From NCBI RefSeq assembly GCF_014207855.1, contig NZ_JACHKZ010000001.1, positions 124,001 to 188,000 on the forward strand: DNA of 64,000 bases, read 5' to 3'. Shown piece by piece: positions 1-64,000 of the stretch. The stretch comes from Comamonas odontotermitis (lineage in GTDB: Bacteria; Pseudomonadota; Gammaproteobacteria; Burkholderiales; Burkholderiaceae_C). Every line of letters starts with the position of its first letter. Within the stretch, counting starts at the first letter, position 1. A program made the position numbers and the translations under genes. The notes beneath the pieces were generated by a model. That model did not search any database. It was not told the origin of the DNA and was given only the letters and a program-made list of their open reading frames with translations.

Positions 1-50
1 ACGGGCAGGCCCGACAGCTTCGCCTCCAATTGGGACTGCAGCATGTTCAT
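1..50 (-). CDS. N-terminus of a truncated gene running off the window
   Basis: A reading frame opens with ATG at position 50 on the minus strand (alternative ATG at 44) and runs out of the window; only about 16 residues are visible (MNMLQSQLEAKLSGLP). A divergent gene starts 74 bp away at 124. No family can be named from so few residues; the leading LQSQLEAKL stretch looks helical. It is reported because the start context and divergent arrangement make a real gene likely, not because the product is recognised. Confidence 0.35.
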   Translation of the reverse strand, partial: MNMLQSQLEAKLSGLP

Positions 51-123
51 GGCACCTCATTTTGGTGAGCAAACATGTCCCGTCAATGGCATTTGTCTGA
101 CATTGCCACGCTACATTGCAGCC

Positions 124-693
124 ATGACCTCATTCACACACCCTTGCGACGATCTGCTGGCGCTTTGCATGGCGCAATGGCCCACGCGCGACTGGGTCTG
201 GCTGGACATCGGTGCCGATCACAGCACGGTCAGGCGCCAACACAGGGATGACGCTCTTGCCCACGCATTGCCCATTGGCAGCGCCAGCCTGGCAAGGCGT
301 TGCCTGCGCCACAACCCGCCCGATGATGCCGATGTGGAAGCGGCGATCGCCACCGTGGAAGACATGGTGATGCCCCTGGTACGCGCCTGGCCTGCACCCT
401 TGCCCCAGACAAGCCTGCTGTGCACCGCGCCCGAGATGGCGTCACTGGTCCAGCAATTGGCCACGCCTGCCGATGTCTCCGAGGCAACAGCGGCGTTGCT
501 TTTGTACTCCATCGATGCGGTAGAGGCCTGGTTTAACCGTTACGCCGATACGGTCATGGGCGGCCCGCAGCGGGGCCTGGCACTCAGCCATGCGCAGATT
601 GCCTTGCTCATCATCGTGCGCGAATGCCTGCACCACTGGGGCATGCAGACCCTGGCAGTGCTGGAGGAAAGCCACGACCAGGCCACCAGATAG
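124..693 (+). CDS. hypothetical protein, 189 aa, unrecognised
   Basis: No family was recognised. The frame is open from position 43, but the ATG at 124 is preferred because the upstream part looks like a promoter region shared with the divergent gene at 1-50. The protein is soluble-looking, with no signal peptide or membrane segment. It is rich in Ala, Leu, His and Trp (for example WPTRDWVWLDIG near residue 15) and probably mostly helical. Its stop lies 8 bp from the end of the convergent DUF2817 peptidase gene. No cofactor or catalytic motif could be identified. Confidence 0.55.
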   Translation: MTSFTHPCDDLLALCMAQWPTRDWVWLDIGADHSTVRRQHRDDALAHALPIGSASLARRCLRHNPPDDADVEAAIATVEDMVMPLVRAWPAPLPQTSLLCTAPEMASLVQQLATPADVSEATAALLLYSIDAVEAWFNRYADTVMGGPQRGLALSHAQIALLIIVRECLHHWGMQTLAVLEESHDQATR

Positions 694-701
694 CCAGATA
701 A

Positions 702-1799
702 TCAGGCAGACAGGCCATCCACCGCCTGGAACATTGCCTGCCGCGCCTGGCTCACGATCTGGGCCATCCAGGCCTCGCGCTCGTCATAGAACGCCGCGCG
801 CATCTGCTGGTGAATGGCAACGCGCTGCGCGCTCGGTGCATCAGGGTGGTTGTGCACCCAGTGGTCGGCGCGGATGGCGCCCGTGGTCTCAAGCACCGGC
901 ACGGTACCGTATTCCAACGCAATGCCGGTGAACTCGGCCTGCGGGCATTCCTGCACCGCACTGTTCCACAGCAGGCCCGTAAGAGGCGGCGATGACGAAC
1001 TGCCATCGTCCAGCGAAGTGACGGGCGTGGCACCACCGCCATCCCACCAGCGGCGCGCCCGCGCCAGCATCTGCGCGTCATTCGGTCCGGTGAAGATGCG
1101 CTCGCCATAGCCGTTGGGCCCCAGGCCGGTGTGGATATCGATCCAGGCCAGCTGACGCACCTGGCCACCATGCTTGCGCAGCACCTGACGGATGGTACGG
1201 TTGCTCCAGGTAGGCGCATGGCCGCCGAAGAAGACGCCCGTCGGATGCTGGTACTGGCCCTGGCCGACAGCGCCCTGCCACGCACGCTGGCCACGCTCGG
1301 CGATATAGCGGTCAATCGCCTGCTGCACGGCGGGCGTGGGTGGCCATTGCGCGGGCAGGATCAGGTCCTGCACCTCGTCATAGGCGGGATTGGTGGGCAG
1401 GGGCTGGTTGAAGTCGATAAAGTTGCGGTTCAGGTCGACGTTCTCATGCGTGACCCGGCGGCCATACGAGAAGCCATGCGGGTTGAGCGCATGCACATAG
1501 AGCACCGCCACGCCCGCGTCACGTGCCTTCTGCAGCCATTCCTCGTCATGCAGTGCATACACCTGCACGCCACTGCCGCAATAGCCTTCGATGCCATGGC
1601 AGGCGCTGCTGACGATGAGCAGCCTCTCCGCATCCAGGACTCCAGCGCGCGCCACATCCATCGCCAGCGTCTCGTCTTCGGCGCCATCTTCGGGATGGTT
1701 GTGCGATTCGACCTGCAACCCCGCCAGCACAGCGGCCTCCAAAAATTTAACGCGCGCCTTCGCGTAGCTGGTGGAAAACGCATCGCGGATACCCATCAT
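702..1799 (-). CDS. DUF2817 / M14-like zinc metallopeptidase
   Basis: The 365-aa product resembles M14-type carboxypeptidase/deacylase proteins carrying DUF2817. The sequence shows a zinc-binding HGIE near residues 68-71 (HxxE), the M14-typical NVDLNRNF segment, DIHTGLG (likely the third zinc ligand) and ALEYGTVP, which carries a candidate catalytic Glu. The start at 1799 (ATGATG) is chosen because a GGGGG ribosome-binding run lies about 6 nt upstream; a longer in-frame extension to 1901 has no such site. No signal peptide is visible, so it is probably cytoplasmic. The substrate is unknown; hydrolysis of a C-terminal or N-acyl amide bond is inferred from the family. It is convergent with the upstream hypothetical gene. 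Confidence 0.8.
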   Translation of the reverse strand: MMGIRDAFSTSYAKARVKFLEAAVLAGLQVESHNHPEDGAEDETLAMDVARAGVLDAERLLIVSSACHGIEGYCGSGVQVYALHDEEWLQKARDAGVAVLYVHALNPHGFSYGRRVTHENVDLNRNFIDFNQPLPTNPAYDEVQDLILPAQWPPTPAVQQAIDRYIAERGQRAWQGAVGQGQYQHPTGVFFGGHAPTWSNRTIRQVLRKHGGQVRQLAWIDIHTGLGPNGYGERIFTGPNDAQMLARARRWWDGGGATPVTSLDDGSSSSPPLTGLLWNSAVQECPQAEFTGIALEYGTVPVLETTGAIRADHWVHNHPDAPSAQRVAIHQQMRAAFYDEREAWMAQIVSQARQAMFQAVDGLSA

Positions 1800-2029
1800 G
1801 TCTGCCCCCTGTTGGTGGTGGTTGGAAAAATGGCCCTCAACGCGCCTCACCGGGTTTCGGATCGCGGCGCACCCGAAAGAGGCGTCTGTCGCGCTGGGCA
1901 ATCTTCATCAAAAAAAGAGAGCGCATGGCAGTTGGCCATATTGAACTTCAACACCTTTTAGCATTAAAAATCAATCACAAAGAGCGCGATAAGCGATGCT
2001 CTTGAAGCAAATTGGCAAAGCACGAGACT
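1800..2029. other. intergenic gap, no gene seen
   Basis: This 230-bp stretch lies between two minus-strand genes. It is AT-richer between 1895 and 1985, where a promoter for the DUF2817 gene is plausible. No convincing hairpin with a U-tract, RNA gene or small reading frame with a ribosome-binding site was found. Confidence 0.4.
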
Positions 2030-4096
2030 TCATGCTGCGGACAGCCTCTCCACCTGCACCGCGCAGTCATAGAAGGACGGCGCACGCCCCATATCGGTGA
2101 GCTGCTGGTGGGTCAGCTCATTGACATTGGTGCCGTTGGCACCGTCCTTGCGCCACCACACGCCCAGGCCCACCACCACCCCCGACCGGGCACGGCCGTT
2201 GATGCTGGCGTGACAGACATGGGTGCCGCGCGCATTGAACACGCGCACCGCATCGCCATCAGCGATCTGGCGCGCGGCCGCGTCATCGGCATGCATCTCC
2301 AGCGTGGGGCGGCCTTCGGCCTGGCGCAGCTTCTGCACGTTCACAAAGGTCGAATTCATGAAGTTGCGCGCTGGTGGCGAGATCATGGCCAACGGGTGCG
2401 CGGCGGTCGGCGTCTCGTAATTGGGCACATAGTCTGGCAAGGGGCTCACGCCCTGCTTTTCCAGAGCGCTGCTGAAAAATTCGCACTTGCCCGACGCGGT
2501 GGCATAGCCGCCCTTGGCAAAAGGCGCATCGGGCAGGTTCTGCACAGCAAAGCCCTGCGCCAGCAAGGTGTCGAAATCCACACAATTGGCATCCGTGGCC
2601 GCGCGGCACAGGTCTTCATCGCTGGTGCGGAAGTGCTCGGCGGCAAACGCCGCGTCGTGCCGCGCCATGTGCGCTGCCAGATCGCGGAAGATCTGCGCAT
2701 TGCTACGCGCCTGTCCCTGCGGGGCGATGGCCGGGCGGTTCAGCAGCACATCGGTGTGGCCATAGGTGGTGTGAATATCCCAGTGCTCCAGCTGCGTGGT
2801 GGCTGGCAGCACATAGTCGGCATGGTCTGCGGTGTCGGTCATGAAATGCTCCAGCACCACGGTGAACAAATCCTCGCGTGCAAAGCCCGCCGCCACCTTG
2901 GCCGACTCAGGCGCCACGGCCACCGGGTTGCTGTTGTAGCAGATGAGTGCCTCGACCTGAGGGCCAAAACCGGCTCCGCCCGGGTGCAAAAGCGCATCGC
3001 CAATCGTGCTCATGTTGATGGTGCGCGGGCGGCGCGCGCCCAACAGTTGCGGCATCTGCAGATCAGCGCGGCGCGCGGGCGAGGTGGACGATGTGGACAG
3101 CAGCAGACCGCCAGCCCGGTGGCGCCATGCCCCCACCAGCGCTGGCAGGCAGGCCACGGCACGCACGGCATTGCCGCCACCGTGCGCGCGCTGCATGCCG
3201 TAGTTCAGGCGTATCGCGGCTGGCTTGGTGGTGCCGTAATCACGCGCCAGGTTGCAGATCTCTTCCACCGTGATGCCGCACACCGATGCGGCACGCTCGG
3301 GCGGCCATTCCAGCGCCCGGGCCTTGAGCGCGTCCCAGCCCAGGGTGTGCTGGGCAATGTAGTCGTGGTCCAGCCAATCGTGCACGATCAGCTCATGCAT
3401 CAGCGCGAGCGCCAGCGCCGCATCGGTTCCGGGCAGTATCTGGATGTGCTCGTGGCATTTTTCGGCAGTTTCCGATTGGCGCGGATCAATGCAGATCAGC
3501 TTGGCGCCATTGCGCTTGGCCTCCTGCGCATAGCGCCAGAAATGCAGATTGCTGGTGATGCTGTTGCTGCCCCAGATGAGGATCAGCTGGCTCTCCGCGA
3601 AAAACTGCACGCGCATGCCCAGCTTGCCGCCATAGGTATGCAGCAGCGCTTCGCTGCCCGCGCTCGCACAGATGGTGCGATCCAGCAGGCTGGCGCCCAG
3701 TTGGTGGAAAAAGCGCCGGTCCATGCTTTCGGCCTGCACAAAACCCATGGTGCCTGCATAGCTGTACGGCAGAATGGCCTGCGGGTCTCGCGCAGCAATC
3801 GCGCGCAATCGGGCCGCAATGTCTGAAAGTGCTTCGTCCCAGCTCACTGGCTCGAACTGGCCTGCTCCTTTGGGCCCCACGCGCTTGAGCGGCCGGAGCA
3901 CACGGCCCTCGTGGTACGTGCGCTCGGTGTACTTGCTCACCTTGGCGCACAGCACGCCACCGGTCTGCGGGTGCTGCGGATTGCCGTTGACCTTGGTGGC
4001 CACGCCATCCACCACCGTAGTGACGAGTGAGCAGGTGTCGGGGCAATCATGCGGACAGGCGCCGATGACGGACAAAGAGGCAGTAGGCGTGTTCAT
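2030..4096 (-). CDS. molybdopterin-dependent oxidoreductase (DMSO reductase family)
   Basis: The 688-aa protein belongs to the MopB/DMSO reductase superfamily. The N-terminus has a 4Fe-4S cluster motif with Cys14, Cys18 and Cys22 (CPHDCPDTC) and a fourth Cys at 50, followed by the usual molybdopterin-binding domain (for example LIWGSNSITSN, LLSTSSTS) and a C-terminal dinucleotide-binding domain (from about residue 560, with the MISPPARNFMN segment). The start at 4096 places the Fe-S motif at the usual distance from the N-terminus; the open frame to 4270 is ignored. No twin-arginine signal precedes the Fe-S motif, so it should be cytoplasmic. No electron-transfer or membrane-anchor subunit is adjacent, so the partner and substrate are unknown. 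Confidence 0.85.
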   Translation of the reverse strand: MNTPTASLSVIGACPHDCPDTCSLVTTVVDGVATKVNGNPQHPQTGGVLCAKVSKYTERTYHEGRVLRPLKRVGPKGAGQFEPVSWDEALSDIAARLRAIAARDPQAILPYSYAGTMGFVQAESMDRRFFHQLGASLLDRTICASAGSEALLHTYGGKLGMRVQFFAESQLILIWGSNSITSNLHFWRYAQEAKRNGAKLICIDPRQSETAEKCHEHIQILPGTDAALALALMHELIVHDWLDHDYIAQHTLGWDALKARALEWPPERAASVCGITVEEICNLARDYGTTKPAAIRLNYGMQRAHGGGNAVRAVACLPALVGAWRHRAGGLLLSTSSTSPARRADLQMPQLLGARRPRTINMSTIGDALLHPGGAGFGPQVEALICYNSNPVAVAPESAKVAAGFAREDLFTVVLEHFMTDTADHADYVLPATTQLEHWDIHTTYGHTDVLLNRPAIAPQGQARSNAQIFRDLAAHMARHDAAFAAEHFRTSDEDLCRAATDANCVDFDTLLAQGFAVQNLPDAPFAKGGYATASGKCEFFSSALEKQGVSPLPDYVPNYETPTAAHPLAMISPPARNFMNSTFVNVQKLRQAEGRPTLEMHADDAAARQIADGDAVRVFNARGTHVCHASINGRARSGVVVGLGVWWRKDGANGTNVNELTHQQLTDMGRAPSFYDCAVQVERLSAA

Positions 4097-4484
4097 GGTG
4101 GCGGGTTTGGAGTCGTGATGGATCGGCGGGCGATCTGCCCGCTCATCGTAGCGCGGGATCGGCACGTCTGTGCGCCCGCTGCTGCAAAGGCGACATTCCA
4201 TTCCGTCCATCATCAGAGCACGTGAAGGCAAAGTGATGACCGTGCGGCGCACAGCGACCGAAGCCGACAAGTCATCGGATGATTTAGCAATCGAAACAGA
4301 AGTGCCAAAGGTGACAGTTGGAGCCCCTCTTGAGGGTTATTCCCAGGCCATTTGTCACCAGCGGTCATTCGCTTTGCTGCACCATAGAAGGCTTGGCGCT
4401 CCAGCGTCCATTTTGCTATCGAAAATCAAGCAATCATTGGCGACAGACGAGCGCCAGCGCTTGTTTTACCAGGACATACCCGCT
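4097..4484. other. 388-bp divergent intergenic region
   Basis: This region separates the minus-strand molybdoenzyme gene from the plus-strand M20 gene and must hold both promoters. Around 4412-4474 it contains pieces (TTTTGCTATCGAAAATCAAG and GAGCGCCAGCGCTTGTTTT) that look like a decayed copy of the dispersed AGCTGC/GCGCTT repeat seen better preserved at 9728, 33716, 38765 and 41528. An in-frame extension of the M20 reading frame covers it but lacks homology-like character. Confidence 0.4.
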
Positions 4485-5690
4485 ATGAAGCTGATTGACT
4501 CCATCGTGGCCGATGCGGCCAGCATTGCCCAGATCCGCAAAGACATCCACGCCCACCCCGAGCTGTGTTTTGAAGAAGTACGCACGGCTGATCTGGTAGC
4601 CGCCAAGCTCACCGAGTGGGGCATTCCTATCGACCGCGGCATGGGAACAACCGGCGTCGTGGGCATCGTGCACGGCAAGGATGGCGGCAAGAGCGGCTAC
4701 GCCGTGGGCCTGCGCGCCGACATGGACGCGCTGCCCATGCAGGAGAGCAACACGTTTGACCATGCCAGCCAGCACCACGGCAAGATGCACGCCTGCGGCC
4801 ACGATGGCCACACCGCGATGCTGCTGGCGGCGGCCAAGCATTTCGCCAAGCACCGCGATTTTGAAGGCACCGTGTACCTGATCTTCCAGCCTGCGGAAGA
4901 AGGTGGCGGCGGCGCGCGCGAGATGATCAAGGACGGCCTGTTCGAGAAATTCCCCATGCAGGCCGTGTTCGGCATGCACAACTGGCCCGGCATGGCTGCT
5001 GGCCAGATGGCCGTGAGCCCCGGCCCGGTCATGGCGTCGAGCAATGACTTCAAGATCACCATCACCGGCAAGGGCGGCCATGGCGCCATGCCGCACATGG
5101 GCAACGACCCCGTGCCCATCGCCTGCCAGATCGTCACCGCGTTCCAGAACATCATCACCCGCAACAAGAAGCCGCTGGACACTGGCGTGATCTCGGTCAC
5201 CATGATCCATGGCGGCGAAGCCAACAACGTGATCCCCAACAGCGTGGAGCTGCAAGGCACGGTGCGCGCCTTTACCGTGGAGGTGCTGGACCTGATCGAA
5301 TCGCGCATGCGCCAGATTGCCGAAGGCTGCTGCGCGATGAACAACGCCAAGTGCGATTTCTACTTCAACCGCAACTACCCTGCCACCATCAACACCCCTG
5401 ACGAGGCCGCATTTGCCCGCCAGGTGATGGTCGACATCGTTGGCGAAGACCGCGTGAATGTGCAGGAGCCCACCATGGGGGCGGAGGATTTCTCCTTCAT
5501 GCTGCAGGCCAAGCCCGGTGCCTACTGCTTCATCGCCAATGGCGAGGGCGACCACCGCGCTATCGGCCACGGCGGCGGCCCCTGCACCCTGCACAATCCC
5601 AGCTACGATTTCAACGACGACCTGATTCCACTGGGCGCCACCTACTGGGTGCAACTGGCCACCAAATGGCTGGCACAGGGCAAGAAATAA
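4485..5690 (+). CDS. M20 family amidohydrolase (hippurate hydrolase / HipO-like)
   Basis: The 401-aa product is an M20D-type metal-dependent amidohydrolase that cleaves N-acyl amino acids. Visible markers are HPELCFEE near residue 24, the metal-binding HACGHDGHT at about 102-110 (Cys104, His106), PAEEGGGGA, GGHGAMPH in the lid domain and GAEDFSFM near the C-terminus. ATG 4485 is chosen because the protein then begins just ahead of the conserved helix; upstream in-frame sequence is intergenic. It is cytoplasmic by the absence of a signal. It stands alone, divergent from the molybdoenzyme gene, and is followed by a strong terminator at 5711-5734. Exact substrate is not deducible. Confidence 0.88.
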   Translation: MKLIDSIVADAASIAQIRKDIHAHPELCFEEVRTADLVAAKLTEWGIPIDRGMGTTGVVGIVHGKDGGKSGYAVGLRADMDALPMQESNTFDHASQHHGKMHACGHDGHTAMLLAAAKHFAKHRDFEGTVYLIFQPAEEGGGGAREMIKDGLFEKFPMQAVFGMHNWPGMAAGQMAVSPGPVMASSNDFKITITGKGGHGAMPHMGNDPVPIACQIVTAFQNIITRNKKPLDTGVISVTMIHGGEANNVIPNSVELQGTVRAFTVEVLDLIESRMRQIAEGCCAMNNAKCDFYFNRNYPATINTPDEAAFARQVMVDIVGEDRVNVQEPTMGAEDFSFMLQAKPGAYCFIANGEGDHRAIGHGGGPCTLHNPSYDFNDDLIPLGATYWVQLATKWLAQGKK

Positions 5691-5710
5691 GCCGCGCCCG
5701 CATCACGACC

Positions 5711-5734
5711 ACAGCGCCTGCGGGCGCTGTTTTT
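5711..5734 (+). terminator. Rho-independent terminator after M20 amidohydrolase
   Basis: The perfect 8-bp stem ACAGCGCC/GGCGCTGT has a TGCG loop and is followed by TTTT and a pyrimidine-rich tail, 20 bp after the M20 stop codon. Confidence 0.8.
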
Positions 5735-5783
5735 GCATCTTCGGTCGACGGTGCGGCGCACTGAGGCCCGGTGCCAACCCTTC

Positions 5784-6494
5784 TCAGCAACCCAGGCGCT
5801 CTGCCAGATCGAGAAAATCGCGGCAGTGGTAGGTGTTGCCGGGCTTGGGCGATACATCCTTGGGGCGCGCCGCCCCAAACTCCTGCGGGCGCTCGATATA
5901 GGCCGTCTGCAGGCCACAGGCACGCGCACCTGCCAGATCGCTGTGGTGGGCGGCCACCAGCATCACCGCCTCGGGCGACAGCTCAAACACATCGGCCACG
6001 CCCAGGTAGGCGGCTGGGTCGGGCTTGTAGGCCTTGAAAACCTCGGCCGACAGCACGCAGTCCCAGGGAAGACCAGCGTTTTTGGCCATGTGGGTGAGCA
6101 GCGCGATATTGCCATTGGACAGCGGCGTGATGACAAAGCGCTTCTTGAGCCGCTGCAGGCCCGCTACGGCATCCGGCCAGGGCGAGAGCCGATGCCAGAC
6201 ACGATTGAGCTCCGCGCGCTCGGCCTCGGGCATATGACCCAGACCAAACTCCGGCAGGATGCCATCCAGAATGCGGCGGTGCAGCGCATCGATCCGCATC
6301 CAGCCCAGAGTGCCGTTGCGCACCTGCTCCATCGCAGGCCTGTAGCCTTCGCGCCACGCCAAGGCAAAGGCATCGCCATCGACCTGTGGATAACGCTGCG
6401 CCATCTCGCGCAGGATGGAGCCGTGCCAGTCCACAACCGTGCCGAACACATCGAACGCCAACACCTGGGGAGTTGGGAGAACTGCAGCCGCCAT
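5784..6494 (-). CDS. HAD family hydrolase, haloacid dehalogenase type II-like
   Basis: The 236-aa protein carries all four HAD motifs: the nucleophile loop FDVFGTVVDWH (Asp15), the TPLSNGN segment of motif II, the lysine in KAYKPDP (motif III) and HHSDLAGA (motif IV; type II enzymes usually have H-D-G-A here). Type II haloacid dehalogenases convert 2-haloacids to hydroxyacids, but many relatives are phosphatases, so the reaction is not certain. The start at 6494 is preferred over 6500 because AAGGA is then 6 nt upstream rather than touching the codon. It lies downstream of the homogentisate operon but beyond that operon's terminator, so it is probably transcribed separately. Confidence 0.82.
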   Translation of the reverse strand: MAAAVLPTPQVLAFDVFGTVVDWHGSILREMAQRYPQVDGDAFALAWREGYRPAMEQVRNGTLGWMRIDALHRRILDGILPEFGLGHMPEAERAELNRVWHRLSPWPDAVAGLQRLKKRFVITPLSNGNIALLTHMAKNAGLPWDCVLSAEVFKAYKPDPAAYLGVADVFELSPEAVMLVAAHHSDLAGARACGLQTAYIERPQEFGAARPKDVSPKPGNTYHCRDFLDLAERLGC

Positions 6495-6592
6495 CGCCAT
6501 TCCTTGCAAAAGATCGATGGATGCAGCATGCCGCAAAAGGAAACACCGCCCTATCGCCCTGGTGTCTTGATGCCTTCCCGCGTTTATTGGGC

Positions 6593-6626
6593 ACAAAAAA
6601 AGCGCGATGTCTATGACATCGCGCTT
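6593..6626 (-). terminator. Rho-independent terminator closing the homogentisate operon
   Basis: On the minus strand an AAGCGCGATGTC/GACATCGCGCTT stem with a 3-nt loop is followed by a run of seven T (the A-run at about 6593-6600). It lies about 80 bp after the Bug gene stop and before the HAD gene. Confidence 0.85.
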
Positions 6627-6703
6627 GGTGACTCAACTTTTTCAACCAATGGAATGGTTAACCTACTGGCGAATCTATTTTATCGCATTTGTTCACTTTT
6701 TAC

Positions 6704-7675
6704 TCAATCGAGTTGAATATTGTTGCTTTTGATCACAGGCCCCAGCTTGGCGCGCTCTGCGGCAAGGAATTTATCCATCTCGGCACTGTTCGAAGGCGTC
6801 ACCTCCAGGCCCATCTCTTCAAGGCGCTTAGTCACGGCAGGCTCTTTCAAAGTCGCCTGTAGTTGCTTGCTCAACAATTCAGTGCGATCTGCAGGCGTTG
6901 CCTTGGGAACGACCACGCCTTGCCAGGCATAGGCTTCATAGCCTTTGACGCCCTGCTCATCCAGGGTCGGAATGTCGGGAAAGACCTTGGAGCGCTTGGG
7001 CGTGGCGATGCCAATCGCCCGCAGCTTGCCCGCCTGGATGTTCTGGTAGCCGGTGACCGAATCGACAAACATGAACGGCACCTGGCCGCCCATCACGTCC
7101 TGCACGGCCGGTGCCGCGCCCTTGTAGGGCACATGCACCAGGTTCAGATGGGCGCGCTCGCGGAAGATTTCGGTGGCCAGATGGTGAGGCGAGCCAGCAC
7201 CCGGTGTGGCATAGCTCACGCCGCCGCTTTGCGCCTTGGCCCAGGCCTCGAACTCCTGCAGGTTCTTGACCGGCAGCTTGGGGTTGACGACCAGGATCAT
7301 CGGAAAGCGCACCAGCAGGCCGACCGAGGAGAAATCCTTCTCGGCGCTGTAGCTGAGCTTCTTGTACAGGTACGGGTTGGCCGCAAGGGTGCCAGTGTCG
7401 CCGGTCAGCACGGTGTAGCCGTCGGGCTTGGCGCGCGCTGCGTAGTCGGCACCAATATTGGTGGCGGCACCAGGCTTGTTGATGATGATGATGGACTGGC
7501 CCAGGGCCTTGGCCATGGGTTCGGCCACCACGCGGGCCACCACGTCCGAGCCGCCACCGGCTGCATAGGGCACCACCCATTCGATCGGGTGGTCAGGATA
7601 GGCGGCAAAGCTGACGGCAGGCAGCGCAACAGCGGCCACAGCCACGACGTGGCGCAGAGAAAAACGCAAGGACAT
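6704..7675 (-). CDS. Bug-family tripartite tricarboxylate transporter substrate-binding protein
   Basis: The 323-aa secreted protein starts with a Sec signal peptide (hydrophobic VVAVAAVALPAVSFAA) and continues with the Bug/TctC fold: PIEWVVPYAAGGGSDVVAR, NKPGAATNIG, AKPDGYT, YATPGAGSPHHLA and VPYKGAAPAVQD. Such periplasmic proteins bind small carboxylates and are greatly expanded in Comamonadaceae, usually without dedicated TctAB partners, as here. The start is supported by AAGGAG 7 nt upstream. It is the last gene of the hydroxyphenylacetate/homogentisate operon, 76 bp after the GST gene, so an aromatic acid ligand such as a hydroxyphenylacetate is a reasonable inference. Confidence 0.9.
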   Translation of the reverse strand: MSLRFSLRHVVAVAAVALPAVSFAAYPDHPIEWVVPYAAGGGSDVVARVVAEPMAKALGQSIIIINKPGAATNIGADYAARAKPDGYTVLTGDTGTLAANPYLYKKLSYSAEKDFSSVGLLVRFPMILVVNPKLPVKNLQEFEAWAKAQSGGVSYATPGAGSPHHLATEIFRERAHLNLVHVPYKGAAPAVQDVMGGQVPFMFVDSVTGYQNIQAGKLRAIGIATPKRSKVFPDIPTLDEQGVKGYEAYAWQGVVVPKATPADRTELLSKQLQATLKEPAVTKRLEEMGLEVTPSNSAEMDKFLAAERAKLGPVIKSNNIQLD

Positions 7676-7751
7676 GAAGTGTCTCCTTATTGTGGAATCG
7701 TGTAGTGAGGCGCAACAGGGCGCCGGTCGTTATCAATCAGATCAGCCATCG

Positions 7752-8360
7752 TCAGCGCGGCAATTGCAACCAGCGCTTGACCGCAAAATGCTCCCATTGT
7801 GCGCGGGCATAGCGCTCCAAAGACGCCGGAACCGGATCGCCGTGCTGCACCAGGCGCTGCAGCATCATGGCCAAGTCCACATCAGCAATACACCAGGCTC
7901 CAAACAATGATGGGGCCTCCTCGGGCAGCAATGCACTGGCTGCGGCGATCAGTTTGTCCGCCGCCTGCTGGCCTGCGGGAGTCAGCGCTGGAAATTTTTG
8001 CCCCAGAAATACTGCTGTCGTCGGCCGCTCCGCACGCAGCGGCAGCAAATCACTGCGCAACCAGGCTTGAACCTGGCGTGCGCGGGCCTTGTCTTGGGGA
8101 GCAGATGGATAAAGCGCTGGCCCCTCCAAGCGTTCATCAAGATATTCGGTGATCGCCGAGGACTCGGACAACTGAAAATCACCATCTTCCAGGAGCGGGA
8201 CGCGCTGGGTCAGCGAAGCCGCGGCATAAGCACTCTGGCGCTGGGCGCCGGCGGACAAGTCCACCGTCTTCAGTGCAAACGGCACGGCTTTGACTTGCAA
8301 CCCCACATAGACCGACATGGCATAGGGACTGAGAAACTGGGCATCGGTAAAAAGCTGCAT
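7752..8360 (-). CDS. yfcF: glutathione S-transferase, YfcF-like
   Basis: The 202-aa protein closely resembles E. coli YfcF as I remember it. The N-terminal thioredoxin fold has FLSPYAMSVYVGLQ near residue 9, RVPLLEDGDFQLSESSAI with the glutathione-contacting ES pair, and AITEYLDERL. The C-terminal helical domain has RARQVQAWLRSDLLPLR and GAWCIADVDLAMM. It sits 27 bp after fumarylacetoacetase in the homogentisate operon, where many bacteria encode a zeta-class GST acting as maleylacetoacetate isomerase. This one lacks the zeta-class SSCxWRVR motif, so isomerase function is possible from context but not shown. Confidence 0.85.
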   Translation of the reverse strand: MQLFTDAQFLSPYAMSVYVGLQVKAVPFALKTVDLSAGAQRQSAYAAASLTQRVPLLEDGDFQLSESSAITEYLDERLEGPALYPSAPQDKARARQVQAWLRSDLLPLRAERPTTAVFLGQKFPALTPAGQQAADKLIAAASALLPEEAPSLFGAWCIADVDLAMMLQRLVQHGDPVPASLERYARAQWEHFAVKRWLQLPR

Positions 8361-8387
8361 GGCGCGTTTCTTTCAGGAGTTCCTAGT

Positions 8388-9707
8388 TCACAGCTTACGC
8401 GCGGGCAGCAAGGTGCCTTCGCATTCGCCGAAACCAATGCGGGCGGCGCCCGGCTTTTCGCACCAGCCGCGCAGCACGATGGAGTCGCCATCTTCCAGCC
8501 AGGTACGGGTTTCGCCATTGGGCAGGCTGATGGGGTTCTTGCCGCCGGTGGTCAGCTCGATCAGGGCGGCCGCCTGGTCCAGCGAGGGGCCGGACAAGGT
8601 ACCGGTGCCCAGCAGGTCGCCGGGCTGCAGATTGCAGCCACCCACTGTATGGTGCGCCACCATCTGCGCCACGGTCCAGTAGGCGTGGCGGTAGTTGGTG
8701 CTGGTGATCTGCACGGGCTTGTCGCCTGCCGCGCGCATCTGGCTGGTTTGCAGATCGACAGCCAGGTGGATGTCAAGCGCCCCTGCCTCACGGTTGTGCG
8801 CGCTGTTAAGGTAAGGCAGCGGCTGCGGATCGCCTTCGGGGCGGACAAAGGCGGTGCGGTAAGGCGCCAGCGCCTCCATCGTCACGATCCAGGGCGAGAT
8901 GTGCGAAGCAAAGTTCTTGGCCAGGAATGGGCCCAGCGGCTGGTACTCCCAGGGCTGGATATCGCGTGCCGACCAGTCGTTGAGCAGGCACAGGCCGAAC
9001 ACATGGTCTTCGGCCTCGGTGATGGCCACCGGATCGCCCAGCGCATTGCTGGTGCCGATGAACACGCCCAGCTCCAGCTCGATATCCATGCGCGCGCTGG
9101 CCTTGACGGTGGGCTGCGCCGCGTCGGGTGCCTTGGTCTGGCCAACCGGGCGCTTGAAGGGCTGGCCCGAGACCACGATGCTCGACGAGCGGCCGTGGTA
9201 GCCAATCGGAATCCACTGGTAGTTGGGCAGCAGCGGGTTGTCCGGACGGAACTGTTTGCCGATGTTGGTGGCGTGGTAGATGGAGGTGTAGAAGTCGGTG
9301 TAGTCGCCAATGCGTGCGGGCAGGCCAAACTCGGCCTCGGCCTGCGGCACCAAGCACGCTTGCCACACGCCTTGCTGGGCAGCGCCTGTGCGCAGGCCGC
9401 GCGAGAGCGCCAGACGCAGTGCGCTCCAGACTTGCGGGCCCAGACCCATCAGCGTATTCAACTGCGTCTGGGCGCCTGCCTCAGCGGCCCGCTGGGCCTC
9501 GCCTTGCAGGGCGCCCAGCGCTGCCAGCGCCTTCAGGTCCAGTATCTGGTCGCCAATCGCCACGCCGCAGCGCAGGGCTTCGCTGCTGCCTTTGCGCTTG
9601 AAGCTGGCAAACGGCAGGTTCTGGATCGGGAAATCACAGCCTGCCACATTGGCGCTGGCCACCCAGCTTTGCAGGGCGGGGTCGTGGGTTTCGTTCAGCA
9701 TGCTCAT
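8388..9707 (-). CDS. fahA: fumarylacetoacetase
   Basis: The 439-aa enzyme hydrolyses 4-fumarylacetoacetate to fumarate and acetoacetate, the last step of homogentisate breakdown. It has the full-length two-domain form: an SH3-like N-terminal domain (IQNLPFASFKRKG, VAIGDQILDL) and the catalytic FAH domain with DFYTSIYHATNIG, IPIGYHGRSSSIVVSG, the metal-binding LELGVFIG, LLNDWSARDIQPWEY and GDLLGTGTLSGP. The length matches the usual 420-440 aa. The start at 9707 has AAGAGA a short distance upstream. It follows hmgA after a 157-bp gap that contains a dispersed palindromic repeat, so the operon may be slightly interrupted there. A second, shorter FAH-family gene is encoded at 14190. Confidence 0.95.
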   Translation of the reverse strand: MSMLNETHDPALQSWVASANVAGCDFPIQNLPFASFKRKGSSEALRCGVAIGDQILDLKALAALGALQGEAQRAAEAGAQTQLNTLMGLGPQVWSALRLALSRGLRTGAAQQGVWQACLVPQAEAEFGLPARIGDYTDFYTSIYHATNIGKQFRPDNPLLPNYQWIPIGYHGRSSSIVVSGQPFKRPVGQTKAPDAAQPTVKASARMDIELELGVFIGTSNALGDPVAITEAEDHVFGLCLLNDWSARDIQPWEYQPLGPFLAKNFASHISPWIVTMEALAPYRTAFVRPEGDPQPLPYLNSAHNREAGALDIHLAVDLQTSQMRAAGDKPVQITSTNYRHAYWTVAQMVAHHTVGGCNLQPGDLLGTGTLSGPSLDQAAALIELTTGGKNPISLPNGETRTWLEDGDSIVLRGWCEKPGAARIGFGECEGTLLPARKL

Positions 9708-9727
9708 GCTTTGTCTCTTTCAGATAA

Positions 9728-9775
9728 AAACAACTGCCAGCGCTTACTCATCAAGCGCCAGCAGCTATTCAATTT
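9728..9775. repeat. dispersed palindromic intergenic repeat (copy between hmgA and fahA)
   Basis: Two imperfect inverted arms, ACTGCCAGCGCTT and AAGCGCCAGCAGCT, match at 10 of 12 paired positions and surround a 7-nt loop, followed by ATTCAATTT. The same AGCTGC/GCGCTT core recurs at several other intergenic sites in this window. On the mRNA it forms a hairpin without a U-tract. Confidence 0.6.
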
Positions 9776-9864
9776 AATGATTGATTGCCACAATTGCAGC
9801 GCAGGCAAGGCGTTTTACAGGCGCAGATGCCTGTTGTACACCGTTGGCTGCGCGCGCCTTGTGG

Positions 9865-11193
9865 TTATTTGCCTTGCGGCTGGAAGTGCTTTTTCAGCCC
9901 TTGCCAGCAACGGTAGTACTCGTGCTGGAGCTGCACGGTCTCCAGCGCATACCGGGTTGGCTGGATGACGGCAGGCGTCTCGAACATGAACGCCATCGTA
10001 TCGGTGATGTAGTGCGCCTTGGTGGTGTCGGCGCGGCTGGCCTTTTCAAACGTATCAGCATCGGGCCCGTGGCCGCTCATGCAGTTGTGCAGCGATGCGC
10101 CACCGGGCACAAAGCCCTCGGCCTTGGCATCGTAGGCGCCTTCGATCAAGCCCATGAATTCGCTCGCAAAATTGCGGTGGAACCAGGGTGGACGGAAGGT
10201 GTCCTGCATGGCCAGCACGCGCGGCGGGAAGATGACGAAATCGAGCGAATCAACGCCCGCTACCGCTGTGGGCGACTGCAGCACCAGGAAGATCGACGGA
10301 TCGGGATGGTCGTAGCTGATGGAGCCAATGGTATTGAAGCGGCGCAGATCGTACTTGTAGGGCGCGTAATTGCCGTGCCAGGCGACCACGTCGAGTGGCG
10401 AGTGGCCGATGCGCGCCGTCCAGAAATGGCCGCGCAGCTTGGCCACCAGCTCGAAATCGCCCTCCTTGTCTTCGTAGGCGGCCACGGGCGTCTGAAAGTC
10501 GCGCGGATTGGCCAGGCCATTGGAGCCGATCACACCCAGGTCGGGGAGCTTGAGCAGTTCGCCATAGTTCTCGCACACATAACCACGCGCAGTGCCGTCG
10601 GGCAGGTGTACGGCAAAGCGCACGCCGCGCGGCACCACGCAGATTTCCTGCGGCTCGACATCAAGCACGCCCAGCTCGGTGGCGATGGTGAGGCGCCCCT
10701 GTTGGGGCACGATCAGCAGTTCGCCATCGGCGTTGTAGAAGTAGCGCCCCTCCATGCTGCGGTTGGCAGCATACAGGTGGATGCCGCAGGCTGCATTGCC
10801 CGCCATGCTGACCATGCCTTCGATGAAATCACGTGGCGCAGCCGGCATGGGCAGCGGGTCCCAGCGCAGCTGGTTGGGGGGTGTTGCCACCTCATCAAAC
10901 CCGCCAATGGCATGGGTTTTCCATAGCGGCAGTTGCATGGCGGCAAACGGCTCATGCATGGCGCCGGGGCGGATGCGGTAGAGCCAGCTGCGGCGGTTGC
11001 TGTGGCGCGGCGCAGTAAAGGCCGTGCCCGACAGCTGCTCGGCATACAGGCCCAGCGGTGCCACCTGCGGCGAGTTGCGCCCCACGGGCAGGGCGCCGGC
11101 AATCGCCTCGGTGGCCCATTCGTTGGCAAAGCCGGTCATGTAATGCCGGGTGTCGTGCGGCTTGGCTGCGCCGCTGGCCTGCGGGTCGGTCAT
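9865..11193 (-). CDS. hmgA: homogentisate 1,2-dioxygenase
   Basis: The 442-aa iron enzyme opens the ring of homogentisate to give maleylacetoacetate. Recognisable family segments include [10 protein letters not shown] near the start, [29 protein letters not shown], the iron-site [24 protein letters not shown] and [13 protein letters not shown]. Length is as expected (430-445 aa). The start at 11193 is set by AAGGAGA 7 nt upstream; the longer open frame to 11265 overlaps the preceding small gene and is ignored. It lies 28 bp after the DUF2783 gene in the catabolic operon. Confidence 0.96.
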
Positions 11194-11221
11194 GGTGATG
11201 TCTCCTTGGGTGAAAAAGGCG

Positions 11222-11434
11222 CTATGCGGCCTGCGCAGGCGCCATGTCCTCGGCTGCCTGCGCAATCAGCGTCTGCACCGCAGCGGCGTCGCCAATGCGG
11301 TGCATCGCCAACAGTGCAAAGCGAGCCATGAATAAAGGGGCTTGGGCTTCGCCCAGCGCCGTCATATGGCGGCAAAACTGGGTGTAGGCGGCGTCAAGTT
11401 CGGTATCGGTCAGGCGGGGGGCTGTGGTGTTCAT
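11222..11434 (-). CDS. DUF2783 small protein, candidate coupling protein of the FAD hydroxylase
   Basis: The 70-aa protein resembles the DUF2783 family ([29 protein letters not shown]). It lies between the FAD monooxygenase gene (33 bp) and hmgA (28 bp). In Pseudomonas putida U a two-component 3-hydroxyphenylacetate 6-hydroxylase was described with a large flavoprotein (MhaA) and a small coupling protein (MhaB) of about this size. Gene order and length make this the likely MhaB counterpart, but that is inference from memory. It is short, acidic-to-neutral and without a signal peptide or cofactor motif. Confidence 0.75.
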
Positions 11435-11467
11435 GCTGCAATCCTTGGCTGTTGTGTGGGCGTGCGA

Positions 11468-13201
11468 TCAGGCCAGCGCCTTGTCGATGGCGTGGCGCAC
11501 GGTGGCGGCCAGATCGGCCGGTGCGTGCAAGCCGCCTTGCCAGCGGCCCAGTACATGGCCATCGGGGCGCAGCACATACACCGCTCCGGGCAGCGCGCCA
11601 TACAGAGTGGCGAGCTGCCCCTCCGCATCCACCACCGCTGCTGCGCCAGCGGGCGCTGCATCCAGAACCGGCAGCACAACGATGGGAATGCCCCTGGCCA
11701 GCAGCGCCTCGGCCTGCGGCTGCAGGGCCTGCAACAGCGTGGGCTGCGGTGCAAACGCCAGCAGGGTGAAGCGGTTCTGGACTACATCGGTCACATGGCC
11801 TGCCCACATTCGCGGCCCCTCTGCGGACGTGGACGGCGCTACCAGCTGCACCGGGCATTCAGCAAGCGGCGCACCCGCTACCGGGCCTGCGCCAAACAGT
11901 GCGCCGTCATCCTGCGCGTTCAGCGGCGAGCGCAGGTAGGTGATGGCCGATGTCTGGCGCGGGTTGATGAGGCTGGCAAGCTGCGGGTGTGCCACCGCCA
12001 GGCTCAGCACGGCGCGGCGCATCAGGTCGAAGGCAAAGGACGGCGGCGCCATGAATTCGGTGCTCTTGGTGCCGTAGCTCAGGTTCTCGTGCGTGGCGTA
12101 GACGCGCTCGTCGCTGTAGCTGTCCAGCAGGCCTTCGCCCGCCTTGCCCTGGATAACGTAGGCCAGCTTCCAGGCCAGGTTGTCGGCATCGTCGATGCCC
12201 GAATTGGCGCCGCGCACACCAAAGATGGGCACCAGGTGCGCGGCGTCGCCCGCCAGCAGCACGCGCTGGTGGCGGTAGCGGTTCAGGGTGAGCGCATTGG
12301 CCTTGTAGATGCCCGTCCAGATCGGGCTCCAGGGTGCGGTCTCGCCCATCATGGCCAGCAGGCTGTGCACGCGCGGCAGCACGTTCTCGGGCAGGATGGC
12401 CGCATCCGGGTCTTCACCTTCTTGCAGCTGGTAGTCGATGCGCCAGACGTTGCCCGGCTGCTTGTGCACCAGCACGGTGGAGCCGCGGTTGCAGTCCGGG
12501 TCGAAATAGGCCAGGCGCTCGGTGGGCCGACTGCTTTCCATCTGGATATCGACGATGACGTAGCGCCCTTCGTAGCTGGTGCCCTGGAGCTTGAGGCCCA
12601 GCGCGTCGCGCACAAAGCTGCGCCCGCCATCGGCCGCCACCACCCAGTCGGCGTCCATGGCGTAATCGCCTTCGGGCGTGCTCACCTGCAGGCGCGCGCC
12701 GTCATCGCGGCTGTCGATGCCGACAAGCCGACTCTGCCAGCGGATCTCGATCAGGTCGGAGCGCTTTTCGCATGCATCCAGCAGGAACTGTTCGATGCTG
12801 TACTGCGCCAGGTTCACCATGGGGGGCAGCTTCTGGTGGGCGTCCTGCGGCATCCGAAAATGCAGCACCTCCTGGTCGCGGTAGTAGCTGCGCCCGCCAG
12901 TCCACGGCAGGCCTTCGGCCAGAAAGCCGGGCAGCGCGCCCAGCCGTTCCACGATCTCCAGGCTGCGGCGCGAAATGCAGATGGCGCGGCTGCCAAAGCA
13001 CACCGAATCATCGGCCTCCACCACCACCACGGGCACACCGTGGTTGGCCAGGCCCAGCGCCGTGCAGTAGCCGACCGGGCCACCGCCCACCACCACCACC
13101 GGGCGGCGCTGCGGATCGCGGCCATCGTGCAGCGGCGGCAGGCTCGCGCCGTAGGTACGCGCCGTAAAAGGATAAGGAACAAATTCGTAAGCAGCAGACA
13201 T
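11468..13201 (-). CDS. mhaA: FAD-dependent aromatic hydroxylase, candidate 3-hydroxyphenylacetate 6-hydroxylase
   Basis: The 577-aa flavoprotein monooxygenase is of the phenol/3-(3-hydroxyphenyl)propionate hydroxylase type. The FAD-binding GGGPVG lies at residues 39-44, a DG motif follows in ADGGRSFVRD, and RVLLAGDAAHLVP is the conserved GD motif contacting FAD. The C-terminal 150 residues form the thioredoxin-like domain usual in this class (GAVYVLRPDGHVLGRW). The start at 13201 is supported by GAGG 7 nt upstream and by the first family-like residues following soon after. Being the first gene of an operon with a small coupling-type protein and homogentisate dioxygenase, it most likely makes homogentisate from 3-hydroxyphenylacetate. 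A 3-hydroxyphenylpropionate-type substrate cannot be excluded. Confidence 0.8.
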   Translation of the reverse strand: MSAAYEFVPYPFTARTYGASLPPLHDGRDPQRRPVVVVGGGPVGYCTALGLANHGVPVVVVEADDSVCFGSRAICISRRSLEIVERLGALPGFLAEGLPWTGGRSYYRDQEVLHFRMPQDAHQKLPPMVNLAQYSIEQFLLDACEKRSDLIEIRWQSRLVGIDSRDDGARLQVSTPEGDYAMDADWVVAADGGRSFVRDALGLKLQGTSYEGRYVIVDIQMESSRPTERLAYFDPDCNRGSTVLVHKQPGNVWRIDYQLQEGEDPDAAILPENVLPRVHSLLAMMGETAPWSPIWTGIYKANALTLNRYRHQRVLLAGDAAHLVPIFGVRGANSGIDDADNLAWKLAYVIQGKAGEGLLDSYSDERVYATHENLSYGTKSTEFMAPPSFAFDLMRRAVLSLAVAHPQLASLINPRQTSAITYLRSPLNAQDDGALFGAGPVAGAPLAECPVQLVAPSTSAEGPRMWAGHVTDVVQNRFTLLAFAPQPTLLQALQPQAEALLARGIPIVVLPVLDAAPAGAAAVVDAEGQLATLYGALPGAVYVLRPDGHVLGRWQGGLHAPADLAATVRHAIDKALA

Positions 13202-13304
13202 CACAACCTCGTGCAAAAGCTGGTGCTGCCAGAAAAAGAGCCGCACTGCGGCCACGCTGCACCAGGTCCATCGGATGGTGCGTGCAGCGTTGGAGAGCGA
13301 TATT

Positions 13305-13322
13305 TTGTTGCACGCGCAACAA
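13305..13322. promoter_or_regulatory. palindromic candidate MarR operator
   Basis: A perfect inverted repeat, TTGTTGC-ACGC-GCAACAA, lies in the 332-bp region between the hydroxylase operon and the divergent marR gene. MarR proteins typically bind 16-20 bp palindromes of this type. A related half-matching sequence, GTGCGCAACG, occurs at about 13387-13396. The rest of the intergenic region contains no gene. Confidence 0.55.
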
Positions 13323-13533
13323 TTATCGAAGATGGTGCAAAGCGCCTGCCATGGGTTTTCCCTAGGCTAGGGAAAGCACTAGATGCGTGCGCAACGTTGG
13401 CCCTTCCGAAAAGCGGACGGCCGTGACATAGTCGCGATACTTGTTTTTCTCCCCGGCTTTTATTGCCACCGGGCCGAGCGACTGCCGCCCCGCGTGCGCA
13501 AGCTGGGGATACTTTTTGACCAAAGGAATTGTG

Positions 13534-13980
13534 GTGAACACGCCGCTGGATCGCACCTACACCCATCGCCTGCATGCGCTGGCCAAGATCACCGACCGCG
13601 CCACGCAACAGGCATACGAGGAAGACGTCGGCATTCCCATCAGCGAAGGCCGATGCCTGGCGGCCATCGGCGCGTTCCATCCGCTGTCGGTCAACGATCT
13701 GGCGATGCGCGCCAACCTGAACAAGGCGCAGGCCAGCCGCTCCACACAGGCCCTGGTGGACCAGGGCATGGTGCTCAAGCTGGCCAGCGAAGTGGATGGC
13801 CGCGGCGTGGTATTGACGCTGACGCCCAAGGGCCAGGAGCAGTGGGTCAAGGTGATGGAGGTGGTGGCGCGCCGCAACCAGGAAATCCTGGCCGGGCTCA
13901 CAGCCGATGAGCAGGCGCAGCTCGATGTGCTGCTGGACCGTTTGCTGCAGCACGCCCGCAAGACCAGCCTGCCCGAGTAA
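13534..13980 (+). CDS. MarR family transcriptional regulator
   Basis: The 148-aa winged-helix protein has MarR hallmarks: AIGAFHPLSVNDLAMRANLNKAQ (recognition helix region), STQALVDQGMV and the wing segment DGRGVVLTLTPKG. The second GTG of a GTGGTG pair (13534) is chosen because AAGGA then sits 6 nt upstream; upstream in-frame sequence is promoter. It is divergent from the hydroxylase operon and likely represses it until a phenolic acid or its CoA ester or ring-cleavage metabolite binds. It may be functionally equivalent to the regulators of mha or hmg genes in pseudomonads, but is of a different family from the IclR-type HmgR. Confidence 0.88.
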   Translation: MNTPLDRTYTHRLHALAKITDRATQQAYEEDVGIPISEGRCLAAIGAFHPLSVNDLAMRANLNKAQASRSTQALVDQGMVLKLASEVDGRGVVLTLTPKGQEQWVKVMEVVARRNQEILAGLTADEQAQLDVLLDRLLQHARKTSLPE

Positions 13981-14070
13981 GGGACGTGCCGGGCCGCCAG
14001 CCATTGGCGGCCTGGGTGCATCCGCATCCACGCGCCCAAGGAGATTTGGGCCATTTGGGCCACAGGCGCA

Positions 14071-14090
14071 CATCTGGCACACGCCAGATG
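14071..14090. other. hairpin between convergent genes
   Basis: A perfect inverted repeat CATCTGGC-ACAC-GCCAGATG lies in the 209-bp gap between the convergent marR and FAH-family genes. Another, GCCGCCA-GCCAT-TGGCGGC, is at 13993-14011. Neither has a T-run, so they are not called as intrinsic terminators, although they could stall or protect transcripts from both sides. Confidence 0.4.
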
Positions 14091-14189
14091 CTATAACTTC
14101 AGCAGCAAACTTCAGACCAATCGCTGCATGCTCCGGGCCTTGCGTGCAACTGGCACGCACATGTCCATGGGTCGCATGCAGCGCAGGCA

Positions 14190-15281
14190 TCAGGCGTCCT
14201 CTCCGGTGCCCACAGAGGCATCCGTGCCCTGCACCGCCTCCGCCTGGGCCTCGCGCTGCGCATCCTCGCGGGCTTCGTGCAGCGATGCCACGCTCTGGTC
14301 GATGGCGCCAAAAATGCTGTGGCCGTCCTTGCCCTTCATCTCGATGCGCACGCTGTCGCCGAACTGCATGAACTCGGTGGTCGATTTTCCGTTCTGGATC
14401 ATTTCCATGCTGCGCTTTTCGGCAATGCAGCCGTAACCCTTGGGCCAATCCATGCGGCCGTGCTTTTCCACGCCCGGGTTGCTGACAGTGCCGCTGCCCA
14501 CCACCGTGCCTGCCCGCAGATTGCGCGTCTTGGCGACATGGGCCATCAACTGGCCAAAGTGGAAGGTCATGTCCGGCCCCGCCTCGCACATGCCAACCTT
14601 GCGGCCATTCCAGCTGGTCTGCAAGGTCAGGTGCACACGGCCGCCGCGCCACGCATCGCCCAGTTCATCAGGAGTGACCGCCACCGGGCTGAACGCCGTG
14701 GCAGGCTTGCTCTGCACAAAGCCAAAGCCCTTGGAGAGCTCTGCCGCAATGAGGTTGCGCAGGCTCACATCGTTGGCCAGCATCAGAAGGCGCACTTCAT
14801 CGAGTGCATCCTCGGGGCTGGTGCCCATGGCCACATCACCGGTGATGACAGCGATCTCGGCCTCGAAATCGATGCCCATGGCCTCGCTGGCTGCGACGAT
14901 ATCGTCGCAAGGGCCGAGAAAATCGTCGCTGCCACCCTGGTAGATCAGCGGATCGGTCTTGAACGAGGCAGGCACCTCCGCGCCGCGCGCCTGGCGCACC
15001 AGCTCCACATGGTTGAGGTAGGCCGAGCCGTCAAGCCACTGGTAGGCGCGGGGCAGCGGCGCCATGCATTGCGCAGGGTTGAAATCGAACGGGTGACGTG
15101 CGCGGTCGGCATTGAGCGCGTCGTACAGATCCTGCAGCTGCGGCGCGTAAAACGCCCAGTCGTCCAGCACCTGCTGCAGGCGGTGGGCAATGCCGGTGGC
15201 GTAATGGGCGGTGCGCAGGTCGCGCGACACCACGACCAATTGGCCGTCGCGCGATCCATCTTTGTAGGTTGCAAGCTTCAT
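14190..15281 (-). CDS. fumarylacetoacetate hydrolase family protein (short form)
   Basis: The 363-aa protein belongs to the FAH superfamily with a short N-terminal region (MKLATYKDGSRDGQLVVVSR) and a catalytic domain containing YQGGSDDFLGP, the metal-binding DFEAEIAVI, LANDVSLR, QSKPATAFSP and GTVVGSGTVSN. The C-terminus ends in a Glu/Ala-rich tail (about residues 340-363), which is unusual. It could cleave fumarylacetoacetate or maleylacetoacetate-like diketo acids. Because a full-length fumarylacetoacetase exists at 8388, this is either a second copy for the same route or acts on a related ring-cleavage product. It is divergent from an IclR regulator. Confidence 0.85.
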   Translation of the reverse strand: MKLATYKDGSRDGQLVVVSRDLRTAHYATGIAHRLQQVLDDWAFYAPQLQDLYDALNADRARHPFDFNPAQCMAPLPRAYQWLDGSAYLNHVELVRQARGAEVPASFKTDPLIYQGGSDDFLGPCDDIVAASEAMGIDFEAEIAVITGDVAMGTSPEDALDEVRLLMLANDVSLRNLIAAELSKGFGFVQSKPATAFSPVAVTPDELGDAWRGGRVHLTLQTSWNGRKVGMCEAGPDMTFHFGQLMAHVAKTRNLRAGTVVGSGTVSNPGVEKHGRMDWPKGYGCIAEKRSMEMIQNGKSTTEFMQFGDSVRIEMKGKDGHSIFGAIDQSVASLHEAREDAQREAQAEAVQGTDASVGTGEDA

Positions 15282-15413
15282 GCTGGGTTTCCGCAGTCAA
15301 ACATGCCTCTATCGTGCCAGACCTTGTCGGCCTGGCTGCAGAGCCTGTGCCACACCGTTTAATTACGATTAGTGAAATTCATTCCTTTATTTAGAATACC
15401 GTAAACTGCCGCA

Positions 15414-16235
15414 ATGGACAACCCTCTGGACAAAGACCGTGCTGGCATCCAATCGGTGGAAGTCGGCTTTGCGCTGCTGCAGGCGCTCATCGATGCGCCC
15501 GGGCCGCTGGCGCTCAAGGATCTGGCGGCCGCAGCCGGCATGCCCGCTGCCAAGGCGCACCGCTATCTCGTCAGCTACCAGCGCAGCGGCTTGGTTCGGC
15601 AGGATGCGGCCACCAGCCGCTACGACCTGGGCCCGATGGCCCTGCAGCTGGGACTGGCTGCGCTGCGCCGTACCGATGCAGTGCGCCTGGCGCGCGAGCG
15701 CATGCCCGGCTGGATCGACGCACTCGGCCATACCGTGGCGCTGGCCGTGTGGGGCAACCATGGCGCAACCGTGGTGCATTGGGAAGAGCCTCCGCATGGC
15801 ACCACCGGCCATCTGCGTCTGGGCGATGTAATGCCGCTGCTGTCTTCCGCAACAGGCCGCTGCTTTGGCGCCTGGCTGCCCGCAGGGCGCATTGCGCAGC
15901 CATTGCAGCTGGAGCTGGAGCAGGCCCGCCGCGCCCAGCGCCAGGATCTGCCCCACACCGAAGCCGCCGCCGCCCAGCTGTTTGCCGATGTGCGCGCCTA
16001 CGGCGTTGCGCGCGTGGTCGATACCCTGCTGCCCAGCGTGGTCGCGCTGTGCGCCCCGGTGTTCGATGCGCGTGGCCAGCTGGTACTCGCCATCACCACC
16101 CTGGGCACCGTTGCCACATTCGATCCCAGCTTTGGTGGTGCCATGGACCAGCGCCTGCAAGCCATGGCGCAGCAGCTGTCGCACGACCTGGGCTACCGCA
16201 AGGCAGGCGACGCAACAGGCTTTACCCGAGGTTGA
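15414..16235 (+). CDS. IclR family transcriptional regulator
   Basis: The 273-aa protein has an N-terminal winged helix (SVEVGFALLQALIDAPGPLA, LKDLAAAAGMPAAKAHRYL near residue 40) and the IclR effector domain (GHTVALAVWGNHGATVVHW, LLSSATGRCFGAWLP, SVVALCAPVFDARGQLVLAITTLG). IclR proteins such as HmgR of P. putida control homogentisate catabolism. This one is divergent from the short FAH-family gene with a 132-bp AT-rich intergenic region (15355-15405) and probably controls it. It is also close enough to be considered for control of the hmg operon. Confidence 0.9.
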   Translation: MDNPLDKDRAGIQSVEVGFALLQALIDAPGPLALKDLAAAAGMPAAKAHRYLVSYQRSGLVRQDAATSRYDLGPMALQLGLAALRRTDAVRLARERMPGWIDALGHTVALAVWGNHGATVVHWEEPPHGTTGHLRLGDVMPLLSSATGRCFGAWLPAGRIAQPLQLELEQARRAQRQDLPHTEAAAAQLFADVRAYGVARVVDTLLPSVVALCAPVFDARGQLVLAITTLGTVATFDPSFGGAMDQRLQAMAQQLSHDLGYRKAGDATGFTRG

Positions 16236-16283
16236 CCACGCGGCCCAGCGCCAGCGCTACACTGGCAATCTTCGCCATCTGCC

Positions 16284-17516
16284 ATGCGCCAACGCCCGTT
16301 GATTCTGCTGACCTCCGCCGTTCTGGCCGCCCATGTGGCGCTGCTGGCCGGACCAGGCATGCAGGAAATATGGCGCACCGCGCGCATTACCGGCAGCAGC
16401 CCGCAAGAGCTGCGGTTTGAAACCCGCCAGATCACGCCCGAGCCGCCAGCCCCGCCAGCGCCCGAGGCACCGCGCATCAAGGCAGCGCCTGCGGCCCCCA
16501 AGCCCGCCAAACCCCGGCCCCCGCCACCGAAAGCGCAGCCTCAAAAGGCTCCGCCGGAGCAGGCTCCGGAGAGCCTTGCCGTCATCGGCCCCACCCCACC
16601 GGCCCCCAAACCCAGAACCACCGCACTGGACGGCCTGCTGTCCGGCGATGGGCCCGGCGATTCCACACCTGCCGCGCAGAGCGATACCGCCGCAACTGCA
16701 TCCGATGCGCAAGACTCCTCTGACGCGGGCCAGCCTGCGACCACGGCAGGTGGAGAAAACAGCGGCACTGGCGATGGACAAGCCCCCGCCGACGCCAAAA
16801 GCAGCGAAGAGCCACCGGCTCCCATCGGCATAGGCAGCCCCGGCTACAACGGCCCGATGCCCCCCGTGCGCGTGCCGCCCTCGGCCCATCTGGAATTCGA
16901 GGCCAAGGGCTCGGCCAAAGGCTTTCAGTACTCGGCCAAGGCGCAGCTCAGCTTCAAGACCGATGGGCTCACCTACCAGGCCAGGCAAGAGGTCTCGGCC
17001 TTTCTGGTGGGAAGCCGTTCGCAGACCAGCACAGGCCGCATCACGCCACATGGCCTCTCGCCCCAGCGTTTTGGCGACAAGGCCCGCAGCGAACGGGCTG
17101 CGCACCTGGATGTGGACAAAGGCCAGATCACCTACAGCGGCAATGATGAGCCCCAGGCCGCGAGCGCTGGCGTGCAAGACCGGCTCTCCATCTTTCTGCA
17201 ACTGGCCAGCATGATCGCGGCGGGCCCCGAGCGCTACCCGCCGGGCACCCTCATCCACATCAATGTGACCAGCGCACGTACCACCGACGTCTGGACCTTT
17301 ACCGTCGATGGTCCGGACACGCTGGAGCTGCCTGCAGGCACCCGGCAGACCATCCGCCTCACGCGCCAGCCGCGCAAGCGCTACGACCAGGTGGCCCACC
17401 TGTGGATCGACCCGGCCATGCAGTACCTGCCCGTGCGTATTCGCATCTCGCAGGCCAATGGCGACTTTGCCGATCTGCAGCTGCAATCTGCCACGGTCGA
17501 AAAGGCATCGCAATGA
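16284..17516 (+). CDS. DUF3108 domain-containing envelope protein
   Basis: The 410-aa protein starts with a signal or anchor segment (LILLTSAVLAAHVALLAGPG). About 170 residues of Pro/Ala-rich linker follow (roughly 45-215), with TonB-like PPAPPAPEAP and KPAKPRPPPPKAQ tracts. The C-terminal beta-rich DUF3108 domain (HLEFEAKGSAKGFQYSAKA, VGSRSQTSTGRITPHGLSP, PRKRYDQVAHLWIDP) spans the last about 190 residues. DUF3108 proteins are periplasmic and of unknown function; the Pro-rich spacer suggests the domain is held away from the inner membrane. It follows the iclR gene by 48 bp. Confidence 0.82.
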   Translation: MRQRPLILLTSAVLAAHVALLAGPGMQEIWRTARITGSSPQELRFETRQITPEPPAPPAPEAPRIKAAPAAPKPAKPRPPPPKAQPQKAPPEQAPESLAVIGPTPPAPKPRTTALDGLLSGDGPGDSTPAAQSDTAATASDAQDSSDAGQPATTAGGENSGTGDGQAPADAKSSEEPPAPIGIGSPGYNGPMPPVRVPPSAHLEFEAKGSAKGFQYSAKAQLSFKTDGLTYQARQEVSAFLVGSRSQTSTGRITPHGLSPQRFGDKARSERAAHLDVDKGQITYSGNDEPQAASAGVQDRLSIFLQLASMIAAGPERYPPGTLIHINVTSARTTDVWTFTVDGPDTLELPAGTRQTIRLTRQPRKRYDQVAHLWIDPAMQYLPVRIRISQANGDFADLQLQSATVEKASQ

Positions 17517-17724
17517 GCACTTTGTTCAAACCGTAAGAAAAAGATGTTTGAGGACGTAAAGCTGCGGAAAAATCCCGCTTCTTTGTCCCCCGTTTGCTAC
17601 GTTTTTTGCGTAAAACTGCCTTAGTTTGCATTGCCTGCCACCAAAACCTGCTACAACGGAGTTGTGGACGCAGGCTTGCAAACCGGCGGTCTGCCACCAC
17701 CTACGGTTCACAAGGAGGAACATC

Positions 17725-18030
17725 ATGCAAATGATTTACGACTCGGACTCTTTTGTGGTGTTGCACCTGACGCCAGAATTGCCCCTGTCTACCGACGGAG
17801 CAACCGTAAGTGCGCTACCCGTCACCGAGCCCCTTCGCCATTTGCAGCGCCAAGGCTTTGAAATCGTGGACAAGCGCAGCGGCAAGGAACTGTACCTGGA
17901 CGGTGCCTGGGCCGAAATGTTTCACCAGCAGATCCAGGCCTGGCAGGCCAACGCGCCCACCGAAGAAGAAGTGGAAGCCACGCTCGACCGCTACACCGGC
18001 CTGGCCCAGCAACCCGTGGTCGTGCATTAA
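17725..18030 (+). CDS. DUF3567 family protein
   Basis: The 101-aa cytoplasmic protein resembles DUF3567, which is largely restricted to Burkholderiales. Visible family segments are MIYDSDSFVVLHL at the start and GFEIVDKRSGKELYLDGAWAEMF in the middle, followed by a helical Glu-rich tail (TEEEVEATLDRY). The start at 17725 has a strong AAGGAGGA ribosome-binding site. It is preceded by a 208-bp gap with no gene and followed by a clear terminator, so it is a single-gene unit. Function unknown. Confidence 0.88.
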   Translation: MQMIYDSDSFVVLHLTPELPLSTDGATVSALPVTEPLRHLQRQGFEIVDKRSGKELYLDGAWAEMFHQQIQAWQANAPTEEEVEATLDRYTGLAQQPVVVH

Positions 18031-18064
18031 GCCACGCAGAGCCACTCCGGCGTCAAAAACATCG

Positions 18065-18099
18065 AAAGCTGCTTGCGTTTGCGCGCAGGCAGCTTTTTT
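18065..18099 (+). terminator. Rho-independent terminator after DUF3567 gene
   Basis: Stem AAAGCTGC..GCAGCTTT with a GC-rich inner extension is followed by TTTTTT, 35 bp after the stop codon. Confidence 0.8.
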
Positions 18100-18104
18100 G
18101 CATC

Positions 18105-18878
18105 TCAGCGGTAAAAGCCGGTCGGCGTCTGGCCGAACTGGCGCTTGAACATGGTGGCAAATGCACCCGGGCTGTCATAGCCCAAAGCCAGCGCCACATC
18201 GATCACCTTTTCGCCATGCGCCAGCAGCTCCAGCGCCTTGAGCAGGCGCGCCTGCTGCCGCCAGCGGGCAAAGCCCATGCCGGTATCGCGCGCAAACAGG
18301 CGCTGCAGGGTTTTGGGGTCTACGCCCAGGTGCTCCGCCCAGTCGGACAGGGTCGCGTTGTCATCGGGACGCTGCTGGATGTGGTTGCAGATGCGCTGCA
18401 GGCGAGGATCGGCAGGCCGGGGCAGGTGCATGGGCAGCACCGGCAAGGCATGCAGCTCGTCAAGCAAAAAGCGCATCAGGCGGCCGTCGCGCGAATCTTC
18501 CTGGTAAGGCAGATCCACCTCCATGGCAGCGCGGATCAGCTCACGCAACAATGGTGAAATGCCGACAACCTGGGCCTGCGTTGCCAGCCCGGGAGCGGCA
18601 TGGGGGCGCACGAACAGGCTGCGCATCTGCACATCGCCAATATGGCGCACTTGGTGCACCGTGCCTGCAGGCATCCAGATGCCGCGCGTTGGCGGCACGA
18701 TCCACTGGCCGGCATCGGCCACCACCACCATCACGCCGTGCAAGGCATGGATCAGCTGGTGATGAAACGCGTGCCGGTGCTGGCCGGTCGTGCTACCCGC
18801 AGCGTAGTCGGTGGCATGGCATGCCACCGGCACGGGGCTGCGCTCCATGTCCTCCAGGGTTTGAAAGTAATAGGGCAT
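18105..18878 (-). CDS. AraC family transcriptional regulator
   Basis: The 257-aa protein has an N-terminal cupin sensor domain (HRHAFHHQLIHALHGVMVV, RGIWMPAGTVHQVRH) and a C-terminal double helix-turn-helix (TLSDWAEHLGVDPKTLQRLF and VIDVALALGYDSPGAFATMFKRQFG), the typical AraC layout. The start at 18878 has AAGGA 6 nt upstream. It is divergent from the Fsr-type efflux gene with 101 bp between starts, so it likely regulates that transporter in response to a small compound. Confidence 0.9.
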   Translation of the reverse strand: MPYYFQTLEDMERSPVPVACHATDYAAGSTTGQHRHAFHHQLIHALHGVMVVVADAGQWIVPPTRGIWMPAGTVHQVRHIGDVQMRSLFVRPHAAPGLATQAQVVGISPLLRELIRAAMEVDLPYQEDSRDGRLMRFLLDELHALPVLPMHLPRPADPRLQRICNHIQQRPDDNATLSDWAEHLGVDPKTLQRLFARDTGMGFARWRQQARLLKALELLAHGEKVIDVALALGYDSPGAFATMFKRQFGQTPTGFYR

Positions 18879-18979
18879 GCAATGTCCTTTTTGCAAAGAC
18901 TCTAACCCAAAATGCGCAAGACAGGCACGCACGCCATCCGTAGCATGGCTGGCATTCAGACTCTTTGCGCCACGCCGCC

Positions 18980-20191
18980 ATGAACCCTTCGCTTGCTTCT
19001 TCGCCCCCCGTCAGCCCGCCACAGGCCACCGCGCCCCGCGCGGCCTTCGGCATTCTGGGCGCCATCAGCTTCTCCCACATGATCAACGACATGATGCAGT
19101 CGCTGATCCTGGCCATGTACCCGGTGCTGCAGGGCAATTTCCAGCTCAGCTTCGGGCAGATCGGCCTGATCACCCTGGTCTACCAGCTGACAGCGTCGCT
19201 CCTTCAGCCACTGGTGGGCCTGTACACCGACCGGCGCAGCACGCCGTATTCGCTGCCCGCAGGCATGTGCTTTACCTTGTGCGGCCTGCTGCTGCTCGCG
19301 TTTGCCCCCAACTTCACCACTGTGCTGGCAGCCGCTGCACTGATTGGCACCGGCTCGTCCATCTTCCACCCGGAATCCTCACGGGTGGCACGCATGGCCT
19401 CGGGCGGCCAGCATGGCATGGCGCAATCGCTGTTTCAGGTGGGTGGCAACACCGGCAGCGCACTCGGCCCACTGCTGGCGGCTGCCGTGATCGTGCCGTT
19501 TGGCCAGCACAGCGCCGCCTGGTTTGGCCTGGCGGCCGTGGTGGGCATCGTGCTGCTCTCACATGTGAGCCGCTGGTACATGCAGCAGCACCGTACAGCC
19601 AAGACGACGCCTGCGCGCGTGAGCAACGGGCTCTCACGCCAGCAGGTGCTGGGCGCGGTGGCGGTGCTGCTGGTGCTGATCTTTTCCAAGTACTTCTATG
19701 TGGCGGGGCTGTCGAGCTACTACACCTTCTACCTGATGCAGCGCTTTGACGTGGGCGTGCAGAACGCACAGCTGCTGCTGTTCGTGTTTCTGTTCTCCTC
19801 GGCGGTCGGCACCCTGGCGGGCGGCCCGGTGGGCGACCGCATCGGCCGCAAGCCGGTGATATGGGCATCGATCCTTGGCGTCGCACCATTTGCGCTGATC
19901 CTGCCGCATGCCAACCTGTTCTGGACCGTGATGCTCACCATCATCATCGGCCTGGTGCTCTCGTCTGCGTTCTCGGCCATCCTGGTGTATGCGCAGGAAT
20001 TGATTCCCGGCAAGATCGGCATGGTGTCGGGCCTGTTCTTCGGCTTCGCCTTCGGCATGGGGGGCCTGGGCGCCGCCGTGCTGGGCGTGCTGGCCGATCG
20101 CACCAGCATCGCCTACGTCTACCAGGTCATCGCCTACCTGCCGCTTCTGGGAATGGTGGCGGTGCTGCTGCCCAAGGTGGGGCGCAAGTAG
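18980..20191 (+). CDS. fsr: MFS efflux transporter, fosmidomycin resistance protein type
   Basis: The 403-aa, 12-helix inner-membrane transporter matches E. coli Fsr closely as remembered. Shared blocks include FGILGAISFSHMINDMMQSL, VGTGSSIFHPESSRVARMAS-like, FSKYFYVAGLSSYYTFYLM, GGPVGDRIGRKPVIWASI, FSAILVYAQELIPGKIGM and FFGFAFGMGGLGAAVLG. Fsr exports fosmidomycin in E. coli; the natural substrate here is unknown. The start at 18980 gives a short N-terminus before helix 1; an in-frame start at 18965 is also possible. It is controlled most likely by the divergent AraC protein. Confidence 0.92.
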   Translation: MNPSLASSPPVSPPQATAPRAAFGILGAISFSHMINDMMQSLILAMYPVLQGNFQLSFGQIGLITLVYQLTASLLQPLVGLYTDRRSTPYSLPAGMCFTLCGLLLLAFAPNFTTVLAAAALIGTGSSIFHPESSRVARMASGGQHGMAQSLFQVGGNTGSALGPLLAAAVIVPFGQHSAAWFGLAAVVGIVLLSHVSRWYMQQHRTAKTTPARVSNGLSRQQVLGAVAVLLVLIFSKYFYVAGLSSYYTFYLMQRFDVGVQNAQLLLFVFLFSSAVGTLAGGPVGDRIGRKPVIWASILGVAPFALILPHANLFWTVMLTIIIGLVLSSAFSAILVYAQELIPGKIGMVSGLFFGFAFGMGGLGAAVLGVLADRTSIAYVYQVIAYLPLLGMVAVLLPKVGRK

Positions 20192-20199
20192 TTGGTAGA

Positions 20200-20250
20200 A
20201 GGGCTGCTAGTGCATGCCCCAAAAGCGTCAATAGCTCTATTTTCGAGAGT
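20200..20250. repeat. degenerate copy of the dispersed AGCTGC/GCGCTT repeat
   Basis: GGCTGCTAGTGC and GCGTCAATAGCTCTATTTT resemble the two arms of the repeat found at 9728, 38765 and 41528, but pairing is poor. It lies between the convergent fsr and the secreted hypothetical gene. Confidence 0.35.
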
Positions 20251-20256
20251 GAATCA

Positions 20257-20946
20257 TCAGTCATACACCTTGCATAGCTTGCGGATGTGCGCGTCGCGGA
20301 TGGGCACGCGCTTTTCGCGGCGCACATCGGTCATCACACAGGCGTTGGCTGTCTCGTCACTGATGCCGCCTACCACCACTCGGTAGCGGAAGTTCTGCTG
20401 GGTGATGGCCTTGCCGGGCGCCGGTGGTGTGTAGAGGTGGTATTCCCAGCTGCAGCAACTGGCCCGGCCCGATTCCACGTAATAGCCGGGAATCCTCAGA
20501 AACTCGGCGTAGCCGCCGTCAAAGAACAGGTACACGCCCTTGCGGTCTGCGGTGGGCTTGTAGATGGAGCCCTGGCAATTGGGCCCGGCGCCGCAGTTGG
20601 TGCCCGTCACTTCCAGCACCCAGTTGCCGTCTCCCTCCAGATCGCGCAGCTTGGCCATACGCCAGCCCTCCGGCAAGGCGTCCGGCGTCAGCACCGTGCG
20701 GAAGCTGTTGCCGCCCTTGAGCTTGATGGAGAGCACGAAAGTGGAGGAGCCGTCCTCTTTCGCTGCCTCGCTATCCCCGGCGGTGTCTCCATCGGTATCG
20801 CACCGGGTCTGCGTCAGCCGCATCTGCGAGCCATCCTTGTTGTACCGCGTCTGCGACTGGCTTTCGCACGCCGCATGCGCCAGAGGCGAGCCTGCCAGCA
20901 TGAAACCAAGACACATCAGCCAGAGTGATCTGAAAAAAACCGGCAC
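20257..20946 (-). CDS. secreted hypothetical protein
   Basis: The 229-aa protein is predicted to be exported: MPVFFRSLWLMCLGFMLAG is followed by a SPLAHA cleavage-like site. The mature part is Cys-rich for its size (for example TNCGAGPNCQ and GRASCCSW) and includes LEGDGNWVLEVTG and GVYLFFDGGYAEFLRIPGYY, suggesting a disulfide-stabilised beta fold. The GTG at 20946 is preferred because GGGGAG is 8 nt upstream and the signal peptide then starts at residue 1; an in-frame GTG at 20982 is the alternative. No family recognised; periplasmic localisation is inferred. Confidence 0.65.
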   Translation of the reverse strand: MPVFFRSLWLMCLGFMLAGSPLAHAACESQSQTRYNKDGSQMRLTQTRCDTDGDTAGDSEAAKEDGSSTFVLSIKLKGGNSFRTVLTPDALPEGWRMAKLRDLEGDGNWVLEVTGTNCGAGPNCQGSIYKPTADRKGVYLFFDGGYAEFLRIPGYYVESGRASCCSWEYHLYTPPAPGKAITQQNFRYRVVVGGISDETANACVMTDVRREKRVPIRDAHIRKLCKVYD

Positions 20947-21045
20947 GGCGCGTTCTCCCCAAAAAAGATCCGTTTCACACACGCAGGCATATGCATGCCT
21001 GTTTATCCCAAGTACTTATTTTTCACCGCCGCATCCGGTTTGAGG

Positions 21046-21078
21046 CGAAAAAAAGCCCGGCTTTCAGGGCCGGGCTTG
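21046..21078 (-). terminator. Rho-independent terminator after class II ribonucleotide reductase
   Basis: On the minus strand the stem AAGCCCGG/CCGGGCTT with a 9-nt loop is followed by a T-run (A-run at 21048-21054), about 30 bp past the nrdJ stop codon. Confidence 0.85.
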
Positions 21079-21106
21079 GCTTGCAGCATGGCTTGCCGAT
21101 GCTTGA

Positions 21107-23569
21107 TCAGCCGCAGGAGCCTACCGCACCGCAGGAGGTGCAGTACTCGCAGCCATCCTTGCGGATGACGGCGTGTGCGCCGCATTCAGCGCACTTCTTG
21201 CCGGCCATGGTCTGCATGCCGGTGGCCACCACGGGGGCTGCGGCCACAGGGGTCCAGGTGGTGTTGGCCACGCCGGGCAGGTTCTGCTGGCGGCGGCGCT
21301 CCAGAATCTGCTGCACCGCATAGGCGATGGCGGCCACTTCCGAGTCGTGCCACATCGGCACATGGGTGCCGTCGGCCTTCTGGTAGGTGCCCAGGCGCAC
21401 CGGACCACGGTCCCAGGCGACCTTGCGCATGTCTGCCAGAGCGCGCTCGAGGAAGCCGCCGCGCGCCGCCAGCGACAGCAGGCGCATGCTGGAGGTGATC
21501 CATTGCTGCGATTCGCCGCTTTGGCCCACGGGCATGAAGAATTCGACCGCACGCTCGACCATGCTCTTGCCGTCTGCACTTGGTACCGGCAGGAAGGAGA
21601 CGATGATGTAGAGGCGCTGCTGGCCTTCCTGCGTCCAGTATTCGACCTTGTCTGCCACGGCGGACAGCTCGCCTTCAGGGCGGCGCTCGATCACGACCTT
21701 CATCGGATCGGCAATGGCGGCGGCAGCAGGAGCAGCAGCTTCTGCGGCAGGCGTCTCTGCCTTGGGAGCAGGAGTGGTTTCGAGCACGGCACCCAGAATG
21801 CTGTTGGGGCGGTAGGTGGCCAGTCCCTTCAGATTGGCGCGCCATGCCTGCAGGTACAGGTTTTTGAAGTCCTCGTACGGATAGTCGGCAGGAATGTTCA
21901 CCGTCTTGGAGATGGCGGTGTCCACATAGGGCTGCACGGTTTCCATCATTGCCAGGTGTTCGGTGGCGGACATTTCCAGCGCCGAGACGAAGTACGAAGG
22001 CAGGTTGTTCACATCACCGCCCAGCTCGCGGTACAGACGCCAGCTGTGGTCTTCCACCTGGTACTGGCTCTTGCTGCCATCGGCTTCGCGCTTGTTGCGG
22101 GTGTACGTCCACGAGAATGGCGGCTCGATACCGTTCGAGGCATTGTCCGCGAAGGCCAGCGAGACCGTGCCTGTGGGCGCGATCGACAGCAGGTGGCTGT
22201 TGCGGATGCCGTGCTTCTTGATGTCGTCCTGGATGTCCTTGGGCAGGCGGCTGGCGAAGGTGCCCTTGCCCAGATACCCCTTGGCGTCGAACTTGGGGAA
22301 GGCGCCCTTTTCCTTGGCCAGCTCGACCGAGGCGCGGTAGGCCGAATCGCGCATGCACTCGGCAATGCGGCGAGCCATGTCGCGGCCTTCCTGGTCGGAG
22401 TAGCGCAGGGTCAGCATGGCCAGGGTGTTGCCCATGCCGGTAAAGCCCACGCCAATGCGGCGCTTGGCGGCAGACTCTTCGCGTTGCTGCTCCAGCGGCC
22501 AGAAGGTCACATCCAGCACGTTGTCGAGGGCGCGCACCTGCGTGGCCACCACCTGCTGAAAGCTGTCGAAATCAAAGCTGGGCAGCCCGCCAAAACCAAA
22601 GGGGTTGCGCACGAAGTTGGTCAGGATGATCGGGCCCAGGTCGCAGCAGCCGTACGAGGGCAATGGCTGTTCGCCGCAAGGGTTGGTGGCGGCAATGCGC
22701 TCCACATAGCGCAGGTTGTTGTCGTCGTTGATGTGGTCGAGGAACAGGATGCCCGGCTCTGCGAAGTCATAGGTGGACGTCATGATCGTGTCCCACATGT
22801 CGCGGGCACGCACGGTCTTGTAGACCCATTTGCCGTCCTCGCGCTGCACGGCGCCTTCAGCGCGCAGCTTGGCATTGGGGCGGCCGCTGTGCACCAGCTG
22901 CCAGTCGGCATCGTCCACCACGGCCTGCATGAATGCATCAGGCACGCCGACCGAGACGTTGAAGTTGTTCCAGCGGCCCTGCGTGCGCTTGGCGGTGATG
23001 AACTCCATCACATCCGGATGGTCGATGCGCAGCACGCCCATCTGCGCGCCACGGCGGGCGCCAGCCGATTCGACGGTCGAGCAGCTCTGGTCGAACACGT
23101 TGATGTAGCTGCAGGGGCCAGACGCCATGGAGGCAGTGCCCTTCACTTCCGCGCCGCGGGGGCGGATGCGCGAGAAGTCGTAGCCCACGCCGCCACCGCG
23201 GCGCATGGTTTCAGCCGCTTCGCGCAGTGCTTCGTAAATGCCTGGATAGCCTTCGTCATCAAACCCCTGGATGCAGTCGCCCACAGGCTGCACAAAGCAA
23301 TTGATGAGGGTGGCCTGGATGTCGGTGCCCGCAGCCGACATGATGCGGCCCGCGCCAATGGCGCCCGCCTGCAGATTGGCGGCAAACTTGGCTTCCCATT
23401 CGGCGCGAATCTCTTTTTTCTCTACCGAAGCGAGCGCACGCGCCACGCGGGCGTACAGGTCATCAATCGTCGACTCATCGCCCTTGAAGTATTTTTCTTT
23501 GAGCACATCCATGCTGATGGCCTGGGGCGCCAGCGCCTGGTGTGGCTGGGTGATGTTGTCGCGCTTCAT
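21107..23569 (-). CDS. nrdJ: adenosylcobalamin-dependent (class II) ribonucleotide reductase
   Basis: The 820-aa enzyme reduces ribonucleotides to deoxyribonucleotides using vitamin B12 radical chemistry. Visible are GGGVGYDFSRIRP, the substrate-site LINCFVQPVGD, the radical-cysteine loop ATNPCGEQPLPSYG (NxCxE), IGVGFTGMGNTLAML and IAPTGTVSLAF. An Ala/Pro-rich linker (about residues 605-645) joins the catalytic part to a C-terminal domain ending in a zinc-ribbon-like CAECG..CEYCTSCG tail. The start at 23569 has GAGGAAA upstream; earlier in-frame sequence is leader. A 579-bp gap precedes it. Class II enzymes work with or without oxygen, so no NrdB subunit is needed, and none is seen. Confidence 0.93.
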   Translation of the reverse strand: MKRDNITQPHQALAPQAISMDVLKEKYFKGDESTIDDLYARVARALASVEKKEIRAEWEAKFAANLQAGAIGAGRIMSAAGTDIQATLINCFVQPVGDCIQGFDDEGYPGIYEALREAAETMRRGGGVGYDFSRIRPRGAEVKGTASMASGPCSYINVFDQSCSTVESAGARRGAQMGVLRIDHPDVMEFITAKRTQGRWNNFNVSVGVPDAFMQAVVDDADWQLVHSGRPNAKLRAEGAVQREDGKWVYKTVRARDMWDTIMTSTYDFAEPGILFLDHINDDNNLRYVERIAATNPCGEQPLPSYGCCDLGPIILTNFVRNPFGFGGLPSFDFDSFQQVVATQVRALDNVLDVTFWPLEQQREESAAKRRIGVGFTGMGNTLAMLTLRYSDQEGRDMARRIAECMRDSAYRASVELAKEKGAFPKFDAKGYLGKGTFASRLPKDIQDDIKKHGIRNSHLLSIAPTGTVSLAFADNASNGIEPPFSWTYTRNKREADGSKSQYQVEDHSWRLYRELGGDVNNLPSYFVSALEMSATEHLAMMETVQPYVDTAISKTVNIPADYPYEDFKNLYLQAWRANLKGLATYRPNSILGAVLETTPAPKAETPAAEAAAPAAAAIADPMKVVIERRPEGELSAVADKVEYWTQEGQQRLYIIVSFLPVPSADGKSMVERAVEFFMPVGQSGESQQWITSSMRLLSLAARGGFLERALADMRKVAWDRGPVRLGTYQKADGTHVPMWHDSEVAAIAYAVQQILERRRQQNLPGVANTTWTPVAAAPVVATGMQTMAGKKCAECGAHAVIRKDGCEYCTSCGAVGSCG

Positions 23570-24148
23570 GTTGTATTTCCTCAAAAAATCGGTACTGCAG
23601 TGGCAAGCGGGCAGCATGCCTGCCCAAAAAACAGGCACACCGCTGCGGGTCTCACCTGCTTTTCAGACAAATTCCCCGCAACCATGGGCGCCATTGCGCC
23701 GGGCGCTGGTCAACACGTGGATGAGGGGAATTTTTATGAAATCGATTGGCCGATACAAACTTTCTTGCATCGGCTCGGCACACTCAAATCTAACGTCAAA
23801 AGCCGGGCTTGAAAACCGCGAAGACCACCACTGTTGTGTGGCCGCAGCCCGATGCCCGGCTTGTCGCAATGGCAGCACAACGCCCCCTGCGGAGCCCCCT
23901 TGCAAGGGGCGGAGACATTATTGTAGTTCGCTTCTTTGCTATCATTTTTGCATTTCCACAAAAACAGGAAGGCACTTGATTTTGTTGGAGTTTTTTGTTT
24001 CTCGCGCAACCGTCAATCGAAAAAACGCTATGATTTTTAACTTTTGTTTTAACACTCATTTACATCCGGCAGCACCATTTCTACCAAGGTAAAAATGGAT
24101 ATCAGAGTTTGCCGGGTTATTCCCTAGTCCTGCGACAATGGCGAGCTT
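23570..24148. other. 579-bp divergent intergenic region between nrdJ and purU
   Basis: No convincing gene. The half nearest purU (23920-24070) is AT-rich and should hold both promoters; a TACAAT-like box on the minus strand near 23920 would give nrdJ a leader of roughly 350 nt. That leader contains the inverted repeat AGCCGGGC (23801-23808)/GCCCGGCT (23854-23861) and a 14-nt palindrome CCCCTTGCAAGGGG (23896-23909). No B12-riboswitch core sequence was recognised on the minus strand. Confidence 0.45.
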
Positions 24149-24997
24149 ATGACCAACGCTTACATCCTCACGCTTTCCTGCCCTGATCGCACCGGCATCG
24201 TGCATGCCGTGTCGGGATTCCTGCTGGAGCAAGGCGGCAATATTGAAGAGGCCGCGCAGTTCAATGACCACACCACGGGTCTGTTCTTCATGCGTGTGCG
24301 CTTTGCCTGCGCCAATGCCGATTACGACACCCTGCGCGCCGCCCTGACGGAGTTTGCCAAGCCGCTGGACATGAAGCTGCGCCTGTATTCGGCCAGCGAG
24401 CCCATGCGCACCGTCATTTTCGTCAGCCGCGAAGGCCACTGCCTCAATGATCTGCTGTTCCGCTGGAAATCAGGCCTGCTTCCCATCGACATCCGCGCCA
24501 TCATCAGCAACCACCGCGATTTCTACCAACTCGCGGCCAGTTACAACATTCCCTTCCACCATCTGCCAATGTCCCGGGACAACAAGGCTGAGGTGGAGGC
24601 CAAGCAGTTCGAGATCATCAAGGCGGAATCAGCCGATCTTGTGGTGCTGGCGCGCTACATGCAGATTCTGTCGGACGATCTGTGCCGCAAGCTCTCAGGC
24701 CGTGCCATCAATATCCACCACAGCTTTCTGCCCAGCTTCAAGGGCGCACGCCCCTACTACCAGGCGCACGAGCGCGGTGTGAAGCTGATCGGTGCCACCG
24801 CCCACTACGTAACGGCCGACCTGGATGAAGGCCCGATCATTGAGCAGGATGTGGCCCGTGTGGACCACTCACGCACCGTGGAAGACCTGACGGCCATCGG
24901 CCGCGATACCGAAAGCCAGGTATTGGCCCGTGCCGTCAAGTGGCACAGCGAGCACCGCGTGCTGATGAACGGCCACAAGACAGTGGTCTTCCGCTGA
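24149..24997 (+). CDS. purU: formyltetrahydrofolate deformylase
   Basis: The 282-aa enzyme hydrolyses 10-formyltetrahydrofolate to formate and tetrahydrofolate, balancing one-carbon pools and supplying formate for purine synthesis. The N-terminal ACT domain (LTLSCPDRTGIVHAVSGFL to about residue 85) is followed by the formyltransferase-fold catalytic domain. The catalytic residues lie in INIHHSFLPSF (Asn, His) and LDEGPIIEQDV (Asp). Length equals the family norm. It is a single-gene unit closed by a strong terminator. Confidence 0.95.
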   Translation: MTNAYILTLSCPDRTGIVHAVSGFLLEQGGNIEEAAQFNDHTTGLFFMRVRFACANADYDTLRAALTEFAKPLDMKLRLYSASEPMRTVIFVSREGHCLNDLLFRWKSGLLPIDIRAIISNHRDFYQLAASYNIPFHHLPMSRDNKAEVEAKQFEIIKAESADLVVLARYMQILSDDLCRKLSGRAINIHHSFLPSFKGARPYYQAHERGVKLIGATAHYVTADLDEGPIIEQDVARVDHSRTVEDLTAIGRDTESQVLARAVKWHSEHRVLMNGHKTVVFR

Positions 24998-25015
24998 CCA
25001 CCAACGCTCCCTAAC

Positions 25016-25043
25016 AAGCCAGCAGCCATCTGCTGGCTTTTTT
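25016..25043 (+). terminator. Rho-independent terminator after purU
   Basis: Stem AGCCAGCAG/CTGCTGGCT with a CCAT loop is followed by TTTTTTG, about 20 bp past the purU stop. Confidence 0.85.
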
Positions 25044-25091
25044 GCATGGGCACCCAATGGCGCCTGCAGCCGCGAAAAAATAAGTCGCGCT

Positions 25092-25134
25092 CAATTTGTC
25101 GCATTGTTATACTCGGTTCACAATTTGACGCATT
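25092..25134 (+). promoter_or_regulatory. direct repeat upstream of the FN3/IPTL-CTERM gene
   Basis: CAATTTGTCGCATT (25092-25105) and CAATTTGACGCATT (25121-25134) match at 13 of 14 positions and are offset by 29 bp, close to three helical turns. They overlap a TATACT box (25107-25112) about 90 bp upstream of the start codon. This looks like a double site for a dimeric regulator, or a duplicated promoter element. Confidence 0.45.
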
Positions 25135-25199
25135 TGAGTAATATCCCGTAACAGCCTCATCTGCGCCACCTGCAATCCATTACTTCGGAAAGCGCAGCC

Positions 25200-28100
25200 G
25201 TGAAGCCACTTTATCGACAGCCGATATGGGGATTTTTTCTACTTTGCGCCCTGTGCCTGGTGCCGCTCGCGCGGCTCTGGGCCGCGCCTTCCATTTATTC
25301 TCCGCAATCCGCTACTGTGGCATCCGGTGGCAGTATCGCCATCAATATCTCGACGTTTGACGGCCCGGACAACTTTGGCTTTGGCGAAGGCCTGGTAACC
25401 CCGCCCAATCAACCCGTCGCCCCGCTGCATGGCACGGCCGTGGTCGGCCCCGACATCAACGGCCAGCAGTTTGTGACCTACAGCCATGACGGCTCTGCCA
25501 CATCCTCCGACACCTTCACACTGGAAGACCCCCAAGGAGATTGGCTGGTTTTCAACATCAATATCACCGCCTCCGGCTCCAGCATCACCGTTGCACCAGG
25601 CAGCCTGGCTCTGCAAACCGGCGCAGCCGTCAACACCACGCTCACGTCTATCGGCGGTACTGCGCCCTATAGCTATGTGATCAGTACCGGCACATTGCCT
25701 GGCGGATTGACGCTATCTGCGGGCGGATTGCTCTCCGGTACCCCGACCGTGCGCGGAAACTACAGCTTTACGGTCAGGTCAACAGACAGCCAGTCAGCCA
25801 GCGGCACCCAATCCTATGCCGGCATTCTCGCCAACCCCAATCTATCGATTTCGCCCGCAACGATTCACCTCGCCACTGGAATGCCGGCCTCTGCCCAAGT
25901 GCCCGTTCCTGGCGGGGTAGCGCCATTGACGCTTTCATTGCAACCCAACAATGTGATGCCGCAAGGCCTGTCGCTCTCGCCCACCGGCAGCATCACCGGA
26001 ACACCTACTGCGCCAGGTAGCTACGCCGTGCAGTTGCTGGTGAGCGACGCCTCGGTGAACCCTGTCGCCCCCAATACCGACTACTACGAGATACACACCT
26101 TGACCATTGTGGTGGCCAATGCCACCGTGCCAGGCGCGCCGGTCATCGGCACCGCCATCGGCGGCAATGGTACAGCCCAGATCTCGTTCACAGCGCCCAG
26201 CTCCGATGGTGGCAGCCCCATCCAGTCCTACACCGCCACCTGTGGATCGGCCAGCCAGACAGGCCCCGCATCGCCCATCGAGGTGACCGGCCTCACCAAC
26301 GGTGTCACATATACATGCTCCGTCACGGCTGCCAACGCCGTCGGGTCCAGTGTCGCCTCCGGCAATGTTTCCGTGATGCCCAAGGGCGCCCCGCTGGCGC
26401 CCTCGCTGACCAGCGCTCAGCCTGCCGATTCTGCTGCGATCTTGACATTCAGCGCGCCCTCATCCGATGGCGGCGATCCCATCACCGGTTACGCAGCCAC
26501 CTGCGACCAGGGCGTGACCGTCCACAGCGGCACCCCGCCGAACATCACCGTGACAGGGTTGATCAACGGCACGGCCTATAACTGCACGGTGGCGGTCAGC
26601 AACTCGCTCGGAAGCACATCGTCGAACGCCTTGAGCGTGACGCCCAGAGCCGCGCCAGCAGCTCCCAGCATCACGAGTGCAGACCCACTCAACGGAAAAG
26701 CATCGATTGCCTTCACTGCGCCGGCCAATGATGGAGGCTCTGCCATCCTCGGCTACCGCGTCAGCTGCAGCGCAGGCCTGACTGCCAACGGGCCGGTCTC
26801 ACCGATCGAGGTCGGCGGCATGAGCAATGGCACCCCCTATGCATGCACGGTCGCAGCGCAGAATGCTGCGGGCTTTGGAGCCGAATCCACCCCTGCATCG
26901 GTCACGCCATTTGGCCCGCCCGGAGCGCCCACGATCTCCAGTGCAACGCCGGGAAATGCGCAGGCGACGGTCATATTCACAGCCCCGGCCATGGATGGCG
27001 GCCGCCCTGTCTCCAGCTACACCGCCAGCTGCAGCTCTGCAAGCGCTCCCACCCGCACGCAAAGCGGCCCCAGCTCGCCGCTGGTGGTGACAGGCATGGT
27101 CAATGCCACCGCCTATGACTGCGCCGTGACGGCCAGCAACCCCGCTGGGCCGGGAGCGCCATCGGCCACGGTGAGCGTGACGCCAGGCCTCGTGCCGGAT
27201 GCGCCAACCATCGGGCTCGCCACGCGAGGCAATGGGCAGGCATCTATTGATTTCACTCCCGCCGCCCCCAATGGCCTTGCCGTGATCGACTTCACGGCCA
27301 GTTGCCTGCCGGGCCCGGTATCTGCCACCGCTGCATCGGGCCCCATCCTGGTGCAAGGCCTGACCAACGGCACAGCCTACAGCTGCTCCGTCACCGCACG
27401 CAATGCCATCGGCCCCAGCCCGGCGTCTGCGGCAGTCAGCGTTACACCGGCTACCGTGCCCGATGCACCGTCCATCACAGCCATATCGGCGGGCAATGCA
27501 GAGCTGTCCATCTCCTTTGCACCACCCGCCTCTGATGGCGGCAGCGCCCTCACGGGCTACAGCGCCTCGTGCGGCGCAAGTACCGCCACGGTCAGCGGAA
27601 CCAGCTCTCCCTTGAAGATCACGGGGCTGACGAATGGCACAACATACAGCTGCACCGTCAGCGCCACCAATGAGGTGGGGCCCGGCCCTGCGTCTGCCGC
27701 GCAAACCGGCATACCCAGCGCGAAGAGCTACTCTGCGCCATCGCCCAGCGGGACTGGCATCATCACCGCCACGCTCAGCGGCGGCGGAGCCGGTTGCGGA
27801 TTCGACACGAGCCGCTACCTGCCAGCATCCGACATGGCCACGCCCCTGGCAGGGGTCAGCTTCCCCCATGGCCTGTTCGATTTCAAGACCACGGGCTGCG
27901 ATGTGGGATCGGCCATCACGGTGGAATTGACCTACCCAACGGCCATACCCGCCGGCGCGCAGTACTGGAAATACGGCCCACAACCCAACAAGGCACCTTC
28001 ATGGTACGCATACCCTGCGACCTTTGGCGCCAACACCGTCACCTACACGCTGACAGACGGGCTGACCGGCGACGACGATCTGGCAGCCAACGGCGTCATT

Positions 28101-28271
28101 GCCGATCCGGGTGGATTTGGTGTTGCGCAAGCGAGCGCAGAGGCAGTGCCAGTCCCAAGCCAATCGGAATGGATGCTGGCCTTGCTCGCGCTGCTGCTAA
28201 CGGCGATGGCGTGGCGCCAGGCGCCGCGCCGCAAGGGCAGCGCCATGCACAACAAACAACGGGAGCTCTGA
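25200..28271 (+). CDS. large FN3-repeat surface protein with choice-of-anchor U and IPTL-CTERM sorting signal
   Basis: The 1023-aa protein opens (GTG, 25200) with a signal peptide (IWGFFLLCALCLVPLARLWA). Two Ig/cadherin-like putative-Ig domains follow (about residues 110-300; GGLTLSAGGLLSGTPT and GLSLSPTGSITGTPT). Then come six fibronectin-type III repeats starting near residues 310, 396, 484, 573, 665 and 753 (DNA about 26127-27713), a choice-of-anchor U domain (about 845-980; VSFPHGLFDFKTTGC, QYWKYGP, DGLTGDDDLAANG) and a C-terminal IPTL-CTERM-type tripartite signal (VPSQSEWMLALLALLL, then Arg-rich). Most FN3 repeats hold a Cys pair (TATC..YTCSV), suggesting disulfides. It should be processed and anchored at the cell surface. 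The stop TGA abuts the GTG of the next gene, indicating translational coupling. Confidence 0.85.
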   Translation: MKPLYRQPIWGFFLLCALCLVPLARLWAAPSIYSPQSATVASGGSIAINISTFDGPDNFGFGEGLVTPPNQPVAPLHGTAVVGPDINGQQFVTYSHDGSATSSDTFTLEDPQGDWLVFNINITASGSSITVAPGSLALQTGAAVNTTLTSIGGTAPYSYVISTGTLPGGLTLSAGGLLSGTPTVRGNYSFTVRSTDSQSASGTQSYAGILANPNLSISPATIHLATGMPASAQVPVPGGVAPLTLSLQPNNVMPQGLSLSPTGSITGTPTAPGSYAVQLLVSDASVNPVAPNTDYYEIHTLTIVVANATVPGAPVIGTAIGGNGTAQISFTAPSSDGGSPIQSYTATCGSASQTGPASPIEVTGLTNGVTYTCSVTAANAVGSSVASGNVSVMPKGAPLAPSLTSAQPADSAAILTFSAPSSDGGDPITGYAATCDQGVTVHSGTPPNITVTGLINGTAYNCTVAVSNSLGSTSSNALSVTPRAAPAAPSITSADPLNGKASIAFTAPANDGGSAILGYRVSCSAGLTANGPVSPIEVGGMSNGTPYACTVAAQNAAGFGAESTPASVTPFGPPGAPTISSATPGNAQATVIFTAPAMDGGRPVSSYTASCSSASAPTRTQSGPSSPLVVTGMVNATAYDCAVTASNPAGPGAPSATVSVTPGLVPDAPTIGLATRGNGQASIDFTPAAPNGLAVIDFTASCLPGPVSATAASGPILVQGLTNGTAYSCSVTARNAIGPSPASAAVSVTPATVPDAPSITAISAGNAELSISFAPPASDGGSALTGYSASCGASTATVSGTSSPLKITGLTNGTTYSCTVSATNEVGPGPASAAQTGIPSAKSYSAPSPSGTGIITATLSGGGAGCGFDTSRYLPASDMATPLAGVSFPHGLFDFKTTGCDVGSAITVELTYPTAIPAGAQYWKYGPQPNKAPSWYAYPATFGANTVTYTLTDGLTGDDDLAANGVIADPGGFGVAQASAEAVPVPSQSEWMLALLALLLTAMAWRQAPRRKGSAMHNKQREL
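26127..27713 (+). repeat. six tandem FN3-domain coding repeats
   Basis: Six units of roughly 258-276 bp encode segments beginning with (V/A/P)P(G/D/A)AP(S/T/V)I and containing FxAPxxDGG and a Cys pair (unit 5 lacks the DGG). The units are diverged at the nucleotide level, so this is old domain duplication rather than recent tandem expansion. Confidence 0.75.
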
Positions 28272-28565
28272 GTGAGATTCTTGACGCTGGAAGATTTCCA
28301 GCCCCATGTCGGTACCGTATTCGTGGGACAGCTGGCTGACTCCGAAGTGCCTTTCCAGCTGGTGGAGGTGCAGCCTCTGCAATCGTCAGCGGGGGCGCAA
28401 CAGTACCGCCAGCCATTTTCCCTGGTGTTTCGCAACGAATCGGCCGTTCTGTTTCCGCAGCAAATCTATTCCATGCGGCATCCGGGCATGGGCGAGCAAG
28501 CCATCTTCGTGGTGCCCGTTGCGCGCGATGCCTCGGGCTTTCTGTACCAGGCGGTCTTCAACTAG
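28272..28565 (+). CDS. DUF6916 family protein
   Basis: The 97-aa protein fits the DUF6916 pattern: VGTVFVGQL near the start, PFQLVEVQPL, QPFSLVFRNE, FPQQIYSMRHPGMGE and a C-terminal FLYQAVFN. It has no signal peptide. The GTG at 28272 directly follows the TGA of the FN3 protein gene (TGAGTG), with GGGAG 6 nt upstream, so the two are co-translated. Its stop overlaps that of the convergent GNAT gene by 3-4 bp. DUF6916 genes often occur beside tail-collar and GNAT genes (from memory), as here. The role is unknown; a beta-rich accessory or capping fold is a guess. Confidence 0.78.
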   Translation: MRFLTLEDFQPHVGTVFVGQLADSEVPFQLVEVQPLQSSAGAQQYRQPFSLVFRNESAVLFPQQIYSMRHPGMGEQAIFVVPVARDASGFLYQAVFN

Positions 28566-29131
28566 GAAAGCGCCGAACCTGCCATTGGCGGCAGCCACTG
28601 CATCCGCAGGTGGCTGCCAATATCCTCCTGTACGGCAAACCCCAGCCGCAGGTAGAGCCGCAATGCACCCGGATTGCCATGCGCCACATGCAGGCCCACC
28701 GAGCGCCCGGCCAGCGCCGCTTCATCCATCACCTGGCGCAGCAGCGCCGTACCCAGGCCTTGTGACTGGTACGCGCCAAGCAGGCAGATATCCACCACCG
28801 TGACGGTGTGCACACCCTCGGCAAGGTACAGGCGGCCAATAGGTTGAACCGTGCCTGCCTGCTCCCGGCACACGATCCACCAGGCGCCGCTGGTTCCCAC
28901 CTGCACAAAGTGCCGGTGCTGAAGCGCAAACTGGCTCTCCAGAAAAGCAGCCTTGACGGCGGCAGGCCAAGGCACTGCGGCCAGCTCGGCTTCGCGTGAC
29001 TGGCCATAGAGCATCTGTAGCCAGGGCAGGTCTTCATCACCGGCGTGCCGCAGTGAAAGGCCCCGCGCCGCCCATGCCGCAGGTTGTGGGATGGCGTACC
29101 GGGAGCTTGGAAATGATGGAAGCTGCTGCAC
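28562..29131 (-). CDS. GNAT family N-acetyltransferase
   Basis: The 189-aa protein has the GNAT core: DEDLPWLQMLYGQSREAEL near residue 32, the beta4 segment HTVTVVDICLLGAYQSQGLG, the acetyl-CoA loop QSQGLGTALL, and GLHVAHGNPGALRLYLRLGF. It starts with GTG at 29131, 29 bp after the last tail-collar gene, and is the last gene of the collar operon. Its stop overlaps the convergent DUF6916 gene. Co-transcription suggests that it modifies a cassette protein or a small molecule made with it, but no substrate can be deduced. Confidence 0.85.
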   Translation of the reverse strand: MQQLPSFPSSRYAIPQPAAWAARGLSLRHAGDEDLPWLQMLYGQSREAELAAVPWPAAVKAAFLESQFALQHRHFVQVGTSGAWWIVCREQAGTVQPIGRLYLAEGVHTVTVVDICLLGAYQSQGLGTALLRQVMDEAALAGRSVGLHVAHGNPGALRLYLRLGFAVQEDIGSHLRMQWLPPMAGSALS

Positions 29132-29160
29132 CCCCGTCCGCCCTTGCTGCTACTGCGCCA

Positions 29161-29697
29161 TTACCCGAATGAGGGGAACACCCCTTGCAGTGCAATGCAG
29201 AAATTCAAGGCCAGGTAGGGCTGGCGGTTTTCATGAGGTTGAGAGCCGCCCGCGGGCTGGAGCGCAGTAGGCGCAAGCGCAGTCATCCCCCCGGCCGGAG
29301 CAAAAAATTTGGACGCAGCTTGCGACGGCAGATTGAGCGCCGCATTCGCCTGCGGTGTGGACAGCCTTTTGGCGGGATCACCCTGGTTGAAGAACTGCAG
29401 AGTATGGGTATGGTTGGGCATTTCCTGCTGCAGCAGGGTGACCGTACTGGAGCCAAAAGTCTCGCCAATCGTTCGAGGCGTCAAGCCCGGCCCTTGTCCC
29501 TGGCTGCAAGCTGCCCGGTTCATCAGATCGGGTAACTGGTAGGTGGTTTGCCCGTTACCACCATACTGGGTGCCCAGCAACGCAAAGAGCGCGGTATTTT
29601 GCTGAATGGGCATTATGGCGCCATTGCAGAATGCCCAGCCACGGGGGGCAAAGTTGAACCCGAAAATCTGGATCTCGCCAATATATGGTTCAGACAT
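29161..29697 (-). CDS. tail-collar domain protein (microcystin-dependent/Mdp-like), copy 1
   Basis: The 178-aa protein carries the phage Tail_Collar domain in its N-terminal half: EPYIGEIQIFGFNFAPRGWA, CNGAIMPIQQNTALFALLG, TQYGGNGQTTYQLPDL. The EMPNHTHTL segment follows, and PHENRQPYLALNFCIALQGVFP closes the C-terminus. In phages such domains form short tail fibre parts; stand-alone bacterial copies of about 175 aa with the LNFCIA ending are the Mdp/Mrp-type family. No signal peptide. Third gene of the three-collar operon. RBS AGAGG lies upstream. Confidence 0.85.
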   Translation of the reverse strand: MSEPYIGEIQIFGFNFAPRGWAFCNGAIMPIQQNTALFALLGTQYGGNGQTTYQLPDLMNRAACSQGQGPGLTPRTIGETFGSSTVTLLQQEMPNHTHTLQFFNQGDPAKRLSTPQANAALNLPSQAASKFFAPAGGMTALAPTALQPAGGSQPHENRQPYLALNFCIALQGVFPSFG

Positions 29698-29745
29698 GGT
29701 GTATTACCTCTGAAAGGTCTCAGGTGCACAGCTGGGCACTGCCAC

Positions 29746-30273
29746 TTACCCCTGCGAAGGGAAAATGCCAGCCCAGGAGATGCAAAAATTCACTGCCAGG
29801 GTCGGCATCAAGTTTTCGTGGGGCTGGGTGCCTCCGACGGCAGACACTGTCTGCGGATAGGTTGCGATGGCACTGCCCGCAACCTCGGTGGCATACAGTC
29901 CATCACCACTGATGGCTGCGAGCACCCGGTCGGATGCCGGTGACTGCGACGTAGCAGCGGCTGTGCTTGCCAGCAAAGTGTGGGTATGGGCTGGCATCTG
30001 TTGAGACAGCAGCGTGACGGATTCGGTACCCGCTGTTTGTCCGATGAAGTACGGACTCAGCCCCAGCCCCGTACCCTGATGAATCGGCAACCGCCCACGC
30101 AGATCGGGGACTGCGAAGGTGTTTTGTCCATCACCTCCATAGGTAGTGCCCAAAAGTGTGTAAAGCGTTTCGTATTGGGCAATGGGCTTGAGGCTTCCGT
30201 CACAGGCAAACCAGCCTTCTGGAGTGCGCGCAAAGCCAAACATGCGTATTTCGCCAACATAGGGTTCACTCAT
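29746..30273 (-). CDS. tail-collar domain protein (Mdp-like), copy 2
   Basis: The 175-aa paralogue has the same plan: EPYVGEIRMFGFARTPEGWF, CDGSLKPIAQYETLYTLLG, TTYGGDGQNTFAVPDLRGR, QMPAHTHTL and PHENLMPTLAVNFCISWAGIFP. It diverges most from its neighbours in the middle variable region (about residues 105-145), which in collar proteins is the exposed head. The start has GAGG about 9 nt upstream. It lies 48 bp before copy 1 in the same transcript. Confidence 0.85.
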   Translation of the reverse strand: MSEPYVGEIRMFGFARTPEGWFACDGSLKPIAQYETLYTLLGTTYGGDGQNTFAVPDLRGRLPIHQGTGLGLSPYFIGQTAGTESVTLLSQQMPAHTHTLLASTAAATSQSPASDRVLAAISGDGLYATEVAGSAIATYPQTVSAVGGTQPHENLMPTLAVNFCISWAGIFPSQG

Positions 30274-30324
30274 GGATAGGGCCTCGTGAATCGTCTTGAA
30301 AGTTCGGCATCTGCATCATGCAGC

Positions 30325-30840
30325 TCAATTGCGTGACGGAAAGATTCCCTGCAGGGCAATGCAGAAGTTCAGCGTCGCATAGGGCTGAATGTTGGCATGC
30401 GGCAGGGTGTTGCCCGTCTGCGAAATAGATTGCTGCGACAGGGAAACCGTGGACTGTGCTGCGGCGTAAATGGCCGTTGAAGCGCTGCTTGCCAATGCAT
30501 TGCCTTTGGGGATGCGGGTCGTGCCCGTCGCCGTCGTTGCCTGCAGGGTATGCGTATGCTGTGGCATTTGGCTGGGCAGCAGCGTGACATTTTCAACGCC
30601 CCCCGTCTGACCAATGACGAAAGACTCCCCCATAGCGTTGCCAAAGAAAATGGGGGTGCGGCCTCTCAAGTCCGGCAATGCGAAATTGGTGATGCCATTG
30701 CCGCCATATTGTGTACCCAGCAACGAAAAAAGGGCCTGGTTCTGGGCAATAGGCAACAGTTGGCCGTTGCATTGCGCAAACCCCCTGGGCGCGAAATTGA
30801 AGCCAGAGATCATGACTTGCCCTATAAAAACATCGCTCAT
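30325..30840 (-). CDS. tail-collar domain protein (Mdp-like), copy 3
   Basis: The 171-aa paralogue begins MSDVFIGQVMISGFNFAPRG and contains CNGQLLPIAQNQALFSLLG, TQYGGNGITNFALPDLRGR, QMPQHTHTL and LPHANIQPYATLNFCIALQG. The ATG at 30840 has a strong GAAGGAG 6-7 nt upstream; a further in-frame start 15 nt earlier is less likely. It is the first gene of the operon copy3-copy2-copy1-GNAT and lies divergent from the exported DUF6916-like gene at 31002. Confidence 0.85.
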   Translation of the reverse strand: MSDVFIGQVMISGFNFAPRGFAQCNGQLLPIAQNQALFSLLGTQYGGNGITNFALPDLRGRTPIFFGNAMGESFVIGQTGGVENVTLLPSQMPQHTHTLQATTATGTTRIPKGNALASSASTAIYAAAQSTVSLSQQSISQTGNTLPHANIQPYATLNFCIALQGIFPSRN

Positions 30841-31001
30841 CGGATCTCCTTCCAATCAGGCATCACGCCTGCCATGTCCAAGGCACACACCAACCAAAGA
30901 AATATTTAGAAGCATTTTGCATCATTTTTTGTCAAAATGGCATGTATGTCTGCAGAGCCGGTCATCGGCTTTCACTCTTTACAAGGCTCAAGGAGGCCGC
31001 C

Positions 31002-31367
31002 ATGGATCGCAGGAATTTTGCAAAGCGGGCGTTGACCGGCGTGGCGGTGGCAGCCAGTGGCTCGCCCGTGCTCGCCGCGCTGGTATCGCAGCCCTCTTCC
31101 GCAGACGCCTTGATGCACAACCCCGTGGCATTCGCAGGGACGGTATTCACGCTGGAAAATGGCACGGTGCTCACACTGGTGAATGTGACCCACGCAGCCG
31201 TGGACCGCCGTATAGACCAATGGACGCTGAAATTCCAGTGCAGCCAGCCGGTCACCGAAGGCATCCACCGCCTGCGCCTCCCCCAGTCGGGGCAGGACGT
31301 GGAATTGTTCCTGCAGCCGCATGGGCAGGCCGCCATGGCCTACATCAGCAAGCTTGCCGCGTCATGA
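31002..31367 (+). CDS. exported DUF6916-like protein with twin-arginine-type signal
   Basis: The 121-aa protein starts MDRRNFAKRALTGVAVAAS, an RR-containing signal resembling twin-arginine or Sec export, followed by SPVLAAL. The mature part aligns by eye with the DUF6916 protein at 28272: GTVFTLENG (GTVFVGQL), LTLVNVTHA (FQLVEVQPL), QWTLKFQC (PFSLVFRN), GIHRLRLPQSGQDVELFLQP (QIYSMRHPGMGEQAIFVVP) and MAYISKL (FLYQAVF). It therefore appears to be a second, exported family member flanking the collar operon. A perfect AGGAGG lies 5 nt upstream of ATG 31002. Confidence 0.75.
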   Translation: MDRRNFAKRALTGVAVAASGSPVLAALVSQPSSADALMHNPVAFAGTVFTLENGTVLTLVNVTHAAVDRRIDQWTLKFQCSQPVTEGIHRLRLPQSGQDVELFLQPHGQAAMAYISKLAAS

Positions 31368-31523
31368 TCGCTGCGCCGCAGATGCAGTTCACTGGCCGCC
31401 GGATGTAATTTCTGGTGGACGGCCTCGCGCATCAGGCGCAAGCAGCCCGTATTTTTGATTTCCTGACTCACCCATCCAGCCACCCGCTCCCACAGCCCGC
31501 GCCAATGGGGATACAGTTGGGGC

Positions 31524-33020
31524 ATGTCCTCTACCGCTCCTCCATCCATGACCGCAGACCGCGCCGCGCGCCAGCGCGAAGTTGTTGCCGCGCTACGCAA
31601 GGTGCTGCCCGATGACTGCCTGCTATGGCACGACGAGGACACCACCCCTTATGAATGCGATGGCCTGACGGCCTACCGCCAGCGACCGCTGGTCGTCTGC
31701 CTGCCCGAGACGTATGAGCAGGTGCAAGCCGTGCTGCAGACCTGCCATGCGCTGCAGGCGCCCGTGGTGGCGCGCGGCGCGGGCACTGGCCTGTCGGGCA
31801 GCGCGCTGCCCATTGCGCTGGGCGTGACCTTGTCGATGGCGCGCTTCAACCAGATCCTGCGCGTGGACCCCGCTGCCTGCACGGCCGTGGTGCAGTGCGG
31901 CGTGCGCAACCTGGCCATCAGCGATGCGGCAGCGCCCTACGGGCTGTACTACGCGCCCGACCCATCAAGCCAGATTGCCTGCACGATTGGCGGAAACATC
32001 GCCGAGAACTCGGGCGGCGTCCACTGCCTCAAATACGGCCTCACCGTGCACAACGTGCTCAAGATCAAGGGATTTACCGTGGCGGGCGAGCCGATTGAAT
32101 TCGGCAGCGAGGCGCTCGATGTCGCAGGCTACGACCTGCTCGCCGCGGTGATCGGCAGCGAAGGCATGCTGGCTGTGGCAACCGAGGTGACCGTCAGGCT
32201 CATTCCCAAGCCGCAGCTGGCGCGATGCATCATGGCCAGCTTTGATGACGTGCGCAAGGCGGGTGACGCCGTGGCCGCCGTGATCGCTGCGGGCATCATC
32301 CCTGCCGGGCTGGAGATGATGGACAAGCCCATGACCGCCGCCGTCGAAGACTTTGTGCATGCCGGCTATGACCTGACAGCCGAAGCCATCCTGCTGTGTG
32401 AGAGTGACGGCACCCCCGAGGAAGTGACCGAAGAAATCGCCCACATGACCCAGGTGCTGCGCCAGGCGGGCGCCACAGCCATCAGCGTGAGCAACAACGA
32501 GGAAGAGCGCCTGCGCTTTTGGAGCGGGCGCAAGAACGCCTTCCCCGCCAGCGGCCGCATCAGCCCCGATTACATGTGCATGGATTCCACCATTCCGCGC
32601 AAGCGCCTGGCCGATATCCTGCTATCGATTCAGGAGATGGAGAAGAAGTACGGCCTGCGCTGCGCCAACGTCTTTCATGCAGGCGACGGCAACCTGCACC
32701 CACTGATCCTCTTCGATGCGAATGACCCCGACCAGCTGCACCGCTGTGAGCAGTTCGGCGCCGACATTCTGGAGACCAGCGTGGCCATGGGCGGCACCGT
32801 GACCGGCGAGCATGGCGTGGGCGTGGAAAAGCTCAACAGCATGTGCGTACAGTTCTCTGCCGAGGAAAACGCGCAGATGCTGGCCCTCAAGGCCGCATTC
32901 GATCCAGAGGGGCTGCTCAACCCGGGCAAGGTCATCCCCACGCTCAACCGCTGCGCCGAATACGGCAAGATGCTGGTGCGCGGCGGCGCAATCAAGCACC
33001 CGGAACTGGAACGCTTCTAG
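31524..33020 (+). CDS. glcD: FAD-linked oxidase, glycolate oxidase subunit GlcD-like
   Basis: The 498-aa flavoprotein oxidises glycolate or another 2-hydroxyacid such as D-lactate. The N-terminal FAD-binding PCMH domain has VVARGAGTGLSGSALP, SQIACTIGGNIAENSGG and GYDLLAAVIGSEGML. The C-terminal FAD-oxidase domain has NVFHAGDGNLHPL (metal site) and GTVTGEHGVGVEK. Length equals E. coli GlcD. The GlcE and GlcF partner genes do not follow; the next gene is unrelated and a terminator intervenes, so the partners must be elsewhere or the enzyme is a stand-alone D-2-hydroxyacid dehydrogenase. Confidence 0.88.
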   Translation: MSSTAPPSMTADRAARQREVVAALRKVLPDDCLLWHDEDTTPYECDGLTAYRQRPLVVCLPETYEQVQAVLQTCHALQAPVVARGAGTGLSGSALPIALGVTLSMARFNQILRVDPAACTAVVQCGVRNLAISDAAAPYGLYYAPDPSSQIACTIGGNIAENSGGVHCLKYGLTVHNVLKIKGFTVAGEPIEFGSEALDVAGYDLLAAVIGSEGMLAVATEVTVRLIPKPQLARCIMASFDDVRKAGDAVAAVIAAGIIPAGLEMMDKPMTAAVEDFVHAGYDLTAEAILLCESDGTPEEVTEEIAHMTQVLRQAGATAISVSNNEEERLRFWSGRKNAFPASGRISPDYMCMDSTIPRKRLADILLSIQEMEKKYGLRCANVFHAGDGNLHPLILFDANDPDQLHRCEQFGADILETSVAMGGTVTGEHGVGVEKLNSMCVQFSAEENAQMLALKAAFDPEGLLNPGKVIPTLNRCAEYGKMLVRGGAIKHPELERF

Positions 33021-33045
33021 CGCCCAACGATGCGATCCTCCAACC

Positions 33046-33071
33046 AAACGGCGCCCTCGGGCGCCGTTTTC
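33046..33071 (+). terminator. Rho-independent terminator after glcD
   Basis: Stem AAACGGCGCC/GGCGCCGTTT with a short CTCG loop is followed by TTTT, 25 bp past the stop codon. Confidence 0.8.
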
Positions 33072-33282
33072 ATTGCATTGCCAGCAGCCCTCGCGGAGAG
33101 GCACCCGCGCGCCCTCCTGCTCCGCCAATTCCCTGGCATGGCTGACCTGCTGCATGCGCGGCGGCTGACAGGGTGCAGTGCCTGGGCATGCAAAGCTCTC
33201 ACCATGGCACCAATGCTGCTTGCCGCGTAGCTGCAGCACGTGTTGGAGGGATCACCCGCGCCCTTGTCTCCAGGAGTTCAGC

Positions 33283-33696
33283 ATGCAATGGTTTTCCTCT
33301 TCTCCACGGCCGTTTGTTGGCCTCGTCCTCATGGCAATGGGCATGGCTGCCAGCGGCGCCGTGCAGGCGCAGCAACCGGCGCCCATGCAAAGTGCCGGTG
33401 CCGTGCAATACCGCTGCGGCGGCATTGGGCTGGACGAATCCACTGCCATGCGCAGCGCCATGCCCAGCTATCCGCTGGCCCTGTTGTTCGCCGCCGCAGG
33501 GGGTGAATACCTCGCCGATCTATCTGTGCGCCTGAGCGGCGCCAGCACGGCAGAGTTCACTGCCACCGGCCCGGTCTGTCTGCTGCAGTTGCCCCAAGGC
33601 AAGTACACCGTGACGGCCACCACCAAGGATGGACGCGAGAAAAGCCAGACCGTCGATGTTGGCGCGAGCAGCAAATCGCTCGATTTCCGCTTCTGA
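33283..33696 (+). CDS. secreted carboxypeptidase regulatory-like domain protein
   Basis: The 137-aa protein has a signal peptide (FVGLVLMAMGMAASGAVQAQ) and a mature domain of about 110 residues with YRCGGIGLDESTAMRSAMPS followed by a small beta sandwich (YLADLSVRLSG, CLLQLPQGKYTVTATTKDG, KSQTVDVGASSK). The GKYTVTATTKDG stretch is typical of transthyretin-like/CarboxypepD-regulatory folds. RBS CAGGAG lies 6 nt before ATG 33283. Periplasmic; function unknown. Confidence 0.65.
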   Translation: MQWFSSSPRPFVGLVLMAMGMAASGAVQAQQPAPMQSAGAVQYRCGGIGLDESTAMRSAMPSYPLALLFAAAGGEYLADLSVRLSGASTAEFTATGPVCLLQLPQGKYTVTATTKDGREKSQTVDVGASSKSLDFRF

Positions 33697-33715
33697 CAAC
33701 CTGCCTCACAGCAGA

Positions 33716-33772
33716 TTTGCTATCTATTTTGACAACGGTGTGCTGGTGGGGTAAACGCCAGCAGCCGTTTTC
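33716..33772. repeat. dispersed palindromic intergenic repeat
   Basis: TGCTGGTG (33741-33748) and CGCCAGCA (33756-33763) form a 7-of-8 stem flanked by GCTATCTATTTT and GCAGCCGTTTTC, as in the other copies. It sits between the convergent secreted-protein and DUF6882 genes and may help terminate either. Confidence 0.5.
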
Positions 33773-33782
33773 GCATCAAACA

Positions 33783-34772
33783 TCAATGGAGACTGCCGTT
33801 GATGGCGGTGATGCGGCCCTGCGCATCCAGCTTGGCGTTCACGCGGTTGGCGCCCTGGCTCGCAGTGATCTGCCCATCCTCGTCCTGCACCGCAAAGCCC
33901 TTGGCCTCCAGGTAGTGGCGCAGCAGCAGGCGGTGGTTCAGCTCAAACTCGCTGATAAGCTGGGGCACAACGGTCAGCACACGCTCGGGCTTGCTGGCTG
34001 CGGGTGCAGGCAGGCCGTGGCCGGGGTCGATCAGCGCCAGCAGAATGCCTTCGCCGTAATTGCCCAGGTAATAGCCCGCGCTCTCGTCGGCGCCAGCGGC
34101 AATCAGGCCGATGGTATGCAGATCTTCCTCGCGCAGCGCAGAGCGCGGCTGGGTGAACAGCGCCAGTTGCTGGGCATTGCCAAAACCCAGCAGTTGGCGG
34201 GCCACCTCGGTGAATGCAGGCGCCACCTCGGCCTGGGTGTTGGCCCAGATCCATTGCCATGTTCCGGATTCGAACGCATACGAGCCCAGCACCTGCATGC
34301 GAAAGCGCAGATCATCGCCAAATGCGATCAGGCCCTGGCTGGTGTCGGCCGACCAGGGGCGGTCGCCCACCTTTTCGGCAAAGTCAATCTGCCGATCCCA
34401 GGCGATTCCGGCGTAGGTGGACAGCGCATCGCGCAGGCCCGGGTTGTTGATGACCGGGGGAATGGCAGCCAGGCGCGCCGCCTCGGCCTGCGCGGCAGCT
34501 TCAAACAGATCGGGCTGGTTGGAGTCCTGCGCAGCGGCGTCTTCTGCGTCCTGGAATTGCGCGCCATCCGCCCTGCCGGGCATCTCGCGCTCATCCGCCA
34601 CAGGCGTGGGGGCGACCAGCTCGGCATGGGGGTCGAATGCCGGCTCATGGGCAGCCTGATAACCAGGCGGCGACGCGCCCGGTGCGGTCTGCAATGCTGC
34701 GCCCGCCTCTGTGTGGGCAGCCGTTGGCGCCGACGGATTCAGCCAGCCGAACAGTTTTTGCCACAGTCCCAT
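33783..34772 (-). CDS. DUF6882 domain-containing protein
   Basis: The 329-aa cytoplasmic protein begins MGLWQKLFGWLNP, then an Ala/Pro/Glu-rich low-complexity segment (about residues 15-95), then a globular domain with DRPWSADTSQGLIAFGDDLRF-like, LGSYAFESGTWQWIWAN and ADESAGYYLGNYGEGILLA. The WxWxWxN and Asp-Glu patterns fit DUF6882, of unknown function. The start at 34772 has AGGAGAG upstream; an extension to 34832 lacks one. It follows cnoX in the same direction across a 210-bp gap containing a hairpin. Confidence 0.7.
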   Translation of the reverse strand: MGLWQKLFGWLNPSAPTAAHTEAGAALQTAPGASPPGYQAAHEPAFDPHAELVAPTPVADEREMPGRADGAQFQDAEDAAAQDSNQPDLFEAAAQAEAARLAAIPPVINNPGLRDALSTYAGIAWDRQIDFAEKVGDRPWSADTSQGLIAFGDDLRFRMQVLGSYAFESGTWQWIWANTQAEVAPAFTEVARQLLGFGNAQQLALFTQPRSALREEDLHTIGLIAAGADESAGYYLGNYGEGILLALIDPGHGLPAPAASKPERVLTVVPQLISEFELNHRLLLRHYLEAKGFAVQDEDGQITASQGANRVNAKLDAQGRITAINGSLH

Positions 34773-34916
34773 GGTATTTGCTCTCCTGCGATCGCGGCGC
34801 GCCCCATGCGCACCGAGCGCCGTGTCTGCCAATCCCTGCTGGCCATCGCACGCTCAAACAGGGCACCTGCGCGCGCCCATTGCCGCTTTGCTGCTATCAG
34901 TATAGGTGCAAACCAG

Positions 34917-34954
34917 AACCCTACGCCGCCGCAGTTGCAACGGGGTGTAGGGTT
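34917..34954. other. hairpin between cnoX and the DUF6882 gene
   Basis: Perfect 8-bp arms AACCCTAC (34917-34924) and GTAGGGTT (34947-34954) surround a 22-nt loop, just after the cnoX stop on the minus strand. There is no T-run, so it is a possible attenuator or mRNA-processing structure rather than a standard terminator. Confidence 0.4.
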
Positions 34955-34982
34955 GGCCCTGTAGCGGAGCATCCGCAAGGGC

Positions 34983-35939
34983 TCAATTCAGCGCCATGCT
35001 CAGGCGGCGGCGGTAACTGCTCAGCATGGCCGTCAGCTCGTCTTCCTGCTTGCCAGCCTTGCCGGTCAGCTCGATGCCACCTGCCGTTTTACCCGGTACG
35101 GCGCCTGCGTCCTTGGGTTTGGGCGGCGTGAGCAATTCAAGAATGGCAATGTAGAGCTTGCGGGCCGCCTGCTCGCTCCAGGTCTTGTCGCGCATGATGA
35201 TCTCCAGCAGCTCGTCCATGCTCGCCATCCACTGGCCTTCGGCCATCAGCACGCGGGCCTTGGCAAAGCGGGTGTCAAAATCACGCTTGTTGGCGGCAAT
35301 CAAGGCGTCAAACTGCTCCAGGGGCCATTCACCTCGGTCGTCTTCGTGTACAAAGCGGATGGCCTGCGCCCAGGCCTTGAGCGCCTCGAAGCGCAGCGGG
35401 TGCTGGATGCGCTTGAGCGGCTCTTCCAGCTGGGCCTCGGCTTCATCGAGCGCGCCGGTCTGGATCAAGAGGCGCACATAGTCAAAGCGCGCATCGTCAT
35501 TGGCCGGATCGGCAGCCAGCGCCTCCTGCAGCATCTGCAGGGCCGATTGCACATCGCCGCTGTCGAGCAGCGCCTGGGCCTCGTCCGCACCAGCCTCGGC
35601 GGCCAGCGCGGCCTCCGAGGGCACATGCTTGTCCAGAAACTCGCGCAGCTTGCCTTCGGGCTGCGCGCCCATGAAGCCATCCACCGGCTTGCCCGCGATC
35701 ATCAGCACGCAGGTGGGGATGGAGCGGATGCCGAACATGCCCGCCAGCTGCTGCTCCTGATCGGAATCGATCTTGACCAGCTTGAAACGGCCCGCGTACT
35801 CGATTTCGAGCTTTTCCAGGATCGGGCCCAGGGTCTTGCAGGGGCCGCACCAGGGCGCCCAGAAATCCACCAGCACTGGCACCTGCATCGAGGCTGCAAT
35901 GACTTCGGCTTCAAAAGTCTGAATGGTGACGTCGATCAT
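34983..35939 (-). CDS. cnoX: chaperedoxin CnoX (YbbN-type thioredoxin-TPR protein)
   Basis: The 318-aa protein joins an N-terminal thioredoxin domain (residues 1-110; VDFWAPWCGPCK with WCGPC at 30-34, the cis-Pro in IPTCVLM) to a C-terminal TPR-like helical part (ALLDSGDVQSALQMLQEAL, AEGQWMASMDELLEIIM). CnoX protects clients under oxidative stress and hands them to GroEL or DnaK. E. coli CnoX has lost the redox CxxC, whereas this protein retains both cysteines, so it may be an active disulfide reductase too. The C-terminal 50 residues (PPKPKDAGAVPGKTAGG and following) are an additional tail. Divergent from purE. Confidence 0.9.
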   Translation of the reverse strand: MIDVTIQTFEAEVIAASMQVPVLVDFWAPWCGPCKTLGPILEKLEIEYAGRFKLVKIDSDQEQQLAGMFGIRSIPTCVLMIAGKPVDGFMGAQPEGKLREFLDKHVPSEAALAAEAGADEAQALLDSGDVQSALQMLQEALAADPANDDARFDYVRLLIQTGALDEAEAQLEEPLKRIQHPLRFEALKAWAQAIRFVHEDDRGEWPLEQFDALIAANKRDFDTRFAKARVLMAEGQWMASMDELLEIIMRDKTWSEQAARKLYIAILELLTPPKPKDAGAVPGKTAGGIELTGKAGKQEDELTAMLSSYRRRLSMALN

Positions 35940-36050
35940 GTCGCTAAAAATCCGTGTTGATCAGGCAGCTTCACTGCAAAAAGTAAAATGGCGGGTTCCA
36001 TCCTGGCGCGGGGCCGGCATTGTTGCCTGGGGCACCCGCCAACGCACACT

Positions 36051-36545
36051 ATGACACCCATCCAAGTTGGCGTGGTCATGGGCTCCAGCAGCGACTGGGA
36101 CACCATGCAGCACGCAGTTGCCATTCTCCAGCAATTCGGTATCGCCTTTGAAGCCCAGGTGGTCTCGGCGCACCGCATGCCAGACGATATGTTCCGCTTT
36201 GCCGAGAGCGCAGCGGACCGGGGCCTCAAGGCCATCATCGCAGGCGCAGGCGGCGCCGCGCATTTGCCGGGCATGATAGCCGCTAAAACCACCGTGCCGG
36301 TGCTGGGCGTGCCCGTGGCCAGCCGCCACCTGCAAGGCGTCGATTCGCTGCACTCCATCGTGCAGATGCCCAAGGGCATACCCGTGGCCACATTTGCCAT
36401 CGGCAACGCAGGCGCCGCCAACGCGGCATTGTTTGCCGTGGCCCTGCTGGCCAATGAAGATGCCGCGCTGCGCAAGAAACTCGACGCCTTCCGCGCCGAG
36501 CAGACCGAAGCGGCCCGCAACATGACCTTGCCGGTGAACGCATGA
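36051..36545 (+). CDS. purE: N5-carboxyaminoimidazole ribonucleotide mutase
   Basis: The 164-aa class I PurE converts N5-CAIR to CAIR in purine biosynthesis. Signature segments are [15 protein letters not shown] near residue 10, [11 protein letters not shown] (substrate His), [13 protein letters not shown] and [22 protein letters not shown]-like ending in [10 protein letters not shown]. The ATG at 36051 overlaps no upstream gene; the open frame to 35988 is promoter. The stop overlaps the purK start by 4 bp (ATGA). Confidence 0.95.
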
Positions 36546-37729
36546 GCCATACCTCCAAGCAAGCCACCAAGGACACTGCCCCCATCCTGCCGGGTGCCAC
36601 CCTCGGCGTGCTGGGCGGCGGCCAGCTCGGCCGCATGTTCGTGCAGACCGCACAGGCCATGGGTTACTTCACCGCCGTGCTGGACAAGGACGAAACCAGT
36701 CCCGCGGGCCTCGTGAGCCACCACCACATCCGCACCGGCTACGAAGACCCGCAAGGCCTGGCAGAGCTGGCGCGCCTGTGCGACGCCGTGACCACCGAGT
36801 TTGAGAACGTGCCCGCAGGTGCCCTGAACCAGCTCGCAACCAGCCTGCCGGTATCGCCCGCAGGCTCTGCCGTGGCGATTGCGCAGGACCGCGCTGCAGA
36901 AAAGGCCCATTTCGTGAAATGCGGAGTGCCCTGCGCGCCCTATGCGGTGATCGAGACCGCAGCGCAGCTGGCGGCCGTGAACGACGCCTTGCTGCCCGGT
37001 ATCTTGAAGACCGCCCGCATGGGCTACGACGGCAAAGGCCAGATCCGCGTCAAGACCCGCGCCGAGCTGGTGGCCGCATGGGACGAGCTGAAGCAGGTGG
37101 CCTGCGTGCTCGAAAAAATGCTGCCTCTGGCGCACGAATGCTCGGTCATCGTGGCGCGCAGCCGCAGTGGCGACATCGTCAACCTGCCCGTGCAGCGCAA
37201 CCTGCACCGCGACGGCATTCTGGCCGTGACCGAGGTTTTTGCAGGAAATGTGCCCCCTGTGCAAGCCGAGCAGGCGATTGCAGCTGCAAAATCAGTAGCA
37301 ATCGGCCTCGACTACGTGGGCGTGCTCTGCGTAGAGTTCTTCGTGCTGGAAAACGGCCAGCTGGTGGTCAACGAAATTGCGCCACGCCCGCACAACAGCG
37401 GCCACTACAGCCAGAACGCGTTGGATGTGTCGCAGTTCGAGCTGCAGGTACGCTGCATGGCCAACCTGCCGCTGGTGCAGCCGCGCCAGCACAGCGCCAC
37501 CATCATGCTCAACCTGCTGGGAGACCTGTGGTTCAGCGGCGGTGTGGCCAAAACGCCAGCCTGGGACGAGATTCTGCAGCTGCCCGGCGCCCACCTGCAC
37601 CTCTATGGCAAGGTCGATGCCAAACCCGGGCGCAAGATGGGGCACCTGAACATCACCGCCGCCACGCCCGAGAAGGCGCGCGAGACGGCGCTGAAGGCCA
37701 CCGCCATCCTGGGTATCGAAGCGTTTTAA
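36542..37729 (+). CDS. purK: N5-carboxyaminoimidazole ribonucleotide synthase
   Basis: The 395-aa ATP-grasp enzyme makes N5-CAIR from AIR, ATP and bicarbonate for the adjacent PurE. Visible are [20 protein letters not shown] at the N-terminus, [26 protein letters not shown] (ATP loop), [20 protein letters not shown] and [16 protein letters not shown]. It is translationally coupled to purE by an ATGA overlap and followed 9 bp later by tsaC. Confidence 0.95.
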
Positions 37730-37738
37730 GGACTTGAT

Positions 37739-38737
37739 GTGATTCTGGATGGAACGCTGGACACCTCGGTCCGCACCGCTGCCGCAGCCTTGCAGGCGGG
37801 CCAGCTTCTGGGCCTGCCCACCGAAACGGTCTACGGGCTGGCAGCAGACAGCGACAACGATGCCGCCGTTACGCAGATCTTCGCGGCCAAGGGGCGGCCC
37901 GCCAACCATCCGCTGATCGTGCATGTGGCGGGCGCAGACGCCATCACCCGCTACGCCAAGGAAGTGCCGGTATTTGCCCAGCAGCTGATCGACGCCTTCT
38001 GGCCCGGCCCGCTGACGCTGATCCTGCCGCGCCTGCCGCAGGCCGCCAAGGCCTCGACCGGCGGGCAGGACAGCGTGGGCCTGCGCTGCCCGTCGCACCC
38101 CGTGGCCCATGCCGTGCTGCAGGCCTGCCAGCAGCTCGATCCTCCCGTCTGGGGTGTCTCCGCGCCCAGCGCCAACAAGTTTGGCCGCGTCAGCCCCACC
38201 ACGGCCCGCCATGTCGCCGATGAGTTCGGCGACGACCTTCTGGTGCTCGATGGCGGCGCCTGCGAGGTCGGCATCGAATCGACCATCGTCGACTGCACGC
38301 GCGGTGTGCCCGTGCTGCTGCGCCCCGGCGCCATCACGCGCGACGACATCGCACGCGCCTGCGGCATGCAGCCGCTCTCCAAAGAAGAGCTACCCGCACA
38401 TACCCCTCGTGCATCGGGAACGCTTTTGGCCCACTATGCGCCCAATGCCAAGGTACGGCTCATGGATGCCAAGCAGCTGCAATCGGCCCTCGACATTCTG
38501 GGCGCCGATGGCAAGAACATCGCCATCTACCACCGCAGCCCGCTGAAAGCCGGTAGCACGCACCTGCTGCTGCGCCGCATGCCAACCGCACCGCTGGCCG
38601 TGGCGCGCGAGCTCTTTGGCATGCTGCGCAATTTTGACGACTGGGGCGCCAAGCTGATCTGGATCGAGACACCGCCCGAGACAGCCGATTGGGAAGGCGT
38701 GGCCGACCGGCTGCAACGCGCCGCAGCAGCTGGCTGA
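37739..38737 (+). CDS. tsaC: L-threonylcarbamoyladenylate synthase (Sua5/TsaC type)
   Basis: The 332-aa enzyme makes threonylcarbamoyl-AMP for tRNA t6A37 modification. The N-terminal YrdC domain (residues 10-190) has GLPTETVYGLAADS, IFAAKGRPANHPLIVH, FWPGPLTLILPR and SAPSANKFGRVSPT; the C-terminal Sua5 domain (about 210-332) makes this the long form. The start is GTG 37739 with AAGGA 7 nt upstream, 9 bp after purK, so purE-purK-tsaC form one operon. tsaB of the same pathway is at 49460. Confidence 0.93.
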   Translation: MILDGTLDTSVRTAAAALQAGQLLGLPTETVYGLAADSDNDAAVTQIFAAKGRPANHPLIVHVAGADAITRYAKEVPVFAQQLIDAFWPGPLTLILPRLPQAAKASTGGQDSVGLRCPSHPVAHAVLQACQQLDPPVWGVSAPSANKFGRVSPTTARHVADEFGDDLLVLDGGACEVGIESTIVDCTRGVPVLLRPGAITRDDIARACGMQPLSKEELPAHTPRASGTLLAHYAPNAKVRLMDAKQLQSALDILGADGKNIAIYHRSPLKAGSTHLLLRRMPTAPLAVARELFGMLRNFDDWGAKLIWIETPPETADWEGVADRLQRAAAAG

Positions 38738-38764
38738 TACGGCGCACAACGGAACCTCTGATAA

Positions 38765-38820
38765 AAAAGGCCGCTGGCGCTTATTGAAAGGGCGCCAGCA
38801 GCTCTTTTTTCAATAGCTAA
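38765..38820. repeat. dispersed palindromic repeat acting as terminator
   Basis: The best-preserved copy: GCTGGCGC (38773-38780) and GCGCCAGC (38792-38799) are perfect arms around an 11-nt loop, followed by AGCTCTTTTTTC (T-run 38804-38810). Immediately after tsaC, it should work as an intrinsic terminator for the purEK-tsaC operon; the preceding ATAAAAAAGG gives a T-run on the opposite strand for the convergent esterase gene. Confidence 0.7.
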
Positions 38821-38821
38821 A

Positions 38822-39979
38822 TTACCACCCCGCCTGCACCAGACGCGCGCTGACGGCGGCTCCCAACTGCGCATGGCCGCGCGGCGTTGGGTGAAAGCTA
38901 TCGGCAAACACATAACTCTGCCACCAATCCGCCGAAGTCTGGCCTGCGGGAATGCGGGCCGAGAGCCCTGCAGCCGTGCAGGTTGACAGATCGTACTGCG
39001 GCAGGCCATTGGCATCTGCGCCACTGGCGGGGCAGGCGGGCGTCGTCACATTGGTGTAGCCGTACTTCTGCGGCAGGCTCACCTGGTCATTCAAGGCAGC
39101 GTAAAAATCAACCACCGCCAGACGGGTATCGCCCGCCAGACTGTTGGCCAGCTGCTGGTTGAAAGCGCGCACCCAGCCCGAGATCAGCGCCTGCAACTGC
39201 TGCGCAGCCGCCTCGCCCTGCTGCGCAGCCACGGCCTGCAGCACCACGCGGAGCTTGGGCGTCAGGCTCACATCGGGCATATTGAGCACCGCAACCCGCA
39301 GCGCGCCCTTGTCTACCGTCTGGCTGCGGATGGTGCCTGCCCAGTTCTTGGCCAGCGCCTGCAGATAGGCGCCGCCAGCTGTTGCCAGCCCGCTGGCACC
39401 CTTGCCCATCAAATCTTGCACCGTGGCGGCATCGAGCTGGGTGGACAGCAGGGCCCGGTAGGCAGCCCCCTGATCGGAGGCTGCACCCAGATAGGCGGTC
39501 ACCAGATCCGAAGCATCGTTGCCGCCGCCATCGATCAACAACAAGTCTCCCTTGCCGAAGCCTGCCGCTGCCGCGTCGCGCAGCTGCTGCGGAATAGACA
39601 ACGGTGAGCTGGCCGACTGCACATAGTTGATGCGGCCCCCGCCAATGGCGTAGTTGGTGCAATTGGCCTGCGCGGCAAAGCTGCTGCCATTGAAGCGGTA
39701 GTGCGCGCACACGCTGGTGCCGTACTGCGTGGCCACCTGATCGACCCATAGCGGGGTCGATCCCGCGCCCACCGCCTGCGCTGCCTGCACGGTGAATTTG
39801 TAGCCAAAGGTGCCGCTGTCGGCCAGGCTGTCGCCCATCACCTTCACGGCGGTCACCCGCGTGTCGTCGTCATCGCTGCCGCCCCCTCCGCAGGCGCTCA
39901 GCAATGCGGCGGCAGCGGCCGCCCCCGTCCATAGGGCCCACCGCGCCCAACGGGCGGCTTGAAATCGTTGCGTGCGCAT
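38822..39979 (-). CDS. SGNH/GDSL hydrolase lipoprotein
   Basis: The 385-aa protein has a lipoprotein signal (AAAAALLSAC, lipid Cys30) followed by a GGGGSDDDD linker and a GDSL esterase/lipase domain. All catalytic blocks are intact: KVMGDSLADSG (Ser51), LLIDGGGNDASD (Asn) and DSFHPTPRGH (Asp-x-x-His). It should be an outer-membrane or periplasmic ester hydrolase. The start at 39979 gives an Arg-rich n-region. It is convergent with tsaC; a related but catalytically altered gene lies divergently at 40411 beyond an inverted-repeat element. Confidence 0.88.
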   Translation of the reverse strand: MRTQRFQAARWARWALWTGAAAAAALLSACGGGGSDDDDTRVTAVKVMGDSLADSGTFGYKFTVQAAQAVGAGSTPLWVDQVATQYGTSVCAHYRFNGSSFAAQANCTNYAIGGGRINYVQSASSPLSIPQQLRDAAAAGFGKGDLLLIDGGGNDASDLVTAYLGAASDQGAAYRALLSTQLDAATVQDLMGKGASGLATAGGAYLQALAKNWAGTIRSQTVDKGALRVAVLNMPDVSLTPKLRVVLQAVAAQQGEAAAQQLQALISGWVRAFNQQLANSLAGDTRLAVVDFYAALNDQVSLPQKYGYTNVTTPACPASGADANGLPQYDLSTCTAAGLSARIPAGQTSADWWQSYVFADSFHPTPRGHAQLGAAVSARLVQAGW

Positions 39980-40004
39980 GCTGTCTCCTGTCGCTGTTGG
40001 TTGA

Positions 40005-40288
40005 AAGAACGTGTTTACGATCTCCTCGCGCCGCGACAGTGGCTTTGCGGGGCGCCCGGCTAGGGAGGGGATGCTAGGCGCAATACCGCAGCAATAGCCC
40101 CGCTATTGCGAGGATTTGCAACAACGCAGACCGCCCGCAATGCCACTGTCCCTCTGGGTTGGAGCGAAATCGGGCAATTTCTGCGCGCTGGCCCTTGCTT
40201 GCACCCCGGTGCAAGCTGCGTCCCATCGCTTCGAACTCATCCCGATTGCACTCCAACGCGGCAGCGTAGAGATCGTAAACACGTTCTT
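40005..40288. mobile_element. 284-bp element with 20-bp perfect terminal inverted repeats (MITE-like)
   Basis: AAGAACGTGTTTACGATCTC (40005-40024) is the exact reverse complement of the sequence at 40269-40288. The 244 bp between the arms encode no recognisable protein. The ends recall insertion-sequence termini, and the size fits a non-autonomous miniature element. No obvious flanking target duplication was seen. It fills most of the 431-bp gap (39980-40410) between two divergent SGNH genes. Confidence 0.6.
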
Positions 40289-40410
40289 AGAACCCAAGCG
40301 TACGACTGCGTCCCCGCGGTGCCCATACAGGTTTACCACTCTTTACCTCAGTGCTTTGGTGGTCCCCCCCAGCCTCGCTACACTACGCACTACAAATTTG
40401 GAGAACCTAC

Positions 40411-41406
40411 ATGGCAGAAAACTGGATGCACCGTACCCTGTTGACCGCCGCGGCAGCTGCCTCGGTGGCTCTGCTGGCGGCTTGCGGCTCTAGCACCACA
40501 GCGAACAGCGTTCGCCCCGACAGCATCATCACCTTCGGCGACGCAATGTCCGATCTGGGCCAGAACTCCAATGGCAGGCCCTACTCCGTCACCACCACCG
40601 ACGGCCTCCAAAACAACTGGACGCGCGAGATCGCCTACCGCTATGACCTGACCTTGACGGCAGCACGAGCAGGCGGCACGGCCTACGCCCAAGGCAATGC
40701 CCGCGTGGCGCTGCCCGATGCCACCGGCACCAATGCGCCGTCCATCACCTCGCAGATCGACAGCTACCTGGCCGCCAACCCCAAGTTCCCCGACAAGCAG
40801 TTTGTGCTGCTGAGCGGCGGCATGAGCGATGTGATTGCGGGCTACAACGAAGTGCTGGCTGGCACCACCACCGTTGACCAGTACCTGGCCAACATGAGAA
40901 CCGCAGGCAAGCAGATGGCCGATCAGGTACGCCGCCTGCACGTGGCTGGCGCGCCGCGCGTGCTGGCCATTGGCACCCCCAACGTCTCGCGCACCCTGTG
41001 GGCCAAGGGCCTCGATACTGCCAACCCTGCGGCCGACCCCCAGCCCACCAAAACACTGGAAGACGCCACCAATGCGTTCAACCAGACCATGCAGGTCTCC
41101 CTGGTCGATCTGGATGGCACACAGGTGCTGTACTCCGACGTGCAGTACTACTTCAACTCCATGACCGGCAACCCCGGCAACTTCAACTTCACCAACAACA
41201 CCGACCCGCTGTGCACCACCGTGGATGCCACCAACGGCATCGGCATCGGTGCTGGCCAGATCAATTCGTCGCTGTGCACCATCGACACCGTGGTCGACAG
41301 CAGCAAGATCTCGCAGTACGTGTTTTCGGACAAGATCAACTACACGCCCGAAGCGCATCGCCGCTTCGGTGACTGGGTCTATGACCGCATGAAGGCCAAC
41401 TGGTAA
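40411..41406 (+). CDS. SGNH-fold lipoprotein lacking the catalytic residues (probable pseudoenzyme)
   Basis: The 331-aa protein is a lipoprotein (signal ending LLAAC, Cys25) with an SGNH-like domain: IITFGDAMSDLGQN near residue 39, LLSGGMSDVIAG at 133-144 and FSDKINYTPEAHRRFG at 305-320. At each catalytic block the expected residue is replaced: Ser by Ala45 (GDAM for GDSL), Asn by Ser139 (GGMSD for GGxND) and His by Asn310 (DKIN for DxxH). The glycine-rich block II (ARAGGTAYAQGNARV) is kept. It is thus likely a binding or structural protein derived from an esterase. ATG 40411 with GGAG upstream is chosen; 40426 is an alternative. Followed by a terminator. Confidence 0.82.
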   Translation: MAENWMHRTLLTAAAAASVALLAACGSSTTANSVRPDSIITFGDAMSDLGQNSNGRPYSVTTTDGLQNNWTREIAYRYDLTLTAARAGGTAYAQGNARVALPDATGTNAPSITSQIDSYLAANPKFPDKQFVLLSGGMSDVIAGYNEVLAGTTTVDQYLANMRTAGKQMADQVRRLHVAGAPRVLAIGTPNVSRTLWAKGLDTANPAADPQPTKTLEDATNAFNQTMQVSLVDLDGTQVLYSDVQYYFNSMTGNPGNFNFTNNTDPLCTTVDATNGIGIGAGQINSSLCTIDTVVDSSKISQYVFSDKINYTPEAHRRFGDWVYDRMKANW

Positions 41407-41475
41407 TCGGCGGGCAAGCTGGCCGTCTTTCCATGGTCAGAGGCAGCCAGGCCATGGCAAAGCGCCACACACAGC

Positions 41476-41504
41476 AAAACGGACACCGAGGTGTCCGTTT
41501 TTTT
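41476..41504 (+). terminator. Rho-independent terminator after SGNH-fold gene
   Basis: Stem AAACGGACACC/GGTGTCCGTTT with a GA-type short loop is followed by a run of T, about 70 bp past the stop codon. Confidence 0.85.
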
Positions 41505-41527
41505 GCGTGTCCATCACGCTCTAGGGC

Positions 41528-41577
41528 TTTGATAGCTGCAAGCGCTTATCTGGCAAGTGCCAGCAGCCATTTTCTGC
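41528..41577. repeat. dispersed palindromic intergenic repeat
   Basis: GATAGCTGCAAGCGCTT and AAGTGCCAGCAGCCATTTTC are imperfect inverted arms around a short loop (ATCTGGC), matching the family seen at 9728 and 38765. It lies just after the pirin stop codon. Confidence 0.6.
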
Positions 41578-41586
41578 AAAACCCAG

Positions 41587-42453
41587 TCACGCCTGCATGC
41601 TGCCGAACTTGCCGCTGTTGAAATCGTTCACTGCCTGCACGATCTCCTGCTGCGTGTTCATCACAAACGGGCCATAGCCGACGATGGGCTCATCGATGGG
41701 TTCACCGCTCATCAAGAGCAGCACCACATCGCTGTTGGCCTCGATGGTGACGGTGGTGCCGGACTGCTCCATCACCACCAGTTGCGCTTCGCGGGCCACA
41801 TGCTCGCCATTGACCAGTGCGACGCCCTCCACCATGGCCAGCGCCGTGCTCCAGCCATCGGGCAGCTCCAGCGTGGCCGTCTGCTCGGCGCGGATGCGCA
41901 CATCCCACACATTCATCGGCGTGAAAGTGCGGGCCGGGCCCGTTTGCCCTGCGTAGCTGCCGGCAATCACCCGTACCTGCCCCGCATCGCCGGGCAGCGC
42001 CACCGCAGGAATCTGCGCATTGGCAATGCCCTGGTAACCCGCAGGCGCACTCTTGTCCTTGGCTGGCAGATTGACCCACAGCTGCAGCATGCGCAGCGGG
42101 CCGCCCTTTTTTGTAAAGGCAGGCGAATGGAACTCCTCATGCAGAATGCCAGCGCCTGCTGTCATCCACTGCACATCGCCGGGCCCGATCACGCCACCCT
42201 GGCCGGTCGAATCGCGGTGCGCCACTTCACCGTCGTAGACGATGCTCACCGTCTCGAAACCCCGGTGTGGGTGCTGGCCCACGCCACGCGGCGTGCTGGC
42301 GGGCGCAAATTCGGCCGGGCCGGCAAAATCCAGCAGCAAAAAGGGGCTGAGCGCCTTGCCATGGCTCTGGTAGAAAAAAAGCGAACGCACGGGAAAGCCA
42401 TCGCCCACCCAATGCTGGCGGGGTGCGTCTTGAACCTGCAGAACGTTTTTCAT
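41587..42453 (-). CDS. pirin family protein
   Basis: The 288-aa bicupin protein has the pirin metal-binding segments GVGQHPHRGFETVSIVYDG and GDVQWMTAGAGILHEEF (three His and a Glu that bind iron), then the C-terminal cupin (PAGYQGIANAQIPAVALPG, GEHVAREAQLVVME). Bacterial pirins include quercetin 2,3-dioxygenases and redox sensors; which applies here is unknown. The start at 42453 has AAGGAA upstream. It is divergent from a LysR gene, a common pairing, so the LysR protein probably controls it. Confidence 0.92.
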   Translation of the reverse strand: MKNVLQVQDAPRQHWVGDGFPVRSLFFYQSHGKALSPFLLLDFAGPAEFAPASTPRGVGQHPHRGFETVSIVYDGEVAHRDSTGQGGVIGPGDVQWMTAGAGILHEEFHSPAFTKKGGPLRMLQLWVNLPAKDKSAPAGYQGIANAQIPAVALPGDAGQVRVIAGSYAGQTGPARTFTPMNVWDVRIRAEQTATLELPDGWSTALAMVEGVALVNGEHVAREAQLVVMEQSGTTVTIEANSDVVLLLMSGEPIDEPIVGYGPFVMNTQQEIVQAVNDFNSGKFGSMQA

Positions 42454-42556
42454 GGGAGTGTTTCCTTCTAGGGCCTGCCAATCCATCGTGCTGGAGGCCG
42501 TATTCCAATTATGGAGATGGAACACTGCCTGCACTAGAGGGCATAATTTGCCCAAT

Positions 42557-42576
42557 TCGTTCTATTTAAAGAACGA
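42557..42576. promoter_or_regulatory. inverted repeat between pirin and lysR genes
   Basis: TCGTTCT-ATTTAA-AGAACGA is a perfect 7-6-7 inverted repeat located 15 bp upstream of the lysR start. It is in position to be an autoregulatory operator for the LysR protein or an overlapping promoter element. Confidence 0.5.
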
Positions 42577-42590
42577 TAAAGAGTACCCTC

Positions 42591-43496
42591 ATGCAGCAAG
42601 ACCTCAACGACCTGTATTACTTTGTCCAGGTAGTGGACCACGGTGGCTTTGCCCCGGCCGGCCGCGCGCTCGGCATGCCCAAATCCAAGCTCAGCCGCCG
42701 CATTGCCCTGCTGGAAGAGCGCCTGGGCGTGCGCCTGCTCTTGCGCTCCACCCGCAAATTTGCCGTCACCGAAATCGGCCACACCTACTACCAGCACTGC
42801 AAGGCCATGCTGGTGGAGGCCGATGCCGCCCAGCGCAGCGTGGAAGCCGTGCAGGCCACGCCGCGCGGTGTGGTGCGGCTCTCCTGTCCCATCACCCTGC
42901 TGCACGAGCTGGCGCACAAGATGCTCACCGACTTCATGGTGATGTACCCCGATGTGACCGTGCAGCTCGATGCCACCAACCGCCGCGTCGATGTCATCGG
43001 CGAAGGACTGGACTTGGCCATTCGCGTGCGCACCATGCCGCTCGAAGACAGCGATCTGTCCGTGCGCATGCTCTCTGTACACAAGCAGCACCTCGTGGCC
43101 AGCCCGATTCTGCTGGCCCGCCAGGCCCAGCCGCGCGCGCCGCAGGATCTCTCGACCTGGCCCAGCCTGTGGCTCGGCTCACCCGAGCAGCAGTTTGTCT
43201 GGCACCTGCAGCACGCAGAGGAAAAGGCCATCAGCATTGCCCACCAGCCCCGCCTCATCACCACCGACATGGTGGCCCTGCGCGGCGCCGCGCTGGCGGG
43301 CCTGGGCGTCGTGCAGCTGCCCATGATCATGATCCACGAACAGATTGCCGCTGGCACCCTGGTGCGCGTACTGCCCGAATGGGGCCCGCGCGAAGAAGCC
43401 GTACATGCCGTATTTGCCAGCCGCCGCGGCATGCTGCCCGCCGTGCGCGCACTGATCGACCACCTGGCAGTGGAATTTGCCAAGGTGGAATGTTGA
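42591..43496 (+). CDS. LysR family transcriptional regulator
   Basis: The 301-aa protein has the N-terminal winged helix (LNDLYYFVQVVDHGGFAPAG, LGMPKSKLSRRIALLEERLG) and the substrate-binding domain (RGVVRLSCPITLLHE, DLAIRVRTMPLEDSDL, LAGLGVVQLPMIMI). It is of the CrgA/DsdC-like LysR group in which the regulator is divergent from a single target, here the pirin gene. Inducer unknown. Confidence 0.93.
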   Translation: MQQDLNDLYYFVQVVDHGGFAPAGRALGMPKSKLSRRIALLEERLGVRLLLRSTRKFAVTEIGHTYYQHCKAMLVEADAAQRSVEAVQATPRGVVRLSCPITLLHELAHKMLTDFMVMYPDVTVQLDATNRRVDVIGEGLDLAIRVRTMPLEDSDLSVRMLSVHKQHLVASPILLARQAQPRAPQDLSTWPSLWLGSPEQQFVWHLQHAEEKAISIAHQPRLITTDMVALRGAALAGLGVVQLPMIMIHEQIAAGTLVRVLPEWGPREEAVHAVFASRRGMLPAVRALIDHLAVEFAKVEC

Positions 43497-43559
43497 AAGC
43501 GGCGAACGAATGGCACGTTCACCATGGAGGCCGCCACCACCAGAAACAGGAGTGCACCC

Positions 43560-44123
43560 ATGTACAACGTACTTTGGAAATGCCTGGACAAGGAAGGCCT
43601 GGACGCCTGCCGCATCACCCAAGGCCCAGACGGCTGGACGATCGAAGGCACGGCCATATTCCAACACCAGGGCGATACCGCAAACCTGCGCTACCAATTG
43701 CGCTGCGACAGCAACTGGGCCAGCCAGGAGGCAACCCTGCAAGGTTGGGTGAGCACCAGAAACATTGATCTGCACATCACCCGCGGTACCGGCGGGACAT
43801 GGCTCATCAACGCACAACCCGATCACACCCTTGACGGACTGGCCGACATCGACCTGGGCTTCACCCCGGCCAGCAATACCAACGCCATACGGCGTTTGAA
43901 CCTGCCAACCTCTGAGACTGCGTCAACCATTGCCGTGTGGCTGGACGCCGATGATTGGCAGGTGAAAAGGCTGTACCAGACCTACCACCGCGTCAGCCCA
44001 CACGCTTACAACTATGCATCCCCCGAGCACCACTACCGCGCCAGGCTGGAAGTCACCGATTTCGGCGCAGTATCAGAATATCCGGGGCTGTGGAGAATGC
44101 TGGGCACGGATGAAAAACGATGA
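43560..44123 (+). CDS. putative glycolipid-binding domain protein
   Basis: The 187-aa protein matches the glycolipid-binding family PF06475-type plan: an N-terminal GLDACRITQGPDGWTIEGTAIF, LRYQLRCDSNWASQEATLQGW, the middle WLINAQPDHTLDGLADIDLGFTP-like segment (shared motif D-DLG-TP-TN), and YQTYHRVSPHAYNYAS with RARLEVTDFGAVSEYPGLW at the C-terminus. ATG 43560 has AGGAG about 10 nt upstream; 43524 is a less likely alternative. Cytoplasmic, function unknown. Followed 15 bp later by a GNAT gene. Confidence 0.8.
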   Translation: MYNVLWKCLDKEGLDACRITQGPDGWTIEGTAIFQHQGDTANLRYQLRCDSNWASQEATLQGWVSTRNIDLHITRGTGGTWLINAQPDHTLDGLADIDLGFTPASNTNAIRRLNLPTSETASTIAVWLDADDWQVKRLYQTYHRVSPHAYNYASPEHHYRARLEVTDFGAVSEYPGLWRMLGTDEKR

Positions 44124-44138
44124 AAGGCATACATCGCC

Positions 44139-44564
44139 ATGAAAAACCGCCCTGTGCAAATCCGCAGCTTTGCCGCAACCGATCTGGAAGGCGCATTTGA
44201 ACTGTTGACCGCCCACGGCTGGGCCCACCGCATACCGAACCGCCCCTTTCTGGAACGCCTGATCACCGCATCGCAGCGGGTAGCTGTCGCCACCTCACAG
44301 GGCCAGGTCATCGGCTTTGCCCGCGCCATCACCGATGGTCTCTCCAACGGCTACCTCTCCATGGTGGTCGTCGCCCCACAATGGCGTGGCCGGGGCATCG
44401 GCAAAAGCCTGGTGGACGAGATTGTGAAAGACGACGACAGCATCACCTGGGTCCTTCGCGCATCGCGCGCGCAAGCGCCTGCGTTCTTTGCAAAGCTGGG
44501 GTTTGTGCCTTCTAACGACGCTATGGAGCGCGCTCGTCGAGAAGCGCCGACTGGCTATTTCTGA
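44139..44564 (+). CDS. GNAT family N-acetyltransferase
   Basis: The 141-aa minimal GNAT protein shows LEGAFELLTAHGWAHR at the N-terminus, GFARAITDGLSNGYLSMVVV (beta3-beta4), the acetyl-CoA binding PQWRGRGIGKSLVDEIV and FFAKLGFVPSNDAMERAR. It is 15 bp downstream of the glycolipid-binding gene and likely co-transcribed. Substrate unknown. Confidence 0.9.
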   Translation: MKNRPVQIRSFAATDLEGAFELLTAHGWAHRIPNRPFLERLITASQRVAVATSQGQVIGFARAITDGLSNGYLSMVVVAPQWRGRGIGKSLVDEIVKDDDSITWVLRASRAQAPAFFAKLGFVPSNDAMERARREAPTGYF

Positions 44565-44617
44565 AAATGGCGCCCTCTCCCGCTTTCGGCAGGATGGGCG
44601 CACCATCGGTCAGTCTT

Positions 44618-45172
44618 TCAGACCGCTTTCCAGAAAATATAGTCGGCTTGGTACTGCACAACCTGTTTGCTGCCCAGATTGCTGGCTTCACAAGCCATGC
44701 TTGGTGCAACACCCCCTTTGGTTGCTACGCGCTGGATATAGGTCACACCTTGCATGGCTCCCATGCCACTGGCCGGATTGGCCTTGACCAGCTGCAGTGG
44801 GATGTTGCCAGTACCAGCGGGAGCCACTGCAACCTGTGTCGCAGTGACTTTGGAGCCATCATGATTCTCCCAAGTGGCTGGTGGGCCCCAGTATTTGCCG
44901 ATGACCGTGCCACTTCGCGTTTGCAGCCTGGCATCAGGGCCGACAAACACCCATTCGTGCTCGGTAGCCTTATCTTTCTTGGCTCGGCACTCATAGGTGA
45001 TTTGGCCAACGCCGACGGTTTCCATGGCCACCTTGTGTCCAGCAGGCACCTGCACGGTGGCTGGGAGTTCGGCTTGTGAGTAGGTGGAATGCGTAGACAT
45101 GGATGAGCAGGCAGTCAGGCCCAGCGCTGATACGCAAAGGGCGGCCAGAGAGCGGGTTGGTAGATGTTTCAT
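44618..45172 (-). CDS. DUF3455 domain lipoprotein
   Basis: The 184-aa protein has a lipoprotein-like signal (LCVSALGLTACSS) and the DUF3455 domain: VPAGHKVAMETVGVGQITYEC, HEWVFVGPDARLQ, GKYWGPPATWENHDGSKV and GVTYIQRVATKGGVAP. The start at 45172 has GAGGA 7-8 nt upstream. It is second in the operon with the ferritin-like gene, 72 bp downstream across a strong hairpin, and likely under the adjacent ECF sigma factor. Function unknown; envelope stress or desiccation response is a guess from company. Confidence 0.88.
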   Translation of the reverse strand: MKHLPTRSLAALCVSALGLTACSSMSTHSTYSQAELPATVQVPAGHKVAMETVGVGQITYECRAKKDKATEHEWVFVGPDARLQTRSGTVIGKYWGPPATWENHDGSKVTATQVAVAPAGTGNIPLQLVKANPASGMGAMQGVTYIQRVATKGGVAPSMACEASNLGSKQVVQYQADYIFWKAV

Positions 45173-45204
45173 GAGAATGTCCTCGACCAAAATGGAGAAG
45201 AAGC

Positions 45205-45228
45205 GTACCGAGCAGATGTGCTCGGTAC
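45205..45228. other. 10-bp-stem hairpin inside the ferritin-like/DUF3455 operon
   Basis: GTACCGAGCA-GATG-TGCTCGGTAC is a perfect inverted repeat in the 72-bp spacer between the two genes. Without a T-run it is not a standard terminator; it may set differential mRNA stability or processing between the two cistrons. Confidence 0.55.
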
Positions 45229-45244
45229 CCGAAGCTAGTGCGCG

Positions 45245-45838
45245 TCAGGCCCCAAAGGACAAGGCGTTGCTGGGCAAAGTGCGGCCCAAAGCCGAAATCA
45301 GTGCGGTGTAGTGCATGGTTTCGTCGGCCGCCAGACGTCCTGCCACCTTGGCCAGGTCACGACTCTCAAAAGCGGGAATGACGCCGAGGTAAGCGTTGGT
45401 CGCCCCAAGCTCCAGCCTTGCTGCCAGTGCCAGTACATCGGCTTGGCTTTTGAGGGTGGCGGCCTTCAGAGACTCAGCGTAGGTCTGCATGGAGGCTTCG
45501 GCTATCGGTTTGCCTCCCATTTTCTGAATGGTCGCGATCAGGGCATCTCGGTGGGCTTTGTGGTGGCTCTGGAACAGCAAGGCCACATCCAGCACAGGCT
45601 TTTGCAGCAGACCGCTGCCAGCCCCCAGTTGGTAGGCATTGATGGCTTCGTGTTCCAGTCCCAGGGCCACGTTGAGGATAGAGACATCCTTGGCCGGATC
45701 GTTGCCCATACCCTGTGCCAGGGCCTCGTTGCCGGCGAGCATGGCAACTGCCACGGCTGACAAGGTGCCTGTGGTGCCCAGAAATCCACGACGCGAGGCC
45801 ATGGGGGAAGAACGACCTTCAAACAGATTGATACTCAT
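45245..45838 (-). CDS. exported ferritin-like domain protein
   Basis: The 197-aa protein has a twin-arginine-type signal (SRRGFLGTTGTLSAVAVAML, residues 15-35) and a ferritin-like four-helix domain with metal-ligand style ALGLEHEAINAYQLG, FQSHHKAHRDALI, ARLELGATNAYLGVI and AADETMHYTALI. It resembles DUF4439/PF13668-type proteins. Exported ferritin-like proteins of this kind often accompany ECF sigma/RskA pairs. First gene of the operon with DUF3455, with a candidate ECF promoter about 60 bp upstream. Confidence 0.88.
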   Translation of the reverse strand: MSINLFEGRSSPMASRRGFLGTTGTLSAVAVAMLAGNEALAQGMGNDPAKDVSILNVALGLEHEAINAYQLGAGSGLLQKPVLDVALLFQSHHKAHRDALIATIQKMGGKPIAEASMQTYAESLKAATLKSQADVLALAARLELGATNAYLGVIPAFESRDLAKVAGRLAADETMHYTALISALGRTLPSNALSFGA

Positions 45839-45897
45839 GACAACTCCTAATTAGCTGTGGGGCTGTGTCGACCATTTGCTGTGTCCGACGCTTGTAA

Positions 45898-45921
45898 TAC
45901 GCAGCCGCTGAGTCGATGGAT
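45898..45921 (-). promoter_or_regulatory. candidate ECF sigma promoter for the ferritin-like operon
   Basis: Reading the minus strand, TGAATCC (ATCC at 45921-45918) is followed after exactly 16 nt by CGTATTA (CGTA at 45901-45898), about 60 nt before the ferritin-like start. The identical ATCC-N16-CGTA arrangement faces the sigma gene. Confidence 0.6.
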
Positions 45922-45964
45922 TCAAGTTTTTGAAGATTTTTTCGGTAATTTATTGGGTGCTCAC

Positions 45965-45988
45965 ATCCAGTAGCCGAGATGCTGCGTA
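45965..45988 (+). promoter_or_regulatory. candidate autoregulated promoter of the ECF sigma gene
   Basis: CACATCC (ATCC 45965-45968) is followed after exactly 16 nt by CGTACAG (CGTA 45985-45988), 87 nt upstream of the sigma start codon. It shares spacing and core with the opposite-facing motif. Confidence 0.6.
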
Positions 45989-46074
45989 CAGGTAAATAGG
46001 CAGGATGGGCAATACGCCTTGGCATTTATCCAACAGCACCGTATGAAGGAGGTGCTTCTGATCACAATGACTGC

Positions 46075-46650
46075 ATGAGCGCCAATACACCGGACAGTGA
46101 ACTGATGGAACTACTCGACCGCATAGCAGCCCGAGAGCAAGCCGCTCTCAAGCTTTTGTACGACCGGACCGCTTCGCGGCTGTATGGGCTTGCTTTGCGC
46201 ATCGTTGGCAACAAGGAATGGGCCGAGGATGTGCTGCAAGACAGCTTTTTGGGTATCTGGCGCAGCGCGGGAACTTACCGGGACTCGCTCAGCCCGCCTC
46301 TGGCTTGGATGGGCATGCTGGTACGCAGCCGCGCGCTGGACTTTCTGCGTCGGCGCAGAGCCGAGCGCCTGCATCTCAATGTTCCGATCGATGACGTTGA
46401 AGAGTTGCTACAGGACAGGGAGGCGCAAAGCCCGATGCAATGGGTGGAGGCCAGTGAGCAAGCTGCAGTACTGCACCAGTGCCTACAAAAGCTGGAGCAG
46501 CCCCAGCGCCAGGTGGTGAGCTTGGCCTATCTGAGGGATTTAAGCCATAGTGAATTGGCCAGCCATCTGAAGTTGCCGCTGGGGACCGTCAAAACTTGGG
46601 TGCGCCGCAGCCTGGAGCAACTGCGCAAATGCATGGCGCGCCATGTTTGA
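46075..46650 (+). CDS. ECF-type RNA polymerase sigma factor (SigK/RskA-linked)
   Basis: The 191-aa protein has sigma region 2 (LKLLYDRTASRLYGLALRIV, GNKEWAEDVLQDSFLGIWRS, RSRALDFLRRRRAER) and region 4 (LQKLEQPQRQVVSLAYLRDL, HSELASHLKLPLGTVKTWVR). It is followed by an RskA-type anti-sigma gene 18 bp after its stop, the standard pair. The divergent ferritin-like/DUF3455 operon is the probable target. Confidence 0.93.
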   Translation: MSANTPDSELMELLDRIAAREQAALKLLYDRTASRLYGLALRIVGNKEWAEDVLQDSFLGIWRSAGTYRDSLSPPLAWMGMLVRSRALDFLRRRRAERLHLNVPIDDVEELLQDREAQSPMQWVEASEQAAVLHQCLQKLEQPQRQVVSLAYLRDLSHSELASHLKLPLGTVKTWVRRSLEQLRKCMARHV

Positions 46651-46668
46651 GTGTCAGGAGTTCCTACC

Positions 46669-47469
46669 ATGAATCTGACTCGAAACCCTGAACTGCTGGA
46701 CCGCCTGGCTGCAGCCTACGCACTCGGTACGCTGCGCGCAGGGGCTCGTCGGCGCTTTGAGCAACTCGCTCGCGAGTTCCCCCAGGTGCGGGCTGCTGCC
46801 CTGTTGTGGCAAGGCCGCTGGTCTGCCTTCTCCGAGGTGCAAAAACCCGTGTCGCCCGATGAGGCAGTCTGGATTCGCATCGACAACCTGCTGCAAGCCG
46901 AAAAGAACAACGCCAAGTTAGCGCAGCAACGCGATGCTGCGCCCAAATCGCCTGGGCGCGCGCTGGCATGGTGGCGCGGATTGGCCTTGGCAGGTAGCTT
47001 GACCGCTGCGGGTGCGATATCGGTGGGCCTGTGGGCCCATCAAGGGCTTCAACAGGCCTCACAGCAGCAACTGGCTTCGCTGCAAACCCAACTCCAGATA
47101 GCGCAGACTGCATTGCAGGAGGCGCCCCAGATCCAATATGTAGCGGTGTTAGCCGACGTCAAAGCCGATGCCTCCATGCTGGTGACGTTCGACCCCCGGC
47201 ATAACCAGTTGGTTTTGCAGCGCGTGAGCGGCTTTAAGGAGGCAGACAACAAATCCCTGCAACTGTGGGCATTGCCTCAACAAGGCGCGCCGCGTTCATT
47301 GGGCGTCATGGGGGCGGGCAAACTGGAGCAACTCACGGCGCAGGAAACCGATGTGAAAGCGATTCCGGTGCTAGCTATCAGTCTTGAGCCCAAAGGCGGC
47401 GTACCCAGCTCAACGGGGCCGACTGGTCCAGTGCTGTTCAAGGGGGCACTCATTCGCCGGGATCTTTGA
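46669..47469 (+). CDS. RskA-type anti-sigma factor
   Basis: The 266-aa membrane protein has an N-terminal zinc-less anti-sigma region (LDRLAAAYALGTLRAGARRR), one transmembrane helix near residues 105-125 (GLALAGSLTAAGAISVGLW), a short coiled-coil (QQQLASLQTQLQIAQTALQ) and a periplasmic RskA domain (VLADVKADASMLVTFDP, LQLWALPQQGAPRSLGVM, VLAISLEPKGGVPSSTGPTG). The start at 46669 has AGGAG 8 nt upstream. It should hold the sigma factor inactive until an envelope signal triggers release. Confidence 0.9.
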   Translation: MNLTRNPELLDRLAAAYALGTLRAGARRRFEQLAREFPQVRAAALLWQGRWSAFSEVQKPVSPDEAVWIRIDNLLQAEKNNAKLAQQRDAAPKSPGRALAWWRGLALAGSLTAAGAISVGLWAHQGLQQASQQQLASLQTQLQIAQTALQEAPQIQYVAVLADVKADASMLVTFDPRHNQLVLQRVSGFKEADNKSLQLWALPQQGAPRSLGVMGAGKLEQLTAQETDVKAIPVLAISLEPKGGVPSSTGPTGPVLFKGALIRRDL

Positions 47470-47660
47470 GTCAGGTCTGCGCCAACTTTGCAGCAATCTG
47501 CGTCCGATGGACTGATAACTAATGAGGTGCAATAGCCGCTTTGGGTCGTTTGCAGGCTTTACGTCCGCTCGCAACCCCAGCCACTCAGCACAGTGGCCAT
47601 GCGACCAAGCAGCCCGCTCGTACTTTGGCTAAAAACGCTGGCACTATTTCATCGACAGAA

Positions 47661-49286
47661 TCACTGCGCCGCCACCCAGTCGATCAGTGCATCCCAGGCG
47701 GGCCGTGCCGCTGGGGCGTTGTCGCTGTTGGCGAGGGCGACCACCACCCAGCGGCGGCCGTTGGCGCCATTGACGTAGCCTGCAATGGCTGAGGCGTCGC
47801 GCAAGGTGCCGGTTTTGAGGTGGGCGCCGCCCACGGCGCTCGATTTGCTCTTTTTCATGGTGCCGTCCACGCCCACAATGGGCATGGAGGCCATCAGCTC
47901 GGGCATGACATTGCTGGTCCACGCGACGGACAGCATTTTGGCCAGCCCCCCTGCGGTGACGCGCGCATCGCGCGAGAGGCCCGCGCCGTTGTCCACCGTG
48001 GGCTGACTCATGCCGCCCATGCGCTCGCTCCACCACTGGGCCACGGCCTGGCGGCCGCCTTCAAAGGTGCCGACACCGGCGCGCTGCTTGCCCAGGGTGA
48101 GGAAGACCTGCTGCGCCATGACGTTGTTGCTGTATTTGTTGATGTCGCGTACCACTTCGGTGAGGCTGGGCGAATCAAAGCGCATCAGCGGCGTGGCGCC
48201 CTGCGGCACGGTGCCAAAGCGCACCTGGCCGGTGATCTTGCCACCGGCCTCGCGCCACATGCCTTCAAACACGCGCGGAGCAAAGCTCTCCGGTGCTGCG
48301 GGCGCGATGGACCAGCTGTTTTCCTCGCAGGCCGCGGGGTAACCGCCTGCGAACTGGATCTGGCCTGCAACGGCAAAATTGGCCTTCAGCGCGGCGCGCC
48401 AGTTGCCACAGCCGCCCTTGGTGTTCACCAGCGGCACGGTGGCCGGCAGGTTCATGTTGGCAATGGCGGGCTCATAGGCGATGCGCGCCACACCGGCAGC
48501 GGCGTCGGGCATGAAGCTCATGGTCATCGATTTGTAGTTGACCAGCAGAGCATCGGGCACCGCGTTGTAGGGGCGGAAGGGTTCGTTGTCAAAGTAAGCC
48601 GGGTCGATGGGTGGCAACTGGAAGGCGCTGCGGTCCAACACCACGTCGCCTACGATGACTTTGACGCCACGGTCCTGCAGGCGGCGCTGCATCAGCCACA
48701 GCCGCTCCATCACCAGTTTGGGGTCGCCCGAGCCCTGGATGTAGAGGTTGCCGTTCAGCGCGCCCTTGGCAATGCTGCCATCGGTGCTGACGGAGGTGTC
48801 CCAGGTGTAGGCGGGACCCAGCAGCTCCAACGCGGCAAAGGTGGTGACCAGTTTCATCACCGATGCAGGGTTGCGCTGTACGTCGCTGCGCACATCCAGC
48901 AAGGGGCGCTGGGTGCCACTGGCATCCATCACCACCACCGATACGGCATCGGGCGCCAGCTTGCCGCGTTGCAGCGCGGCCTCAACCTCGGCGGGCAGGC
49001 GGCCCGTGGCAATGGTGCTGGCGGGCTGCATGGGCGCCGCAGGCGCAGACTGTGCAATCGGTGCGCGGACGGCAGGAGAGGGATTGGGAGCCACTTGCAC
49101 TGCCACTGCCGCAGGCGTTGTGCGCTCGGCGCCTTGCGTGGCGGTGGTCTGCGCGCAGGCCACCTGGCCCAGCGCAATCACGCCAACAGCGATGGATTGC
49201 AGCCACGGTCGGCTGCCATTGCTGGGGCTGCCTGTGAAATGGAGGGGTGAACGGAGGCGTGTGTCGGTACGAACCTGGTGTTGCAT
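47661..49286 (-). CDS. dacB: D-alanyl-D-alanine carboxypeptidase/endopeptidase (PBP4, S13 family)
   Basis: The 541-aa periplasmic enzyme trims or cleaves peptidoglycan crosslinks. After a long N-terminus with a signal-like hydrophobic stretch (SIAVGVIALGQVACAQ) and an Ala/Pro-rich linker, the S13 domain shows the catalytic SVMK in NPASVMKLVTT, the SNN motif in INKYSNNVMAQQ and KTG in GAHLKTGTLRDAS. The domain between SxxK and SxN is large, as is usual for PBP4. It is divergent from tsaB. Confidence 0.92.
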   Translation of the reverse strand: MQHQVRTDTRLRSPLHFTGSPSNGSRPWLQSIAVGVIALGQVACAQTTATQGAERTTPAAVAVQVAPNPSPAVRAPIAQSAPAAPMQPASTIATGRLPAEVEAALQRGKLAPDAVSVVVMDASGTQRPLLDVRSDVQRNPASVMKLVTTFAALELLGPAYTWDTSVSTDGSIAKGALNGNLYIQGSGDPKLVMERLWLMQRRLQDRGVKVIVGDVVLDRSAFQLPPIDPAYFDNEPFRPYNAVPDALLVNYKSMTMSFMPDAAAGVARIAYEPAIANMNLPATVPLVNTKGGCGNWRAALKANFAVAGQIQFAGGYPAACEENSWSIAPAAPESFAPRVFEGMWREAGGKITGQVRFGTVPQGATPLMRFDSPSLTEVVRDINKYSNNVMAQQVFLTLGKQRAGVGTFEGGRQAVAQWWSERMGGMSQPTVDNGAGLSRDARVTAGGLAKMLSVAWTSNVMPELMASMPIVGVDGTMKKSKSSAVGGAHLKTGTLRDASAIAGYVNGANGRRWVVVALANSDNAPAARPAWDALIDWVAAQ

Positions 49287-49459
49287 TGTTCCGGCTTATC
49301 TGTTGGCTATGCTGCAGTTCTGTTGCATTGCAGCAGTCTATCCGCTATGCCCAAGCCCAGCGTGCAGCCTTGGCTTTGCCACGATAATGGCCCGTTGCCT
49401 GCCTTTGTGCCTGCAGGCCTGCCTTGTGGCGCCCGGTTGATGGCGCCGCCTCCCTCCCC

Positions 49460-50194
49460 ATGAATCTGCTTGCCCTCGATACCAGTACCGACACCCTTTC
49501 CATCGCCGTGGCGCGCGGCAGCCAGCGTTGGCTGCACAGCGGTGCGGGTGGCGCTCAGTCGTCGAGCCAGTTGCTGCCCGCCGTGCGTGCACTGATGGCA
49601 GAGGCGAGCCTTGCCTTTACCGAGCTGGATGCCATCGTGTTTGGGCGGGGCCCAGGCTCGTTCACCGGACTGCGCACGGCCTGCGCCATCAGCCAGGGCC
49701 TGGCGTTTGCCGCCAGCAGCCAGGGCCGGCAAGTGCCTGTGCTGCCGGTGGATACCTTGATGGCTGTTGCCGAAGAGGCCCGCCTGCAGCATGGCTGCAC
49801 GCAGGTGCTGGCCTGCATCGACGCGCGCATGGACGAGGTCTACAGCGCAGCCTATACCTATGCGGATGCCGATGCGCAGTGGCTGCTGCAGACCGAGTTG
49901 ACTGTGGGCCCGCCCCAGGATGTGCCAGCGATCAGCGGCTTTACCGTGGCGGGCAACGCCCAGGCCCCTTATGGCGACCGCCTGCTGCCCACGCTGGCGC
50001 ATGTGCATGCCATGCCCACCGCCAGCGCCTTGCTGAACCTGGCGCCCGCGCTGCTCGCCCAGGGGCACGCAGTAGCGGCGCAGGATGCATTGCCCCTTTA
50101 TATCCGCGACAAGGTCGCCAAAACCACGGCAGAGCGCGAAGCCATCAAGGCCAGCCAGCACGCCGTGCCCGAACAGGCAGCGCCCCAGGCATGA
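49460..50194 (+). CDS. tsaB: tRNA threonylcarbamoyladenosine biosynthesis protein TsaB
   Basis: The 244-aa actin-like-fold protein is the non-catalytic partner of TsaD in t6A37 synthesis. It begins MNLLALDTSTDTLSIAV and has GRGPGSFTGLRTACAISQGLA and VLACIDARMDEVYSAAY. Length is normal. Its stop overlaps the rimI start (ATGA). With tsaC at 37739, two of the four t6A genes are in this window. Confidence 0.95.
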   Translation: MNLLALDTSTDTLSIAVARGSQRWLHSGAGGAQSSSQLLPAVRALMAEASLAFTELDAIVFGRGPGSFTGLRTACAISQGLAFAASSQGRQVPVLPVDTLMAVAEEARLQHGCTQVLACIDARMDEVYSAAYTYADADAQWLLQTELTVGPPQDVPAISGFTVAGNAQAPYGDRLLPTLAHVHAMPTASALLNLAPALLAQGHAVAAQDALPLYIRDKVAKTTAEREAIKASQHAVPEQAAPQA

Positions 50195-50697
50195 CGCCAG
50201 GTACGAAACTGGCAATGGACAGGCAGCCCGCAGCGCAGCCGCAGCTGCGCTGGTCTGCGCTGCAGATCGACCACCTCGATGCCCTGCTGGCTGTCGAGAA
50301 CCAGTGCTACAGCCATCCATGGACGCGGGGCAACTTCATCGACTCGATGGCCATGGGCTATGCCATACAGCTGCTGTGGATCGATTCCCAGCTGGTGGGC
50401 TATTTTGTTGCAATGCAGGGTGTGGACGAAGTGCATCTGCTCAATATCACCGTCAACCCGCACCACCAGCACCAGGGCTGGGCCAAGGTGTTGCTGGAGC
50501 AGCTCAAAAGCTGGGCCGCCAGCGTGCGCGCTGGCACCATCTGGCTGGAAGTGCGCAAGGGCAACATGCGCGCGCAGCAGATATACCTGCGTTTCGGTTT
50601 TGAAGCCGTGGGGCTGCGCAAGGGTTACTATCCGGTGTCTCACCTGGAGCGCGAAGACGCCATGGTGATGCGTTACCTGTTGCCTGTTTCTGCCTGA
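50191..50697 (+). CDS. rimI: ribosomal protein alanine N-acetyltransferase RimI
   Basis: The 168-aa GNAT enzyme acetylates the N-terminus of ribosomal protein S18. Family segments are LDALLAVENQCYSHPWTRGNF, EVHLLNITVNPHHQHQGWAK (acetyl-CoA loop), WLEVRKGNMRAQQIYLRFGF and GLRKGYYPV. The ATG at 50191 overlaps the tsaB stop; an in-frame ATG at 50215 would shorten the non-conserved N-terminus. tsaB-rimI linkage is common. Confidence 0.93.
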   Translation: MTPGTKLAMDRQPAAQPQLRWSALQIDHLDALLAVENQCYSHPWTRGNFIDSMAMGYAIQLLWIDSQLVGYFVAMQGVDEVHLLNITVNPHHQHQGWAKVLLEQLKSWAASVRAGTIWLEVRKGNMRAQQIYLRFGFEAVGLRKGYYPVSHLEREDAMVMRYLLPVSA

Positions 50698-50702
50698 TCC
50701 AT

Positions 50703-51572
50703 ATGAGCCTGAACCTGGATGCCCGCCAACGCGCCATGCTGCAAGAGATGGGCCACCCGCTGTGGTGGCCTGAGTCTGCCGCGCCCGTGGCGGCCCCAGC
50801 CACCGAGGCACCCGAAGCACCGGCAGCGCCTGCGCAGGCTTTAGAAGAAGAACAGCCTCAGGCACCTGTCCATAAAGCGTCAGCAGCTCCTGAAAACAGA
50901 GCAGATCAACCCTCTGCAACCCATTCTGTCGCAGAGGTCTCATCACCAGCCCCTGCAGTGCCCGCCCCCGCGCCACGGCCTGCACGCACTGCGGCAGCCC
51001 CCTCGGCAGCACCTGTTGCACCTGCGGCGCAGGCGATGCCAGAAGATTTTCCGCGTGTGCGCTTTGCGCTGCGCACGCCGGTGCCGCTTGATCTGCGAGA
51101 GGCCCAGCTGCAGGCCGAGCCCGCCACCCCCAGCAGCCAACCCGCCTGGCTGGTGGTGGCCGAGCTGCCCGAAGGCGCGCCGCCCCATGGCAAGGCGGGC
51201 CAGCTTGTCATCAACATGCTGCGCGCCATGCGCCTGACCGACACCCTGGTGTACTGGGTACCACTGGAGCGTCTGGCCCCTGGCCAGGATGCGGCGCAAG
51301 GCGAAGCGCAGGAACCGCCCAGCCACAGCATCGACGCATTGGTACAGGACACGGGGGCCGCGATGGCCCTGGTACTGGGCCTGCCTGCGGCCCGCCACCT
51401 GCTGGGAGGCGATCAACCCTTTTCCCGCCTGCGCCAGCAACTGCACCAGGTGGGCGCCTGCCAGCTGCCTGCCGTAGTTACCTACGATCCGTCACATCTG
51501 CTGCGCGCCCCCAAGGCCAAGGGCGAAACCTGGGCCGATCTGTGCCTGGCGCTGGCCCACGCAGGCCGCTGA
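50703..51572 (+). CDS. degenerate uracil-DNA glycosylase-like protein
   Basis: The 289-aa protein has a short N-terminal helix (RQRAMLQEMGHPLWWPE), an Ala/Pro-rich linker (about residues 25-115) and a domain that aligns by eye with family 4/5 uracil-DNA glycosylases. WLVVAELPEGAPPHGKAGQL (149-168) stands for the usual GEAPG..G..F.GRAGQLL, and VVTYDPSHLLRAPKAKGETW (258-277) for VTYHPAYLLRNP. The conserved His of the HPxxL motif is Asp262, the GEAPG is changed, and the four Fe-S cysteines are missing. It is 5 bp after rimI, where Burkholderiales often have an intact glycosylase (from memory), so it is probably a decayed or repurposed copy. Confidence 0.75.
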   Translation: MSLNLDARQRAMLQEMGHPLWWPESAAPVAAPATEAPEAPAAPAQALEEEQPQAPVHKASAAPENRADQPSATHSVAEVSSPAPAVPAPAPRPARTAAAPSAAPVAPAAQAMPEDFPRVRFALRTPVPLDLREAQLQAEPATPSSQPAWLVVAELPEGAPPHGKAGQLVINMLRAMRLTDTLVYWVPLERLAPGQDAAQGEAQEPPSHSIDALVQDTGAAMALVLGLPAARHLLGGDQPFSRLRQQLHQVGACQLPAVVTYDPSHLLRAPKAKGETWADLCLALAHAGR

Positions 51573-51726
51573 AAGCCGCCACCACCCCATGCCTTCGCCA
51601 TGCCGTGGGGCAATGGCAACGCAGGCGCCCGGGTAGCCGGCTGTAATTGCGCACCGCCGTACGCGGGCCATGCTGCAGTGCCATAATGGCGCCCATTCCA
51701 TCAATCGGAGCAATCTCCTTGGATCC

Positions 51727-51783
51727 CTACCCTAGTTGGTAGCTTCCACCCTGGCCGCGCGTTGTTGCACACGGGTTGGAAGC
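51727..51783 (+). promoter_or_regulatory. stem-loop leader upstream of corA
   Basis: GCTTCCA (51742-51748) pairs with TGGAAGC (51777-51783), extended by CCC/GGG with one bulge. A smaller hairpin CTACC-CTAGTT-GGTAG (51727-51742) overlaps its 5' side, so the two cannot form fully together. The structure ends 47 nt before the corA start, which suits leader-based control. No known magnesium riboswitch consensus was recognised. Confidence 0.4.
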
Positions 51784-51830
51784 GCCCCATTCCCCCTTTT
51801 GCAGACCAAAAACAACAAGGAAGTGAGCCT

Positions 51831-52817
51831 ATGCTCAACATCTTTACGCTCGCCAATGGCCGCCTGGTGCAGGAAGAGATCGAGTCGCTGCAGGATCTTG
51901 CGCGCTTTCAGCCGATCTGGGTCGATCTGGAATCGCCCACGCTGGAAGAAAAGCGCTGGGTCAAGCAGCACTACGGCCTGTCCATCCCCGAAGACGCGAT
52001 GGACCAGGACATTGAGGAATCCGCCCGCTTCTATGAAGAAGACAATGGCGATCTGCACATTCGCAGCGACTTTCTGATCGATGACGACGAAGACCCGCGC
52101 AGCGTGCGCGTGGCCTTCATCATGAACCTGAACAACGCCGCTTTCAAAAGTTACGGCGTGCTGTTTTCCATCCACGACGAGGATGTGCCCGTTTTTCGCC
52201 TGCTGCGCCTGCGCGCGCGCCGCGCGCCGGGGCTTATCGAGGACAGCAAGGACGTACTGCTCAAGCTGTTTGACGCAGACGCCGAATACTCTGCCGACAC
52301 GCTCGAAGGCATTTACGACGACCTGGAAAAAGTCAGCACCCAGGTGCTGGCCGGCAATGTGACGGACACCCACGCGAGCGAAGTGCTGTCGGCCATCGCC
52401 CGCCAGGAAGACTTGAACGGCCGCATTCGCCGCAATGTGATGGACACGCGCCGCGCCGTCAGCTTCATGATGCGCAGCAAGATGCTCAACTCCGACCAGT
52501 TCGAGGATGCGCGCCAGATCCTGCGCGACATCGAATCGCTGGACAACCACACGGCCTTCCTGTTCGACAAGATCAACTTCCTGATGGATGCCACCGTCGG
52601 TTTCATCAACATCAATCAGAACAAGATCATCAAGATCTTCTCCGTGGCCAGCGTCGCCCTGCTGCCCCCTACGCTGATCGCCAGCGTCTACGGCATGAAC
52701 TTCAAGTACATGCCCGAAGTGGACTGGGAATACGGCTATGCCTACGGCATCTTGCTGATGGTGTGCAGCGCGCTCATACCCATGCTGTACTTCCGCAAGC
52801 GTGGCTGGCTGAAGTAG
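51831..52817 (+). CDS. corA: magnesium/cobalt transporter CorA
   Basis: The 328-aa protein forms a pentameric inner-membrane Mg2+ channel. The long cytoplasmic domain (LNIFTLANGRLVQEE, WVDLESPTLEE, RARRAPGLIEDSKDVLL) is followed by the stalk helix and two C-terminal transmembrane helices. The signature YGMNFKYMPE (GMN) lies between them, and the Arg/Lys-rich end is RKRGWLK. ATG 51831 is chosen over the longer frame (51762) because the family starts here. Confidence 0.95.
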   Translation: MLNIFTLANGRLVQEEIESLQDLARFQPIWVDLESPTLEEKRWVKQHYGLSIPEDAMDQDIEESARFYEEDNGDLHIRSDFLIDDDEDPRSVRVAFIMNLNNAAFKSYGVLFSIHDEDVPVFRLLRLRARRAPGLIEDSKDVLLKLFDADAEYSADTLEGIYDDLEKVSTQVLAGNVTDTHASEVLSAIARQEDLNGRIRRNVMDTRRAVSFMMRSKMLNSDQFEDARQILRDIESLDNHTAFLFDKINFLMDATVGFININQNKIIKIFSVASVALLPPTLIASVYGMNFKYMPEVDWEYGYAYGILLMVCSALIPMLYFRKRGWLK

Positions 52818-52828
52818 CAGGCGCTATC

Positions 52829-52873
52829 AAAAAAAGATGCTTGAAGCACCTGCTGTAAAAGCACTTCAAGCAT
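52829..52873 (-). terminator. terminator closing the minus-strand catabolic cluster
   Basis: ATGCTTGAAG (52837-52846) and CTTCAAGCAT (52864-52873) form a perfect 10-bp stem. On the minus strand it is followed by CTTTTTTTG (A-run 52829-52835). It lies about 47 bp past the MFS gene stop. Confidence 0.8.
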
Positions 52874-52919
52874 GAATCACCTTGGAATCGACGAGAGATG
52901 AGCGCCAGGCGCTCATTTT

Positions 52920-54188
52920 TTATGACTTCTGCGTGGCGTTGCGCTCGCGCACCCACAGAATGATGCCGCACAGCATCACCACCACCTGCGTGCCGATCAG
53001 CGCCGCAAAACCGGCAAAAAAGCCTGCGCCCACGCCCCCACGGGCTGACAGTGCACCAATCACAGCCCCCATGATGGCCGGCATGAAGCCTGCCACCAGA
53101 CTGCCCGCGCCATTGACTACGCCATAGGCGCTGGCGATGTGCTCGGGCCGCGCACAGTACTGCACGGTGCTCGGGATGGCCGGGCTCATCAGCCCCCAGC
53201 AGAAATTGGCGGCAATCAGGCAATACGCAGCCGCATAGCGGTCTTCCATATGGATGGCCAGCCATACGGCGGCAGCGACACCCAAGCTGCCAAAGACGAA
53301 GATCAGTGGCACCTGGCGGCGTGCAATGCGGTCGATGATCATGCCACCCACAAAGACCGCCGCCACGCTGGCGTACTGCGGCAGCGAGGCCAGCCATCCC
53401 ATCTCGCGCATCGAGAAGCCGCGCGACTCTTTGAGGTAGGCAGGCAGCCAATTGCTGCTGCCCCACAGGTAGGACAGAAAGGCCGCCGTCAGAATGGTGA
53501 TGAGCCACAGATAGCGCGTATGCATGGCGCCGCGCACGATCGTGCCCACCTGAGCGACAGCCTGGCCCAGAGACTGCGGCTTGGGCATGCCGGTTTCCAC
53601 CTTGGGCATGCGCACGAAGGCCCAGACCAGCGGAATGCCGAGCAGCACATTGATGAGACCCAGCACATGGAAGGACGTTTCCCAATCGTGCCCTGCCACG
53701 AGATACCCCACCAGCGGATAACCCACAGCCAGCCCGACCCCCGTCCCCATGTTGACCAGCGAATTGGGCTTGCCGTTTTCGCGGCTCTCGAAATGCGCCT
53801 TGATGTAGCTGCCCGCCAGCGAAAACAGCGGCCCTTCCGACACGCCCAGCAAAATGCGCGAAGCCAGCAGCAGCCCATAGCTGCTCATCGCGGGCGACAG
53901 GAAGGTCACCACACCCCACAGCAGCAGCCCGCCAATCAGACTGCGCCGCACGCCGAACAGCGCCGCGCAAAAAGGCGTAAGCACCAGCGACGACACCCCG
54001 TACCCCACCATGAATGCGGTGGCAAGCAACCCCTGGCGCGTGCGATCATCCGCCGTCAGGCCGATGTGCGAGAGGAAATCGCGGTCCGTGATCAGAACCG
54101 AGATATTGATCCGGTCCACATAAGAGATGGCAACGATCACGAACAGCGTGATCACGCCCCACCAGCGCATTGAACGGGAGTCATTCAT
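52920..54188 (-). CDS. MFS transporter, anion:cation symporter type
   Basis: The 422-aa, 12-helix transporter begins with a typical ACS-family start (RWWGVITLFVIVAISYVDRINISVL). Further markers are GLLATAFMVGYGVSSLVLTPF, SRILLGVSEGPLFSLAGSYI (motif near helix 4), GMIIDRIARRQVPLIF and ARPEHIASAYGVVNGAGSLVAG. Relatives import organic anions such as phthalate, galactonate or hydroxybenzoates. As the last gene of the catabolic cluster it probably imports the cluster substrate. Confidence 0.88.
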   Translation of the reverse strand: MNDSRSMRWWGVITLFVIVAISYVDRINISVLITDRDFLSHIGLTADDRTRQGLLATAFMVGYGVSSLVLTPFCAALFGVRRSLIGGLLLWGVVTFLSPAMSSYGLLLASRILLGVSEGPLFSLAGSYIKAHFESRENGKPNSLVNMGTGVGLAVGYPLVGYLVAGHDWETSFHVLGLINVLLGIPLVWAFVRMPKVETGMPKPQSLGQAVAQVGTIVRGAMHTRYLWLITILTAAFLSYLWGSSNWLPAYLKESRGFSMREMGWLASLPQYASVAAVFVGGMIIDRIARRQVPLIFVFGSLGVAAAVWLAIHMEDRYAAAYCLIAANFCWGLMSPAIPSTVQYCARPEHIASAYGVVNGAGSLVAGFMPAIMGAVIGALSARGGVGAGFFAGFAALIGTQVVVMLCGIILWVRERNATQKS

Positions 54189-54275
54189 GGTGCGACTTTC
54201 CTAAGAGATAAAAGAGCACGCTCGCGCCAGCCCCTGCGCGCCGCGCAAAGGCTGCGCGTGGGGCATGGCCCGCGA

Positions 54276-55331
54276 TCAGAAGAAATGGCGGATGCCCAGC
54301 TCCATGCCGGTGGATTTGCCGCCCAAGGTGGAGCCCGTGGCGCTCAGACCCTGCACGCCGATGGCGCGGCTCGATCCGTCCTTGTTCTTGAGATAGGCCA
54401 GCGTGCCGTAGACCTGTGTGCGCTTGGAGAAGTTGTAGCCGTAACCCACGGCAATCTTGTTCCAGTCCGCATTGCTGCCCGATGTGTTGTAGTGGCCCAC
54501 AGAGGCGCGCAATTCGCCATTGCCCAGCGGTGCCGTGGCGCCCAGTTGCAGCACCGTCACTTTCAGCGAACCGCGCTTTTCACTGGCCCACAGCAGCATC
54601 GGCTTGACCATGCCCAGGTCGTAGCTCAGGCCCACATTGCTGGCGGTGATGTTGTTGTCCGAGCTGTCGCCGTAGAACCGGCCAACGGCCAGCGCGCCAT
54701 GGAAGGCGCCTTGCCGGTAGCCCGCGCGCAGGCCCCGGTAATCGCCCTGGTTCTTGTTGGGCTCGCTCTTGGTGTGCTCACCAAATGCCACCTGGGCCTG
54801 GCCGTAGAACCCGCCCAAGTTGTGCGGCAGAAAGTAGCTGACCGCATTGCTGATCTGGATCGGCGCGCCCCCCGTGGCGGTACCGGAGCCGGGAATGCCC
54901 AGAATAGTGAATGCGCCCGTGCCGCCCACGCCGTTGGTGAGGAAGGGATCGAAGATCAGCGTGCTCAGAAAGGTGGCGGAATCGTCACGGCCCAGTCGCA
55001 GCTCCCCAAAGTTGCCCAGCAGGCTGACGGTGGAGCGGCGGTTGAAGCCCAGGCCGCTGGTGCCCGCAGCCTTGCCTGCGCCAGTGTCCGAATCGAGGCC
55101 CGCCTCCAGCCAGAAGCCCGCCTTCAGGTCACCCCCCAGGTCTTCGGTGCCCCGAAAGCCCAGGCGGCTGATGTTGGCGCCGCCCGTGGCAAGGCCTACC
55201 TTGCTGGACGAGCCCGAGCCCGAAAGCCGGGTGACATTGGTGTCGATGACCCCAAAGATCTCGACCTTGGATTGGGCTGCAGCTGCCCCTGCCAGGCTGG
55301 CCAGGCCAGCGGCAATCACGATTTTTTTCAT
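54276..55331 (-). CDS. Gram-negative general porin
   Basis: The 351-aa outer-membrane protein has a signal peptide (MKKIVIAAGLASLAGAAAAQ) and a betaproteobacterial porin barrel starting with SKVEIFGVIDTNVTRLSGSG, SRLGFRGTEDLGGDLKAGFWLE and ending with Phe (IRHFF), required for assembly. Between the MFS and Rieske reductase genes, it likely provides outer-membrane entry for the aromatic substrate. Confidence 0.93.
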   Translation of the reverse strand: MKKIVIAAGLASLAGAAAAQSKVEIFGVIDTNVTRLSGSGSSSKVGLATGGANISRLGFRGTEDLGGDLKAGFWLEAGLDSDTGAGKAAGTSGLGFNRRSTVSLLGNFGELRLGRDDSATFLSTLIFDPFLTNGVGGTGAFTILGIPGSGTATGGAPIQISNAVSYFLPHNLGGFYGQAQVAFGEHTKSEPNKNQGDYRGLRAGYRQGAFHGALAVGRFYGDSSDNNITASNVGLSYDLGMVKPMLLWASEKRGSLKVTVLQLGATAPLGNGELRASVGHYNTSGSNADWNKIAVGYGYNFSKRTQVYGTLAYLKNKDGSSRAIGVQGLSATGSTLGGKSTGMELGIRHFF

Positions 55332-55355
55332 GGTGTTGTCTCTCTTTGTGTGTCG

Positions 55356-56315
55356 TTAAAGATCCAGTACCAGCGTCTCGCTCTTGCACCCGGAGACGCA
55401 GACCATCATCACCTTGTTGCTCGCCTTCTCCTTGGGGCTGAGCACCGAGTCGCGGTGATCGGGAACGCCTGCGAGCACGCGTGTCTCACAGGAGCCGCAG
55501 ACGCCTTCGCAGCAGCTGTGGTCGACATCGACGCCAGCCTCCAGCAAAGTGTCCAGCAGTGATTTCTCGGGCGTGATCGCAATGAAGCGGCCACTGCGCT
55601 TGAGCTCCACCGTGTAGTTGGCGAGGGCATCGGTCGCTGCCTTGACCTCCACCGGTGTGAAACGCTCGATGTGAGCGTTGGCGTGCCCCAGCTCGCCGCA
55701 GAACTTCTCGAAAGCATCGAGCATTGGCGTCGGGCCGCAGGCATAGTGGTGCAGGCCCGCATCGGGCGTGCGCTGCGCCAGCAGGCCTCGCAGATCAGGC
55801 GGGCCGCCTGCCTCGGCATCGAAATGCAGATGCAGCGGCATGCCCAGGGCCTGCAGCTCGGCGAGAAAGGCCGCGCTCTTGCGCTCGCGCGCAAAATACA
55901 GCATCTCGAACGAGCGGCCCAGGCTCTGGAGCCTGCGCGCCATGCACAGCATGGGCGTGATGCCGATGCCGCCAGCCACCAGCACCGAATGCGCAGCGCC
56001 CTCGTCGAGGGCGAAATGGTTGCGCGGCTCGGAAATGGTGATGGGCAGCCCCACGCGCAGCGATTCATGCACGCAGCGCGATCCGCCACGGCTGGCGCGG
56101 TCGCGCAGCACGCCCACCACATAGCGGTGGCGCTCGCTGCTGTCGTTGGACAGCGAGTAGCTGCGCACCAACCCGTTGGGCAAGTGCAGGTCGATGTGCG
56201 AGCCCGCTGTGAAAGCCGGAAACTCACCGCCATCCACCGGGCGCAGCTCTACGCTGATGGTGTCCTGGGCCTCGAAGCGCAACGTGTGCACGAAGGCCTG
56301 CAAGCTGTTGCTCAT
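55356..56315 (-). CDS. Rieske oxygenase reductase component (PDR/VanB type)
   Basis: The 319-aa flavo-iron-sulfur protein passes electrons from NAD(P)H to the oxygenase. An N-terminal flavin-binding barrel (GSHIDLHLPNGLVRSYSLSN), a nucleotide-binding domain (VLVAGGIGITPMLCMAR, YACGPTPMLDAFE) and a C-terminal plant-type 2Fe-2S ferredoxin domain (HSCCEGVCGSCETRVLAG and a distal VMMVCVSGC) are in the class IA order seen in phthalate dioxygenase reductase and VanB. Its ATG overlaps the oxygenase stop by 4 bp (ATGA), so the two are coupled. Confidence 0.93.
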   Translation of the reverse strand: MSNSLQAFVHTLRFEAQDTISVELRPVDGGEFPAFTAGSHIDLHLPNGLVRSYSLSNDSSERHRYVVGVLRDRASRGGSRCVHESLRVGLPITISEPRNHFALDEGAAHSVLVAGGIGITPMLCMARRLQSLGRSFEMLYFARERKSAAFLAELQALGMPLHLHFDAEAGGPPDLRGLLAQRTPDAGLHHYACGPTPMLDAFEKFCGELGHANAHIERFTPVEVKAATDALANYTVELKRSGRFIAITPEKSLLDTLLEAGVDVDHSCCEGVCGSCETRVLAGVPDHRDSVLSPKEKASNKVMMVCVSGCKSETLVLDL

Positions 56316-57337
56316 GGTGCGGCGCTTTCCTCAAGCTGCTCCTGTGCAAGGCTGCGCAGGCGTCGGCGCAGGCGCACCAGACCAATATCGTGCTGGTACA
56401 GGTTTTCACGCTCGTTGGCGTCAAACTCCATCTGCTCCATCATCACGCGGTCTTGCTCCAGCACCGCCCAATGGCGGGCCTCCAGGCGGTTGCGGTACAG
56501 AAAGCGCCAGGTATCGCGCATCCAGCCCTGCACCCGGCGGCACCGCCAGAAGAACACCGCGCACAGCTCGGGGCTGATGGGCGTGACGCAGCCGATGATG
56601 GCAAAGTTGCCGCCAGGCCCGCCGGTCTTGGGATACGGAATTTCCAGACGCATCCAGTGCATGTCGGTCTCGCCCCACTCGGTCCAGTCGAAGTTCACGC
56701 CGCGCTGGCCTGCCTTCTCGAAGACGAAGCCCGTGTCGGTATCGCGCACCTGGAACGTGGCCTTGCTGTCGCCTTCGGACATGGAATGCGACTGCTTGTG
56801 CAGGAAGGTGCCGTGCATCGGATCCATGACGTTGTCGATGGCATAGCGGTAATCCGCGCGCCATTCGGCATAGCACAGAAAGCTCGAATACTCGGGCGAG
56901 GTCAGCTCCTCTGGCATGGAGAACGCAGGCGGCGCATCCACATGCTTGTCGCTGTTGAAGAGGAAGATGGCGCCGTGCGCTTCATGCACATGAAAATCCA
57001 GCGCGGCGCGCGAGCCTTCCAGCTTGCAGCCGGGACTGCCGGGCACCTTGGTCACCGTGCCATCGCAGCGCACTTCCACACCGTGGTAGGGGCATGCCAG
57101 CCGGTCGCCCAGGATCACCCCTTGCGACAGCGGCGCACCCCGGTGCGGGCAATGGTCTTCCAGCGCATGCACCTGGCCTGCGGCGTCGCGCCACAGCGCG
57201 ATCTTGTAGCCAAAGCGGCGCAGCGAGATGGGCTTTTCCTGCACGAAATCAGACGGGCAGACGGGGTACCACAGGTTGCTCAGGCCTTTGGTGAGCAAGC
57301 GGTCCACGGGATCGATGGCGATGGTTTGTACGTTCAT
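56312..57337 (-). CDS. Rieske non-heme iron oxygenase, phthalate/vanillate type
   Basis: The 341-aa terminal oxygenase has the Rieske 2Fe-2S motif (Cys63-His65 in HCPHRGAPL and Cys82-His85 in CPYHGVEV) and the mononuclear iron site in IDNVMDPMHGTFLH (Asp, two His). The C-terminal part (WGETDMHWMRLEIPYPKTGG, RRVQGWMRDTWRFLYRNRLE) fits the single-subunit alpha3 type such as phthalate 4,5-dioxygenase or vanillate O-demethylase. The exact reaction, dihydroxylation or O-demethylation of an aromatic acid, cannot be told. Start at 57337 with GGAG about 10 nt upstream. Confidence 0.9.
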   Translation of the reverse strand: MNVQTIAIDPVDRLLTKGLSNLWYPVCPSDFVQEKPISLRRFGYKIALWRDAAGQVHALEDHCPHRGAPLSQGVILGDRLACPYHGVEVRCDGTVTKVPGSPGCKLEGSRAALDFHVHEAHGAIFLFNSDKHVDAPPAFSMPEELTSPEYSSFLCYAEWRADYRYAIDNVMDPMHGTFLHKQSHSMSEGDSKATFQVRDTDTGFVFEKAGQRGVNFDWTEWGETDMHWMRLEIPYPKTGGPGGNFAIIGCVTPISPELCAVFFWRCRRVQGWMRDTWRFLYRNRLEARHWAVLEQDRVMMEQMEFDANERENLYQHDIGLVRLRRRLRSLAQEQLEESAAP

Positions 57338-57356
57338 GGAGTGCTCCTTTCCTGCT

Positions 57357-57578
57357 TCAATGGCCCAGGCGCGCCATCAGGGCGCCAAAGCTCTGCTCCG
57401 TCCAGGCTTCGCCGTTCTCTCCGGCGGGGCCACTTCGGTTGATGTAGGCCACCAGCTCGGGCAGCGTCTGCACCCCTTCGCCAAAGGCGCGCTCGATCGC
57501 ATCGCCCAGCAGGTCTTCAAACAGGGTTGCAGGGCGCTGGCGTGCCTGGTGCGGTTCAAGGTATCGGTCAACAGCCAT
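57357..57578 (-). CDS. small recombinase-like helix-turn-helix protein (73 aa)
   Basis: The 73-aa protein (MAVDRYLEPHQARQRPATLF.., then GEGVQTLPELVAYINRSG and EAWTEQSFGALMARLGH) resembles the short helix-turn-helix domain found at the DNA-binding end of resolvases: a helix beginning LPELVAYINR, a turn with GxxxW, and a final FxxxMxxLG helix. It sits 19 bp before the Rieske oxygenase gene with GGAG upstream, so it is a genuine part of the operon. Its role is unknown; it could be a local regulator or, by analogy with small partners of oxygenases, a protein partner. Confidence 0.72.
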   Translation of the reverse strand: MAVDRYLEPHQARQRPATLFEDLLGDAIERAFGEGVQTLPELVAYINRSGPAGENGEAWTEQSFGALMARLGH

Positions 57579-57602
57579 GGTGGGGTCTCCTTCTAAAACG
57601 GT

Positions 57603-58577
57603 TCACTCGGCCTGAATGCCAAGGTCTTTGATGAGCTTGCCAAAGCGCTCGTAGTCGGCCGCATTGGTTTTCTCAAGCCGGGCCGCATCGCCGCCGGCAG
57701 GCAGTGCGCCGAAGGTGGCCATCTTGGTCGCCACTTCCGGCATCTTCAGGATTTCGTTGAGGTGGGTGTTCAGCAGCTTCACGGTCTCGGCAGACATGCC
57801 CTTGGGGCCAAAGAGGCCTTGCCAGGCGGTCATTTCCACGTTCTTGACGCCCAGCTCGGCCAGTGTGGGCACGTTGGGCGCGAGCGGGCTGCGCTGGGCG
57901 TCGGCCACAGCCAGCACATTCGCCTTGGTGCCAGCGTAGGGAGCAATCGGCCCCCAGGTCATGAAAGTAGCGGGTACATGGCCACCGATCAGGTCGTTGA
58001 CAGCGGGCGCCACGCCCTTGTAGGGCACATGCGCGAGCTTGACGCCTGCAGCCTTGTTGAACATTTCACCAAGAATGTGCATGGGCGAACCGCTGCCGGG
58101 GCTGGCATAGGTCAGCTCGCTCTTGCGGGCCTGGGTGGTCAGACCTGCCAGATCCTTGATGCCCGAAGCCTGGCTGGTGGCGACGAACAGCGGCTGCACG
58201 CTGGTCTGCACCACAGGCACGAAGCCACGCAACACGTCATAGCTCGACGCCGCCGAAGTCTTGAGCACGAACTGCGCGATCGAGAAGGTACTGGGCGCCA
58301 GCAGCAGCGTATAGCCATCGGGCGCGGCCTTGGCCACATGCACCGTGCCGATGGTGCCGCTGGCGCCGGGGCGGTTCTCCACCACCACGGGCTGGCCGAG
58401 CCGCTGCGAAAGCTTGTCGGCATACAGGCGTGCCATGGCATCGGTGTCACCGCCGGCCGGATAGGCCACAACGATGGTGATGGGCTTGTTCGGGTAGGCC
58501 TGGGCCATGGCGCTGCCGGCGAAGGCAGTGGCCAGCAGGGCAACGGCCAGGCAAATCTGGCGGCGAGAGGTTTTCAT
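57603..58577 (-). CDS. Bug-family periplasmic solute-binding protein (first)
   Basis: The 324-aa protein has a signal peptide (ICLAVALLATAFAGSAMAQ) and the Bug fold: YPNKPITIVVAYPAGGDTDA, VENRPGASGTIGTVH, KAAPDGYTLLLAPS, YASPGSGSPMHILGE and VPYKGVAPAVNDLIGGHVP. It probably captures the cluster substrate or a related carboxylate. A second, differing Bug gene follows upstream at 58627; no TctA or TctB is adjacent. Confidence 0.92.
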   Translation of the reverse strand: MKTSRRQICLAVALLATAFAGSAMAQAYPNKPITIVVAYPAGGDTDAMARLYADKLSQRLGQPVVVENRPGASGTIGTVHVAKAAPDGYTLLLAPSTFSIAQFVLKTSAASSYDVLRGFVPVVQTSVQPLFVATSQASGIKDLAGLTTQARKSELTYASPGSGSPMHILGEMFNKAAGVKLAHVPYKGVAPAVNDLIGGHVPATFMTWGPIAPYAGTKANVLAVADAQRSPLAPNVPTLAELGVKNVEMTAWQGLFGPKGMSAETVKLLNTHLNEILKMPEVATKMATFGALPAGGDAARLEKTNAADYERFGKLIKDLGIQAE

Positions 58578-58626
58578 GGTGGGCTCTTGTGGTGGTGGGT
58601 GGTTGGTTTAGCGGGCTGCCTGCCGT

Positions 58627-59619
58627 CTATTGCGCCTCGATCCCGCGGCTTTTGATGATGGGCGCCCAAGCCGCCGTCTCCGTGCGGATCAGGTCACCGA
58701 ATTTCTGCCCTTCCACGATCCAGACGCTGAGGCCCTGCTTTTGCAGCTGCGCCTTGCTTGCCGGGTCGTTGAAGATCTGTGCGATGTCGTGCTGCAGCTG
58801 GGCCAGCACGGGTGCCGGTGTGCCCTTGGGCGCCATCACGCCGTACCAGGACGACAGCGCCACGCCCTTGACGCCAGCCTCTGCCAGCGTGGGCACATGT
58901 GGCAACTCGGGTGTGCGCTGCGCGTCGGTAACAGCCAGCGCACGCAGCTTGCCCGACTGGATGTGCGGCAGCAGCGTTGGCAGGTTGCCGATGATCATCG
59001 GCACGGTGCCCCCCATCACATCGTTCAGACCTTGGGGCGTGCCTTTGTAGGCCACGTGCAGAAAATCCGCACCCGCCTGCTGGCCGAACAGCTCGCCTGC
59101 CAGGTGCAGGCTGCTGCCCACCCCGGGCGATGCATAGCTCACGGTGCCGGGCTTGCTCTTGGCCAGCGCGATAAGCTCTGCGATGTTCTTCGCTGGCACA
59201 GCCGGGTTCACCGCAATCACGTTGGCGGTGCGCGCGAGCGAGGCCACCGGCACGAAGTCCCCTTCCACGCTGTAGTGCAGCTTGGGCATCAGCGTAGGGT
59301 TGATCGTGAGGTTGCCCTGCGGCACCACCAGCAGCGTATGGCCATCGGCCTTGGCGCGCCGGGCCGCCTCGATGCCGATATTGCCGTTGGCGCCGGTGCG
59401 GTTGTCCACGATGGAGGCTTGCTTGTACTGTGCGGCAAGACCATTCGAGAGCATGCGCGCCAGCGTGTCGACTGGCCCTCCGGGAGGAAACGGCGCAATG
59501 ATGGTGAACTGCCCCGCCGCCAGCGCCTGATGGGCATCCTGCGTCTGCGCACGGGCAGCAGGCAGTGCAGCGGCTGCGGCCAGTGTCAGCAGCGTGGGGA
59601 TGAGCATGCGTCGTTGCAT
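58627..59619 (-). CDS. Bug-family periplasmic solute-binding protein (second)
   Basis: The 330-aa protein has a signal peptide (LIPTLLTLAAAAALPAARAQ) and the Bug fold: FTIIAPFPPGGPVDTLAR, VDNRTGANGNIGIEAAR, KADGHTLLVVPQG, YASPGVGSSLHLAGELFG and VAYKGTPQGLNDVMGGTVP. It is clearly diverged from its neighbour, so the pair may bind different compounds, for example substrate and breakdown product. Confidence 0.92.
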   Translation of the reverse strand: MQRRMLIPTLLTLAAAAALPAARAQTQDAHQALAAGQFTIIAPFPPGGPVDTLARMLSNGLAAQYKQASIVDNRTGANGNIGIEAARRAKADGHTLLVVPQGNLTINPTLMPKLHYSVEGDFVPVASLARTANVIAVNPAVPAKNIAELIALAKSKPGTVSYASPGVGSSLHLAGELFGQQAGADFLHVAYKGTPQGLNDVMGGTVPMIIGNLPTLLPHIQSGKLRALAVTDAQRTPELPHVPTLAEAGVKGVALSSWYGVMAPKGTPAPVLAQLQHDIAQIFNDPASKAQLQKQGLSVWIVEGQKFGDLIRTETAAWAPIIKSRGIEAQ

Positions 59620-59645
59620 CGCGTTGAACTCCGTATCGGATGGGA

Positions 59646-60608
59646 TCAGTGGCGCTTGTCGGTCAGAAACTTGCCGTCGGCACCGCCCACGCCCTTTTGG
59701 CGCCGGGTATTGCCGTCAAGGCCGCCATCAATCGCCCATTCGGCAAACACCGTAGGGCCTGGCTCAAACTCGCGCGGCTGCCAGTCGGCCGTCAGCTGGT
59801 CCTCATCAGCGTAGTACTCCACCAGCGCACCAGCCGGGTTCTTGAAGTACCAGAAATAGGCCGACGACACCGGATGACGCCCCGGGCCCAGCTGGGTATC
59901 CCAACCGCAGCGCGAGATGTGCATGCCGCCGCCAAAGACCTCGTGGATGTCGCGTACGGTGAAGGCCACATGGTTCAGGCCAGCGTGCTTATCGGGGCGC
60001 TGCAGCAGAAAAATGTCGTGGTGACCGCCGTCGGGTGCGGTGCGCAGGAAGGCGCCGCGCTCGGGGTAGCGGTCCGAGGCCGCAAAGCCGAAATTGTCCA
60101 CATAGAAGCGCTCGCAGGCCTGAACGTCCTTGACGAAGAACACCACATGGCCGACCTCGATGGGTTGGGCACGCTCGTAGGCCGGGCTCGCCTGGTCAAT
60201 GCGACCTTTGCGGCTCCAGGTGTTGTACTCAGCGCTCTGCACCTCCACATCACGCTTTTTCGTCACTTGCAGGCGCACAGCCAGGCCATTGGGATCGGTG
60301 CAGCCGATGCGCGCACCCTGCTTCACAAAGCCCGGCAGCTGTGCGATACGGCTTTCGTAGAGCGCAAGATCGGCAGCACTCTCCACGCCCCAGACCACCT
60401 CGCGCAGCGTGGGGCCTGTTTCGATGGCCGGTGGCAGATCAGGGTGGTCGGTGGCGGCCACGATGACGCGGCAGCCATTCAGGGTCTCGAACACCAGCCG
60501 ATCGGCCTGCTCTGTCACCAGATTCAGCCCCCAGTCGATGAAGAACTGGCGGCAGGCCGCCAGATCGCCTGCGCCGTAGCTGATTTCGTCAATGCCCAGT
60601 ACGCTCAT
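59646..60608 (-). CDS. VOC-fold extradiol-type dioxygenase
   Basis: The 320-aa two-domain vicinal-oxygen-chelate protein resembles catechol 2,3-dioxygenase-like enzymes. Metal ligands appear in the C-terminal domain: His in IEVGHVVFFVKD, His in AGLNHVAFTVRD and Glu in ALVEYYADE. The N-terminal domain (IDEISYGAGDLAACRQFFID) has lost comparable ligands, as usual. The start at 60608 has AAAGGA 6-7 nt upstream; an extension to 60677 enters the intergenic repeat. It probably cleaves the dihydroxylated ring made by the Rieske oxygenase. Confidence 0.85.
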   Translation of the reverse strand: MSVLGIDEISYGAGDLAACRQFFIDWGLNLVTEQADRLVFETLNGCRVIVAATDHPDLPPAIETGPTLREVVWGVESAADLALYESRIAQLPGFVKQGARIGCTDPNGLAVRLQVTKKRDVEVQSAEYNTWSRKGRIDQASPAYERAQPIEVGHVVFFVKDVQACERFYVDNFGFAASDRYPERGAFLRTAPDGGHHDIFLLQRPDKHAGLNHVAFTVRDIHEVFGGGMHISRCGWDTQLGPGRHPVSSAYFWYFKNPAGALVEYYADEDQLTADWQPREFEPGPTVFAEWAIDGGLDGNTRRQKGVGGADGKFLTDKRH

Positions 60609-60671
60609 AAAAAATCCTTTCTTCACCCGATCACGCGCCACGCGCTGCCCACATCGCCTGCAACCGGCGCG

Positions 60672-60775
60672 GCCCATCGGCGGACGCCAAGCAAGGGCCG
60701 CCCCGCAGCGAAGGTGTCGTCCCCCTCCCGCGCAGCGAGAGAGGGAAAGGCGCGAAGCGACTCAGGGGGTGTTGC
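60672..60775. repeat. structured intergenic repeat (CCCCCTC..GAGGG element)
   Basis: The 170-bp gap between the dioxygenase and aldehyde dehydrogenase genes holds GGACGCCAAGCAAGGGCCGC, then CCCCCTCCC..GAGAGGG nested in GTCGTCCCCC..CTCAGGGGG, ending just before the aldehyde dehydrogenase stop. I recall near-identical intergenic sequences across Comamonadaceae genomes; within this window it occurs once. It can form a nested hairpin. Confidence 0.55.
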
Positions 60776-60778
60776 ATC

Positions 60779-62254
60779 TCAATTGGCCCAGGCCAGGGGT
60801 GATTCGTTCAGGCCCCAGTACAGGCTCTTTTGCTCCATGTACTGCTGGATGCCCATGCGGCCCTTCTCGCGGCCCAGGCCGCTGTCGCGCCAGCCGCCAA
60901 ACGGTGTGGAGATGGAGAATTGCTTATAGGTGTTGATCCACACGGTGCCGGCCTGCACCGCGCGGCCGATGCGCCATGCGGCCTTGTAGTCGCGCGTCCA
61001 GATACCGGCGGCCAGCGCGTAGACGCTGTCGTTGGCCTGCTCCAGCAGCGATTCCTCGTTGTCAAAAGGCATGGCCACGAGCACGGGGCCGAAAATTTCC
61101 TGCTGGCAGATCTGCCAGTCGTTCTGCACGCCTTCGAGGATGGTGGGACGGTAGTAGTAGCCGCGCTCGTACAGTGCGCCCTCGGGGCGATGACCACCAG
61201 TGCGCAACTGCCCGCCTTCGGACAGGCCCAGCTGCACATAGCTTTCGATGGATTCGCGGTGCTTGGCGGTGATCAGCGGGCCCATCTGGGTGCGCTCATC
61301 GGCCGGGTCACCCACACGCAGCTGAGCGGCCTTGGCCGTGAGGCGCTCCATGAAGTTGCCATAGAGCTTGCGTGCCACGAACAGGCGCGAGCCCGCTATG
61401 CACGATTCGCCCGACGAGCTGAAGATGCCGTAGAGCACACCGTTGACGGCATGGTCGAGGTCGGCGTCTTCCAGCACCATGGTGGCCGATTTTCCGCCCA
61501 GCTCCAGCGAGACGGGCATCATCTTGTCGGCCGCGATGCGGGCGATGTGCTTGCCGGTGGAGGTGCCGCCAGTGAACGACACGCGCTTGACCAGTGGATG
61601 CTTGGTGATGGCATCGCCAATCACCGAGCCACGGCCGGGCAGCACGCTGACGATACCTTTCGGAACACCGGCTTCTTCACAGATCTTGGCCAGCTCAAGC
61701 GCCAGCAGTGGCGTGGCTTCGGCGGGCTTGACGACCACGGCGTTACCAGCCGCCAGCGCGGGGGCTAGCTTTTGCGCTTCGCTCGCAATAGGCGAATTCC
61801 ACGGGGTGATGGCAGCGACCACGCCCATGGGCTCGTAGACGCTCATGGTCATGAAATCGCCACGGGGCGGCGTGATCGCCTCTTCCATGGTTTCGCAGGC
61901 AGCGGCGAAATACTGGAAGGTACCGGCGGCGCTGGCCACCAGGGCGCGCGTTTCGTTGATGGGCTTGCCGTTGTCGAGGCGCTGCAACTGGGCCAACGGC
62001 TCGGCGCGCTCGCGGATCAGCTGCGCCACGCGATGCAGCACAGCGGCGCGCTCGTGCGGCTTCTTCTGTGCCCAGCCACTGGTACGGAATGCGTGGTCGG
62101 CCTTCTGGATGGCCTCTTCCACATCCTGCAGACTGGGCGCGCGCAGGCGGCCCACCACCTCACCGGTGGCCGGATACAGCGTGGCAGATTCGTCGCCACC
62201 GCCCAGGCGCCATTCGCCGCCGATGTTGATGGGGAGCAGTTCAAGATTCGACAT
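60779..62254 (-). CDS. NAD(P)-dependent aldehyde dehydrogenase
   Basis: The 491-aa enzyme oxidises an aldehyde to a carboxylate. Motifs are AAITPWNSPI (substrate channel Asn), VSFTGGTSTGKHIA (cofactor loop), SLELGGKSATMV (catalytic Glu) and GESCIAGSRLF (catalytic Cys), with PFGGWRDSGLGREKG at the C-terminus. In the cluster it could oxidise the semialdehyde produced after ring cleavage and decarboxylation. It lies 18 bp after the aspartate dehydrogenase gene. Confidence 0.93.
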   Translation of the reverse strand: MSNLELLPINIGGEWRLGGGDESATLYPATGEVVGRLRAPSLQDVEEAIQKADHAFRTSGWAQKKPHERAAVLHRVAQLIRERAEPLAQLQRLDNGKPINETRALVASAAGTFQYFAAACETMEEAITPPRGDFMTMSVYEPMGVVAAITPWNSPIASEAQKLAPALAAGNAVVVKPAEATPLLALELAKICEEAGVPKGIVSVLPGRGSVIGDAITKHPLVKRVSFTGGTSTGKHIARIAADKMMPVSLELGGKSATMVLEDADLDHAVNGVLYGIFSSSGESCIAGSRLFVARKLYGNFMERLTAKAAQLRVGDPADERTQMGPLITAKHRESIESYVQLGLSEGGQLRTGGHRPEGALYERGYYYRPTILEGVQNDWQICQQEIFGPVLVAMPFDNEESLLEQANDSVYALAAGIWTRDYKAAWRIGRAVQAGTVWINTYKQFSISTPFGGWRDSGLGREKGRMGIQQYMEQKSLYWGLNESPLAWAN

Positions 62255-62272
62255 GATGAAACTCTTTCGTTG

Positions 62273-63070
62273 TCAGATCACCAGAGGTGCCACCTTGCCG
62301 CGCAACGCGCGCACCGCGCTGAACACGGTCAGGGCCGAGGTCTTGGGGTTGGCTGCCAGCGGCTGGTTGCGCATGGTCAGCTCGAAGCTGCCAAAGGCGC
62401 CTGCGGCTTCAACCTGGTGCAGGTTCTCGCGCACCGCCGGGTCGGCAATCAGGCGCACGGTGGTACGGTCCAGGCCCAGGCCGGCCAGCGACACGGTGGC
62501 GGCCACATTGGCGTTCTTCGGAAACTGCGCGGCCGCCTCCCGGGCCGTGCCTTCGAAAATCACCGTCTCGTTCGCCAATGCATCCAGATCGCGCCCCTGC
62601 TCAGCCGGTGTGCCCTTCCAGGCATGTGGCGGCTTGCGACCGGTGTAGCGCACGGTGGAGAGGCCGCCGATGCGGGCTGCAGCCAAGGCATCAATGCCGC
62701 CAATGGCGCCAGCAATCAGTTGCACCTGCGTGCGGCCTTCGCGGGCAGCAGCCTCCAGTTGCTCAGGCAGGCCAGCTGCAGACAGCGCGCCCACCGATGC
62801 CACGATGCAGGGCACGCCTCGGCGCAGTGCAGGCAGCACATGCTGTTCGATGGCAGCGTGACCTGCTGCTTCCACCACCAGATCAATGCCATCTGCCGGC
62901 ACGGCCTGTACAACCTGCGCACCCGGCGCCAGGCGCTGGGCCACGGCACGCGCGGCCTCGGCGCCTTCAGCTGGCACCACGACCGCAGCGATCTGCAGGC
63001 CGACATCGTCCTTCACCAGTTCCAGCAAGGCGGTGCCAATGGCGCCGCAACCGATCAGAGCAATCTGCAT
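62273..63070 (-). CDS. nadX: L-aspartate dehydrogenase (NadX type)
   Basis: The 265-aa protein has an N-terminal Rossmann fold (MQIALIGCGAIGTALLELV) and aspartate dehydrogenase segments DLVVEAAGHAAIEQH, LIAGAIGGIDALAAAR and FPKNANVAATVSLAGLG, plus C-terminal FELTMRNQP. The enzyme interconverts L-aspartate and iminoaspartate/oxaloacetate. Its place between an aldehyde dehydrogenase and a TPP decarboxylase-like gene recalls Pseudomonas aeruginosa PA3504-PA3506 (from memory). It might act on a different amino acid or imine in this catabolic setting. Confidence 0.88.
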   Translation of the reverse strand: MQIALIGCGAIGTALLELVKDDVGLQIAAVVVPAEGAEAARAVAQRLAPGAQVVQAVPADGIDLVVEAAGHAAIEQHVLPALRRGVPCIVASVGALSAAGLPEQLEAAAREGRTQVQLIAGAIGGIDALAAARIGGLSTVRYTGRKPPHAWKGTPAEQGRDLDALANETVIFEGTAREAAAQFPKNANVAATVSLAGLGLDRTTVRLIADPAVRENLHQVEAAGAFGSFELTMRNQPLAANPKTSALTVFSAVRALRGKVAPLVI

Positions 63071-63110
63071 GGTGTGGGTCCTTCCAGGTTTTATCCGGTC
63101 TTGTCAGGTC

Positions 63111-64000
63111 TTACTGGGTCTTGGTGGCCGGAATCTGGTCCAGCTTGTTCACCGGAGGGCCGGAGAATGCGGTCTTGAAACTGCCAATGGAGCGCATGTC
63201 GATCTCCAGCAGGAAAGGCCCTTTTTTGCTCCATGCAGACTCCAGCACAGCTGGCAGCTCATCGAAGTTCTGCACCCGGGCATGGGGCAGGTGGATCGAA
63301 GCGCACAGCTGCGCATAGTCAGGCGTGTGCAGCTCCACATAGCAGCGGCGGCCGCCATAGGAGGCATCCTGGATGTTCTGGATCACGCCGTAGCGCTGGT
63401 CGTTCATCAGCACGATCAGCGTGTCGCACTCTTCCTGCACCAGCGTGGCAAGCTCACCCAGGTTCAGGATGAAACCACCATCGCCCGCCAGGCCCAGCGT
63501 TTTGCGGCCCGAGCCGCTTTGCGCCGCGCCGATGGCCGCGCCAATGGCCATGGGCATACCCATGCCAATGCCGCCGCCCGTGGCGTGCACACCAGCGTTG
63601 GGCTCGAAAAACCGCAGCTCGCGGTTGCCCCAGGTGCTGTTGGAGACAGTCACGTCACGCACCCAGTTGAAGTTGCGACCCACCACCTGCTGCAGCTGTT
63701 GCACCAAAGTGCTGTAGGGGCCCAGGCCATCGCGCATGGTGGCCACAACTTCATCGTGCACTTGGCGCAGATCGGCCAGCAGCTCGGGATCGGCCCGGTA
63801 GCCGCGCGCTTCCAGCCGATCAGCCAGACCGTTCAGCGCCAGGGCCGAGTCGCCGCAGACAAAGCCATCGTCGATGTAGCAGCGGCCTTGCTGGGCAGCG
63901 TCCACATCAATGCGCAGCAGCGGGCGCGGCAGCTGGAGCTCGTACTTCAGCGTCTCGTTGCTGCGCAGGCGCGTACCCACGGCCAGCATGGCGTCGCAGC
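63111..64000 (-). CDS. thiamine pyrophosphate enzyme (decarboxylase/acetolactate synthase-like), 5' end outside window
   Basis: About 296 C-terminal residues are visible. The middle domain (AMLAVGTRLRSNETLKY, LLRIDVDAA) and the TPP-binding domain are present: GGGIGMGMPMAIGAAIG, LAGDGGFILNLGELATL (GDG motif with its downstream Asn in LMNDQRYG) and the C-terminal PFLLEIDMRS. Relatives decarboxylate 2-oxo acids (benzoylformate, oxaloacetate-like) or join them. First visible gene of the eleven-gene cluster, 40 bp before nadX; its start and any promoter lie beyond the window. Confidence 0.88.
   Translation of the reverse strand, partial: CDAMLAVGTRLRSNETLKYELQLPRPLLRIDVDAAQQGRCYIDDGFVCGDSALALNGLADRLEARGYRADPELLADLRQVHDEVVATMRDGLGPYSTLVQQLQQVVGRNFNWVRDVTVSNSTWGNRELRFFEPNAGVHATGGGIGMGMPMAIGAAIGAAQSGSGRKTLGLAGDGGFILNLGELATLVQEECDTLIVLMNDQRYGVIQNIQDASYGGRRCYVELHTPDYAQLCASIHLPHARVQNFDELPAVLESAWSKKGPFLLEIDMRSIGSFKTAFSGPPVNKLDQIPATKTQ

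Follow-up and report, generated by a model that had tools for sequence, protein, structure and literature searches.

A lipoprotein gene of Comamonas odontotermitis belongs to a clade of probable SGNH (GDSL) pseudoenzymes

Gene A, located in the window (the whole stretch of 64,000 nucleotides of Comamonas odontotermitis DNA analysed here), probably codes for a pseudoenzyme that has become fixed: a lipoprotein of the envelope which acts via the vestigial pocket of an SGNH hydrolase and/or via a conserved, presumably disulfide-bonded loop. We assign this reading a probability of about 0.75. Its most secure part is the non-catalytic role, which is well supported by the residue patterns of the homologues; binding of a ligand or of a partner comes next. 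A homologous fold, clade-wide loss of catalytic residues and purifying selection, the sequence features expected of a pseudoenzyme, were all found for gene A.

Fold, lipoprotein signal and catalytic positions of gene A

The Pfam profile PF00657 (Lipase_GDSL) matched the gene A product with 35.9 bits, above the cut-off of 23.6. Translation revealed the motifs GDAM (residues 43–46), GGMSD (136–140) and DKIN (307–310). The block I nucleophile Ser of SGNH/GDSL hydrolases is absent and replaced by Ala45, the block III oxyanion Asn is absent and replaced by Ser139, and in block V Asp307 is present and the His at position 310 is changed to Asn. These three substitutions had been read from the sequence in the original prediction and were seen again in translation and alignment. 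Their description as a replacement of all three catalytic positions holds for Ser and His; the triad, however, consists of Ser, Asp and His, and its Asp is kept. The loss in gene A comprises two triad residues plus the oxyanion Asn.

The lipobox LLAAC ends with Cys25 and is followed by Gly. Lipoproteins without Asp at position +2 are sorted to the outer membrane, and the gene A product shows this pattern. Together with the PF00657 match, the lipobox confirmed the earlier claim that fold markers and lipoprotein signal are retained. The positions of all features are compiled in Table 1.

Table 1. Features of the gene A region (positions in the window)
Feature	Coordinates	Strand	Basis
purE, purK, sua5: conserved upstream anchor of gene A	35988..38737	+	Pfam AIRC, PurK_C, Sua5; synteny
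Gene B, GDSL hydrolase lipoprotein with intact Ser51, Asn154, Asp360, His363	38822..39979	-	translation, Pfam, alignment
Inverted-repeat element, MITE/REPIN-like, filling much of the B/A intergenic region; apart from the pseudoenzyme	39999..40294	.	repeat search
Gene A, SGNH-fold lipoprotein, probable pseudoenzyme, 331 aa	40411..41406	+	translation, Pfam, alignment, tree
Lipobox Cys25, then Gly26	40483..40485	+	translation
Ala45, at the nucleophile Ser position	40543..40545	+	translation, alignment
Gly88, block II oxyanion Gly, kept	40672..40674	+	alignment
Ser139, at the oxyanion Asn position	40825..40827	+	translation, alignment
Cys268-Cys289 loop, 22 residues, best-conserved stretch of the core family; putative disulfide	41212..41277	+	conservation scan
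Asp307, catalytic Asp, kept	41329..41331	+	alignment
Asn310, at the catalytic His position	41338..41340	+	alignment

Identical residues at the three altered positions were found in a second genome (G017), whose protein is 99% identical to gene A, and in six further genomes of the genus at 75–77% identity. A sequencing or assembly error was rejected because the same residues occur in independent genomes.

A structure model of gene A built from six sequences was of moderate quality (mean pLDDT 58.5, pTM 0.63), with pLDDT values below 50 over residues 249–312, which cover the Cys-Cys loop and block V. Foldseek matched the model to PlaA, ChoE, EstA and TLH, with PlaA and ChoE at the top. Superposition on EstA-type esterases, proposed as a check of the original prediction, returned the SGNH fold: VIA-align gave a Z of 19.7 against ChoE (220 residues, rmsd 3.1), 18.3 against PlaA and 16.7 against the EstA-type passenger 3kvn. 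PlaA was also the best sequence match to a solved structure (E 6.9e-5). In the phmmer alignment of both proteins (8a24), GDA of gene A falls on GDS and DKIN on DLVH.

The PlaA profile NF045906 scored 39.9 bits with gene A, below the curated cut-off of 450. It matched 43 of 45 aligned clade members at E 1e-5, and the Pfam GDSL profile matched 27 of them at E 0.001. Scans of these 45 members returned PlaA, EstP and PlaC only from NCBIfam and two generic GDSL profiles only from Pfam, hence no dedicated model in either collection. Since only GDSL enzyme profiles match, automatic annotation is likely to call members of the gene A family lipase or esterase, a name that would be wrong for their function.

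Catalytic loss across the clade

The phylogenetic tree was a quick IQ-TREE calculation of 125 rows, 87 of them gene A representatives, with SH-aLRT values only and 51 of 122 inner forks open. It placed 85 rows behind one branch (SH-aLRT 97) and the 40 others, including gene B, outside. This A clade splits into a core of 71 rows (SH-aLRT 97) and a group of 14 rows (SH-aLRT 100) characterized by Glu at the Ser position. Two of the 87 gene A rows, L168 and L173, fell outside the clade among ordinary GDSL proteins, and their residues are intact. Clade membership requires one change on the tree. Ser at the nucleophile position, found in 9 of 85 rows inside the clade, requires 8 changes and hence is scattered; the Ser-bearing members may be reversals or late losses.

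In 157 aligned homologues, the Ser column contained Ala (62), Gly (62), Ser (16), Glu (16) and Asp (1). Rows L181–L185, repeats of L007, L011, L012, L014 and L015, were left out of the residue counts, and the core and sister counts omit four further rows: L168 and L173 for lying outside the clade, L157 for its odd C-terminus and L179 for partial masking. Among the 137 core members, the Ser position is occupied by Ala (62), Gly (61), Ser (13) or Asp (1), the Asn position by Ser (98), Ala (22), Asn (1) or others (16), and the His position by Tyr (112), Asn (12), His (12) or Phe (1). The catalytic Asp is kept in 135 of 137. The derived signature of the family consists of GD[A/G], SD in place of ND, and DxxY. 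The complete Ser-Asn-Asp-His set is absent from all 137 core members; three of them (L128, L137 and L142) have Ser, Asp and His without Asn. Conservation of GDAM and DKIN in orthologues had been suggested as a further check. The loss turned out to be clade-wide; the exact letters vary, with Ala or Gly at position 45 and mostly Tyr at position 310.

Gene B, the divergent neighbour at 38822, had been predicted to keep Ser, Asn and His, and its motifs GDSL, GGGND and DSFH demonstrate that it does. In 81 rows matched by gene B (the B of the window counted twice, some rows cut by locus ends), Ser, Asn and His are invariant wherever a row has a letter at the position (64, 67 and 79 rows, respectively), and Asp occupies 74 of 80, the remaining six having Asn. 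Set against these intact B-type rows, the lack of the complete four-residue set in every core member argues that the catalytic loss is not due to chance.

Conservation at the former catalytic sites 45 and 139 is average (percentiles 44 and 56 of positions). In the representatives it amounts to 0.79 for Tyr310, 1.00 for Asp44 and 0.97 for Asp307. Among 71 representatives, conservation reaches 0.99 at Cys268 and 1.00 at Cys289. The mean conservation of the stretch between them (268–289) is reached by 0.4% of sliding windows, and the consensus in the middle of the loop reads GIGIGxGQVNS. A simple pattern search detected a lipobox-like motif in all 137 core members, followed by Gly, Ala, Ser or Ile.

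A full-length gene A orthologue was found in 13 of 53 genomes of the genus. In the family search, 182 of 399 genomes matched gene A at 1e-12. At least 143 of these 399 genomes, in 64 of 141 genera, contain a clade homologue, a count that takes in fetched homologues counted as members without tree placement. A core member is present in at least 126 of the 399 genomes and at least 51 genera. Stretches were fetched for listed family matches down to about 59 bits; for the rest, the loci are those given by the searches. The order-level search (399 genomes) yielded 69 matches at 1e-12. Nineteen genomes of other families were sampled with one stretch each, and all 19 GDSL proteins keep Ser (one with GAS for GDS). 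For this reason the dead clade appears to be confined to the family of the window genome, within the stretches opened. The original prediction had implied a local loss beside an active sister gene. This does not hold, as the loss is common to at least 51 genera in the core and the neighbour lies outside the clade.

Selection on gene A is purifying. The closest pair had a dN/dS ratio of 0.03; across the 131 pairs with more than 72% identity, the median was 0.27 and the highest value 0.51. In the B family the median was 0.12 (89 pairs); gene A evolves faster. No internal stops were present among the matches listed in the genus and family searches. A local pseudogene was rejected on account of these matches and the low dN/dS.

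Genome context and the partner question

In 102 of 118 loci, purE, purK or sua5 is located within 5 kb upstream of gene A on the same strand. Of 120 loci with longer flanks, L168 and L173 were set aside, which leaves the 118 counted; at 13 loci gene A was placed from homology coordinates. The loci of the Glu group have mostly the same neighbours as those of the core, which supports common descent. Other neighbour clusters, named from their sequences, are presumably rimI, tsaB, udg, SemiSWEET, fba and purC.

In the strongest rival reading, gene A would serve a nearby active GDSL hydrolase (B, for example) as a non-catalytic regulator, chaperone or substrate-presenting subunit, and an OmpW porin would at times join them in this enzyme-pseudoenzyme module. 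A GDSL gene lies within 1 kb of gene A in 43 of 118 loci, always downstream, 36 times convergent and 7 times in tandem. Near gene A, 32 of 121 loci (L141, 7959-8630, among them) have an OmpW-type gene, identified by a Pfam OmpW match of one cluster member; a GDSL gene is present as well in 25 of the 32, and the OmpW-type gene is often situated between that gene and A. Furthermore, A and B co-occur more often than expected by chance in the 399 genomes of the family (53 with both, 90 with A only, 36 with B only, 220 with neither; B counted at E 1e-100 or better), giving an odds ratio of 3.6 and a p of 3e-7, not corrected for kinship.

Against this rival, no second GDSL open reading frame was detected in 75 of 118 loci over about 7 kb on each side or what the contig allows, and the nearby hydrolases belong to more than one tree group. 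The gene order in the window also differs from that of the 43 loci, as B lies between sua5 and A and is divergent from A. In the genus, 11 of the 13 genomes with gene A are without a B orthologue (two of them with weak B matches, E about 1e-23), so that strict dependence of A on B was rejected. These counts, and the presence of both genes in 2 of 53 genomes, leave B as at most an optional partner. We regard this partner reading as unlikely.

Across the 53 genomes of the genus, orthologues of A and B hardly ever occur together: 13 genomes carry A, 26 carry B (E 1e-80 or better) and 2 carry both. The B family resembles gene A in being a lipoprotein with an invariant Cys pair, at 25% identity over the full length, and differs from it in its position outside the A clade and in its full catalytic set.

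The arms of the inverted repeat between B and A measure 31 nt and are 87% complementary. Its 20-nt terminus has 87 copies in the genome at up to 3 mismatches, compared with 0 for the reversed control, and many of these copies form inverted pairs 33–320 bp apart on many contigs. Eighteen repeat stretches were fetched, the longer of which align at 75–92% identity. Inversion of a phase-variable promoter between B and A was considered and rejected, as the orientation is the same in G017 (one genome compared) and the terminus is a genome-wide repeat.

Proposed role and relation to known SGNH proteins

Gene A would represent an old family of catalytically inactive SGNH (GDSL) lipoproteins, apparently passed on together with its locus. 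The protein is predicted to be exported and anchored in the outer membrane and to be unable to hydrolyse esters. Its vestigial pocket may bind an acyl or ester ligand, its conserved loop may bind a partner, or both, and the protein would act as a binding, sensing or scaffold protein of the envelope. The disulfide loop, activity-limiting in active relatives such as PlaA, may have become a working surface in gene A.

Ester hydrolysis should be abolished since nucleophile and base are lost and single exchanges at the corresponding residues inactivate PlaA and SrL. In the available part of the PlaA report, activity of S30N, D279N and H282N was at background (PMC5701174), and the accessible text on SrL describes exchanges of Ser10, Asn82 and His216 to Ala as inactivating (PMC10779480). 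A retained non-enzymatic role, as proposed in the original prediction, is well supported by these mutants, the clade-wide loss, purifying selection and synteny; its more specific part, binding of lipid or glycan, is plausible. The titles of PDB entries announce structures of ChoE S38A, H288N and N147A with acetylthiocholine. An SGNH pocket with one such change can thus still hold substrate. In simulations of SrL, as far as given in the available text, the Asn82Ala pocket did not retain its substrate in either run (PMC10779480), an argument against binding where the Asn is missing. The moderate conservation of sites 45 and 139 and the value for Tyr310 suggest that a precise pocket is not strongly enforced, and the patchy presence of full-length gene A in the genus indicates that the gene is dispensable in many lineages.

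It is very improbable that gene A codes for an enzyme with an unconventional site, in which Asp44/Asp307, Tyr310 or, in the sister clade, Glu45 would take the place of Ser. Both Asp residues are nearly invariant, Tyr is usual at the His position, and variant SGNH sites with an inverted oxyanion hole or Ser-His dyads exist; the variants described in the available part of that source, however, retain the Ser nucleophile (PMC9487903). Ala and Gly, the prevailing residues at position 45, are incapable as nucleophiles, the window protein has Asn rather than Tyr at position 310, and the PlaA and SrL mutants cited above are dead. This possibility applies above all to the Glu group, which keeps Asn in 14 and His in 6 of 16 members. 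Decay of a functionless paralogue, compatible with the catalytic loss and the patchy occurrence in the genus, is largely refuted and hardly credible in view of the lack of internal stops among the matches listed, a dN/dS well below 1, the conserved lipobox and Cys pair, the common locus in 102 of 118 cases and only two damaged or incomplete sequences (L157 and L179) among 157 aligned homologues.

EstA carries a beta-barrel. EstA-type GDSL autotransporters share the SGNH passenger fold (3kvn) with gene A, which in contrast codes for a 331-residue lipoprotein only, without catalytic residues. The nearest fold is that of ChoE, the SGNH acetylcholinesterase of Pseudomonas aeruginosa; ChoE is an enzyme, and according to the entry titles its laboratory mutants S38A, N147A and H288N resemble the natural state of gene A. 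PlaA of Legionella pneumophila, a GDSL lysophospholipase A (NF045906; PDB 8a24-8a26), has the same fold and likewise a Cys-Cys loop just before block V. According to the available part of its description, PlaA is active, has a Ser30-Asp279-His282 triad and is type II-secreted, unlike the lipoprotein A without Ser and His, and its 28-residue disulfide loop C243–C272 limits lysophospholipase activity and is cleaved by protease (PMC5701174). The equivalence of both loops is based on their place before block V, as the phmmer alignment does not pair both loop Cys.

Pseudoenzymes of the GDSL family are already known in plants. ERMO3/MVP1/GOLD36 is an apparent pseudoenzyme with Gly at the catalytic centre and, as stated in the available part of the report, is a plant protein carried to the vacuole (PMC3498303), in contrast to the bacterial lipoprotein clade in which Ser, Asn and His are lost. 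Three of 116 GDSL sequences of Arabidopsis were called dead in the accessible part of another study (PMC4757993). For bacteria, a clade of GDSL pseudoenzymes was not encountered in searches of the open-access literature, which leaves most subscription journals outside. A natural clade from which the catalytic set has been removed and the rest kept provides a ready experiment on the uses of the SGNH fold beyond catalysis, and it also bears on the disulfide loop as a possible interaction surface. Proteins with Ala for the nucleophile may retain their ligand, which would open it to direct experimental identification.

A more far-reaching picture is tentative and rather doubtful as a whole: a bacterial clade may have converted an SGNH hydrolase into an envelope receptor without hydrolytic activity by Ser to Ala/Gly and His to Tyr changes, with the loop as main functional surface and a Glu-for-Ser route in the sister clade at the same locus. 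Where present, the active GDSL lipoprotein and the OmpW porin next to it would form with it an enzyme/pseudo-enzyme/channel module for capture and uptake of esters or lipids.

The Glu-type sister clade (L161-L163, L165-L167, L169-L172, L174 and L176-L180) occupies the same locus as the core. Its counted members (n=16) have Glu at the Ser position in 15 cases, Asn in 14, Asp in 11 and His in 6, and the sole Ser-bearing row, L175, keeps Ser, Asp and His. This clade possibly represents a different reuse of the SGNH fold. L175 and the three core members with Ser, Asp and His might have residual activity. Altered block I sequences around a kept Ser were observed at two loci, GTS in L174 (5660-6865, beside the Glu-type A) and GAS in L202 (4868-5927).
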